Shown here: positions 1 through 64,000 of the stretch, in pieces
Layout of the letters: each line of letters opens with the position of its first letter
Position numbering within the stretch: the first letter of the stretch is position 1
Assembly (NCBI RefSeq): GCF_000165425.1
Contig: NW_001799166.1
Span: 312,459-376,458 of the forward strand
Direction of reading: 5' to 3'
Origin: Paramecium tetraurelia
Lineage: Eukaryota > Ciliophora > Oligohymenophorea > Peniculida > Parameciidae
DNA length: 64,000 nt
The notes under the pieces: model-generated
What the model was told of the DNA's origin: nothing
What the model saw: only the letters and a program-made list of their open reading frames with translations
Database searches by the model: none
Position numbers and translations under genes: made by a program

Positions 1-3000
1 ATTTTCTTCTGGATCCTGTTTACTACCATAACTTTCAGTTAGTTTGGGTAATATGACTTGGACATGTCCCTTTGGTCCCAAAGTTCCACTCTCAAGTAGG
101 GGTTTCATATGTTCAATGCATTGTGAATCAACGTATAATCTTGCTTACACATTGTCAAGTGCATTGGTTATCACATCCACATATTAAAATACATTAGTAT
201 ATAAACGCTCGGTTTATGGAGAGATTTTATCGAGTCTAGCAACAATCTTCATTTAAGGATTCATCTTCAGACATGCTCTGGCAGCAGTATATGATTTTGG
301 TTGTCTAAGATGCTTTTCTCTAAATAGAAACTATCTACTAAGATTAGATTTCTCTATCACATCAGGATCAGTGACAATGATATTCCCATTAATACCTAAT
401 CCTATCATTGCATAATTCTTAAGCAATTCGCATCCTATTGCACCAGCTCCAATCAAAAGTAATTTGCACTTTTCGATTGCCTATTATAATTCCTTTCCCA
501 ATATTAGATTACCATCTAACAATTCTTCGCATGTATGGAAATAGCATTATCTTATTGGCATATACTTATGAGTAATTGCTTTGATGATTTCTTAACATAC
601 TATTCCACCTAAGTAAGCAGCCTATGGAGGGAATATTTGATTGCCAGTCTTTTAGAACAATTCATTGATTTCTCCACTTTAATTAGAAAATCGATTCATT
701 TGCTCATTAATTACTGTGTACTTCTATTCATCCAAAATAAAGTTTGGATCAAATATGGGATCAGTCATAATTGCACTCATCTGTTTATTTTAAAGAACAA
801 TCTTTTATTTAATTGTCTATCCTCTTCCATTTCTCAAATACTTACCAAACTAACTCAAATCTCCCACATTAATGGTTGATTTATTGATTACTTTTACAAC
901 AGTTAATTATTAATTATTGAGTGATTTGCCATCCTCTTATATGATTTCTTTGAGTTCAATGACATCATTTGGACTCAAATTGTGCTTCCCTTTAATCTCT
1001 ATAATACCTTGATCTTAATCAATATTTTCAATAATGAATTCCTAAACTTATTCTCCATCTGCATCATTCACTGTAAATTGATCTCCCAAATCAATCATAA
1101 TCCTTCCATAAACAGAGACCAACTATGATACAATCATACCAATTTTGTATTCTCTACAGATTGCTGATATTGTATTGACAATTTCAAGTGAATCCACTTC
1201 GCACAAACATACCACTTAATAATTCAAACTCTTAATAGAAGATATTATATCAGTAGAATAGTCAATCTAAACATAAGGATTTAACCCTTATAAATGTAGT
1301 AAACTCTGTTCTAATCTGCTTGACTCTTCATTTTATACAAAAAATTATCCTAAATTATTGAGTTTCTTGTCTTCTACTATGGTCAGTCTTTTCAGACCTG
1401 ATAACACAAGATTCTTGGCTGTTTCAATACCTAATGCTCCCAATCCATAAATGATTACACTCGCTTATGATTATTTACTTACAGAATCTAGACCCATGAC
1501 ACCTATATATCTGGACATCAAATTTTGAACTTCTGCATTTTAAATATCAAATTATCTGTTGCTAACATTACTCTCACTTACATCTATCTCTGGTAATTGA
1601 CTTTATAAAAATTCGCTTATTTCTTCCTTCTTCCTATAATGTTATTTCTTTTTCTCCTATTGTATCTGAGTATATGATTGTCTTTGAATTATCGATAATA
1701 TCTTTTTATCTGATTAATGAGTTATGCAAACTTTCAATTTCTCAAGTTCTTTTTTTAATGCTTCAAATTCTGCTGTTAAAATGCTCTTGAATTTCTATGG
1801 CTATTATTAGAATGGAGCAGAGATATTATGATTCTAAGTACAATGATAACTGACTGGCAAATCAGCTTCATCTATCCATTATTATACTTCTTTAATGATA
1901 ACATCTTTTCTCAAATAAAAACTCTTTTAAATAACCTCTTCAAAACCTGCTGGTGGTTTCTACAATTATTCTATCATTGCATATCTAATGTTAGCCAATT
2001 TAACAATATTGCAATAACCTCTGTTATTCTTCTCACCATCTACTGTTCCCATACTGCTTTCCCAACCTGGCTCATTGAAATATACATATTCAGACATAAC
2101 CATTGCTTGAATGGAAACCAAGATCTGCCACAACGTTGACTCATTTGCTTTCCAATTATCTCCCCAAGTACCTAATAAACTTAGACATACCTTTCCACAA
2201 TTATAAAGATTGGGATTGAATCTAACCTTTCCATGTCCAGTTGTTTCTAATAAACATTTAGGAGGCCTGGAAGGATAATCATCACAAAATAAAAAATTGT
2301 ATAAAAAGGCTCCATGAGCATACGGGGTTCCACTTGAACCAAATATCATAGCTTGCATAGCATCCATTCTGTCTTTATCGTATCTTAAGAATATGGAATT
2401 TGTCAATTAAAGTGGCAAGTTCTCACCAATATCTGACAACTCCTTTATGATTCTATTCATCTTCTTATTTGGAGGGGATGAAGACAAATGAGAATAAGCC
2501 TCTTCCAATTGCTTTTTCCATCCTGGTTGTTTGATTACTTCACTTGTTTTCAGCACTAAGGGCTTCATTATCATAGGATAGAGATAAGCAGGATCCTATA
2601 TTTACTAAGATTCAGTCTCTTCGAATTTTACATCAATATATTTGTTCTTTTCTAAAACAATAACTAATTGATTGAAGAACTCTTGAAGGTCCTTCAAAAC
2701 TTCACTTAATTGTGTATCTTGATTTGAAATACCCTTAATTATTTTCTAATTCAATTCTGGATCCTCTTTGCTTTGAATAAATGCTGACTCATTATTAACT
2801 TTTTGTATAACTTCAAACAATGAGACATCCCCATAATCTTTACAAGTGAAGAGATGCATGGTTTCTTCAGTTAAAAACTTTTTTAATAATTCAAAGACTA
2901 TCTGAATGACTTCAAATTTCTCTGTTATTGTTTGACTCTTGCTTAAGGATGATAATATACTCTTGATAACTGGTATGAGACATGAATCTTCTACCATAAG

Positions 3001-4263
3001 AATGTAATCTAGATTTAGGTTTCTTAATTTCTTAAAAATTTCAGTCAATATCTTCCATCTATACCCTTCAGCTTATTAATAAATCAAATCAGAATCCAAA
3101 ATCTGGACTTCTTTCTTTTTCTATTAAGTTTGATAGGTTGAGGAATAATTGATATCTCCATAACCAATACCCTTAGGTTTAGACCCCTTCTGTTTATTAT
3201 TCGAACTTGCTTATGGAGCTGCTTTAACTGGTTCTTCAACTTTCTTTGGTGGCTACTTTTCCACTTTCTTTTATTTCAAATCTAATGAATTAGCTTCATA
3301 GTATTGATGCAATCTCAATAGCAACTAATCAGTTTATTATTCAGTGTAATTATTAAGGTTCACTTGCAATAGATTCTCATAAACCACTTAATGGAATATC
3401 GATGTGTCCTTAGGGTCTTCTAGACTCAAGCTAATCACATTAGTGAGCCAATCCTAACTTATAATTCTTTAACACCAATCTTAACTCTCAAATAACAAAC
3501 ACTCGTACAATAACATATTGACAGTTGACTTATTATCAAATTTCTCCTAAGCTAATTATATCAATAGGGAGTGAATCAATCCTTTTTTTGATAATTTCTT
3601 GCATAATTTGGTTTTTGTGTTGTCAATATTAGTGCTTTTTTAAAATACGTAGATTTTTTCAAGTTTGCTAAATTATTGTCCCATTATTCGAATTCCCTTC
3701 TATTCAAAATAGACTGTTTGATTATGATATAATTGATTATTATAATACACTAGATCAGCCTAACACTTGAGATCAGTTTTATTGAATGTCTTCTACATTC
3801 CTAATATGACGTTCGTATAAATTAAAATGCATGGCTTTTCCAATCCATATTGCATCTGATCTCCTTTGTCAATCCATGCATACTTGTTATTTACTTGATG
3901 AGGAAACTCCTATAGGAATGCTTCAGGTATATCAGGTGGTGCAACATAAGAGCTTTTACTTAATAATTATAAAGGTAAATCATTGAGAGGAGTATCAAGA
4001 ATGTCATCATAGACTTGAATAAGTAGTTGTTCATCACAATTTTCAATGAGGGAGTTAGCCAATTCTTTGATGCAGTTATTCTTCAAGTAATCATTTTTCA
4101 AAGATTTGATGTATTGATACAGAGCCTTCTATTAGTAGATCTTCTCAAAGCTTGTCAACAGTTTGAATTCCTATAGTGTTGTAAACTCAATATTATTGCA
4201 GACTTCTTCGAGGGTTTGCTCCTTAAAGATATAAACATCTTTTCCATAATCTTCATAAAACAT
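1..4263 (-). CDS. E2-E1 fusion: BIRC6/UBE2O-class UBC domain joined to ubiquitin-activating enzyme (3' partial)
   Basis: One minus-strand frame is open from the ATG at 4263 to the left edge (1421 codons) with no in-frame TGA and no intron. Residues 1-600 are helical and unrecognised, with a linker carrying GIGYG as in BIRC6. The UBC fold spans about 600-770 and has [19 protein letters not shown]; the candidate catalytic Cys is about residue 693. After about 170 residues E1 begins. The first ThiF-like repeat has [12 protein letters not shown] (about 940), an FCCH-like segment has [10 protein letters not shown] (about 1060), and the adenylation repeat has [12 protein letters not shown] (1272) and [18 protein letters not shown]. 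The frame leaves the window at [14 protein letters not shown], just before the region that carries the E1 catalytic Cys in this family. E1 adenylates and thioesterifies ubiquitin; E2 accepts it. Seen: the continuous frame. Inferred: one polypeptide doing both steps. Confidence 0.9.
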
Positions 4264-4312
4264 TTAGATAATTAATTGTGTTTTTGCGATTATTATTTGT
4301 ATTAATTAATTT

Positions 4313-5822
4313 ATGGATCAAAACCCTGAATAAGATAGAGATTGGGATGATTTAAAAGGTGTATTAGCTGAAGACATCATTAATAAATTCAAAGAAGTAG
4401 GTCCAAAGGTTTATTCTCACCAATATGAATTCATAAATTACTGTCTAGGACAGAATGTCAATTAACAATCTCCTGTGATTGCTCTAAGAAGTCAAACAGG
4501 CAGTGGAAAGACTCTGTGCTTCCAATCTCTCATTTATTAGGAATTCAAGGAAAAAAATCAAAAAATTAGTGAACAGAAATAAATCAAGTAGAAAGACAAT
4601 ACAATGAAGGAAGTTAGAATGTTATACCCATACACAATAGTTTTGGGATAGACTATATACTTAAAATAACATGAGGAGTATTTCAGAAAGCATTTACCAG
4701 AGAGATTGAAAAATGAAAATTTAAAATTTTAAACTTTCTTTGCATTTACAAAAGACAATGTATTATATTTCATTATTAATGTAGTAATTTCAATAAGTAA
4801 AAGAGAATAGAATTGAAGACGCTGATTGCTAGGTGTATCTATGTCATCCTAGCAAAATGTTAGTGGGATTGAAAAACCGTATAATAAATGTGTCAAATCT
4901 TCGATATTTGATAATTGATGAGGCTGATCAATTATTGGAGAAGAATGAATAAAATTAAGCTAGAGTTGAGACCATGCAATTGATCTAATTCATTCTTGGA
5001 TAAACCAATAATCAAAGTTATTAAATTGTTTTTGTGAGTGCTAGTTTGAAACCTGAAGAAATTTAAAATCTCATTAAGGAATGTGTTCAAAATAATATTG
5101 ATGCAAGCAAGAAAGTTGATTCTAGATTCTTGCACAAAGATGAGGATGATATCTAAGAAGTTGTTTGTAACTTAAAAGTTATCCCATCAATTCAATAACA
5201 GATTTCTCCTTATACAATTGTTCATATGTATAAAGAGGCTCAAGAATAACCTGAATAGATCTTAGTAGATTTATTAAAGGATGTTTTTGATAAATTTACA
5301 GAGGCTTAGGTTATGATATTCTTTAACAAAAAAACCATTGTTAATGAATTGATAAATTTGTTTAAAAAGTCTTAGAAATTGGAATACATAGTTAAAAATA
5401 ATTGGATTGGAGAATGCACTGGAGACACCAATTAAGTAGATAGAGAAATAGTGAGGAAAGAATTTAAGGATGGAAAAAAGAAGATCTTACTCTGTACAGA
5501 TGTTTTATAAAGAGGAATGGATTTTAGAAAAGTGAGAGTCATTATTCATTATGGATTACCAATTACACCAGCAGGAGAATTTAAAGAAGAGAGGTAATCT
5601 TATATCATTTAAGTATCTAGCTATTATCAACGTTCTGGAAGAACAGGAAGAGCAAAGGATGAAGGAGTGGTTGTCTCTTTGTTATTGGAAGAAGATCTTA
5701 AATAGAAAAGACAAGAGAAATTAGTGGAAAGTTTAGTGATGAACAATTCAAAAATACAAAAATACGATTAGAAACAATTCTGCACTGATTTGGCTAAATT
5801 ATTGAATTTCAATAAAGAGTGA
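4313..5822 (+). CDS. DEAD-box RNA helicase
   Basis: About 494 residues after removing one 25-nt intron (GTATTA...TGTAG). Motif I is SQTGSGKT (about 60-67), motif II is DEAD (about 194), motif III appears as SAS rather than SAT, a conserved LLCTDVLQRGMD segment precedes motif VI, and motif VI is QRSGRTGRA (about 430). These define a superfamily-2 DEAD-box ATPase that unwinds or remodels RNA. The order and the short N-terminus are reminiscent of the DDX19/Dbp5 group, but I cannot assign the subfamily. A 27-nt GTAATC...CTAG stretch just before motif VI could be a further in-frame intron. It starts only 49 nt from the divergent E2-E1 start, so the two genes probably share a promoter region. Confidence 0.9.
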
Positions 5823-5851
5823 TAAAACAAATAAAATATTAAACAATTAAA

Positions 5852-6838
5852 ATGTCAAACTAATCTCGTAGCAGCCAATCTTCAAGAAGTTCTTCCCAAA
5901 AGCGTAATACAAAAAGACCTTAGAGAGACAAAAGAAAGAAGAATAACTCTGATGAATATGACAGTGATGATGAAGATGTATCCCAATATGAGGGTATTTT
6001 AATTCAATTCATTTTAGGCACAAGACTCAAAAATAAACAGCAACCACTATTAGGTCCTGGTAGATTCAACAAAAGAGAAAATAAACTCAAAAAACCAAAT
6101 TCTGTCTACACTCCGGCGGCAACTACATTTCTATACAAGCCTGGCACAGAATTACCTAATCTATCCAATTTCATCAACTAGACTATTGAAATTAGAATTG
6201 CCTGCGAGTATGTCAACAAAAACAATCAAGCTTTGATTCTTCGATAAATTTGGGGATCCAATGGTGTCTATGCTAGTCATAGTGATGCAGTCTGTATTGG
6301 CATACATGCAGGTCTCTTAGCCTTGGGAGATCTTAAACTAACAGGAACCTTTTATTAAGGAATTAGTTTGTCTTGTAAAGTTATTAAAGGCAAAAAGACA
6401 TTAAATGGTTAATTAAAAGTGCCTTTACTTTCAAGATCTCTCAAGACTCCTTGTGCTCATTGTCTAAAACCTGAGAAAGTGAATTGGTTGCCTCAATTGG
6501 GATCTCCTGAATAATTGATAAGTTGGGCAAGAAAGATGTCTTTGCCTCCTCATAGGAGATTAACCAAAAAAACCCATTTGAATGTATTCTTACATGAACC
6601 TCCCTAAAACAGTCTTCCAGAAAATCTATTAGTTAATAACTTACCTCCACTAAATGAAGGTTGGATAGTTTGGGACATGTGTAATGAACCTAGTTAAAAA
6701 TACAATCTACTAACATTTTTGGACAGACAAACTGCCTAAGGTATTCCTAGTCGAACATCGTATAGACTAAAAACTAATTGTCTATATATTGAAACAAGTA
6801 ACAAAAAGTATATAATCAAATATAATTGTAAGATTTGA
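5852..6838 (+). CDS. Rxt3-domain-like protein
   Basis: About 320 residues. The N-terminus is Ser/Arg/Lys-rich and low complexity, then acidic (SDDED). A 24-nt in-frame intron (GTATTT...TTTTAG) follows. The central part contains IWGSNGVYASHSDAVCIGIH followed by AGLL, which resembles the Rxt3 domain, where a Trp-Gly precedes a Tyr and an SD...H-G signature. Rxt3 is a subunit of the Rpd3 large histone-deacetylase complex in fungi. The C-terminal third has no motif I recognise. The domain call rests on a short signature only; a chromatin role is inferred from the family. Confidence 0.55.
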
Positions 6839-6845
6839 GATCTCA

Positions 6846-7401
6846 ATGGATCCAAATAAAATAGCTGAAGAAGTGTTTTTAGACTCTCAAGTCTTTATGA
6901 TCTCTGAAATCATCATACCATAATAGTCGGATATTGAGATGTTATAAAAATATGGAGTAAATCAATTGATCTAATTAGTTAGGTTCCCTTACCAAAAGAA
7001 TTTAAAAATCTAATTTTAGACAAATTGAAATGGATTAATTTTGAATGGGGTAATGATAATGTTATTATTGATGGACAATTCACAATTCAATGTTTGAAGA
7101 GCTTCAAGTTTGTGCCAATTACAAAACATTAACATTTATGATTAATCATTTTATGATATAAAGATGTTAAAATTAAATTAACAATTTATTCTTTGTTCTA
7201 CTTAAAGAATAATAACCATTTATAATTGATTAAATTAATCAGATAGGTATTCAACTCTTGCTCAAATAATGGAATGAATAAACATTTATTAATTAAACAT
7301 TAGTCTCTAAAGAATTCAGTAATACTAATATAAGAATTGAATTATTTGAAAAGATCAAACAATTTTATATATCCAATTATATATAAGGACTGAAAATTTG
7401 A
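6846..7401 (+). CDS. Small unrecognised protein, split into short exons
   Basis: The ATG lies 7 nt after the previous TGA. A 26-nt intron (GTAAATC...GTTAG) joins exon 1 (MDPNKIAEEVFLD...) to VPLPKEFKNLILDKLKWINF. That frame then closes at 7141, but another frame stays open to a TGA at 7401 with convincing sequence (QLLLKQWNEQTF...). A 41-nt GT...AG interval (GTTATT...GAAGAG) would link the two and gives 162 residues with a consistent frame. The alternative is an 89-residue protein ending at 7141. I recognise no domain. The compact acidic/aromatic sequence suggests a small complex subunit, but that is a guess. Confidence 0.5.
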
Positions 7402-7527
7402 GTTTTATTAAGTAAGTTATTTAGAATTGAACTTATTTTTAGTTATTAGTACATCCAGGGATTGCAATAGTTTTGAGTTAACAAGACAAATAATATTTCT
7501 ATATTTATATTAAATTCATTAAATAAA

Positions 7528-10348
7528 ATGTAATCTATTGGGTCTGAAGGACTGAAGGCAGGTGTTACTAAGTCGAACATCCGCAGCAATGTTACAATGT
7601 AGAAGAGGTTTTGATTATCTGTTTAGGTAGGCCCAATAATTTAGGAGGCGGCAAAACTCAATTGGGACCACCAAAGACCAACATGGATACTCAATAGTCA
7701 GCCTCAGATAACATTATTGTGAAGTATAAAGATACAATAGTCACTCCAAAAGAGTAAGAATTCAGTTTAATGAAAGGCTTGTGACAAAGAAATTTTTATA
7801 ACTTGCAGAGTAATAAAATCGAGAAGAGGAGTAGCGATTGAAAGTATTGCAGAAGTAGAATGAAACAAAGGTTAGTTAGAGTGTTGCTGAGAGCAATGTG
7901 AAATCATTTTATTAAAGTGCTGTATGATAATAATTTTATAATTAGGATAAATCATCTAATTCAGATGTGAAGATTTCATCATCGAATAATCCTGAACGTA
8001 GCAGTTTCATGGAGTCTAAATAATCTGAGGGTACATATTCTGATTCAGATTCAAGGAGAGATCAATCTGAGTTATAGGAGAAGAAGACGAAGTAAAAAAA
8101 GGGATTAAAAGAAGAGGATTTAGATGAAAATATTCCCATTAATTTATCTGAAACTTGTACAATGTAATTGCTATTTATCCCATCTTCTTTTATCAACAGT
8201 GAACAAGGGAAAAAGACTGGTGTGATTTAAAAAACTCAAGATTATGAGAAATACATGGTTGAAAAGATTGGAAGTGATAATTATACTAAAAGACATGCCT
8301 AGACTTTCAATTATAATTAAAAACATAAGATATAATAATCAAATAAGATAGAGAAAAATGAATATGGTGCATTTGCTGCTATTTGGGATCTTTATGATGC
8401 CTCAGTTACTGATTAATTGAATGAATTTGAACTATTGTAAGAAGATATTAAAGGTTCCATTGAAAAAGAGTATAAATAACATCTCAAGAATCCATATTTC
8501 TTATTGCCAACTGAATTGGAGGCTATTAAGATTCATACTGAAAGACCTGTATTGGGAAAGGATTATTCTGAAAAGTAAACGAATAAAACAAAAACAGGCA
8601 TTAACAGCAATAAGTAGAATTAACCACTTAATAGTTTATCTGGAGGTTATACTAACTAATAATTAGATGATAAAATGTAAGATTCAAGTTCAAGTCATAC
8701 AGGCACAAAGAACTTGTAATCTTAATAAGTGAATATTTAATAATAAGTGACACGGAGTCATGGCAAGACCAGTAATCCAATGCCAGAATAATAATAAAAA
8801 TAATATGAAATGAAATAAGATGAATAGGATCTAAAAGAAGAAGATTATATGAAAGAATTGGTTAAAAGGAACAATACTTAAATGTCTGATTCAGAACAAG
8901 TGATTTTTCAAAGCAATTTGGTTTAGACAAATTTGAAATATGTTGAGAGAATTTTAAATCAGAATCTATTTCATAAACAATATATTCAATATAGAAATTA
9001 CCCTGAAGTCAAATTTGAAAAGATGACTTTAGATGAGGATCTAAAATAGAGAGGAGGAGCTTTCAAAAGGGCATTTCAAAATAAATAAGAGGATGAAGAA
9101 GTAGTTGAAAAGAAAAAAAACGAACCTATTGTGTAATTGTTCTAATATAAGTGTGCTTTAAGTGATTAATGCAAAGTCACACAAGCAGATTGGAATTCTG
9201 TTAATAAAGATTTGTTGGCAGTTTCCTATTCAAATAAATAAACATCTGAGGGTCACATTATGTTTTGGACTCTCAAAAATCCTACTTATCCTGAAAGAAT
9301 AATTACATATCCTTCAAAGATTAATTGCTGCAAATTTTCAAATAGTCAACCTAATCTAATTGCTGCAGGTACAATAGATGGAATTGTTGCTGTTTGGGAT
9401 ATCAGAAGAAAATCAGATAAACCAATTACTGAAAATAAAGAATTGCCAGGAAAACATAGCGATTCAGTTTGGGAAGTGCAATGGATAGGCAAAGGAGCAA
9501 AAGGAACTGATAAGGTGGAATCATTAGTTAGTATAAGCAGTGATAGTAGAATTGCCGAATGGTCGATGAAAAAAGGATTAGAGTATACGAATTTAATGAA
9601 TCTGAAAAGAGTTGTGTAATCATCCTAAAAAGAGAATTTATAAGAAGGAGTCAATTTTAGATTATCAGCAGGATTTTCATTTGACTTTCTATAAGGGTAT
9701 ATTGTTTATAAAATATATTAGAGAATCTTCTATGTATTTAGCAGCTACTGAAGATGGTACTATACATAGATGTTCAAAGTCATATACTGAACAATATTTG
9801 GATAACTATTTTGGTCATTCTGGCCCTGTTTACAAGGTTAGATGTAACCCATTTTTCAGCGACATCTTTTTAACATGTAGTGCTGATTGGTCATGTAAAT
9901 TATGGAATTGGAGAGAAGAATTACCAAAGGCGAATTTCTAAGTATTAAAACATATGTATTTTAGTAATAAAACTTACAAGATGAAGTTTTAGATTTTGAA
10001 TGGTCACCTCATACTTCCACTTTATTCGCTTCAGTTTGTAAAGATGGAAGATTAGAATTATGGGATTTAACCAAAAATAATATGTTGGATCCCTTTGCTA
10101 CATTAATGCCTTAGGATTAATAAATTTGGCCAGCTAAGACTATGGTCCGATTTGCTCAAAATAGTCCAATTATAATCACAGGTGATGCTCATGGAGAAGT
10201 TAACACTTACAGATTATATGGTAAATATTTAAATACTATATTAAACATAGGTTATGAGGATAATGATCCACTTATCCAATAGGAAAGGTTGGAAAAGTTA
10301 TTCTATCCGACTGGATATGTAAAAGGATAAAAAGAGCAAAGAGATTGA
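7528..10348 (+). CDS. Axonemal outer-arm dynein intermediate chain (DNAI1/IC78 type)
   Basis: About 890-900 residues. A disordered, Gln-rich N-terminal half is followed by a WD40 beta-propeller. The propeller carries family-typical stretches: TSEGHIMFWTLKNPTYPE, GKHSDSVWEVQW, the RCSKSYTEQYLDNYFGHSG region and CSADWSCKLWNW. These match DNAI1/IC78 closely. The protein scaffolds the outer dynein arm on the ciliary doublet. Introns of 23, 24, 25 and 23 nt (plus a possible 30-nt one) fit. One extra removal of 2 mod 3 is needed near 7722-7766: either a 17-nt GTATAA...AATAG or a 26-nt GTCACT...TTCAG interval. The first is canonical but unusually short; the second has a non-canonical donor. Confidence 0.88.
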
Positions 10349-10376
10349 TGAGTGTATTAATATATATATTTTTAAT

Positions 10377-12435
10377 ATGAATGTTAATTTAATCTGTCCC
10401 TAGCACAAATAACAAGTTATCCAAGCCTGTATCGATTTAGATTGCTCTGTGTTCCCATTTATGTGTAAAATGTGCATGGCAGATTAAAAAACTATTTCTT
10501 AACATACTAAACACAATCAATGTCTAATACCCTACCAGCAATACGTAACATTGGTAAGTAAATAAATTGAAGACTAACTTCATGATGCTAACAAATATGT
10601 TGATCTGTTTAACAAAGAATCTCAAATAGTCTAACAAATTTTGTTATCAGATGAACATTTGAATAATATGGAAGGATATGTGAGATCTTAAAAACAATAA
10701 ATTGAATCTGACATCAACTAAGCCTTAGACTCCATCACATTGCTATTTGGATTGCATAAAACAGAACTATTTGGTAAGCTAGATCAATATCTCTAAATAT
10801 ACAAAAACAATTTCTTTATACTTAAAGAACAGCTAGAACCAATACACTTCCTTCTGACTAAGTGTAAATACTATGCAAACGAAAACAACTTAAAAGTAAG
10901 CATTATCTTTATAATAGCAAAAATTACATACTAAACCTGATTTAGGATCGTAAGTTAAGGTGTCAATAAAGTAGATGTCCATCACAAAGAAACCAGAATA
11001 ACTAAAATAAGTACTGGATAAAGTCAAGAAGGCTTAAGAATTGCAATATAATAATGAGAATTTCACTAAATTATTGACTGATGCTATGAATTCAATAAAA
11101 GATTACTACATCAAAAATGTTAGCATCCCTATTCAAATTCCAATTGAAATTTAACAATAACCAAATATACTTACTACTATTCAAGCAATATCCTCTCCTC
11201 CAATCAAAAGTAAATCCATGGATGTATCAAATGCTGACAAAGTGACAATGTTGGATGATAACAAAACAGTTATTTCTGCAGTCGATACTAAGATCTCCCT
11301 TCAAAGTTAGTTATAACCAACCGTTATTCCAAATATTAATGTTTAAATATTGGATAATAGAATCATTGAGGATGCCAATCAATCAAAAGTATTATTCATC
11401 TTATCTATCTATGTAGGGACATTCAAATTAAAGATTCAGAATTAAAAAGAAATTAAGTATTGAATTTTAAGTTACTTCTTTGGCTCTAGTCAGCAATGCA
11501 TCGGTAGCCTTAGGTTTAGCTGATGGAACAGTTAAACTGTTAGACATGAGTACTAGCAAAGTTAGCTTCTATCCAAATACTTACATACAACACACCAAAC
11601 CTGTTTGTCAACTTTTGATTTTGAAATAAAATAGGGGTACAAGATTGGCATCTTTAAGTGATGAAAATTATGCTATTATATGGACATTAGGAGAAAATTA
11701 TGTGCCTTATCCAGAGAGAAAACTCATAGGATTCAAATCTAAATTGAATAGAATTATGGATATTGCTGATTCATCTCACCTTCTTTGTTAAAGTGATACT
11801 AATCTATAAGTTATCAATTATCATGATAATCGAATTGCTTATTCTTTCGATTTTAAAACTTAGCTCATCGAATTCCTTTATGTAAGTAAATATGAAAAAT
11901 TTGCTACCATTTCTCAAGGGAATATAGTTTCTATTTATAGTTTAAAAATGAACAATAATTTGTAAGGGGCAATGTTATTAGTCAATTGTGAATTAGAATG
12001 TATATAATCAGCACTACCTATCTCAAATATCAGCACATGCATTGCAACAGAATATCTGAATGACATAGTCATCTGCTATGGATGCACTGATGGCTCAGTC
12101 AAATTATTTAATGTTCTTAAAAACATCATGATAGGTGAATATTAGGTAAGCTATTGATTCCTATTCTTAAGTTGTTCAATTCTAAGGTACAGGAGATGAT
12201 TATTGTTAAATAACACAAGCTTTTTATCTTAGTAGCTTTTGCTGAAAGTTTGAAATAGATAAAAGCCATTATGATATAAGAGAGCAAAATCATTCCCATT
12301 GATATGTTTGGTGAATTGCTTGAAAGTCCTGCTAGGAGTGGCAAAAATGTTCTTTAAACATTTTTCAAAAATAGAAGTTCATTTTATTTATTAAGTGACT
12401 CACAAAAAGACATAGGATTATATGAATTATGCTGA
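10377..12435 (+). CDS. B-box-type zinc finger plus beta-propeller (WD40-like) protein
   Basis: About 660 residues, three introns (22, 28 and 26 nt). Residues 1-50 hold a Cys/His series (CPQH...C...C...CKMC...H...H) spaced like a B-box zinc finger. A coiled-coil-like region covers about 60-200. The C-terminal half looks like a WD40-type propeller, with repeated turns such as LGLADGTVKLLD, LASLSDENYAIIW and CYGCTDGSVKLF. The architecture resembles TRIM-like or WD proteins without a RING. The function is unknown; binding of protein or microtubule partners through the propeller is inference. The third intron (12146-12171) ends in AAG rather than the usual TAG. Confidence 0.7.
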
Positions 12436-13378
12436 AAATAACCATTATATATATTAACGTAAGATTAATATAAATATAGTAAAATTATAGTCATTGAAAC
12501 ATTTTATTCTTTTATATATTTATTTATTTATATATTTAATTACAAATCTTTAAGCCACATCTTTTAGCAAGCAGTCATAATATAAATTATAAGCATCGTG
12601 TTGCTATTAAATTTTATTTTTAGAATGATAATAGATATGAATCTATGTAGAATATTATTGATATGTTATTAATCCAAATCGTTATTATATTAAATATAAC
12701 TGAAAATATATTGATTAATTAAAGTTATATCAAATAATTTTTTGAGATGTTTCCTCATTTTTGTGATCATTTTTAGTTTTATTCTAAAATTAGTAGTGAT
12801 AATAAAAGAGATCGTAATAATCACCTTGGAATAATATATTGAATGATTATATATTTTGACATATTTTACCAAATTCATTTTGTCTTTAAATTGGAGAGAT
12901 TTACAATTATGGAAATGTAACTAAAATACTAATTAAATAACTTCTGATTATTTATCTATAGGATGATCCTTCTGGATGAGGGTGAAAATGCTATAAAAAT
13001 ATGTCTAATCGAATATTTGCTATTATTTATTTACTTAAACCAATTAAATTTAATTAAATGCATAATAAAAATTTTATGAAAATAATCTATAAAATACAAT
13101 ATTTATTTAACCAAACCCCTGAACATTTACCTTTCAATTATAAAATTCCCTAAATGGTAATCTATAACATTAAGAATGCTTAATTCATTCATAATTAAGC
13201 TAAAATGTTGTAATTTCTCCTTTTGATAATAAATTATAGAATTTATCATCTAAATGTGATCATAATAAATACTAATGAAATTCTGAATTTCATTAGTATT
13301 TCGCCTTTCGAACATATAGCATTTGTTATTATCGACTGCAATTATAATATAATATTATAATATAAAATTTATATTTTG
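12436..13378. other. Long non-coding interval
   Basis: 943 nt with frequent TGA on the plus strand and TCA on the minus strand in all frames. It is AT-rich, and I find no gene or tRNA-like element. It is the longest gap in the window, where gaps are otherwise mostly under 550 nt. It contains the palindrome at 13267-13301 and an A/T-only palindrome close to the downstream start codon. Confidence 0.7.
13267..13301. repeat. Near-perfect 35-bp palindrome
   Basis: The arm aaatactaatgaaattc (13267-13283), a single t, and gaatttcattagtattt (13285-13301) are perfect 17-bp inverted arms with a one-base spacer. The match stops at once on both sides. It lies about 80 nt upstream of the receptor-kinase start. 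It could extrude as a cruciform, form an RNA hairpin, or be the scar of a mobile or excised element. Confidence 0.9.
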
Positions 13379-15733
13379 ATGAAGAATGGATTCTACCTTA
13401 TAATTCTCTTCTTGATAAATATCTAAATATAAGCAAAGATGTACGATGAGAGTTAAATATATGATTGTAAAGATGAGATCACTGATGAAGTGTAGGAAAA
13501 AATCAATTATTAAAAACTTAAATTGTTCCCAATCGATTGTTGGATTTTTTTATTACTATGTATAAGTTGAATGAGCAATCAAAGCCCCCGTTACCTTTTG
13601 CATTTCCATCCGAATTATTTATGAGTTCCTTTAAGACTTTAGACTATTTGGTGGACCTGGAGATATTATCTTTGTGATTACAGCAACTAATGGAGTCCAA
13701 TCAATCATTTAATTTTCAACAGCATTGTATGTGTAAATTAATGATTCAGCTCCAGTAAATATTTTTTGTGATGTAAATATAAAAATAAATTAGATCACAG
13801 GGATAGCAACCTCAATAGTTTTTGTAATTTCAAATCTGAACATCTTTATCTTCGCTGCTTATCCACTTGCTTTAGTATATAATTCATTGGAGTCCACAGT
13901 CAAATGTATAAGAATTTTTAACTATTCTTTCACAGCCATAATAATAATAATAGTATTTTTAGGGTTTATTTTAAATAATGATATAATCTCAATAACACTA
14001 AATGGGTATTAATATAACTTGATATATCTTAGAATGTGTGCGATTTCAGCTACAAAAAAGAAAATTTGGGATTTTATAATTGCTCTAGTTTATTTGTTTG
14101 TTTTTCTCTTATTTGCAACGATGTCATTAATCTATGTCTTTGCTTTCAAAAAATTAGTTCCTAAAATGTCTTCGATAAGATAATTAAGAGGCTAATACCT
14201 GAGATACTATTAAAAGTTCATCACATTTAGTTTAATAATGAAATTTTTTCTAGGAATTTTCAGTGCAGTTAATTTACTCAATTGCTATTACTTTTATAAA
14301 GCTTATCTATTACTTACAGAAACCTTTTAAAATGTGACCCAATCTCTTTGCATATTAGGCTAAGTCATCATTATCACAAGAGATCCCTTACTAATACCTA
14401 AATTTAAACATACACAAACTTCGAATAGTCAATAAGATTTTGATACCTCTAATGATAAAAAACCAGTCGAAATTTCAATGCAATGTAATATTATTTTCAA
14501 TAGATTTTAGAATTTAATATTTTAGAATAATTGTAAAAAGAAATGAAAAAAACATAAGTAATTTCAATGTTGGCTGGTATTCAATTATTAAAAAGGTAGA
14601 AATAAGAACAAATAATATTTTACAAAGATCTAGCTATAAATGATGAATAAGAAGATGGAGAAGAATCTAGTCAAGGAGATTTAAGTGAATTGTTTGAGGT
14701 TACTTTATAACCATTTGTTTCTGAAGAAGTGGAAGAGTGTTTGGTTGTTAATTTAAATAATGATCTTGCCAAATCTTAACTTTACGATAATCAAAATATC
14801 TAGGTCTTTCAAATGAGATGTATATTATATGCTCCTAAGATTTTTAACTATTTTGTTACACTAGACAATGTTGATATCGAAGATTCCTTTGATGTTTCTA
14901 AAAATCTATCAAAGGTTGAATAATTCACTGGACCTGATGGTGGAAAAAGTGGTGAATTTTTTTTTTTCACTCACAATAATCAATTTATTCTTAAAACGAT
15001 GAGATAATCTGAAGTAAACACTTACAAGAAACGATTACTTAATTTTGCTACTTATTAAGCTAACAATCCATCATCTTTATTAAATAAGATTTATGGGATG
15101 TATACTTTTGAAAGGTCTGAAAATGCTGAAGCAAAGGTTCACTTTTTAATAATGAAGAACCTTTCTTTAGGCATCCCAAGGAATTAAATATTAAGAACTT
15201 ATGATCTAAAAGGGTCTGAATATGATAGAGAAGTTCTTGCCAAAAAACCTGAAAGTGATTTGTCAAAATTAACTCTCAAAGATTTAGATTTCTTTAAAAT
15301 TGAATAGCAAATTTGGGTTGAAAAAACCATGATAGAAAGTAATTTAATTGAATTAAAGCTAGAATTAAACCAAAATTTAATTAAGGATTCAAATTTCTTA
15401 GAAAATTAAAATCTTATTGATTATTCTTTGTTAGTAATGAAAATTGATTGGAAGTCTCAATAATAATTATTAATGTAGCAATTAAGTGACTAATAAATCA
15501 ATATCATTCCTTCAATTAAGGAATAAGGAGTAAATATAAATAATATTTATTAGATATACTATCATATTGGGATAATAGATTACCTATAATAATGGAATGT
15601 TAATAAATCTCTTGAAAGAAAAACAAAAAAGATCATCAGAATGAATTTACAATTAGATACTTCAGCTTAAGAGCCTAACAGATATGGAAAAAGATTTAAA
15701 GAAAAATTGATAAACAGGATCCTTCCCTTGTGA
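13379..15733 (+). CDS. GPCR-phosphatidylinositol phosphate kinase fusion
   Basis: About 767 residues. A signal-peptide-like start (MKNGFYLIILFLINIQIQA) is followed by several hydrophobic helices across about 45-330 (for example FGGPGDIIFVITATNG and WDFIIALVYLFVFLLF). A PIP-kinase domain fills about 500-740: FFFFTHNNQFILKTM, LLNKIYGMYTFE, DLKGSEYD (about 592), NLIDYSLLVMKID (about 662) and HIGIIDYLQQWN. The family phosphorylates phosphoinositides at the membrane; the receptor part would couple an outside signal to that. This architecture is known from Dictyostelium and oomycetes. Introns are 25 nt (13560-13584, ending AAG) and 26 nt, with a possible in-frame 21-nt one. The 25-nt intron is needed to keep the first helices in frame. 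Confidence 0.85.
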
Positions 15734-15980
15734 TTATTAATATAGTTTAAGATTATAATTTTCATTCAAATAAGAATATCTAGCCTCTCTATTTAAAAAA
15801 TGGCAATATTTCACTTTTATTTATTAGATTTAAGATGTAAAAGGAGATTAATTAATACTAAATCTATCAGAGTCACTTGTTTGACCTTTCTTTTAAAATT
15901 GCAATATTTAATGCTAACTACATCAAATAAGCAAATGATGTTTGATTAATTAGTTATTAATATCTATTTAGAATTATTAA

Positions 15981-16643
15981 ATGGAAATTTTACAAAAATT
16001 AATGGCTATCCCAAAAAATATCATTAAAGCTCTCAAGAATATGAAATAGTAAACAAACAAAGTTTAAAATAACATTGTTGAGACTTTTATTATTTGCAAT
16101 GAATCGCGAGTAGTTACAAATGAAGTGAAATAGATTGATCAATTAGTAAAAAAAAGAAAATTAACGATTAATTAAGAAAAAATAGATTCAATTACTTAAA
16201 CAGATTAGCTATAAAATATTGATTAAGTACCTAAGGATGAATCTTAAAAAATTAGTAAACTCCTATAAGTGGGTTCCAAATAAAATAAAAAATAATCTAA
16301 ATTACTTAAAAAATAAAGTATAGAAGAAGACAGCATAAGTAGGAAATCAGATTAAACAGAACTGTCCTAAAAATCATATTGCTAAAATCACTTTTTGAAA
16401 ATATTAGAATAATATAGGGAATAAAGTAAATTACAGCAAAATAAAATATACTAGAGTTAAACCAAATGCTAAAACTAATTTCGTAAGAAAATACTAAAAA
16501 ACTACTTAAAACAATTCACAAATAAATAAGATGATGAGAATAAAATATTAAAATCTGCTAAAACTCTATCCCCTGATGAAAAGTAGTTTAAAATAGATTA
16601 AAAAGAATCTGAAAATATCTAATAAAAGCAAGAATTGGCTTGA
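15981..16643 (+). CDS. Lys/Gln-rich hypothetical protein
   Basis: 220 residues, a single uninterrupted frame from ATG to TGA with many in-frame TAA/TAG (Gln) codons. It is very rich in Lys, Gln, Asn and Ser, lacks hydrophobic stretches, and probably is largely disordered or coiled. No domain is recognised. The absence of TGA over 660 nt and the low-complexity composition are the only support, so it could be a fast-evolving or lineage-specific gene. Confidence 0.5.
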
Positions 16644-17147
16644 TGATATATTGATTGTATAAAATATATTATTTCTTTATGATATTACAAATCTAGCTGA
16701 TTAAATTTCTTTAAACATTGATTATTAAATTTTTTGTTTAGTTTAATGAGTAAAAAGTTTATATATATTTGTGAAATGAAATGAGAAAACATATAGATGA
16801 TCATTATTTGTTTAATAATTAACTTAAATATAAAATGGAAGTGATCAATTTTAATATTAGGATAAATTATTATTACTAATAATAGATTAATTTATTTTAA
16901 AATAAGCCCCCTAAATTACAGAATTAATGCCAAATTTAATAGAGTATAAAAATAAATGATTATTATTTTAGCTTTATTGATAATAAAAAATTCTAAATAA
17001 AAACATAAAATATCAAATGACATGGAAAATAATAGGCCTTAACCAATTTTTTAGAAGACAGACTAGTGATTGAATTTCAAGTAGAATATAAAATTAAGTA
17101 GGAAATGTAAATTGAAAATAATAATTAATAATATGTCTTCTTAAATA
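16644..17147. other. Non-coding interval between convergent genes
   Basis: 504 nt between two convergent gene ends. It is strongly AT-rich with many stops in every frame. I see no gene or structured element in it. Confidence 0.6.
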
Positions 17148-18576
17148 TCATAATTATGTAAATGAAATAATATCTTACATGTGTCTGGCTACGCAAAGAT
17201 GTTTAGAGTCTTGATATTTAGAAAGAAATTCATTTACTGAGCCACCTTATCTTAATCTATTTAGAGTTTGTCTTGTCTCTTCAATTCCAATAGTTTCAAC
17301 ACATTATTCCATTTTTAGTTTGATTAAATTATTTATAATTGTTTATGGTTTGATTGGAGCATCTAAATATTGAGGTTTCTACATGAAGTCAATCCATTGA
17401 GGTTTAGGAATTGGGGAAACTAATTTTCGATGAGTTGAAGAAATAAAATTTTATCTAGAAAAAGTGTTACTTTTAATAATAGTATAAGATTAGGTTCCTT
17501 TAGTTTATTATGAAATTGGTCTTAAGGTTAATGTGTCATCGTTTGGTTTTTTTAAATTCAATTTAGGAATAGGCTGCTTACTGTTAGTTTTAGGTCCTAG
17601 GTTAATTGTTTTATTGATGTTTGGTTTATCTTCTTATATAATCTGTTAATCTTTTTGTGTTTAGTCTTTGGAATCAAAGTCAAAATTATCAGTACAAACA
17701 CTCTTCCTTTTTTACTTCTGCTATTTATTATTACTCCAAAACTCAAAGGTGTCTTATTGTTCATAGGTAAAGGTGAAATGCTTTTGTTTCAATAAGATTT
17801 TAAAGTTTTCATTGTGTACTAATTGACGAATGTCTAATCTATCTGTTTCTTGGAGATCAAGACAAGTTGCGATTATGAATCGAAGCTACTTGGAATATAT
17901 CTATGGAATCTTTACAATTCTTAAATGATAATTTCAATTACGCTCCTCCATTAAAGATAACTGCTTTGATTTGCTCGATAACTTCAAACTTAAATAATTG
18001 TCTCTGTGTAGTCAATTCGTATAATACAAGACCAAATTAATACATCATCGATTTGTATGAAAATTTATTATGAAATAACAGTTCTGGAGGTCTGTAACTG
18101 GGTTTTTGATGCTAAATTAAGTTATCAATTCCGAAATCGCAAATCCTCACTTATTCTTGATGTATCAATATATTTTCAGGATTTAAACCTTTGTAACATA
18201 TCTTATTTTCTCTCAAATAGATTAAAACAAAGACGATTTGTATAAGAATTTTACAAATCACCCTCTCAGAAATGAAACTTCCAAGATGCTCATTTATAAA
18301 CTATTTTAAATTTCCTTAATCCGCATATTCCATTATGATTACTACATTATCATCGAGTCTAAATACTTCCTTCAATTTAATTACAAAAGGTATTTAGCAT
18401 TGTTTCATAATTTATATTTCGCTTAGAGCTAGAAATATCAGAAATTTGATACCTTAATTATAAAATCCAATAAACTCTTTCATGGCATATATGTTGTTAT
18501 CCCTTATATTTCTGACTTTATGAATGAGTGTCGATTTTGATTCATAAATCTTCTCTAAAATTTCATAATTCTGCAT
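17148..18576 (-). CDS. Protein kinase-like protein, predicted pseudokinase
   Basis: About 460 residues, introns of 24 and 22 nt. The kinase fold is clear. YAMKEF supplies the beta-3 Lys, ALSEIQIMKQC the alpha-C helix, and VRICDFG the DFG motif. YRPPELL follows as an APE-like segment, and ATCLDLQETDRLDIRQL closes the C-lobe. The glycine loop is missing (IYESKSTLIHKV), and the catalytic loop reads YKGLNPENI instead of HRDLKPENI, so the catalytic Asp and the following Lys are lost. It may bind nucleotide but is unlikely to transfer phosphate. The sequence is closest in feel to NEK-type kinases. A 200-residue tail is unrecognised. It starts 55 nt downstream of another kinase on the same strand. 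Confidence 0.8.
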
Positions 18577-18631
18577 TTATAATCAATTAATAAATATTTT
18601 TATTATGGAAAATAGAATTTTATCAATAAAA

Positions 18632-20191
<1,560 letters not shown>

Positions 20192-20484
20192 AATAAAGCA
20201 ATCATCAAAAACAGAAACATAATATTATTTATCTGAGAAAAAATGCTTTCGTACTCCTATAAATGAAAATCTTATCTCTGCATAATCAATATAATCCATA
20301 AAGTTTAAGTTGGCAAATAATGAATTTTTATATATATGATCAATAATATTTAATTTCAGATGAAATGTTTACATTTGAATTTCAATTTGCAAAAAGGAAA
20401 TAATAATATCCAAATTAGTAATAATTATACAATCTTCATTTATCTATATATAATAAGCTATTAATATATATATTTCATATGTAA

Positions 20485-23400
20485 TCAAGGTTTGTAAAAT
20501 TAATTCTTTATTAAATCCTTATTTTCAATCAATGTTTAAATCTGAGCAAGATCTTCCTTTCTAAGTCCCTTTGTATATTCTTAATACTTTTATTAGTCAA
20601 GACGTTGTAAATCCCTGTAAATAATTAATCATAATACTTACTTGTTGAACTATTCTGTTAGAGCATTCCAAGAAGATAACATTGTAATTTATTTATTTAA
20701 CTGCTTCAAACCATCTTGTCTTAATTTGAACATCATATATAATACAAGAAAAATCTATTTAATTTGCTCAGGACTCTCCCTAAAATAAGAGAGAAAATTG
20801 ATTTTTAGTAAAACTCTATTATAAACAACAAGGTTCCCATAAATGAAAGTAGTAATCAAAATTCTTCTAAAGTAGTTTATGAAAATTTGATTGGTATTAT
20901 GAATTGAATAAGACTCAATCAATAAATGCCAAAAAGATATTGGGATATGAGTGAGCAATTTAGATTTTGTGTTTTCTAATATCAATGTGACACTTTCCAA
21001 TAATGTAATCGCTCTTATTGACAATCTTGATGTGAGAAGTTAGGTTAAAAGAATCTTAGTTATTAAGATTAAATGCTCCTGGAAGTTGAAGTTTAATAGT
21101 TGAGTATTTTACTAACTCAATACCAAATTATATATTCTACCAGCAATAATAAAAGTACAAAGTAAGTCTTCCTCTGATTTCTATTTCAACAAATAATTCT
21201 TGGCTATGATATTTATGAATTATGATTTATTTTCCCCCATCAAGATATTTAAATAGTAATCAGGATTTTCAAATTGATGATTATTTGATAAAATGAACTT
21301 CGTTTAAGCAAAGATCATATGCAAGATATCATAAATGCATTATAAAGCTCCTTTTGTGTAATTCTCGTTTCTTTATGTAAGTTTCTGGAATTGATCGTCG
21401 AAAGCCAATTTTTCAAAGTCATCAATCTATTAATCCTTTAATTCTGGAGGATAGATACAAAACTCTTTATCGATATCATAGGTTTTAATTGATCCAACTA
21501 AATGAGTGAATTTATTTAAGATGATTGAATTTTGTATTTTTGATTTATTAAGAGATTCAGTAATATTAATTTGAGAAGACTATTAACTTATTCTCTTTTA
21601 ATTAGAAATTGATCTGCTATGAAGCATAATGATTTAAGTTGGTCTTTTGACTAGCATTCTTTAATACATAGGTTTTTAAATAACTTCAGAAGTATTCTTA
21701 TTGTTGATTAATTGAATTTATTCAGTCAATACACCAAATAAATTATTTGGATTAGTCAAAGCTTATAATTGGCTTCTTGTAGTACTAGTGGTTGTAGTTT
21801 AAGGTATAGTATCAAACTCTACAGGATTCACTACTATTGATTTTTTAAGACTGCCCTCAAGGATCGATGCAAGTCTTGGTGCTAAAATGGTTCTCCTTCT
21901 GGTAGGACTAAATACTACAGGAGTTTATTCTTCAGTTTTAAGATTTTTAGTTTATAAAAATTGAGGTGGAGTGGCTGTTAGAGACATTCTTTATTTTGCT
22001 TTGCTTTCTTTCTTTTTTGTTGCTTAATCAAGCATTCTTTCAAAGATTTTAAGAGTCTTTTAACATTTATTAGGCAGATAAGGGAAGATTAGATCAAGAT
22101 CCTAATCCAATTCATCTATTTCTTCAGCAACTTTCTTTTATTCTGGATAAGGGAATTGTTTTTCAACTTATAAAGGGGTGAAGTCAGGTCTTTTTAAAAC
22201 ATCTTCTAATTTTTTAGGTCTATAAAATTCATTTGATTTTTATGTGATTACCTCATCGATTGTTTTAGAATCAAATATAGTCATTTTGAGTAGATCAGAA
22301 AAAAAATTAGAAACATCAAAATATTACCAAATCAGATTATTAGATTCAGTATGCACTTTGTTATATGGAGTATGGAGAAAACTCATTAATTGAGTAAACA
22401 ATTAGGAGATTTCTGGAATATCTAAAAATAGCATCAACCTATAAGGAATATTATAAAATATGAGAAAGAATGTTGAAATATCTGGTTCTTAGTATAAAAG
22501 GAAGGACAAATATTATACAATAATTTCTGGGCATATTGTGATAGCCACTAAATCCTATTTGAGACATTCATAAAGCATAGAATATGCTCTTTGATAATAT
22601 TCCTTATTGGCTCTTGTCAACAAGAAATTGTTTCTGTTATCAGTTAAGACTTGCATAGTTCTGAAAGCTCTGAATTGGATTAACGGTCTTTTTTCTGATG
22701 AAACATTAACATTTAGTTATCTGAATGAAGGAGGTTCTGGGGGATTGAGATCTACATAAATATTGTATAATTTCTAAAATTAAGAATAGTATAATTACAT
22801 TTGGAACAACTTATGGGTTTCTTGTTGGAAACAATATGAAAGATAAAAACAAATCTAAAAGCATATTCGATTTAAAAACTTCGCTACTCAATTAATCAAT
22901 AGTAGCATGATTAGCTACTAATAATGGTACTTCACTAGGCTGAAATAACCATTCTTCTAACATTTACTATTTTAATTCTTTTTTTGTTAAACCATAACTT
23001 GATGCTTCTTCTCTTTTTTATTCTACTTTCTCACTTATAAAATCTAAATTCTTAGTGCTCATTACTTAACTTAAGGCAACCAATGCTTAAATATTTAACA
23101 TTTATACAATCTTCAACTTCGGTTTCAAACTGTAAATCCAATTCTCTTAATAAGATCCAAACGTTTCTCTTCTCCAAAGCAAATTAGAAACAAGAATTAA
23201 GCATATCAAAATTAGAGTTGTATTTAACGAAACTCTTAAAGAAGTTGTTCACTTTTTAACAAACAATTTCATTGTTAAAAAAGGGAATCTAGATTTTATT
23301 AATAAAATTTTTAGAATTTTCTAGCAAAAACCATCTTAGCTTGGTTTCATTATTAATCACAGTTTGACACTAAACTAAAAATGTCAATAATCAGTACATT

Positions 23401-23739
23401 ACTCTCCTGATTAATTAGACATTTGATAACACAATCAAAATACAGTTTCACATAATCCTATTCTTCCCAGTACCTCTCTTATAATGCATAAAATAATAAC
23501 AAGGCCTAAAATTACATTATTGATACACTATTTTCAAATAATTAACTGGCGATCAATAAGTATTTCAAAATATTAGGTTTTTATTATAATACTGAGATAA
23601 CAGAAGGAAAAGGCAATATTCTACTCAATTTTCGACATACACTAAACAACATTGTTTATCTTTTATTGTCATCTTATTCTTGAAGCTATATTAAATATCG
23701 CATTTTTACAGTCTCTTTAAACTATTCGCATATTTCCAT
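20485..23739 (-). CDS. Large helical protein of unknown function
   Basis: 1050 residues from five exons (introns 28, 22, 25 and 27 nt). The N-terminal 400 residues are leucine-rich helices of ARM/HEAT appearance, for example ILKYLLIASQLFENSVSIMQ and LLLVANHATIDQL-like turns. A Ser/Thr/Gln-rich linker holds TPPQF, TTTTSTTRS and short basic patches. A second helical region ends in QKYQEYTKGLRKEDLAQIQT. The overall layout recalls importin/exportin-like or HEAT scaffolds, but no diagnostic motif is present, so I leave it unnamed. The last exon is short and could be mistaken for a separate gene at 20485-20682. It is continuous in frame with the main exon. Confidence 0.75.
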
Positions 23740-23769
23740 TTTAATTAATTATTTAATACAAATAGTATC

Positions 23770-24861
23770 ATGAAAAAATTAATACTTGTATTAGGTGGTT
23801 CTACTTTTATTGGTAAAGAATTACTGCAGGATCTTTCTTAAAATGAGTCTTATGAAGTTCATTATATAAATAGAGGGAAGAATTATTGGAATAACTCAGT
23901 TAATCAAATTACAAATGTTTATTATACATATGGTAATCGTGATGATACAAATGATTTTACCACATTGATTAGGTATCTGTCTAAGAAATTGAATGTGGGA
24001 GTCAATGGGAGATGTTGGGAAGCTGTTATCGATTTCTCTGCTTTTTATAGTAAATAGGTGAAATCTGTATATGCTGCTTTAAGAGGAGTGTGCAATTTAT
24101 ATATATTTATATCGACAGACTCAATTTATGATGTTTGCAAGATCAAATAGATTCCAATAACAGAGGATTAGGATTCAAGAAAAGAATTATAGGAATCATA
24201 AAAGAAAAGGGAAAGTTATGGCCATGTAATAAATAATATGAATAAATTAAGAATAAATTGAAATGCGAGGAGTTTCTTTAGAATTATGTAGTCGAAGGTT
24301 CTTTTAGATATGTTATTTTGAGACTGCCAGATGTTATTGGGCCTTTTGATGACTCTGGAAGATTTTTTGCTTTGGTGAAATGGCTTAAATAGAATGATAA
24401 ACATCCAATTTAAGTGGTAAGTGTGATGAATAATTAGTTAGGATTAAGCTGTGCAATCAGAATAAATTAGTTTTGTATTTAGCACAGATGTTGTGAATTG
24501 CATTAAATATTTCATTAAATATATTCCATAATAAAATTAAATTTATAATGTTTGTTTTGATGAGACAATTTCATATATTGAATTAGCATAGGTGATTGTA
24601 ATACTTTAATACTAATTTTAGCTCAATAAGATATCAGATAAATAACTGAATATTAAACATGTAGTAGAGGCTAGCAAGTTCTATCCTTCAGTTGATTGTG
24701 GAATCATCAGCAATAAGAAAATCAAAGAATTGGGTATTCAATTCACTCCTTTGATGGTGGCTTTGGAAAAAACCATCGACTTTTTTGTGAAGGAAGCTCA
24801 CAATTACGAAGCTGAAAACAAGGCTGCTTTGGAAAAGCTCAATAGGAAATTAAATGCTTGA
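23770..24861 (+). CDS. NAD(P)-dependent epimerase/dehydratase-like protein (extended SDR)
   Basis: 338 residues, introns of 26 nt (24226-24251, ends AAG), 25 nt and 24 nt. The N-terminus KLILVLGGSTFIGKELLQDL is a Rossmann dinucleotide-binding turn of the SDR type. The catalytic YxxxK appears as YGHNK once the first intron is removed. RLPDVIGPFDDSGRFF is the usual extended-SDR stretch after it. The family acts on nucleotide sugars or related metabolites; the substrate cannot be told from the sequence. The start lies 30 nt from the divergent neighbour's start, so a shared bidirectional promoter is likely. Confidence 0.8.
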
Positions 24862-25143
24862 GTATATATTGGATTATGAAATGATTTAAATATTAATTCC
24901 AATGATATAAATTGAAAATAAATATTTACAATTAATGCAAAATAAATAATTAAAACTGATTAAATTTTAAGTTTACCTAATTCAAGGAATTGAGTTCTTT
25001 GATTAATGTTTGTGCATGAATTTATTTATAATTTAGTCATTTTATTTGTTTTAACTTAAAATGATAAAGTGTTTACAATATTCACAAATTTGTGTTTGGA
25101 TATCATCAAAATTGAGTATGATTTTATTAATTATAATTTATTA

Positions 25144-26709
25144 ATGAAACACTCTTTATATTTCGTATCCTCCAAATAGTAATCCTTTTGGAATAGAAAC
25201 TTAAGTGCTTTGGTCAATTACGATTTTCATTAATTGTCTGAAGATCAAAAGACCATCGTGTTGTTTAAACAAGGTCAAATACTCAAGATAATAACTCCTC
25301 GGAGATACAAGATTTATAGACAACACTTATTCTATTTTCGAAAGGTAAGGAATTTATTTTATAAGTGATTCTCTAAAGAGTGGTGAAATTGGGGGTTTTC
25401 TCCTTCTGAAAAATGTTTATTTTTCTTTTCGAAGCAAAGATAATACTTTTCTCATTACTCTATCACATGATTTTTAGTAAATAGTGCTACAATCAGGAAA
25501 TAAAACCGAGGAAGTTGACAATTTTATTCTTGAGTTAAAACAGAATTGCATTTAAGAATCAATCCCTGCATCTTTCTAAATTCCAAGATAAAAAATCGGA
25601 GAGGGCATAACTTCAGAAGTAATTTAATATCATTATTCTTTCTAGGTGTTTGTGATAAATCATCAAAATAATTAAAAATTTGCAATTAAAAAAGTGGTAA
25701 AGGCTCCTTTGGGACACAAAATGAGAGAAAAACAGGCCAAGAGTTTGGCTGAAGAAATATTTATAATGAGAAGTCTAGACAATCCCAACATCCCAAAATT
25801 GCATGAAGTTTATGAAAACGATGGTATCTTTTATTATTTAAAACTCAGATTCTGTAGAATTAATAATGACTTATTACGAAGGAGGTCATCTATATGAAAA
25901 ACTATAGAATTTTTCACTTTAATAGAAATAATAATTAGTAAGAGATATTCTAGAAACTATGAATTATGTCCATTCATAATAAATAATGCATCGAGATTTA
26001 AAACCATAAAATATCATGTACAAAGACAAAGATCCTTTCAGCATTGATATAGCAATAATTGATTTTGGATTTTCTACAAACTATAAATATTAAGAACATG
26101 TATTATATAATTGTGGAACTCCTGGCTATGCAGCACCCGAAGTCTAGGAATATAAGGAAAAACAAAAAATGTATACTACTTAATGCGATGTTTACAGTTT
26201 GGGAATCATAATATATGAAATGTAATTTTTTAATTAATCTTAGATTCTATGGGGTACATCCTTTCAAATCATCTAACTCAGGTAGTCTTAGTTTCAACGA
26301 TAAAATCAAATTGCCTTAATCATTAAAAAATCTTCTAATCTAAATGACTCGAATTTAACCTAAATACAGATTCACATTAAAGGAGTGTCTAGAATAAGAC
26401 TTCTTTAAAGAGAATCTAGATTCTAATTACTTGGATGATTTATTAAAATTCAGTTTGGTTGATTCTATCTATTAGAAATCTAATAATATTTCAAGAAAAA
26501 ATTCTTTTGATCCTTCAATCAAATTAGAAAGATTAAATAAACACGAATCTGTTAAAAACAAAACTATAAATTCAACAGTTGCTGAATCAAAAAATCTACT
26601 TGGTAAAAGTTTTGGACCAATCGAGTAGTAATTACAAGATGATTTACAGTTTAGTGAGAATCACAATTGTCCTAATGATTTCAACAATTTTCTTTAAAAA
26701 AGAATATGA
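25144..26709 (+). CDS. Serine/threonine protein kinase with N-terminal PH-like region
   Basis: About 485 residues, introns of about 34, 27, 25 and 22 nt. A PH-like domain occupies about 50-130 (EIGGFLLLKNVYFSF, then a Glu/Asp-rich helix ending FILELKQN). The kinase has IGEGITSEVFVINH, FAIKKV, MHRDLKPQNIMY, IIDFGFS and CGTPGYAAPEV, all intact. The C-terminal 120 residues are polar. The layout matches the kinase at 18632-20191 and suggests the same Paramecium subfamily. The first intron is unusually long (34 nt) and its exact 3' end is uncertain. A pseudokinase gene follows on the same strand. Confidence 0.83.
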
Positions 26710-26870
26710 AATAACATAGAGTCACTCATATATGCTGATTATCTTAATTATATTTTATGCTTATTAATTTACTTATTAAACTATTTAGTTATTTTAGATC
26801 CTTTTTAAAATGTTTATAAAAATGAGCATTTAAAATATAAATTTTATTAAAATTATATATCTATCTCTTA

Positions 26871-28269
26871 ATGTACTAAGATATAGATTATAATGAGGCC
26901 AACAATGTGAACGCACCAAAAACCTCAACAGAGCACAGTAATACAAAATCATCTGATTCGTAAAGAGTAAGTTATTTTTATTATTAGAAATTATCTCAAA
27001 TGAAATATAATAATAAAGAAAATCCAGTCATTATTGATAATAAATACATATTGCTTAATGTAATCTATTAAGGAAAGACTTCAACAATCTTTGAAGGTAA
27101 TAACACTACTATTTTCAAAGCAATCAATTTATAAATACAATAGGCATGTGTTGTTAGGATGACTATTTTATCAAAAACTGACAATAGCACTAAAATACTT
27201 TAGTACTTTAAAACTTAATTCGAGAATCAGTATGAGGAGAAATATTAAAGTGGAAAAATAACATAGAACCCATAAGATTGTCTCGTGAGATTGATCGATC
27301 ATGGAGTTTTCATGAATCAATATAATTATCAAGTTCTCAACAAAACCGGTCCTAGCTTAAAATTTTGGTTCAACTTTTGGAAATCAAGGTTTTCCTTTGA
27401 ATGCATAATTTTAGTCATTCTGAAAACAGTAATAATGTTAACATTTTAGATTGATGCTCTGTAGTTATTGCATTCTGGCAACTTTATTCATGCGAATTTA
27501 AATATGTAGAGTCTATTAACAAGTCTGGAAAATTAGAGGACACTTTCCTTAGGCAATCTATAATAGGCAATAGTATTCAAACCAAATTCAAAGATAGTCT
27601 AAAAATGTCAACATTTAAATAAATATTCAAGTTTGGGATAGCATCTAGGAATATGTAACAAATTACTAATAAAATGATTAGAAGTTTATCCCAAAGATGA
27701 TTTAGAAAGTCTACTCTATATTGTAATATAATTATTGACAGATGGAGAATTCTTTGATTATTAAAAAAAATTTAAGACAAGAGCAGACAAGTTATAATGG
27801 TATTTTTCGACTAAGCATTCATTTCTACCTGAAAAGGTTCTTAAAAATTATCCCCCTTGTTTTACAGACTTTGCTAATAAGATAAAATTCCTAAACCCAA
27901 TGGAATTACCAGTGAATTACGATGCTTTAAAGGCTGTATTTAAGGGATGCAAAAATTTGGAATTTGATTGGGTAATTTATTTAATCACAAATATAGAGTT
28001 CTTTAATTAATGGATTAAAGAAGAACAGCGGAAAAACTAGTCAATAAGTATCGACATAAAATTTAGAATTTAAATCTGGATAAGTATCACTTGATACAAT
28101 TAATGAATCATTAAATGAATAAGTCATTGATTTACATCATCGTTTAGTGAAAACTCAAAAACATATTGGAGATCATTGTGATTACAATCCAGAAACTTAA
28201 GAATCTGATGGGGAAATCTCTTTTGAAGAAGAATCAACAGATAAAAGCTATGTTTACTGCTTCAAATGA
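26871..28269 (+). CDS. CK1-like protein, predicted pseudokinase
   Basis: About 441 residues, introns of 21, 27 and 25 nt plus a possible in-frame 21-nt one. The N-lobe has YQGKTSTIFEGNN and ACVVRMTIL, where the beta-3 Lys is replaced by Arg. IDALQLLHSGNFIHANLNMQ sits where casein-kinase-1 proteins have the HRDIKPDN loop, so the catalytic Asp is lost. No DFG is visible downstream. The C-lobe still has CK1-like helices (DDLESLLYIVIQLLTDG). I predict a catalytically dead scaffold or decoy. The Ser/Glu-rich tail is unrecognised. Confidence 0.7.
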
Positions 28270-28810
28270 CACTTACTTAAACAATTTATTTATTTTCTAT
28301 TAATAATTAAAATTTAGTTAAATATACATCTCTGAATTAATTTGAAAAATATAAAGATTTCAAATAAGTATAAAAAATATTAAAAAAGTATCAAAGAGAA
28401 TAAAATATTTGATTATAATTATTATTATTTTGATTCAAAATCCATCATTAGTAAAATATGAGAATAACAATAATTATTATATCATTCAATCATTCATATA
28501 TGAATTCCTTCTGATTATGCTGTTTTTCCTTCTTCTATTTTTTAATACAGTTATTGGATAATCTTATTTTATTTGTTTTTTTACTCCTAATTAATCATCA
28601 TAACAAATTTAAATTAATTCTCGCGCATTGTTTAATTGCATAGCATATTAAAATGAATGACAATGTTTCAAGTGAAATTTGAATTCTTAAATAGTTTTGA
28701 TAAATTAAATGCTTAAAGAATTCTTTAGCTCAGTCAATGTTTATAAAATAATCTATATACTAATCAAATATTGAATCAATAGAGTTAATTAGATATAGAT
28801 ATATTATGTT
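28270..28810. other. Non-coding interval between convergent genes
   Basis: 541 nt between two gene 3' ends. It is AT-rich with stops in every frame. I see no gene, tRNA or long repeat. Confidence 0.6.
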
Positions 28811-29783
28811 TCAAACTAACTAAGATCTACAAACTGGACAAGTTATATTGGTTTTAATCCAAACTTGAATACATGTAGTGTGAAATATGTGATTTTTATT
28901 ACATTTTAATCTTGTATAGTATTCATCATTTTTGAAGGAATCCCAGCAGATGATACATATATTTTCATCAGTCAATTATTAGCCTTCAACGTATTTCTCT
29001 TTTTTCAAAGATCTGAGAAGTTTCTAAGTATGTTGAAGATGCTTACATTATTTTTTGACGTTAATTTCTTTATTGCATCATAGCATTTAACACAAAACCA
29101 TCCTATACAATGAAATACATATGGAAATATAAAAAAGACTGAGTCCAAGGAGATGATGATTAGCATAAAGCTCACGATCACATTCTAATCACCTAAAATA
29201 ATAAGATCTAATACTTGTATAATAATTAGCAAAGCTAAAAAAGAAGGCAACATAAATAATGTAGTAGATGACCCAAATTCTTAAAATATATTATGTTTAT
29301 ACATGTTTATGGTGATTCTAAAATAGAACGCCTTTTTGTGAAGTTAGTCGAGGGCATATCTTAAAGCAAATATTGTTTAAAAGTCATTCAGTGTAAATGG
29401 TATAACTTATTAGGCATCATATAAGTTGAAGAGATTCAAATAAAATGAAACCTTCCTTAACTAATATATGGTTTCAGCTATCTTCAATCTAGTCATAAAT
29501 ATATTATTTACAATTCCAATCCAATACAGATTAGCAATAAAGTATTTAAAAGAGTGTTATTGCATTCAAAAGGACACTTATAAAATGGGATGAAACAAAG
29601 GAGAACATAGAGTATTCTGTAAATAAGAATAGCTTGTGTCAATCTCTTTAAAGTCAGAAATTAAAGTCTTCCTTTCTTTAATAAATAAGATTGTCGAGCA
29701 TCTTGCATCACTGCATTAAGAACGTGCTATGAACTTTGGACTTAGTCATTCCCTTAATTCTAATCAGATATTTAAGGCGCCAT
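28811..29783 (-). CDS. Multi-pass membrane RING-H2 protein, probable E3 ubiquitin ligase
   Basis: 308 residues, two 23-nt introns. Four or so hydrophobic segments (for example AILIYRILYVLLCFIPFY, LFMLPSFLALLIIIQVLDLI and SVFFIFPYVFHCIGWFCV) precede a C-terminal RING-H2. That finger reads CIICWDSF...CNKNHIFHTTCIQVW...CPVCRS, with the C3H2C3 ligand order complete. Membrane RING-H2 proteins ubiquitinate substrates at endomembranes; the substrate is unknown. The protein ends just after the finger (QLV, stop). Confidence 0.88.
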
Positions 29784-29853
29784 ATTGAGTTCTATTTATT
29801 CTACATCCATTTATCTTTTATTTTATATATATATATAATTGAAGGTTATAAAT

Positions 29854-30558
29854 TCACTTCTTTATAAATATATACATATAAAATTTGAGTTCCTTTAAAC
29901 CTGGATACAATGTGTGAGATTATTCACGGTCTAACAAACAAGGTTGGTAATACTTTTCATCTTCCAACAATTCCTTTTTGATCTCAAATAAACCCTCAGA
30001 ATTCATAATATCTATAAATTCTGAAGTGCACATTCTACTACTTGGTATTATCAAATAAAATATCCCATTTTATTCTAAAATACAATTATAACTTACTTAA
30101 TAATTTAACTATTGTTTAATATAAGTCATACAAGGGTGCACCTGAATAGACTAAATCACTTCCAACAATTGTATCCACTTAGAAACTTATTTTGTTATGA
30201 TTTCTCCAATCTAATTGCATAAGAATACATGGCGACTGATTTAATTTTACATTCAGCCAAGCATTATCCAAAACATCTTAATTATAGTCTGTCATAATGA
30301 CTCGAGTGTATTTTGAGATTAGAATGCCTGCAATACCTACTCCAGTTCCCAAATCCATGAATATTTATTTTGATGGCATGATATTATAATACACGTATCT
30401 CGTCAATACAATGCCTGCCTTTTAAAATGTAAAATCTTTTAATTTACTTCCCATAAATGGAATCCATCCTATCCATGTTTGAATTATATAGTGTTCCTTA
30501 TTTTGATTGATAAACCAGGAGCAAGAATAATGTCATCAATTTAGAATTATTAATTCAT
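29854..30558 (-). CDS. METTL21-type protein methyltransferase (methyltransferase family 16)
   Basis: 217 residues, introns of 29 and 22 nt. GQDGFHLWEAGIVLTRYVYY resembles the family-16 N-terminal Trp-Glu/Ala-Gly motif. FMDLGTGVGIAGILISKY is the SAM-binding motif I. MTDYNQDVLDNAWLN is post-I, and VGSDLVYSGAPLYDLY holds the Asp-x-x-Tyr signature. Members methylate lysines on chaperones or translation factors using S-adenosylmethionine. The substrate cannot be deduced here. Confidence 0.82.
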
Positions 30559-30686
30559 TTTATTTTTAATGACAAGGAAAATTAGGATAGTTCATAATTT
30601 ATTATTTTTATACCAATCATATCTGAATGTTAGACAATATATAAATATATTTATAATTATAATTTAAAGGACAAGAGAATATATAA

Positions 30687-32435
30687 TCAATTATTTTAAA
30701 TCAGTATATGCTTCTCAATATTAGAGACTATTTTAGCAAATCTAGATTTTATCTTTTCATCCCAATAGGGTTTGGAATCTTGCAATTCTAAAATACTAGA
30801 TTTGTCGAAACCATTCTCAATAACAACAGTTTCATCTGTATTAATTTTTGAACTAATTATGATTTCAGATGCTCCAAGGCCTGTATTCTCATCAATATTT
30901 AACTTCAAAATTCTTTAAATAGGATGCACATTTTTAGTTTTTACCAGCTCTAAATCTTTGAAATAATCTATGAATAGTATTTGAACGATTTAAGTAAGAG
31001 CAGATAAATAACTTAAAGTTTAATTATTATGTTCTATATCCTTAATGTTCATATCCTTAAATATTGAGAATATATTAGGGATTATTGTTTAGAACATTAA
31101 AAATTCGGTGGCTAATAATAATTATTATTTTCTAGTGATTTTGCAAACGAATGCTGTATAATAACACGCTCTTTTTGAAACAAATAAACAAGATTAAGAA
31201 GTGCTAGATTTGTAGAAGTTCAAATTCAGTAGATGTACTATTACTTGTGGTAACACATTCTACTAAGTTGCTATTTCTAAAGATTATAAAAGTAAAAGAG
31301 CTAATTGGCAAAACCTTTGCTTTTTTATATCTTTCTATACAGAGTCTTGAAACATAGAAATCTCTTGGCATTCTTTTAGATATTTTTTATCCAGTATGCT
31401 TGAATTTAATTTTTTAAATATCCCTTCTGCAAATTCCTTCTAATGATATAATAAGTTTTTAGTTCTGAATTAATCTAGATATTTTTGATGTACACTTTTT
31501 GATTGATCCAAACTTGTAGAATATAATGCTCTTTCTTTTAATATTAATCTAGTTATAAGATTTATATATACCTATGCTTTCTTGAAATTCTAATAACTGC
31601 CAATACTACAATAATTCGTTTTCTGAGCTAATATCTTTTAAATTAAGCCTTTCTCTTACGAAATTACTAATACTCATTATCATCAAAGACGGAATCATCT
31701 TAACCCCCAAATTTTAGGGCTTCAAAAGTATCGATAACACTATAAAGTCTTTTCTATCGATGGAAATTTGGCTTTAGAATAGCTTTTTCATTCTTTTCAG
31801 GTAATTAAAGCTCTAACTTTATTTTAAGAAAATATACTTGGTAGAATTCTATTATTTGTTTTTGCTACCTAAATAACATATTGATTTAATTCATGTTGAT
31901 TTTTCATAGTATTAAGTGGATCCAAACTCTCCATTTAATTATATTCCGACTCCTTCATCTCTACATCTGGTTGAATAGTATCATGCATAACAAAAGATTT
32001 AGGTGCTTGTTGTTAAACTGTTTGTTAATTTAAATATTTTGCATGTCCCTTCTATTTGATATCCTGGAACATTGGGTTTTGATTTCTTAAATGTTCTGTC
32101 TTTGGTAATAATTCGTGGTGTCGTTTCAAGGGAATAAACTTAGGATTTCCTTACATTTTCTCCCAATTCATTAATTTTGAAAGTATATCCACCTCTTTTT
32201 TTGATTTGTGACTACTTAAAGTGGAATTGGTGTTATCATTGAAGTGAGGGGAATCAAATAACTTTATTTACTTCCTTTAGACTGAAATAGATTGCTTTCC
32301 AGTCGATATTAAAGGTATATTTAATTCTTTTGAAACTGAAATGTATCCATGTGAATCTATTGAAGGAGTTTAACATTCAGACACAAAATTTCTTTAGGTA
32401 TACCTTGATGACGATCTCTCGGAAAAAATGTTCAT
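30687..32435 (-). CDS. Unknown protein, first member of a four-gene tandem family
   Basis: About 566 residues, introns of 25 and 23 nt. The N-terminal 230 residues are polar and disordered. A strongly basic helix follows (RKRKAQFKRYQLRKRIIVVL), resembling an IQ or membrane-surface helix. Then comes an all-helical region with FVSKRACYYTAF and an aromatic C-terminal end. The basic helix, the [FY]VSxRxxY motif and the final helix are shared with the next three genes. No known domain is recognised. The spliced length and the shared motifs support coding. Confidence 0.65.
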
Positions 32436-32636
32436 TGAATAAAAATGGAAAATAAATTTTAAAATACCTTAATTAAAATTTCTACTTAATTCTATATATA
32501 ATAATAGAAATTCCTATACTAATTATAATATTCAAGCTTATTGGGAGACCAAATTATTTGATTAAAATCAACTTATTGATTTTTATATTAATATTAAATG
32601 AAATAATATAAATATTGCAATGAACATATACTATTA

Positions 32637-33692
32637 TCATACGATTTATTTTTCTAAATGTTTTACTGCCATCTTAAAATATTCTTAAATCTTTCCTTAT
32701 TAGGATCTATTGAACTACAATAGGCTTAAAATTTATTCATCAGTGTAAAGACCATCAATTAAATTAAAAGAACCAGAATGTTTACTCTTAAATGTAAGTT
32801 ATAATTTATTATTAGTAACCTTAATATCACCTTGAATACAATCGTAATTACAGATGGCACAATTCATTTCATCAAAATATTATTTAAATAGTAATTATAG
32901 AGCACTAATGACAATTCTCTTGCTGAAATTGCAAGATAACTGATCTTAAATTATTGCTTCGGCAAGATTAAATAGTATAATCTCCATACCAATTAGAGCT
33001 GCCTCTTTCTCTTACAACTCATCTAATATGGCTTCTTTGTATTGAGTTCTTTCTGAAACATATTGGGTGAAGTATAATTTATAATCTTGATACAATTGAG
33101 AACATAAGAAACCTTTTAAATCGTAATGTATATAATGAGGATGTGTATAATAAGCAAGACTTTCAACTATAAATTTAATAGCATTAATCAGCTACATTTT
33201 AGATGTATCTGCTTTAGTATTGAAATTAGGATTTTTTAAATAATCAAAGACAGGTGATTTTATTGAAGATAACGATTTTTTGCATATTCCTCGACACCAT
33301 TTGAACACTACTTCATTCAAGACTGTGTCTCTTAATGATTCTTTTCCATTCAAAGTCTTCCTCAGATTAGTGTTTGGCTTCTTATGTTTTTGATGTTATA
33401 ATTTTTGTAATCTTAAACAAGCTCTAATCACTATCACACACCTTTTGAAAATTTTCTTCAGATAATTAAAATTTTATATTTAGAGCAAGTTGGGAGTCAT
33501 AATCAGCTGCAGACTTTCAGTAGCTGTAGAGACTTTGATCCATTATTTTTTGGGAGATGGTGAATTACCTGATTTTTTTGATCTGCTAGTCTCAAAATTA
33601 AAATCAGATATAAAGAGATTTTTATTTTACCTATTCGAGAATTGTAATTGAGACTGTTAATTATCAGTCAAATATATAGATGCGGTTTTCAT
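32637..33692 (-). CDS. Unknown protein, second member of the tandem family
   Basis: 351 residues with no required intron. A short Ser-rich N-terminus precedes the basic helix (YLKKIFKRCVIVIRACLRLQ). A helical core has INAIKFIVESLAYYTHPH, the family motif YVSERTQYKEAI, and a Cys pair CAICNYDC. Adjacent helices end in EYFKMAVKHLEKQIV. It aligns by eye with the proteins at 33974 and 35070. The function is unknown. Confidence 0.65.
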
Positions 33693-33973
33693 TAATCGAT
33701 TTATTATAATTAATATGATACCAATCATTTTATAAAATCCTTTATAATGATTAGGTTAAGTCCCCTAGATAAACAGCAATATAGGTAGATACAAAATTTA
33801 AGCGTCTTAATTAACCCAACTCTGTTATAATTTACATATTTGATAAAAGATTATATTTGCTTAAGTATAATTATATATTAGCAAAATTAATAATTATTAT
33901 TATAATAAAGTAATGAATATAATTTTTAATACATATAAATTTTATTTAGAGATAAGTATAAATAAATATATAA

Positions 33974-35023
33974 TCATTGATAGAAGTCTATGAGAAATAG
34001 TTATAAATGCTCTATGGTTTTATTAAAGTATTATGTTATTTTTTCATCAAAATTTGGTCGTAAGTTAAGTAACTTTTCAATTTCATCAGAAGGGTAAGTT
34101 CCATAAATTATTTAATTGCTTGAAAATAAAGTCTATTGTGGATCTGCTTTTAAAATATATTTTTGATTCTTTGTTTCCTCTATTGTTAATTGAATCAAAT
34201 TTTGTTGAGGTTGGTATTAAGACTTTAAACAGGTGTATTTTTTCAAATATAAATGTTGAAGAGTACTAATCAGCATAATAATTGCAAATTAGCTTGTATT
34301 TGTGAATTCAAAGAGAATAAATGCAAATCTAAAAAAGAGCAAAACTTCCATAATAATCATTGATTATTGATCTAATGTGATTTCGTTATTTAAATGGGAT
34401 ATGTAAGGGGTTCTCACAGATACAAAAGCTGTAAACTGATTCTTCTCATTTAAAAACAGTTACGAAAACAAAAAGTGTTTTATTTCAATACTCACAATAT
34501 CAGGATGAGTAAAATAGGCCATGTTTTCGAAGAAGAATTTGATTGCATTAATTAGGATAAATTGAGAATTGTCTTCTTTTATCTTATTTCCAGGGGATTT
34601 TATGTAATTAAAGAGATTTTGAGGAATTGTTGAAAATGATTTTTAAAATATTCCCAAACACCAGGCCTTGAATTTCTCATTTATTGTTTGAGGAAGCTTC
34701 AAAGTGGTTTTTTTAACCTTTTTTAGATTTGCTAGACTGTGTTAGTATGGGGATTCATTAATTACTCTTTATAATCTTCTGATAAATCTAAGAACGATCA
34801 AAAATATTCGTAATCTTTTCTTTATTCCAATTCTATTGGATTGTTTCAACAAATAGCTTGCATTAGAAAAAAGAGTCTATTGCTCCTTTGGATAATTCAA
34901 CACAGCCTTTTTGGGTGATTCCCTGAATGTAGTGAGACTCTCGTATTTGGAATAGTTTGATCTGCTAGAATTAAGCTGAACTGGTTGCTTAATTAAATCT
35001 TTGAATTCATCCGAAAAAATCAT
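33974..35023 (-). CDS. Unknown protein, third member of the tandem family
   Basis: 349 residues with no required intron. A 70-residue polar N-terminus is followed by KKRLRIFLIVLRFIRRLQRV, the family's basic helix. Then come INAIKFFFENMAYFTHPD, FVSVRTPYISHL and a C-terminal helix ITQYFNKTIEHLQLF. It is clearly the closest relative of the preceding gene: same order, same THPD/THPH box and same spacing. The gap to the next paralogue's 3' end is 46 nt. The function is unknown. Confidence 0.65.
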
Positions 35024-35069
35024 ATAAATATTATTTTAGATTTTATATACACAATATGATCAATAATAA

Positions 35070-36567
35070 TCAAAATTTATAAAGAAATAAATTATTAAGT
35101 ATTCTTTTAAAGCATTTCTTAATTGATGAATGCCATGAGATTTTGGTAAACAATGGACTCAATTCATCCATTCTATATGTACCAATTATTAGCTCCTCTT
35201 TCTCTACTTAAATACACTCCTATAGAGCGTAATCTTTTTTGTTAACTTATGCAAATTTAAATTAAATTAACTTATAGTTGCCACTTAAATCATTCACTGT
35301 TGGTAAATCCGTAAATGTTTTCATAAACAAATACTGCAATAAAGTAATCAAAACTCTTATAAGAAAGATACTATTGGGTTTATTGATATTAATCACTTTT
35401 GGATTATTTATTGATAGCATCAATCCTTAAAGTAAATTGTAAATTATAGATTCTGAATAAATCATCACTCTCTATTCATCTGCGATGATTTTATATTTGC
35501 TTGATAAGTAAGTCGTACGTTTAGAGACAAATTTACTAAAGAACTTTCTTTATTCTTCAAACAGGTCTTTGTACATGATTAACCCAAATTCTCTAATGAA
35601 TAATTTCTGATTAGTAAATAATTCGAATGAAGTCATAAAATACCAGAAAACTTGAGTTGTTACATTAATTGCATGATCTAATTGTAATGGTGCTAATTGA
35701 TTTTCCTAATATAATTCAATAAATTTACTATAAAATTGATTTTGTGATCATCAAGTGTTTCGGATTGAATAATAGAAATAGCCTTCGTAAATACCATTTA
35801 ACACCATTATTTGATTTTTATTGCATTAATAGTTGTGTTGAAAGATAATTCCTGTTTGCAATCAATTTCTTTTGATATCGCCACATCCCATTATTCCCTT
35901 TTTGGTCTTATTAAAATCTATATTCTGCATAAGGCTCTGGCTACTTAAAAGATGGATTTTAATTTTTTCAACCATTTATTTTAAAAGGTAAAGTTAGTTA
36001 ACAAATTCTGAGCATGACCAGCAAAATTTCTGATTCCTTTAATGTTTCTTCCAGGTTTTATTGACTTATCTTTGTGTTGTTATAATGAGGCTTACCTTTT
36101 CACTGTGACTAATTAGTTTCTTTCAGTTTAAGTATCCAAAGTTAAATATTTTTTATTTTATTAATTTTCTTAAGTATCTTAACCAACTTCATCAAAATTT
36201 TGATTCTACCTGATTTAGCGTTGATTTTTTTAATTTTGGTATTCATTAGTTACTGGATTCAATTTAAATTTGTGAGAACTTATGTCTGTTTTCTGTCGTA
36301 ATTAATGAGAATTCATTTCATCTTAGACTAAAATATTTTTGTTATGTGCTCTTTAAGAAGCATCATACCTTTATTCATTCCTTTCTACTGTTATAATATT
36401 TAAATACAGTGAGCTATGCTATAGTTTTCGGTGTTCTAAACATTTCTTTCGGAACTTTAAGAAGTTTCTTTTCTCACCCATTACCTATTTGTAGGTAAAT
36501 CTAAAGAATCAGATCTTTATTCTTTGTTAGTGTTTTTAATTGTTGGTAATCTATTTTGATGATGCAT
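35070..36567 (-). CDS. Unknown protein, fourth member of the tandem family
   Basis: About 477 residues. The first exon starts at 36567 and is joined by an unusually long 41-nt GTATGA...TTTTAG interval. If that is not an intron, the start is the ATG at 36316. A 23-nt intron lies near the middle. A long Gln/Asn-rich N-terminus leads to the basic helix (NKWLKKLKSIFQVARALCRI), the motif FVSKRTTYLSSK and paired hydrophobic helices (RVLITLLQYLFMKTF). Similarity to the three genes downstream is clear at these blocks. The start is 30 nt from the divergent PG-rich gene. Confidence 0.6.
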
Positions 36568-36597
36568 TAAAAAGGATTAATTATTATTGTTTAAATA

Positions 36598-37713
36598 ATG
36601 TAAATAAAGCGAACTTCAATTGAATAAGCTGGTTTGGAAATATTGTTGGAAGGCAACATGTCTCCAATTGCTAGTTAATTGGATTTGGATTAGGATACAC
36701 AATCATTTTTGAGTAAGGATGATCTGAAGAACAACTTCAAACCCTTTTAAAATGAGAGAAACTCTATTGGTAAATTAATTCATAGAGCAAAAAGTAATGA
36801 CACCACGTCAAAATTTCATTTTCTAAAAAGTTAATAAATGGTTTTGCACGCAAAAGACAAAGAGGCTGTACCACAAGCTAATCATGCATTCAAGTGGAGT
36901 ACCACTCACTTATTAGGACTTAAGAAACGAGATATAACTCCAAAGGATCAAGCAGTCTCTCTAAGATAGAGGTTGAGGAATTTTAAAATCAATCTATAAG
37001 CTGATTAAGGTTTCATTAAACAGTTTAGAGAATACAAAAAATAATATGTTCCAAAAACCCAATTAACCAGAGCCTTCCTGACACCTAGAAGAGAACATTT
37101 CTATAGGGATGTATGACTATTCGACTTATTCTAGACTTCTACTCCTGGCCCAGGAGTCTACTCAGATTAACTGTTAATCACTGAACCCGGTTAATCTATT
37201 GAGTTTAATAAAAGTTCATAAACGACCAAATCGCCATCTCCTATGTGTTAGAGGGACTTCTATGATTTCCAATTTCTGAAAAGGAATGATAATACACCTG
37301 ATTTTCAGAGAACAATTAGCAGGGATAAGGCGTATCAAAGAAGTATTTTTGCTTAGATTGAAATTCAGAAGAAGGAGAACATGGTATTTGAAATAGGTTT
37401 ATAGTGAAGAAACTTCAAAAAGAGGAACCTTATGATGAATAAAAAATAGACAGAGAGATTGAGTACTTATTATATTAATAATAAAAATATGGAAAACTAA
37501 GTACTATCTTAAGATATATAGATCAGATTATTAGAGGATAATTGATAGCAATAATGAAATCAAGAAGTTAGTATAGCCTGATGCTCTCGATAACAATTGG
37601 AGTAAAATGCTGTAAATCTACAATACTTAATTTATAGAGAACGTTATGGGTTTAAGAAATTAAAGGGAGGTAAAATCAAAAAGTAAAGAGTATAAACAGC
37701 TGCAAATGGGTGA
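36598..37713 (+). CDS. PG-rich (STPGR/SHIPPO-like) axonemal protein
   Basis: About 338 residues, introns of 24, 26, 26 and 23 nt. The diagnostic block is RDTSTPGPGVYSDQLL, the Pro-Gly-Pro-Gly-x-Tyr repeat of sperm-tail PG-rich proteins, which line ciliary microtubules in characterised members. Flanking regions are basic and polar. A TGA at 37405 would end the protein early, but a 26-nt GTTTAT...AAAAG intron spanning it keeps a good frame (EEPYDEQKIDREIEYLL) to a TGA at 37711. Expression in cilia is inferred from the family. Confidence 0.7.
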
Positions 37714-37817
37714 TAATTTATATATTTATATATTGGATTCTTTTTATCCATTTTAAAATAATACATTTTCAAATACTTATTATTATTTTAACAGAAAAAT
37801 AATTCAATAATTGAAAA

Positions 37818-39305
37818 ATGTACTATGCAGAAGAATATTCACCTCCACGGATTCCTTAACTCAAACCCCTTGCTATTATTGAATAGGACGAACTTATGAC
37901 TTTGAAATAAAAAAAATTGGAATTGGAACTTAAATTAAAATAGAGAGAATTAGAAATGAAGTAAAATCAAAAACAAGATTAAAATGATGATCAGGAGAAC
38001 ACTATTTTAAAGATTCAATAGACTCAAGAACCAAAAAAAGGAAAAGGAGGATCGAAAACAAAGTAAACAGGATAATAATAGTAATAATCATAATCCACTT
38101 TGGCATAAATGAAGGAAGCTGAAAGAGTTGAAAATGAAAAAAAAGAGATGTTATCAAAAATAACATTTTTAGAAAAAGAAAAAAAAGCACTCCAAAATTA
38201 ATTTGAATAATTAAAAGAATCCATAAGAGCTGATAATGTTTAACTTAAGGAATAAGCTATTAAAAGTAAGAGTGAAGCTACGACAATGTAAAAATAGAAG
38301 GATGATATTGAAAATGAAAAAAATGCCATGGTTAAAGAAAATAGAAAAGTCAAATAAGAAATGAAAATTTGGTAGGACAAATACAACGATCTAGTTAAAT
38401 CTGCTGCAGAAGCTGAAGCAAGAATAAAAGCTAATAAAGATGTTGTTAATGAAAGAGAGGAGAAAATTAAATGGATTGAAGATAGATTAAAAAAAGAAGA
38501 AGAATAGCATAAAAAAACTTAGGAAAGATGCATGGTCTTAGTTAATGAAATCAATTAATTAAAAAGAGAATGTGACAATTTCAGAAAAGACAAAGAAAGA
38601 TTATTAGATGAAATCTAATAAATTAATCAAAAGCATACTCTAAAGTATAGTGATCTAAACGAATAAGTGCTTCTCTATTAAAGAGAATTAAACGAATAAA
38701 AATTAGGACAATCAGAATTTAAGAGATTATTGGATCAAAAGAGCAATAGAATTAAAGATTTAGAATTTGAAAGAGAAAGATTATTAGTTAGAGTTTAAGA
38801 TTTGGATAGATTAGAACATAAATTGGGAGCCAGAGATAGAGAAATCATAGAATTGGAAGTTGAATTAGATAGAGTTAAGAGAATGAGAGGAACTCATATT
38901 GTTGAAAAGATAGTTCATCCAATTGGCTATGAGATTCCTAGGGAAGTGCCTGTGTATCCTCCTTAACAAGATCATGATGTTGTAAAGTTGAGGGAAGATC
39001 TTTTGTATTTGAAATAAGAGAAAGAAAGAGCATTGGATGAAGCCGAATATTGGAAGAATAGATATCAAGATCTAGAATTAGCAGAAGATAGAGCTGTTAA
39101 TTTAATGGCACATCAAAATAAGAATGAATCTGATCTTAATGTAAAGTTATAAGAAGCACGAAGCATTATGTTTACAAAAGTCATGGGTTTAATTAATGAT
39201 TTGAGTAAATTAAGAAGAACATCCATATCTAATGATGTAAAAGAAGCAATTGAGCAAGTTCTTAATAATCACAATGATATTTTGAAATACATAATGACAT
39301 AATGA
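37818..39305 (+). CDS. Long coiled-coil protein
   Basis: 495 residues in one uninterrupted exon. After a short Pro-containing start (EYSPPRIPQLKP), nearly the whole chain is Glu/Lys/Gln-rich heptad sequence, broken near residue 370 by VHPIGYEIPREVPVYPP. A last helix (KVMGLINDLSKLRRTS) closes it. This is typical of basal-body, striated-fibre or axonemal linkers. There is no specific family signature, so the role is inferred only from the fold. Confidence 0.82.
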
Positions 39306-39474
39306 CGATATAATAAATTTAATTATATATTCTCTTATTAAAGTCAAATATTTTACTTTTAATTAAATTTTATGTTCTCATCTAGTATCAATTCATTAAA
39401 ATAATGATCATGATATTGTAAATTACAATAAATTTTGTATCAGGAAAAACGTTCATATCACAATTAAAAAGAGG

Positions 39475-39900
39475 ATGTCTAATCTGAATAAAAGTATCTT
39501 GGGTATTCTAATATTCAGTACCCTCCTTATCCCTTTCTTAAATTTCATTACATTTATAATAGGTTATAATTCATCGACTCAAAATTATATTTTTTTGTCC
39601 TAAATTTTCTCTTTCCTTACTTCTCAATCTTCCATATACTGCTTTTTCTCTTCATTCTCATCTGAGGAGAACATTTGGATGAATGATGATAAATATTATT
39701 CTTTATAATTATAAAAGTGAAGGCATTATAACACACATGATTGGTCATTAATTGACATATTTTTAAGCATACATTATCTTAATTGCGTCAATCGCAAATA
39801 TATTTCTCAATATTCATTTAATGTAATTAATGAACATAAATTTATAAAACGGGTAATCTGCAGATAATTATAATTAATATTATTTCAATTCATAGATTCT
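39475..39900 (+). pseudogene. Membrane-protein fragment, receptor-like, frame broken
   Basis: From the ATG at 39475, 81 codons read as two hydrophobic helices (SILGILIFSTLLIPFLNF; YIFLSQIFSFLTSQSS) before a TGA at 39718. Another frame then continues at once with a good third helix (LTYFQAYIILIASIANIFLN). No GT...AG interval lies between the frames. This suggests either a frameshifted remnant of a receptor-type gene or a sequence error. The pattern recalls the membrane part of the gene at 13379. It is reported as a fragment, not a confident gene. Confidence 0.35.
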
Positions 39901-39921
39901 TAAATCCATTTATTGTAACTA

Positions 39922-40275
39922 ATGCAGATTGACAAGGAATCATCAAAAGAAAAAGTCCCTTTGGGTGAAAATAATGAAAATCCTCATGCTTTAATAAATG
40001 TTATTTGTCAAAAACTATAAAGCATATGTACTCTGACTTATCAAATAACATATCCGAAGATATAAACTAAGAAAATCAAAAGGAAGCGTTTATACTTAAA
40101 GAAAAGGAAGGATTGTAAGACAAAAATATCAAAAATCGGTGTAAAAACAAATTAGTGTTTTTGTCAGATATGTTCAGATTTCAAACTTTTAGAATATATC
40201 TCGCAATTAAGTGCTGTTGAAAATTTACAGAATCAATTAGATTAGGTTAAGCAGATGGTTTATCTTTTTGATTGA
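39922..40275 (+). CDS. Possible small polar/coiled protein
   Basis: From MQIDKESSKEKVPLGENN the frame is open to the TGA at 40273 (117 codons). A better reading removes a 23-nt intron (GTTATT...TAAAG), giving YSDLSNNISEDINQENQK. A second interval of about 37 nt would then rejoin LLEYISQLSAVENLQNQLDQ. Both versions have consistent length. No domain is recognised. It may belong to one of the flanking membrane-protein fragments rather than stand alone. Confidence 0.35.
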
Positions 40276-40378
40276 ATTAACTTGTAAATTATTTCTTTAA
40301 ATAAATTTAATCAACAATAATTTTACATGTTTTGATGATAAACAATCAAATTGTCTTACAATTTAATAAAATAAATGA

Positions 40379-41169
40379 TATCCATCTTATGATATTCTAG
40401 ATCACTTTTTATCAACATAAATAAATAATACTGATCTCGATAGAATCTCAATTTCAGATAAATTAATTATACTATAACATCTCAATATATTGAAGTTCTA
40501 TATATCTATTAGCTTTTTAATATGTCCAAGTTTTGTTTCCATTAAATTATTTGGAGTTTCTAATAGTTACAACAAATGAAATAATTGATTTTAGATAGAA
40601 GTAAAATTTTAAGAAGATTTCTTAAATTATCAAATAACAATAATATTAAATTTATCTATCTCATACGGATGGGGCCTTTGGCTGACACTTCATCAACCAT
40701 TTTCTTTAATTGCGGATTTCCTATAATAGAAATTAAATATTTTACTTAGATATCTGCCAATAATAGGTAGTTTGGTTGCACTATCATATAGGAATGGAAG
40801 GAAAGACTTAAACATCTGGAAAAGTCCATAAATTTACAATGGAAATCCAACTATTGATAATCTAAGGAAAACAATGATAAAGAATCCCAAAAAAAAGAAA
40901 ATGCTTCCCTTAATTTTGCCTATGATTTAAATACACTTAATATACCTTTCTTCAGGAAGAAGGATAACGTACTTTTAACTCCTATCAATAAACAAAGTCC
41001 AATCAAAAATGATAAATTTCCCATCACTAATAAGGCTCTGTCAAGGAAAAACATAACACCCAAGATAAAAAGCAAAAGACTGACAGTGAGAAAACCCATT
41101 CCAATTCCTGTGTTCCTAATATCACAATAGATGATTTACTTTTAGAGTCATCCAGAAAATACATTATGA
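40379..41169 (+). pseudogene. Membrane-protein segments with basic tail, structure unresolved
   Basis: Open segments in different frames read as a hydrophobic helix (KFYISISFLICPSFVSIKLF), then SYGWGLWLTLHQPFSLIADF and LLRYLPIIGSLVALSY. A basic Pro/Lys-rich tail (PIKNDKFPITNKALSRK) ends at a TGA at 41167. I cannot join the pieces with canonical tiny introns, and no convincing start codon is visible. It is either the 3' half of a receptor-like gene with 39475-39900 as its 5' half, or a decayed copy. Confidence 0.35.
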
Positions 41170-41537
41170 ATTATTTATTATTAATATTAATACACGTCGA
41201 TCATGTATTATTTTTTCAACTTATTCAAATAAATTACATTTTATCTAAAATCTTATGATTATCTCTTAACAACTCTTAATACCCAAAAATATTACTTCCC
41301 AAACTACCTTAAAAAATAATATATTCATATAGTCAATAGAACTAGCATCTTTATGATCGACAAAAATTTGTTAATTTAAAAGAGAAAAATTGTTATAAAC
41401 ACTTTATAATTTAGTGCAATAATCAGGATCGAATGTATCGAAAGGGACAACTATTTAATTATTGACTTGAATTGATTACTAAATAATATTTAGATATTTA
41501 TTTCTAAAATAATTTACTTGAATAATAATTATAATTA
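41170..41537. other. Non-coding interval between convergent genes
   Basis: 368 nt of AT-rich sequence. One minus-strand frame is open across part of it, but its composition is unremarkable and the neighbouring gene is better explained in another frame. No feature is supported. Confidence 0.5.
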
Positions 41538-42008
41538 TCATTTTTATTGCCCAAGGTAAGTTCTATCAAAGAAATGAGGTGCTGAAGTCCATTTACTTCT
41601 GTAATCAGACATTTATTAGGGATTCTTTTCAAAGACTCCTTTCTTAATTATAAATTTCTTGAGTTCTGAAGTTCTAAATTAGTTTCTGGGATTCTTGAAT
41701 TCTTATCTATAAATTATATAACTGTTTTGGTTACTAATTTGTTGTTTAGAAATGATTTTGTTAATTTTTTTAGAAGTTTACCCAATTTTATGAACACTTC
41801 ATAAATGATTCCTAAATCAAATGAACAAAATTACTTGTGTAAGTTTGCTCACATTATATTAGTTTTTCTCAAATTTTTATTCTTTATAAAAGGTTGAGTA
41901 TTTTGATTTTGGTTCGCATCTTTCCTCATACCAATTACCAATTAACGTTTTTGAGTTGAATTTCTTTTCAGGGTGTGAAGTTTACTGTAGAATGAATTCG
42001 TTTGGCAT
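41538..42008 (-). CDS. CFAP107 (C1orf158)-like ciliary microtubule protein
   Basis: About 139 residues, introns of 23 and 28 nt. The block FNSKTLIGNWYEERCEPKSK closely resembles the family stretch with Thr-Gly-Asn-Trp-x-Glu-Glu-Arg. The C-terminus, DYRSKWTSAPHFFDRTYLGQ, looks like the surface-binding tails of microtubule inner proteins. CFAP107 lies inside ciliary doublet microtubules. The three exons join into one frame only with both introns removed. The name is based on a short match, so the family is likely rather than certain. Confidence 0.55.
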
Positions 42009-42043
42009 CTAAATTATATTAATTAAAATTATTATTTATTTTA

Positions 42044-42810
42044 TCAATCAGCCCTTGTGTGAAATCCATCATCTTTGCGATGATGATTATGATGAACATG
42101 ATGTCTTTCGTCCTTATGGTGATATTTGTATGCATCTTAATGCCTTTTATGTCTAAATTTCAAAGCTTCTATATCATTAGCACTTTGTTTGCACAATCCT
42201 GAAAATTCAGCTTTACGACCGTATATACAATCTTAACCTGGAATACCATATTTATATACATCTCCATGCAAATTTGGTTACTATTATTGAAAATATGAAC
42301 TACTTTATTGTATACACATACAAAAATTTCTTGGCTCTTACCATTCCTTCTAGTAATTTACGTTCTTCCGCAACCAAAAAATTAAGCTGTTGCCAATTCA
42401 ATTTATCTTGCAAAATCTTCTTACTATAACAGCTTTTAAAAAATTCTTGTTGCACTCCATTCTGATCCTGCATTTTCAGCTTCGCCTTTATATGTCAAGT
42501 AACCATATTATCTAGGAAAAGAACAATCAAGTTGAAAATTAGTAGGACATTTATTAGCACAATCTTAAGCATTTCTTGCCAAATGATCATCCCATTTAAT
42601 ACAATACATATTTGTAGCTGATGAGAATTCACCATACCAATTTCTTACCTTTCCGTAAGCTACTAAATTTCTATGTTCGTTATGCAATTCCATTAATTCA
42701 TCTTCTTTTTATTTTGACATCCCACTCAACTTTATTCTATCTCTATTATCCACTTCACATTCATTTATTGCAAGTCCTATTGTAAATAATATTATTAAAA
42801 CGAATTTCAT
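42044..42810 (-). CDS. Secreted CAP (SCP/PR-1) domain protein with His-rich tail
   Basis: 247 residues, one 23-nt intron. MKFVLIILFTIGLA is a clear signal peptide. ELHNEHRNLVAYGKVRNW, CIKWDDHLARNAQDCANKC, SEWSATRIF and FFGCGRTQ follow the CAP fold, including the HN...R helix and the paired Cys, so disulphides in the secretory path are expected. IFVCVYNK and YGIPGQDCIYGRK finish the domain. The last 40 residues are His/Lys/Asp-rich (YKYHHKDERHHVHHNHH). CAP proteins are extracellular sterol- or lipid-binding or defence proteins; this role is inferred from family only. Confidence 0.85.
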
Positions 42811-43082
42811 ATTTTTATTTAATTTTTGGTTTTCTTCTTAATAATATTGGCTAGAGTCAAATCCATACAAGCATAGCAACAGCTTCCATAGTTTTGGTTT
42901 AATATTAAATTAAATTATCAACTTAATTTAAATCACCATTTTATTATGGTAATTGCAAAAAATGTCGATAGTAATAAGATTATGTAGATATAATAATTAT
43001 ACTAAGAAGTTATTTAATCTATTAAGGTTTTGAAATTAAAAGTATTATTTATATATTACATAAAATTGAATCAAAGAATACT

Positions 43083-43983
43083 TCAGGCCTTATTCTTTAG
43101 ATTTCTTTGAAGCATTTCTTATTCTTTTAATTTGTTTATTTTTCTTCTTAGTTCTTCTTACTTTTAATCTATAATTTTCTCCTTAAAAAGATCAGGATAC
43201 ACTAAAAATATTATTATTTGGTCTAACATAATTTAGCAATAGATTTATCTTCAGACATGAAATCTTTGGCTTTTTTCAACTACCCTGGAAATCTACCTTT
43301 TGTATTGACCAATTGTGGCTTTTATTCAGGTAACTTAATAAATAGGTAATGAGTACTTTGAACATTTCCAATTATTATCTTTCTTATTTTAACACTTATT
43401 CAAAGTCTTTTATTGATCTGCAATTTAAATTCTCTTTAGGTGGTAGATTATAACTTTTATAATCATAAGATTTTGACTCAAATAAATGGCTCATTTCTTT
43501 GAAGTGATCTTAGTCGTTAAGATCGTAATGTTAAACAGTTGAAATTGATCTTGCTTACTTAGGATCCAATAAACTTTAATACTAGGATGCAACAGTAGAT
43601 TGTGGAATATGTGGTAATGTTTAATAGCTTTAAGATTGTAATATGGATTTCTATTGTTGATGAATTTGCATTTATTTCTTTTCAGTTTTAAAATATTCTA
43701 AGTTCGGTAGTTTAGTAGGTCTAGGCAACTGAGAATACCAAACTAATTTATTAATTGATGGAGTATAAGAAACAAAATTTTTTTAAAGTGACTTAGCTTT
43801 TAATGGCATATAACTTGGTTTTTTAGCTAGTTTAATTCTATCCTTGTAACCAACTGATCCAGTTAGGGATGAATCAAATTCTTTGATAAAATCTGATGTT
43901 TTGTATACTTTTTATTTTCCTCCAGTTTCATTATTGATCAAGTAATAGTTATTGGTTTCTAAATCATTCCACAGAGATATCAT
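43083..43983 (-). CDS. Hypothetical polar/coiled protein
   Basis: 283 residues, introns of 23 nt (ends AAG) and 26 nt. The N-terminal half is Tyr/Asn/Lys-rich (WNDLETNNYYLINNETGGKQ). The middle is Gln-rich (MQIHQQQKSILQSQSYQ), and the C-terminus is a charged helix (IIDQKQEELRRKINKLKEQE). There are no membrane segments or known motifs. Coding is supported by consistent spliced length and absence of TGA over long spans. Confidence 0.6.
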
Positions 43984-44407
43984 AATATTATTATTAGTTG
44001 TATATAAATATAAATATTATAATCAAATTCAGATATATGAAAATAATAATTGAAATCTAGAAAAAACATAGCATAAAGTCCAACTTCTTATTAAATATTT
44101 ATTTATTAAATAGGAATTAAATTATTACATCTAGATTATTTTATAAAATCATTACAGCATATTTTGAATGAAATCATATAGCTTTTTGTGATTCTAAACA
44201 GTATATTAAAAATAAATATCACAATCTTAGTGTTATATTTTAAATTAATTTTAAAGTATTACTCCCAAAAACAGAAGTAAGTCATTTCTTACATTACGAA
44301 AATACATCTATTTGATTTCGTTATTTTGTAGATATTTGAATATTGATGCATAATTTATTACATTTTAAATTGATTGAATAATATTTTAAAATTGATCATA
44401 ATATTAA
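43984..44407. other. Non-coding interval between divergent genes
   Basis: 424 nt that must hold the promoters of both the hypothetical gene and the NamZ-like gene. It is AT-rich, and no clear motif or gene can be supported. Confidence 0.6.
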
Positions 44408-45612
44408 ATGTTTATATTTTTATTACCTCTTTTGGGATATGGATTCATTTCCTTACAACTAAATTAACTTTTAATGGAAACAAAAGGAAAAAGTTTGGGA
44501 TTGATTACAAATCCAACAGGAGTGGATGATGATCTGGTAATGGTTACTGATAAAATATCAAAATACTCAGATATCAAGAAGTTTTTCTCACCTGAACATG
44601 GATTGAGAGGAGAACAATAGGCAGGTGTTTAAATAAAGGATTATATTGATCCAGTTACTGGAATGTAGAAAGTGTTAATTATTTTAGATAAGTGATTTCC
44701 TTATATGGTAGCAAAAAGGCTCCAACATTAGCAGATCTAGAAGATGTTGATGTTCTGGTTTATTATATCAGAGATGTTGGAACTAGATTTTATACTTACA
44801 TATGGACTATGACGTATTGTATGGAAGCAGCTCAAAAGGCTGGGATTCAATTTGTTGTTGTAGATGTTCCTAATCCTCTTGGAAGAAAGATTGAAGGATG
44901 TAGAAATGAAATGGATGCGGGATTAGTTGGACGCAAGTTCGGATCCAATTTAGGATTACCTTAAAGATATGGATTGACAGTTGGAGAATTAGCAACTTTC
45001 ATTAATAAGGAATGGCTAACAAATCCTGTGAATTTGAAGATTATACCTTACCTTACAAATCAATTTCAATGGGTTATACTCTTAAAATAAATTAGATTTT
45101 ACCATCTCCTAATATGCCTACCATAGAGACTGCAACTGTTTACCCTGGCTTTGGAATCTTCGAAGGAACTGATTTAAGTGAAGGAAGAGGAACCACGTAT
45201 TTTAAATTATTGATTAATATTTAGACATCCATTTGAAATTATAGGATCTCCATTAATTACAAAACCTGAAGAATTGGCAAAGACATTGAATGCTAGAAAG
45301 CTGACTTCGGTAATTTTTAGACCTGTTTATTTCTCTCCAACATTTTCAAAACACAAAGATGCAATTTGTGGAGGAGTTCAAATTCATGTCTTAGATAAAA
45401 ATTCATTCAATCCAGTGTTGACAGCATTTGTTACTTTAGATGAAATATATAAAGTGATTCCAATTAAATTCAATTTAATGATAGACTATGAAAGTGGAAT
45501 TTCAGGATTTGCAGAGCTGTTAAAAAATACAACTGCTGAAAAGATCTATTCCCAATGTTAAAATAATACAAAAGCTTTTTATGATTAAGTGCAACGTTAT
45601 TATATATATTGA
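44408..45612 (+). CDS. NamZ/DUF1343-like exo-N-acetylmuramidase homologue, frameshifted
   Basis: About 380 residues once two introns (23 and 28 nt) are removed. A signal-like start ([20 protein letters not shown]) leads to [100 protein letters not shown] and [20 protein letters not shown]. The protein ends FYDQVQRYYIY. These follow the DUF1343/NamZ family order. NamZ removes N-acetylmuramic acid from peptidoglycan fragments; the Glu of PEHG is the candidate catalytic acid. The frame breaks once, where a tandem CCTTA CCTTA occurs (45046-45055) with no GT-AG intron; deleting one copy restores frame. The family is mainly bacterial, so acquisition from bacteria is likely. Confidence 0.85.
45046..45055 (+). 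repeat. Tandem 5-bp duplication inside the NamZ-like gene
   Basis: CCTTA appears twice in direct succession. Upstream frame KIIP and downstream frame [14 protein letters not shown] join perfectly if one copy is removed, and the total spliced length is then a multiple of three. No intron with GT-AG ends covers the site. Confidence 0.75.
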
Positions 45613-45973
45613 TATCAATATCATATTATTTAATTTCTTTTTTTATAACTTATCTGCATAGATGAAGAGAAGTAGAATGTTAAAGAATGTTAAATGAAAA
45701 TTAGAACTGATTTTAGAATTCTATTATTCTGATAGATTAGATGACATCATATTGATATCCTTTTTATTTCTATACTAGGTTCACATAAACTTGGTTTGTT
45801 TACTTTAAAGCACTGACGTAATTGTTAATTACTTTCATCAATGCCATCTATTTCTTCAACTTATAATATCAATTTGTTTTGAATTGTTCTATTTTAATTT
45901 GAAAGTAGTTTAATTTTCTATTGATCTTAAATAATAATAATAAAATTGCAAAAATAGTTTTAATTTATTTTAC
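45613..45973. other. Non-coding interval
   Basis: 361 nt without a supported gene. A 16-bp perfect palindrome, atattgatatcaatat (45606-45621), overlaps the preceding stop codon, and a related attgatatcc occurs at 45751. A role in 3'-end formation is possible but unproven. Confidence 0.5.
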
Positions 45974-46411
45974 ATGGGACTGAGACTCAGAAAACTCACA
46001 CAAACACTTGAAAGCAAGCATCCATAATAATACAATTTCCCTAGAGGGGCTGATCAATTCGAATATTCTCCGGATAGATCGTATAGTTCCTTATTAGGAG
46101 ATGTTTACGACCTCAACAGTCAATTAAAACGTGTTCATCGTAGAGTTCTATCTTAAGTTGCATTTCAAAAAGGGAAATCGAAAGAAAACAAGATAAGCAC
46201 TCTATCTCCCATCAAAGTAGATTAGTTCGTAGCCACAAAAGCAAAACTTAATTCATAAAGATTCTTTCTAATGAATTAGGTACGCAATGTTAGACCCAAG
46301 TAAAATAAAATGTAGTCTTCACAAGTGGTCGTCTAGAAGTCTTCTTAAAAGAGAGGTTTGCGAATGCATACTGATACGATTGAAAGCATAACCAAATATC
46401 GATTGGGATGA
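45974..46411 (+). CDS. Hypothetical basic protein
   Basis: 145 residues in one exon. It is Arg/Lys/Gln-rich with no hydrophobic segments. A conserved-looking start (GLRLRKLTQTLESKHPQQYN) is followed by YSPDRSYSSLLGDVYDLN, then polar basic sequence to QKRGLRMHTDT. Its tight spacing (23 nt) to the complex I gene downstream and its codon use support it being real. The function is unknown. Confidence 0.6.
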
Positions 46412-46434
46412 CTTAAATTATTATTTTAATATAA

Positions 46435-47051
46435 ATGTCAATTAGGCAATTTGTTGGAATTCAAGAAATAGCCAAAAAGGCTTTTAATTCTTTGATTGTG
46501 ATTCGCAAGGAGATCGAGAGTAAAAACCAAGAAGTATTGGCACATGGAATATCAGTCTACAATTAAGTTATACCTGTCGATGCAAGCAAAAGCAAATTTG
46601 GATTTTTCAGATGTAATTATGTATTATACCAATTAATAGCATCTCGTCTTGACAATAGATCAGATCATAGATACTATGACATGAACCCATTGCCTCCTCC
46701 AGAGTCCAAGATTGCTCGTGTTTACATCATGGATGATAATCGTATGCATCAAAGTAATTGGTTTTACGAATTCGACATAGCTCCCACTATGAGATAGGGG
46801 AATATCACTGGAATGTTTAAATTGAGAGAGGACCTATTCACAGAATGCCTTGGAGTGGTTGGACATTTTCAAAGGATTAGAAGAGCAGAGAAGTTTATAA
46901 GTTCCTCAGTTTGGAAGCTGCACTAGAATTTTGCCAATAAGATGGGTATGGGTATATTATTCAATATCCCCATTTTCGTTATACTTCTAAGAGAAAGTAT
47001 GCTGACAATTTTAAGTGGAAGGGATTTCCAAAGGATGAACAAGACTCTTGA
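46435..47051 (+). CDS. NDUFS4: NADH dehydrogenase (complex I) 18 kDa subunit, NDUFS4-like
   Basis: 198 residues, one short intron (20 nt, GTTTTA...ACATAG). The domain reads KIARVYIMDDN near residue 100, HWNVQIERGPIHRMPWSGWT, LSLEAALEFCQQDGYGYIIQ and RKYADNFKWKG, the last being the hallmark NDUFS4 ending. This accessory subunit of mitochondrial complex I supports assembly and stability. The N-terminal 90 residues are longer than in animals and probably include the mitochondrial targeting part. Without the 20-nt intron the frame would give unrelated sequence downstream, so the intron is well supported. Confidence 0.9.
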
Positions 47052-47245
47052 TAAGATATTATCAATAATATAACAAGGAATATCAACAATTGGCATTCTA
47101 AGTGTTTCTTATTCTTTCTCTCCTCTCTTAATAATATAACCGCACCATCATATTAAACCTTAATATTATTATACATAATGTGTATTATTTATTTATCTCA
47201 TTGTGAGATTTTGGTTGAATTATAAAAGCTAGTTATTAATTAATT

Positions 47246-50200
47246 ATGATTGAATTGCAAGAGACTAATCCAAAAGAGGAAATCGATTTTGGGTAAGGAT
47301 TGCATCACTATTTGATAGATAATCGACCTTGGAATATTAGGGTGAGTATGATGATCAATATAAACTAACAGCAATCTATTATAGGATCAATAAATGCAAA
47401 TAGATCATTTATTATGTCTTGCTAATTCTAACTCTTGGATTATTGTATTTATTTCAAAGATGGTTTATAAATTTGAGATTGTTTCTATTGTAAGCTTAAA
47501 TCATGTAAAAAGATTTGAAAAATGTGAATTTGGTACAATGACACATGTTTTAGTGATCAAGACCAAAAACATAATTCCAATCGCAGATGATCAATTGTGT
47601 GAAGTTACCGTTGTGTAGGATCATCCTTTCTCTAAAAATGCTAGAGTCTTCAATTATGAACTTAGCGATTACTACATCGATACATATACAAAAGCATTGG
47701 TTTAGATGAGAAACTCATTCTCTTAGTACACACAAGAGCGAATCTGCAATATGAAAGGCCTCTCAGAATTGACTACGGTTTATGGAGAGAATATTATGGA
47801 AATACCAATCAAACCAATCCCACTCCTGTTACTTGATGAAATATTAACACCCTTCAATATCTTTTAATTTAGTGCTCTCGCCTTGTGGGCTTACGATGAT
47901 TACTTGAATTACTCTCTGTTCATTTTAGCAATCACAATCATTTAAATTGGAATCGAACTCAGAGATGTAAGATAAAATTTATTAAAAATCTAAAAAATGA
48001 TTAGATACAATGTAGATGTTAAAGTAATTAGAAATAATACTTAAGTAACCATTCAATCAAAATCATTGATTCCAGGTGATCTATTAATAATTGAAGGTCA
48101 TACTAAACTTAGTTGTGATTGTATCTTAATTGAAGGAAATTGTGTAATGAATGAAGCTGTCTTGACAGGTGAGAGTGTGCCAATTAATAAGTCCAGTTTG
48201 GAAAATAATGAATTAATATTTTAATAGAAAGGTAATGAAAATAAAATGTTGTTTTGTGGTACTACTTGTCTAAGAAGTTATTCCCAAAATGGTGAACTTG
48301 CTAAAGCTATTGTTTATCAAACTGGATTTCAAACATTAAAAGGCAGTCTGGCTAGATCAATAATGTTCAATAGAACTCAAACATTCAGTTTTTACAGAGA
48401 TTCTTTAAGATATCTATTTGTATTAGCCACTTTAGGATTGATATAAGCTAATATTACAATTCTGATAAGTGGTGCTCAAGGAGTTGCTCTTGGGGAGAGC
48501 ATAATAAATGCATTGGAAATAATAACCATAATAGTCCCTGCCACATTACCTACTGCCTTGGGAGCTGGTATCAGTCTTGCTTTGAAACGTTTGGAGGACA
48601 AATGTATTTAATGTGTAAAACCTGACAAGATCAATGTGGCTAGCAAAGTTAATTTAGTAGCATTTGATAAAACAGGCACACTCACTGAATTAGGACTAGA
48701 TGTTTTAGGATGTAGGGAAATTAAGGACATTGGCTTTAATAAGTTATAGATGATTAAAGATGTGACAGAGCAGTTTAATGAGTGCATGGGTATTTGTCAT
48801 TCATTATCAATAATAAATAATGAGATTATGGGAGATCCAATTGATCTATGTATGTTTTAAGAGACAGGATGGGAGTTAGTGGAAGAGAGTAAAATAAGGA
48901 AGGGAGGGAAAGAAGTATCAGTGTTAAAGAGATTTGATTTCTAAGCAGAGTTATAAAGAATGTCAGTCATAACAAATCAAAATATATTATATTGTAAAGG
49001 ATCACCTGAATAGATAAAGAGCATCTGTGCCATTGTTCCTACTAATTACAATGTCATGTTGTAAAGGTACAGTAGCTAGGGATTCAGAATAATCGCTTGT
49101 TGCTGTAGAGATGTTACCCATTTGAATATGCAACAGTTGCATAAGAGAGAGATCTATGAACAGAATATGAAGTTCTTAGGATTTCTGATTTTCGAAAACA
49201 AATTAAAAGCAGAAACTCAGGCTACCATAATGGGTTTAAAGTAGAGTAACATCAGATCTATTATGGTGACAGGTGATAATCCATACACTGCAATTAACAT
49301 AGGGTTATAGTGCAATATTTTAGATCAAAACAGCAGAATCTTTTTGGGATTCCTAAATGATGGAGTGTTATATTGGAATGAGATTATGTAATTGAAAACA
49401 GATAAGGCCGATGAGAATAGAAGTTGCTATAGTTTAGATTCACATCAAGCTCAGAATATAGAAACTAATGAGATAATGAAGTTGAGTTGTCACTTTCAAT
49501 TAGCAATTACCGGGTAAGTTTTTGAACATTTGTAATATTAATACGCTGCATTATAGGATAATCAACCATTGATATTGAATCTATTATAAAAAACGTGCAT
49601 TTACTCAAGAATGAAGCCTAACAACAAAGGAGACCTTATGTTGCTTTTGAGATAAGACATATTGAACTTTATTGCTTTTTGTGGAGATGGCACTAATGAT
49701 ACTTGTGCTTTGAGATAGGCAGATGTTGGTTTAGCTTTGTCATTAGAAGATGCTTCTTTGGCATCTCCATTTACAAGTACCATCTTCAATATTTCAAACA
49801 TTATTAATTTAATTAAAGAAGGAAGAGCCTGCTTAGTTACTTGTGTGGAATGCTTCAAATTTATGACTTTGTACTCATGCATTTAATCTGTGGCTGTATT
49901 GTAATGCTATTTTTATGATACAGACTTCACATAAGTCCAATATCTTTATTAAGATCTCTGGCTGATTATCCCACTAGCATTTACAATGGATTTAACTAAG
50001 TCATATCACAAATTGGCCAATTATAGACCAATAAGCAATTTGATCTCCTTGCCTGTCCTATCTTCTGTCTGTGTCATTGTTTTCATATCCTTCCTTGCTT
50101 AAATCATTATGCATCAAATACTGAAACATTAAGAATTCTATCAATAGATCAAAATAGAATTGGTTAACAAAGACTATTACATGCAACCCAATTATATAAA

Positions 50201-50531
50201 TTCGATACTTCTTATAACTTCCAGCACTGAAATCTTGGCTGTGGCCATAGCATATACTTAGGGACCCCCATTTAGATAATCTATTCTTAAAAATATCTAT
50301 TATATGGTAGTGATATGTTTAGGGATAGCTGGACAAATCATCTTAATATTCTACCCAAATTTGATTGGATTCTTAAGTTTGGAGGTTGAATTCCCAACAG
50401 ATTTCAAAATTTATATCCTAATTGTAAACATAATAGTTGGAATCTCAATTATATTGTATGAGAAACTTGTAACTGCCAAAATGAACTAGAAGTACGCAGA
50501 AGTAGAAATTAATCTAGGAAATCAAAATTGA
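47246..50531 (+). CDS. P5-type ATPase (probably P5B, ATP13A-like)
   Basis: 1078 residues, introns of 26 and 23 nt at the 5' end. An N-terminal cytosolic/membrane region (YYVLLILTLGLLYLFQRWF) precedes the core. LTGES, VPATLPTAL in the M4 segment, FDKTGTLTE (phosphorylated Asp, about 458), YCKGSPEQIKS, VTGDNPYTA and GDGTNDTCALRQADVG (about 796) mark a P-type pump. Further helices follow, including LWLIIPLAFTMDLTKSY. P5B pumps such as ATP13A2 export polyamines from lysosomes; the M4 sequence is close to the P5 PPALP/PPELP motif but not identical. The substrate is inferred from the family only. Confidence 0.88.
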
Positions 50532-50559
50532 TAGATATAAATATATTCACTTTGTATAA

Positions 50560-52254
50560 TCATTATCTTGCTGTGTCTAGCTTATATTCTGCACTCTGCA
50601 CTAACTAATTAATCACTGACGTGTCTAATATCTGAATATCTTGATTCAATTGTAGTTTCATTAAGTCTATGATAGGTTCATCCATGCTATTTATCAATTT
50701 CTGATTTATTGGATCCTAATAGTTTGTTATAATCTCTTTAAATGCTTGTTGAGCTTCCAGTGCCTTCTGATATGGAGTCTTGGCAGGTTTCAAGAGTGAA
50801 CAGAAGTTATCATCCGAGACGTCTTGGGGATCTGCTCCTATCAATGGTTTCGGCAAGTAATCAAACATCTTGATTTAAGCATTATTAAGAAGTATGAATT
50901 TCAATTTGTCAATTTCATGTAATTTATTGATAATATACAGAATGTCAAGTGATTTTTAGATACGATTAATAGCAAATTCGAATTACTAATACTTTGTGTT
51001 GCTATTGTCCTTTCTTCTTGGAAATTAAAAGGTTACATATTCTAAGAAATTCAAATTCAATTTCTTGGTCACCACTCTGAAAAACCTTTTAATGGATGCT
51101 GAGATTTCATTTGTAATGTGTGCCTTCTAATTTTCACTATCTGCTTCTGTGATCATTTAACTTTTTCTTTGAATACTATATAATCTTTTCTTTATATTCA
51201 ATTAATTGAGTTAACTGAAAGATTTTTATTTCTTGTATGTTGGGACTATTGGGAAATTGACTTCGCTCTAGCATAGTGGGATTTTCTTATCTATTTGTTC
51301 GGGACTAATTGCTTTTTCCCTAATGTTGTCATTAGCCATTTAAATTTTATCATTTTCAGCCGTTGCATCTTCATCGTTCGAAAAATTAAAAAGGGAATTT
51401 ACAATTTGTAATCGATAGGAAAGATTGCTGAATGGCAATTATAAGAACATAGCCAAAGTGAAGATCACATTCCACAACCCTCCAGCTTCTCCAAGGATTT
51501 ACTAGAGTTTCGGATAAGATCGATATTGTACAAATTCGGTTTTGTTTAGACGTATTCTGAACTGGAGTAGTTTGTGACCATCACTGACTTCGTAGGTTTC
51601 TTGATGGTATTGATATGCTAACACACTTTCTCGTACCTCATCCTTAAATACCATCCCTCCATCTGAAATTACTGTAAATGGACTCATGAATATATCAATT
51701 CGTTTTTAGATATGGTGAGTTAGAGTAGTTTCTATTTTCTCTATCCTAGTTTTTACGGGATCCTGAACATCGTTTAAATCGTAATAAAATGTTGGTATTG
51801 ACAACTAAAAATTAAGACTTTCCTCTTTATTATGTACTTAAGTAGCATTCTTGAGATAGATCTCCACAATAACATACTAACCACTTAGATCTGACTCGTA
51901 TAGACTGACCTATTTATCATATGTATAGAGATTCTCTCTCAGCTAAAGTGGCCCATCCAAAGTGCTGACATTTAAGTTTTGTTCTTCTGACCCAGTGATT
52001 GAAATTGTAAAATTCATTAATTGAGTGCGGTTTAAAGCTTAGTGGTAGATCTGATATTGATAAGAACGAGGATTTTTATCCAAATTAATGAAATTCATGA
52101 ATAAAAGGACACTCATCATAGAGATTATAATCAAGGTGAGAAAGGCACCGCAATAGGTTTTGTGACGCTCTTGATCTTTGATTAGTAGGGAAACTGGTTT
52201 AGTGAAGAGATCAAGGGATCGAAAGGATTTAAGTAGTTTTTTATATTTTTTCAT
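50560..52254 (-). CDS. Paramecium-type two-helix membrane protein, paralogue A
   Basis: 564 residues in one exon. FRSLDLFTKPVSLLIKDQER precedes a first hydrophobic helix (FLTLIIISMMSVLLFMNFIN). A 220-residue non-cytosolic region with several Asn-x-Ser/Thr sites follows, then a second helix (GGLWNVIFTLAMFLQLPFSN). A long charged cytosolic tail includes KLHEIDKLKFILLNNAQIKM and FDYLPKPL. This order matches the gene at 55970. No named domain is recognised. The first ATG in frame (52252-52254) is used; a longer reading would begin at a TTG. Confidence 0.75.
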
Positions 52255-52324
52255 TAAATGAAGAATCAAATAATTTGATGATTAAATGGTTAATTGATGC
52301 CTCTTAAAATCATAATTTAATTTA

Positions 52325-55396
<3,072 letters not shown>

Positions 55397-55969
55397 TATA
55401 TATATAAATAATTATGAATATTCTAATTGATATTTTAATCATTCTAAACTACATAACAATTTATTGAGCTTTCAGAAATAAAAAAAACTACTTAATTATT
55501 AATTTTCTATATTAGTATATAATTTGATTTTTACTTAATGATATTGATTTTCTATTTTCCTATATTTCTTTTGATTTTCCCATCCGAAAAATATTTATTG
55601 TCTATCATTTGAATTCTTGTCTCAATAATGACTTCTCTAAAAACAAACCTTACTAAATTTAGTTTAAAAATTAAATTGATATTTTATTAACACTTTATTA
55701 GAATTATAATTTAATACCATTCTATTCAGATATATTTTATATGGTATGATGTCAAATATTTATAAATGAAAAAAGAAATTAAATATCATAATAAGTTTTT
55801 GAATATGATCTAAACATATAGTTTTTGCTGATATTAATGTGAATTGATAAAAGACTAGTGAACATTTGAATTTCTAAGAGAGATGTAAAAAAGCTGATAA
55901 CATTCCAATCAAATCCAATCAACCATATTATTCATAATAAGTGTATATAAATTAATTTAAAATTTATAG
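55397..55969. other. Non-coding interval
   Basis: 573 nt, AT-rich, stops in all frames. It separates the ISWI gene from paralogue B and must contain the promoter of the latter. No gene or repeat is supported. Confidence 0.6.
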
Positions 55970-57909
55970 ATGAAACAAAATAAGTTAAAGCAAATCCAGC
56001 GTTAAATCAAAAAAATTGATATTTTTGCATCACCTGTTGAACTAATGATATAAAAGAAACGCTAGCATCAATCTTTATTTGGAGCAATGATGACTGTAGT
56101 GATGTTTGGTTGCATAATAACATATATTGTTAACAAATTTGTATAATTAGGAAGAAGAAAAGAATTTCAGACTCTCTATTCGGAGGTTTATTATGAGGAA
56201 GTTCCTATATATCCATTATATTCTGATAACTTCACTTTATAATTTGCCTTCCAAAAAGAAAATTAGAAAAATTACATAGATGAGTCAGTTTATCAAGTCA
56301 ATGCCTTTATGGTTAACAAGTTTCAATCAACGTACAATTTAATTTCAATAGCAGAGTCGATAATAAAACAATTTAAAATTTTACAAAAACAGAGATTCCG
56401 CTAACTAAATGTGCAAAGATTGGAATAACTTTTGAGGAAATCGAGGAGTAGTTGGACAATATTGACTTCAGTAATACGTATTGCATTGATTGGAATAACA
56501 TTTCAGAGTTAAGTTTGACTGGCACTCCAGAGTAATAAAATTACACTTATATGTATATAAATTTCTAATCTTGTGTGAATGATACAAGCAATAGTAGTTT
56601 TTATTATTTAATTAGGCGAGAGTGTGATATGCAAGTCAAAGGAAGAAATTTAAGAACAATTAAGAAGGAACTACATTTAATTTTAGATTTCCTCATACAA
56701 CATAGATCTGAGGAATTATCAATAACCAAATGTTCCCAAAGTTGAAGAAATTTAAACCACAATTTCAAGTTAAGTATTGAAAGATATTACTTTGTTTATG
56801 CAACCTATCACCACATTGACTGAGGAAGGATTATTGGACGAATTGGTTAGAAAAGATTCTACAATAAGGTATTAAAAGAGTCAAGAGATAATTGATTTTA
56901 ATAGTGATGAAGCACTTGCAACGGTATATATTAGATTATCAAATACTGAGAACATTAGTTATAGAATTTATCCCAAGTTATAAGACATCTTGGCTTAAGC
57001 AGGGGGTTTATGGGAATTATTGATGCTAGCGTTTTCAATTATTGTAAAACCATTTTCTTAAATGTCATTCAAAATGGAGATCATAAATAGTTTATTTAAT
57101 TTTGAAGGCCAAAAATAAATCGATTAAGAAGAAAATAAAAATAAGGTTTTTGAGAAATTAAATGCTGGTTAGGAGAATATTTAAACCAATGAAAATGATG
57201 TTTCAATTATGTTGAATTAGATGAAATCTAAAACCAGTTCACGATTTCCAAGAGGGAGAATCAAAGCAAAAACACAAAAAGCTGATGCAGTCAACTCTGT
57301 TTAAACTGAAAAATCTTCTTAAATTTTTGGCAACTCTCCTGAGAGTGATAAAATGTTGTAAAAAGGAATTAATTCTGCCTTTAGAAGGTTCTTTAATGTT
57401 GCAACGTTAAAATTAAAATTTAGTTTATTCGATTATTTGAAGTATTTGAAGTGTGGGTAATAGTATATTCATATTATTAAAGAAAGAAGGAAGGAAAGTA
57501 CAAACAATTAAATTATTCAATCTCCAAATTAGATAAGTGTCTTGATATACTATTTATTATTGACAAGTTACAAGAAATAGACAAATTAAAAATGATCTTA
57601 CTTTCTAAGGAATAGGTATAATTATTTGAATTTCTCCCTAAACCTTTAATAACTCTTGATCCTACAAATTAATAATACGGTGAAAATTAACAGTACTCTT
57701 CATTACTAAAACCTTTCAAAGGATTTAAAGAAAAATCATTAGAAGCCTAATAAGTATTGGATTAGCTACTTGAGAATTTGGATGATCCTATTACTCATAA
57801 ACTTATTTCCTTGATGGATTCAAACTTGATAAAGTTGCTATAAATATAACATGATTTAAAAAAAAAGTAAACTCCATAATTATTAGTAAATGATTTTGTC
57901 GAAGAATGA
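55970..57909 (+). CDS. Paramecium-type two-helix membrane protein, paralogue B
   Basis: 623 residues, introns of 20, 22 and 26 nt. It begins with KKIDIFASPVELMIQKKRQH and a first helix (MMTVVMFGCIITYIVNKF). A non-cytosolic region with Cys and Asn-x-Ser/Thr sites follows, then a second helix around AGGLWELLMLAFSIIVKPFS. A basic/polar tail ends with CLDILFIIDKLQEIDKLKMI and FEFLPKPL. The last block is nearly the same as in paralogue A, so the two are related by duplication. The function is unknown; the layout suggests a surface or endomembrane protein with a large cytosolic tail. Confidence 0.78.
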
Positions 57910-58003
57910 TAAATATATATATTTCGTAATCATAATGTTAAAATGAATTATAATTTTATTAGTAATTATTTGGATAACTATTATAATAAAAAATAAATTA
58001 ATC

Positions 58004-60337
58004 TCAAAGGTGATTCATAATCACTGTAGTATAACAAATCATGAATTCGTCAATATTCAAACCCTTTTCTTGGGCTCCAACCATATCAAGCAACGTCAAT
58101 AATCTCTTGATTGGAATATTTTTGATTTACGAAGCAATAATGTTGACTTACTGTTCTTACTATTAGGTTAATTAAAGTTTGTTTTAAGATTAAGGTGAAG
58201 TTGTCAAATAATCAGTAATGACTAATTTAATTTCATCTGGCTTAATAAGATTTGGCACTTTGAATGATACGTTGAAACATGAAACCACTTCTAATTATTT
58301 CATTATATGATATTGTGATGTTGTACCGATAATAAGAAGTCTGCATTAAGACTAAAATGATTAATATGATATACATACTTTATCTGGTAATCTCTTGATT
58401 AATACTAGCAAGGCCTATAAGATAGCATTTGAGAATCTCGGACCAATGTCTACGTATTCTATAAGTCTTTCAATATTGTCGATCAGAATGCAAGATAATG
58501 ATGATTTGTAAGCATCATTGAATATTCTAACCATTTGATTGATTATGGCTCCTTCAGTTAATCCAATGAAGGTTTCAGGAGATATCAATTTAACATAAGG
58601 GAACCCACATTCCACTGCAAGCCAAGCTGCAACACTGGTTTTGCCTGAACCTTAATCTCCTTCCAATAATACAGAATTCAACTATGAGTTTTTACCAAAT
58701 CTAGTTTAATCAATGGTATTCTTTAAGATTTTCTGTAGTTTTTTGAATTCATCTCCAAAATCAATTAATCTACTTTTAAGTAATAAATCAAATTTATTTG
58801 AATCAATACCAAATTAAGGTTTAACTTCATCTAATGCATTCATGAAATCACTTCTTTTCACCTTGAGTTCATCTTATTTATTTAACTTCTTTTGGAAATC
58901 AAATATGTTTTGCATTCTTTGGAAAGCAAATGAAGATGCAGATTTGACTACTGCCTCAATTTCAGCACCAGTATAATTTTTGGTGATTTATGCTAGTTCT
59001 TCTAAATTTACATCATAATCCAAAGCTTCATTCTTTCTAAGATTTTCAGTATGAATATTCAAAATCTATTATCTTCCTCCTTCATCTGGCAATCCGACTT
59101 CAATATGCACTTCAAATCTTCCTGGTCTGAGAACAGCCTCATCAATTAAGTCTTTTCTATTAGTCATACCAATGACCAATATGTTATTGAGAGAGTTAAC
59201 TCCATCTATCATAGAGAGCAATTGATTGACAACATTATCATAGGCCCCTGATCCAGAGTTAATTGACCCTCTTTATTTGCAGATTGCATCCATTTCATCA
59301 AATACAATGATATGCAAATCACTTTAATCACCCTTTGTCTCTTAATCTGCTATGGCTTCTGCGAATAGTTTTCTGACATTTTCTTCAGCCTCTCCAACAA
59401 ATTTACTGAAAATCTCTGGCCCATTCACAATCTTGGGTGGCTTGGCCTTCAATACTTTAGCCAATTATCTTGCAATCAAAGTCTTACCAGTTCCTGGTGG
59501 ACCATACAATAAGAGACCTTTAATATGCTTGATTCCATATTTTTCAAGGAAAGCTTAAGGGAATCTTCTTGATGAGAATGCTCTTCTAAAGATATTTGCT
59601 AATTCCTTATCTAAACCTCCAACTCCCAATTTATCAAAAGAAAAGTCCTCTCTAAATATACTAGCTGTATGTGTTGAAGCATTCTTCATTTTTAGTTGGT
59701 TTACTCCTTGCCTAATACTGAATTCAAGTTCAGTTTCATCAACCAACATACCTCCTCCCATAAATTTGACTTGCTATGAATCTACTCCTACACTCAAAAC
59801 ATCAGTTCGAGTAACCTATGCTATAAATTAGATTAACGTACTTTAAATAAGTAAGTGTTTCCTTCATATAAAAATAGCTGAATTTAACCTGCTCTGAAGA
59901 ATTAGCCACTATATGCTCTTTTCAAGAATGGGGCTAAGTCTTCAGAATTCATTTCAATTCTATCGAGACTTCCTTATTATTAGACTATGTCTAATTCAAT
60001 ATCAAGAACTCCCAATCTGTATTCCTTATCCTTTGGAAGTGCAAACACTGCTGCTTCAATCTTGTCTGTGAATGACATTCTCAATAATTATCTTACATAT
60101 TTGCTTCCTGCTATGGAATCATCTTTGTATCCATTTTCCTAACTTATCTAATTATTAACTTACTCCTTGCAATTAAAATACATAGCCATTAATCTGTATG
60201 AATAAATCTCCTTAAACATTATATTTTTGTTTTAATTAAGTAAATGTATTCTTTGAAGTATAAAGGAACCCTGAGAATGCTTCCTCTGTTTTGTTTAGAG
60301 CAACTGGTAATAGTTAGAATGCTTTTGCTGAAATCAT
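58004..60337 (-). CDS. NSF: Vesicle-fusing ATPase (NSF)
   Basis: 751 residues, introns of 25, 26 and 27 nt. An N domain ([19 protein letters not shown]...) is followed by [21 protein letters not shown]1 has [19 protein letters not shown] (about 259), [33 protein letters not shown] and NYTGAEIE. D2 has [18 protein letters not shown] (about 541), [12 protein letters not shown] and IGTTSQYH. This two-ring AAA order is specific to NSF, which disassembles SNARE complexes after membrane fusion. The arginine finger of D1 (RPGRFE) is present. D2 has GDQGSGKTS where many orthologues have GPPHSGKTA. Confidence 0.93.
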
Positions 60338-60452
60338 TAATATAATTATTGTTATTCTTAATTTGGTTTGTTTAATATAATAAAAAGTGGCCAGGGTTGG
60401 TCAGAAATTTATATATTAAATTATTGATAATTATGTTGATGATATAATTAAA

Positions 60453-61581
60453 TCATTTCTTTTTAATCTATGATAATTTACCCCATCTTTATGCTAGCTT
60501 AACAAAGTTACCCATTTTCTAATTGAAATTATGAGATTATTAATACTTTCATGGTTGCGCTTCCATAAAACTCCTTCATCTTATTTTAAATGTTAGGAAT
60601 TGATTTAACTGTATTGTTCACTAACCAAGGATGTTTCAAAATTTTTTCAGTTCCAAATCTTTTTGCTGGATCAACTGTTAATAGACCTTTAATGAGGTCT
60701 TTAGCTATTTGGATATATGTTAATCATTCTTACCTTCATTGGTGATGCTATCCCAATAAGGAGAGGGGAAGGAGAACTGCCCAGTTTTGATGATTTTGAA
60801 AAGCTTATCATTATCCTCATCATAAAATGGTGGAAATCCACATAACCTATTGAATTAGATAATCTCTTACATAATATAGAGTATTACACCAACTGACCAA
60901 AAGTCAATAGCTTCTGAATATCCGTGTCCACACAGTATTTCAGGTGCCACGTATCCTGGTGTACCACATTGAGTCATCATGACTTCATCATTAGTTACAA
61001 ATCGTGCCAGTCCAAAATCACTTACTTTCAATAAGGCGCCTGGTTCTTTGCTTGAAAATAAAAGATTTTCAGGTTTGAGATCTCTGTGAGCAATTCCCAT
61101 TTTATGACAATAAGACAATGCATCTATGATTGGTCTCAGTGTGGCAGCAGCTTCTTTTTCACTAAAGTGATCTTTTTCCACTATTCTTTCAAAAAGCTTA
61201 GAATTTAAGCATAAATCCTTACTTCACCCCCAGTCATCAATTCCAAGACCATATAAAAATTGGTGTCATCTTCATAAATTTCATAGAGTTTGACTACATT
61301 TGGATGGTCAATCTAGAAGTAAGCATAATATTGTACTTAAGTCAAAATTTCCACTTCTGTTTGCAAAGCTTATAAGTCTTCATTTTATAAGTTGTCTCTA
61401 ATTGTTAGTCACATCAACAAATACTTATTGATGATTTTCACAGCATACATATCTCCATTAGACTTCTTTTTTGCTCTCTTAACAACTCCAAAGGCACCTC
61501 TAATTTATTAAATACCATGGCTTACTCTCCTAAAGTCTTTTCAAAAGTATAAACTTTCGTAATATCTTCATGTCCTTACAT
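60453..61581 (-). CDS. CaMK-like serine/threonine protein kinase
   Basis: 314 residues, seven small introns (26, 27, 24, 26, 24, 29 and 28 nt). The kinase domain is complete: [43 protein letters not shown]-like turns, [35 protein letters not shown] and HPWLVNNT. The hinge and activation loop look like the CaMK/DCLK/CDPK group. No EF-hand is visible; the protein ends soon after the C-lobe with a short basic tail (KLAQRWGKLSQIKKK). It is the most intron-rich short gene of the window. Confidence 0.87.
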
Positions 61582-61761
61582 TTTTAAAAATATTTATGTT
61601 TATTTAAGCAAAAGATGTCATTATATTTATATATTTGATTGCTTTCAATAATAATTGATTTGATCGATAGCGTCATTTGATCTTGGTAAAACTAGATACA
61701 AATTGAATCAATCATATAATTGCACTATTTAAGTTACAAAATAATATTATATATATATAAA

Positions 61762-63051
61762 ATGGATCAAAATGACAAGGAAATTGATGAGGAATAGTTT
61801 AAAAAGGAATTCGAAGAGAGGGTCGATAAACGTAAGTAATGGCTTTTGGAGGAGTTGAAGAGTTGTGGAAAGTTTTTAGATGTAAGTGCAAAGAAATTAG
61901 ATGATCTAGATGCTTTGACTGTAATGATCTATTCAAATATTCAAAGATAGCACTCTATCTTCATGAATGTCAAACAGAATTAGCAGTCTTTCACATTGGA
62001 GCCAATTCAATAACTGACAGAGGATTTATTGACATGTTGACAGGTTTGCAATGGCATGACAAATTAAAGGAAATCTACATTGGGAATAATGAAATAACCG
62101 AAGTATCAAATGAATGATCCATATCCTTAGATTGGCATATAAGGATTGATTGAGATTTCAAGTTGCTTCAAATAATTGAAAATCTTGAGTATGAGTTCCT
62201 GTTCTATTGATGATGCCACCTTCATATAACTGTGTTATGCCTTGCCAGAATTAAAGAATCTATAGTAATTGCAATTGCCTGCAAATAATATATCAGATTA
62301 TGGTAATGAGATGACTATTTTAATAGGATTGGTGTGCTTCTCCACATTGTTGGCAACAAATAGTCTACCAAATCTTACGGTTGTTCATTTTGGAAACAAT
62401 CCATTGACTTCGAAGTCTCTGGTTCCATTCTTTTAGGCATTGAAGAAAAACAAGACAATTAAAATTCTCTATCTAAATGACATCGGAATGGAATTGGCTA
62501 GCATCAAATAATTGGCAGTTTGTCTGAAGAAAAACAAAACACTCGAAGATTTAAATTTGGGGAACACAGGATTCTCAGATAGTGCTGCATCAGTGTTATG
62601 GCCTAGTCTGAAATACTTGAAGAAATTGCAATTGTGGAATAATCATTTAACAGACAAGGCCATTGATGAATTCATAAATGTACTTGAGAGGGAGGACATC
62701 GGATTAACCTATGTTGGGTTGTAGGACAATGAAATTGAAGAATTAGATTTGGTTGAGGATTTGAATGCCTTACTCAAGTAGAATGAACTCATTGACAAGT
62801 TGACAGAACAAATAGAACATAAGGAAGAGATGGAAGAACCGGATGAAGACAAGCAAGTTAAGTAGATGATTGAACTTGCTAAATTAGAAGAAATTGAAGA
62901 GAAATTGGGGGAGTTAGAAAAGTTGAATGAGCCTTCAGAAGAGCAATAGGATGTGGTTAATGAATTACAGGGGAAATTGAAAACGTAGAAGTGGGCTGGA
63001 GAGATTGAAGATCCTGAAGATAAAACATTGAAACACTCGGTAATGGAATGA
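61762..63051 (+). CDS. Leucine-rich repeat protein (RNI/RanGAP-like)
   Basis: 411 residues, introns of 26 and 28 nt. After an acidic N-terminal helix, several ribonuclease-inhibitor-like LRRs run through about 60-330: LAVFHIGANSITDRGFIDML, LKEIYIGNNEIT, LQQLQLPANNISDYG, LEDLNLGNTGFSDSA and LKKLQLWNNHLTDKAIDEF. The C-terminal 90 residues are a highly acidic helix (EEMEEPDEDKQ), as in RanGAP. A GTPase-activating or adaptor role is possible, but no catalytic Arg can be confirmed by eye. Confidence 0.78.
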
Positions 63052-63079
63052 AAATTAAGATTTAAATATTTTTTAAATA

Positions 63080-63609
63080 ATGGTTATCAAGACAGATTTG
63101 TGCTCCTTTAGTGAATGGAGAATCTATCCCGGACATGGAAGAAGATTCGTTGCCAAAGATGGCAGACTCTTCTACTACTTGAATTAAAAGAGTAGAGCTT
63201 TTAGTGCAAGAAAAGTATTTGAATCCTCAATGTTTAGATTAAATCACAAGAAATTCAATGGACTGTGGCTTGGAGAAGATTGAATAAGAAAATCAAGACA
63301 GACGAAGGAGCCAAGAAGAGAAGAATCAGAAATCTTAAAGTGCAAAGAGCCATTGTTGGTATTTCATTGGAAGAAATCAGAAGAAGAAGAAAGGAAGATG
63401 ACAGTAATACATTTATCTAATGACTACTAGAAACCAGAAAGGCATAAGCTGAATAAGCAGCCAGAGAAATTAAGGACAGAAAGCAAAAGTAAATTGAAGC
63501 TTCAAAGAAGAAACCTGCTGCAGCTCAAAAAGTAGCATAAAAGGCAGAAGTCAAAGCTCAATAAAAAGCTCAAAAAGGTGCTGCTAAAACCAATAAAGGC
63601 AAAAAATGA
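63080..63609 (+). CDS. RPL24: 60S ribosomal protein L24 (eL24)
   Basis: 159 residues, introns of 23 and 27 nt. CSFSEWRIYPGHGRRFVAKD and FYYLNQKSRAFSARK match the eL24 N-domain; EIQWTVAWRRLNKK and RAIVGISLEEIRRRRKED follow. The C-terminus is a long basic Ala/Lys/Gln helix (AAREIKDRKQKQIEASKK), as in other eukaryotic L24 proteins. The first Cys is kept, but the partner Cys residues of a zinc finger are not. A component of the large ribosomal subunit. Confidence 0.94.
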
Positions 63610-63715
63610 TTTTACAATATAAAACGTATACAATATTCGGATTATTCAGTTATTTTCTATGTTCACCCAATTATTTAATTTATTTACATATATAAAAATA
63701 TTATTATGGACCCTA

Positions 63716-64000
63716 TATTTTACACTTTTCTAGGTATGGGATTGGGATTCATGGGATCTTAAGTGGTTATGAATAACTTCTTCAAAAATAAGTAGAATAA
63801 GAATCCATAATAGAAATAAGCAACCAAGAAATTCTTGCCCTCTACTCCTGATATCAAAAAGGCATTTCAATAAAATTAAATCCCATTTCAAATCAAAAGA
63901 CCAACAGAAGTGGAAGATCAAATCAGAAAAATAGTCAAAATCGAGCCATCACCAGCATAATTTGATTAAGATGACGAATTATTATAGGCCTAAGAGCAAG
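63716..64000 (+). CDS. Hypothetical protein with N-terminal hydrophobic helix (3' partial)
   Basis: 95 codons from the ATG at 63716 to the right edge, no TGA. A short helix (FYTFLGMGLGFMGSQVVMNN) is followed by a Gln/Lys/Asn-rich polar stretch (KNKQNKNPQQKQATKK) and then STPDIKKAFQQNQIP. This could be a small tail- or signal-anchored organelle protein. It runs off the window, so function cannot be judged. Confidence 0.6.

Follow-up and report, generated by a model that had tools for sequence, protein, structure and literature searches.

The window analysed here, a stretch of 64,000 nucleotides (C154:312459-376458) within the Paramecium tetraurelia genome assembly (69,072,372 bases, 231 contigs), carries at its left end a minus-strand gene in which an E2 domain is followed by a ubiquitin E1 (Table 1). 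The sequence was translated with genetic code 6, in which TAA and TAG are read as glutamine and TGA is the sole stop. The frame opens with an ATG at position 4263 and leaves the window at position 1 after 1421 codons without a single in-frame TGA, while the other two minus-strand frames contain 44 and 75. The claim of a first-pass annotation of this DNA that one frame runs from the E2 cysteine into the E1 was thus borne out. Comparison with Pfam identified UQ_con (2.9e-19), two stretches of ThiF (1.2e-60) and E1_FCCH (3e-7) in the window protein. The same annotation had proposed a complete E1 adenylation half; this held for the two ThiF stretches and the FCCH domain, whereas the active adenylation domain breaks off inside the window at '...QDPEEN', six residues ahead of the catalytic cysteine. 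Beyond the left edge, where the annotation had suggested looking for the E1 cysteine and the UFD, the frame continues in the host genome to the catalytic cysteine C1427 and then through SCCH and UFD. The gene ends at C154:311144, contains one 25-nt intron at 311648 and encodes 1850 amino acids in total. Its E1 part has the canonical ubiquitin E1 layout of IAD, FCCH, AAD, SCCH with its cysteine, and UFD. No tRNA or Rfam matches were found in the window.

Table 1 Features of the E2-E1 fusion gene in the window. Positions are those of the window, residues those of the encoded protein.
Feature	Position	Strand	Residues	Remarks
Fusion gene, coding part in window	1..4263	-	1-1421 of 1850	
Pre-UBC region	2578..3174	-	364-562	Position corresponds to that of the helical region preceding the BIRC6 UBC; KGIGYG and SCLIP motifs collinear
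BIRC6-homologous E2 region including post-UBC element	1864..2580	-	562-800	
UBC fold (UQ_con)	2095..2454	-	604-723	Pfam
E2 cysteine C693, in a stretch of 13 residues	2185..2187	-		Aligned with GKVCLS of human BIRC6
Linker	1549..1863	-	801-905	Met-free
E1 inactive adenylation domain (IAD)	1066..1524	-	914-1066	Holds the Arg equivalent to UBA6 R46
E1 FCCH domain	811..990	-	1092-1151	Pfam
E1 active adenylation domain (AAD)	1..501	-	1255-1421	Cut at window edge; adenylation residues intact

A search of the host genome recovered the order E2, linker, E1 at seven loci, each on a contig of its own and named here after it: C154 (the window copy), C114, C61, C45, C53, C64 and C162. At six of them, one open frame runs through the UBC motif, the SRYI start of the E1, the GAIGCE ATP loop and the IPYCTL cysteine loop, with lengths of 1746 (C154), 4687 (C114), 2284 (C61), 2112 (C45), 1816 (C53) and 4337 codons (C64, whose full protein may differ in length). 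The E2-E1 fusion is confirmed. The C114 model comprises 4498 amino acids and two introns; close to the N-terminus lie a UBA domain and a RanBP-type zinc finger. The splicing script we used runs past the true stop at C61, C45, C53 and C64, and maybe past the start of C64, and the ends of the C61, C45, C53, C64, C114, C196 and C63 models were cut by eye; C202 and C196, two of the stand-alone E1s described below, were joined by hand from frame pieces, which may have introduced errors at their splice sites. C162 is a duplicate of C114 that differs from it by 15 indels not divisible by three over 4138 codons, 13 of which are single-base insertions, and it has no in-frame TGA among the 4130 scored codons aligned to C114. 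These indels may represent base errors or very recent decay. Residues 1-570 of the window copy gave no match to solved structures at E<=10, and residues 1-360 showed no significant similarity to C61, C45, C53, C114 or C64 (z -0.8 to 1.5). Searches with a few short peptide patterns revealed no relatives in viral contigs, whether the patterns came from window residues 602-1421, the E2 alignment or the E1 alignment, and none in prokaryote genome contigs with those of the E2 alignment.

The E2 of the window copy had been assigned to a BIRC6/UBE2O class, of which the BIRC6 part stood and the UBE2O part did not: the bit scores were 190.6 for human BIRC6, 114.5 for UBE2O and 98.1 for UBE2Z, and the BIRC6 match takes in the post-UBC element. 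The E2 region is 41% identical to human BIRC6 and 43% identical to the chain 9qgg_A. The UBC alone is 45-50% identical to human BIRC6 in the six copies that bear the E2 cysteine and 39% identical in C53, which has lost it. The motif around this cysteine, GKVCLS, is found in six of the seven copies including the window copy, in which we take C693 to be the catalytic residue. Similarity to human BIRC6 extends into the region ahead of the UBC in C64, C114 and C162 (pairwise z 16.5, 9.4 and 8.4); it is weak in C61 and C45 (2.8 and 2.6) and not significant in C53 and the window copy (0.5 and 1.4). A phmmer search with the 1226 residues of C114 that end before the UBC, and include the BIRC6-like region, returned no solved chain at E<=1, not even BIRC6, and similarity to the tail of BIRC6 after the post-UBC element was not significant. 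BIR domains gave no match in the genome, and neither did 14 controls. Going by these alignments, we take the long forms to be relatives of BIRC6 beyond the UBC, and the window copy to be a short member of the group. Outside the seven loci, the query E2 part matched eight places, all with at most 35.2 bits, so that none of the 32 scored candidates stood out as a BIRC6-type E2 on its own; UQ_con matches in the genome number 73.

The SCCH family matched 12 loci, namely the seven fused ones, three stand-alone E1s (C202, C196 and C63) and two weak partial matches (C222, 46.8 bits; C204, 25.5 bits). C202 carries a methionine directly before FDENLYSRQ, as in ordinary UBA1, and the C63 model has a serine at the E1 catalytic position. 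Among the fused copies, the Pfam UFD was matched in C64 only, the ends of the others being assigned by alignment. When the adenylation residues reported for UBA6 (PMC9391358) were compared, ten adenylation sites and the E1 cysteine proved identical to UBA6 in six of the seven fused copies; C53 has a lysine at E502. Judged by alignment, the catalytic residues for adenylation, for the E1 thioester and for the E2 thioester are thus shown to be intact. Both catalytic modules lie in one frame with intact active sites, which is what we understand by an E1-E2 fusion enzyme.

Whether the fused E1s are better compared with UBA6 or UBA1 could not be read from overall similarity. The two are not told apart by the bit scores of the window copy, its E1 identities are nearly equal (40.7% to UBA6, 38.3% to UBA1, 38.8% to the yeast enzyme and 37.5% to the E1 of entry 9qgg), and a tree of five E1 rows could not tell a UBA6 orthologue from an outgroup. 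In larger trees that took in the other ciliate E1s, the seven fused E1s formed a group with human UBA6, while the stand-alone C202, C196 and C63 fell with human UBA1, yeast Uba1 and the E1 of 9qgg. This split from all UBA1 rows received support of 96/94 with database-checked references (584 columns), 96/96 with longer rows (949 columns) and 98/97 without C63, C53, C162 and C196 (967 columns), in trees that are unrooted, represent UBA6 by one species and include two rows, human UBA1 and yeast, of unusual letter make-up. The fusion could also be genuine and its E1 half a duplicate of ciliate UBA1, with the UBA6 likeness a product of convergence or unequal rates. We regard this as unlikely, although part of the evidence leans towards it: besides the nearly equal identities, of three AU tests on a clade of all ciliate E1s, two fell short of rejecting it at the 0.05 level (p = 0.062 with 584 columns; 0.055 and 0.029 with longer rows). 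As the groups for these tests were chosen after a tree had been seen, membership in UBA6 is favoured, not proven. The supported topology is nevertheless the other one, and the two long ciliate branches would be expected to attract each other, the opposite of what the trees display.

Shared residues were counted in two ways. With the majority letter of five fused copies as the criterion, 13 columns agree with UBA6 and with neither human nor ciliate UBA1, six with human UBA1 alone and two with ciliate UBA1 alone. Under strict sharing, in columns that do not vary among the five copies left when C53 and C162 are set aside, the count is close to even and to that extent compatible with a UBA1 duplicate, with ten columns shared with UBA6 and no UBA1 and nine shared with all UBA1 but not UBA6. 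A further four are shared with human but not ciliate UBA1. None is shared with ciliate UBA1 alone, which, next to the ten for UBA6 alone, speaks against a duplicate of ciliate UBA1. The first-pass annotation had recommended classifying the E1 part by phylogeny; that grouping falls with UBA6, while its rival is only weakly rejected. On these residues and trees, the fused E1s look most like UBA6 and not like the ciliate's own UBA1, a placement that is favoured and not proven.

Lysines of the InsP6 pocket provide a further argument against a UBA1 duplicate. Ten residues have been named for this pocket in UBA6 (PMC9391358). Three of its lysines, K644, K706 and K709, occur in all seven fused copies and are missing from both Paramecium UBA1s. 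Human UBA1, whose letters at these positions were taken as they stood, presumably lacks them as well. Positions 652 and 687 are basic in all fused copies, as 687 also is in UBA1. Y710 and W640 each occur in four of the seven, and S647, R691 and K714 in none. Overall, five to six of the seven basic pocket positions stay basic in the fused copies, compared with one of seven in both Paramecium UBA1s. Across the SCCH, 8 of 195 columns have all fused copies equal to UBA6 and different from ciliate UBA1, and one has the reverse pattern; three of the eight fall among the ten pocket residues (hypergeometric p 0.005). Assuming the unchecked letters to be right, human UBA1 also differs in those three pocket columns only out of the eight.

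We further considered the improbable reading that one gene gives two proteins, by way of read-through or a fusion mRNA and then cleavage or internal initiation, with E1 and E2 acting apart. In its favour, the linker varies more than the other two parts measured in each comparison of C61 with C53, C45 and C154 (linker dN 0.211, 0.265 and 0.700), and in C162 it carries a 1-nt insertion relative to C114, one of that copy's frame-breaking indels. For C61 and C53, the linker dN/dS was 0.135 at a dS of 1.6; for C61 against C45 and C154, dS was saturated or nearly so. Against two separate proteins, no TGA lies between UBC and E1 at six of the seven loci, and the linker of the C114/C162 pair is constrained. 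Nei-Gojobori counting with our own script gave this pair a dN/dS of 0.081 over 4130 codons, and by part 0.046 for the UBC, 0.028 for the linker (107 codons), 0.082 for IAD and FCCH together and 0.020 for the AAD. Purifying selection is thereby shown, by codon counts, to span E2, linker and E1 in this duplicate pair.

A separate start ahead of residue 900 had been named as a finding that would speak against the fusion. The linker of the window copy contains neither a stop nor a methionine, and the first methionine after it, Met916, lies inside the first E1 motif, a stretch of ten residues within the E1 fold, whereas the methionine of C202 precedes FDENLYSRQ. The coding signal of frame 0 is positive across the linker, weakest and near zero at residues 841-880, a stretch in which a different frame has the higher score; beyond the linker, a single stretch within the E1 (residues 981-1020) reaches -3.7. 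A first count of intron motifs gave no excess. The linker does hold a GTA...TAG intron candidate at residue 895, but with 20 nt it is not a multiple of three, so that its removal would break the E1 frame; introns in the gene models of C154, C114, C61, C202 and C63 measure 25-32 nt (the C61 model runs into its neighbour). That an assembly or annotation artefact joined adjacent E2 and E1 genes can hardly be credited: all copies come from one assembly and the indels of C162 suggest that base errors may occur, but the same junction on seven contigs, uninterrupted in six and with constrained linkers, argues against an assembly join. Ordinary stand-alone UBA1 genes are present besides the fused ones.

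In the known ubiquitin pathway, E1 and E2 are normally separate proteins that meet only transiently, and a covalent pair in a eukaryote is therefore unexpected. The window gene is one of seven E2-E1 fusion genes, which probably encode single-chain UBA6-BIRC6 enzymes that load their own E2 with ubiquitin. The fusion would have joined an E2/E3 of the BIRC6 (BRUCE) type and a UBA6-class ubiquitin E1. The E1 half would activate ubiquitin, form its own thioester and hand the ubiquitin to the E2 half, either in cis or, should the BIRC6 part form dimers, across to a partner chain; an antiparallel dimer has been described for human BIRC6 (PMC10827748). The E2 half may then modify substrates that the long forms hold with their N-terminal arms, and the giant forms would combine E1, E2 and E3 in one polypeptide. 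Stand-alone UBA1 genes would serve other E2s, and InsP6 may regulate the E1 half, as in human UBA6. Not every copy can work in this way, since C53 is without the E2 cysteine.

UBA6 and BIRC6 have been reported to cooperate in human cells to modify LC3B (PMC6863627), and the fusion may therefore be seen as the Rosetta-stone counterpart of a known pair. The first-pass annotation had taken the fusion as a hint of a dedicated E1 for this E2 class. The grouping of the fused E1s with UBA6, and not with the ciliate's stand-alone UBA1, lends this support, but it does not hold universally: in entry 9qgg, an E2 of the BIRC6 type occurs with an E1 whose identity is 64% to human UBA1 and 49% to UBA6, so a UBA1-type E1 can also accompany this class. 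We see about an even chance that UBA6 and BIRC6 were already partners before ciliates and animals diverged and were brought into one gene in ciliates, yielding E1-E2-E3 megaenzymes of about 4,300-4,500 residues, regulated by inositol phosphates, that run the entire ubiquitin cascade within a single chain. Published accounts, as far as consulted passages state, place UBA6 in chordates and echinoderms (PMC12355090) or in vertebrates and sea urchin (PMC9391358), or trace it to an ancestor that multicellular eukaryotes share with fungi and slime moulds (PMC11864663) or with fungi (PMC11354881); if our tree is right, it would be much older. The fused pair would also tie BIRC6 to UBA6 by independent genomic evidence, and it offers a fixed complex for studying ubiquitin transfer as well as a directly testable prediction for InsP6. 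Titles and abstract openings in open-licence PubMed Central mentioned no eukaryotic ubiquitin E1-E2 fusion and no ciliate BIRC6; deposited ciliate proteins may hold this architecture unremarked.

With regard to known systems, UBE2O resembles the fused proteins as a large E2/E3 hybrid with a related UBC, to which the match is clearly weaker than to BIRC6. Cap2 of bacterial CBASS belongs to another pathway, being an antiphage enzyme, and is not known to carry the FCCH, SCCH and UFD of ubiquitin E1s. It is similar in that E1 and E2 modules share one chain, and a review names it as an E1-E2 fusion (PMC12355090). Human BIRC6 (BRUCE/Apollon), itself an E2/E3, is matched in the UBC of all copies, in the giant size of C114 and C64 and, by pairwise alignment, in the helical region before the UBC of C64, C114 and C162; the fused proteins differ from it by the E1 at their C-terminus and, in C114, by the N-terminal UBA domain and RanBP-type zinc finger, and no BIR domain was matched in a search whose controls were silent as well. 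Human UBA6, the E1 of ubiquitin and FAT10, shares with the fused E1s the domain order, the grouping favoured in the trees and part of the InsP6 pocket, whereas the ciliate enzyme is fused to its own E2 and has not kept S647, R691 and K714. In mammals, UBA6 is described as having BIRC6 as a partner (PMC6863627), the same type of E2 to which its putative ciliate counterpart is covalently joined.

A gap of about 50 bases (window 4263-4313) separates the start of the fusion gene in the window from a plus-strand ATG at 4313, which is probably the start of a DEAD-box helicase gene with its domains at 4710-5819.

The active sites are altered in another fusion copy, the one on contig C53 (L013, C53:199000-208900). 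In its UBC region the E2 catalytic Cys is gone and YNFRRVWLDLLGTW is found instead, and the E1 half carries a Lys at the position of the UBA6 adenylation residue E502. The E1 Cys is retained. From its sequence, the encoded protein may represent a pseudo-E2 tethered to an E1.

A UBA1-related E1 without E2 fusion is located on contig C63 (C63:180000-188500, stretch L017). Its catalytic Cys is replaced by Ser (SPKSTFMNFP), and as judged from these residues the protein is possibly catalytically dead. Furthermore, a ThiF-type E1-like gene and a UQ_con E2 lie unfused on opposite strands of contig C185, with approximately 2.3 kb between them.

Positions of the unfused E1-like and E2 genes on contig C185 (stretch L020, C185:33000-39000)
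Feature	Position	Strand
ThiF-type E1-like gene	34553-35429	minus
UQ_con E2	37772-38167	plus

The giant fusion gene on contig C114 includes one exon of approximately 4,138 codons (L022 3844-9901 and L010 101-6459). Its roughly 2,600 residues from the zinc finger to the BIRC6-like region matched neither a Pfam family at E<=0.01 nor a solved chain at E<=1. Compared to this gene, its duplicate on contig C162 (L015/L027) shows 15 indels with lengths that three does not divide; among them are 13 single-base insertions. Despite these frame-breaking indels, dN/dS is 0.08 and TGA is absent; the indels may be assembly base errors or a sign of very recent decay.

Within the E1 half of the window copy (window 1-501 and 502-811, minus strand), most of the four-helix bundle is missing as judged by alignment to human UBA1, yeast and the E1 of structure 9qgg, which possess it. 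The RYDxQ segment preceding the active adenylation domain (AAD) is likewise absent from the window copy in the alignment but present in human UBA1, yeast and the 9qgg E1, and reads RYDAL in UBA6; the fusion copies on C61, C45 and C53 retain an RYxDL segment.
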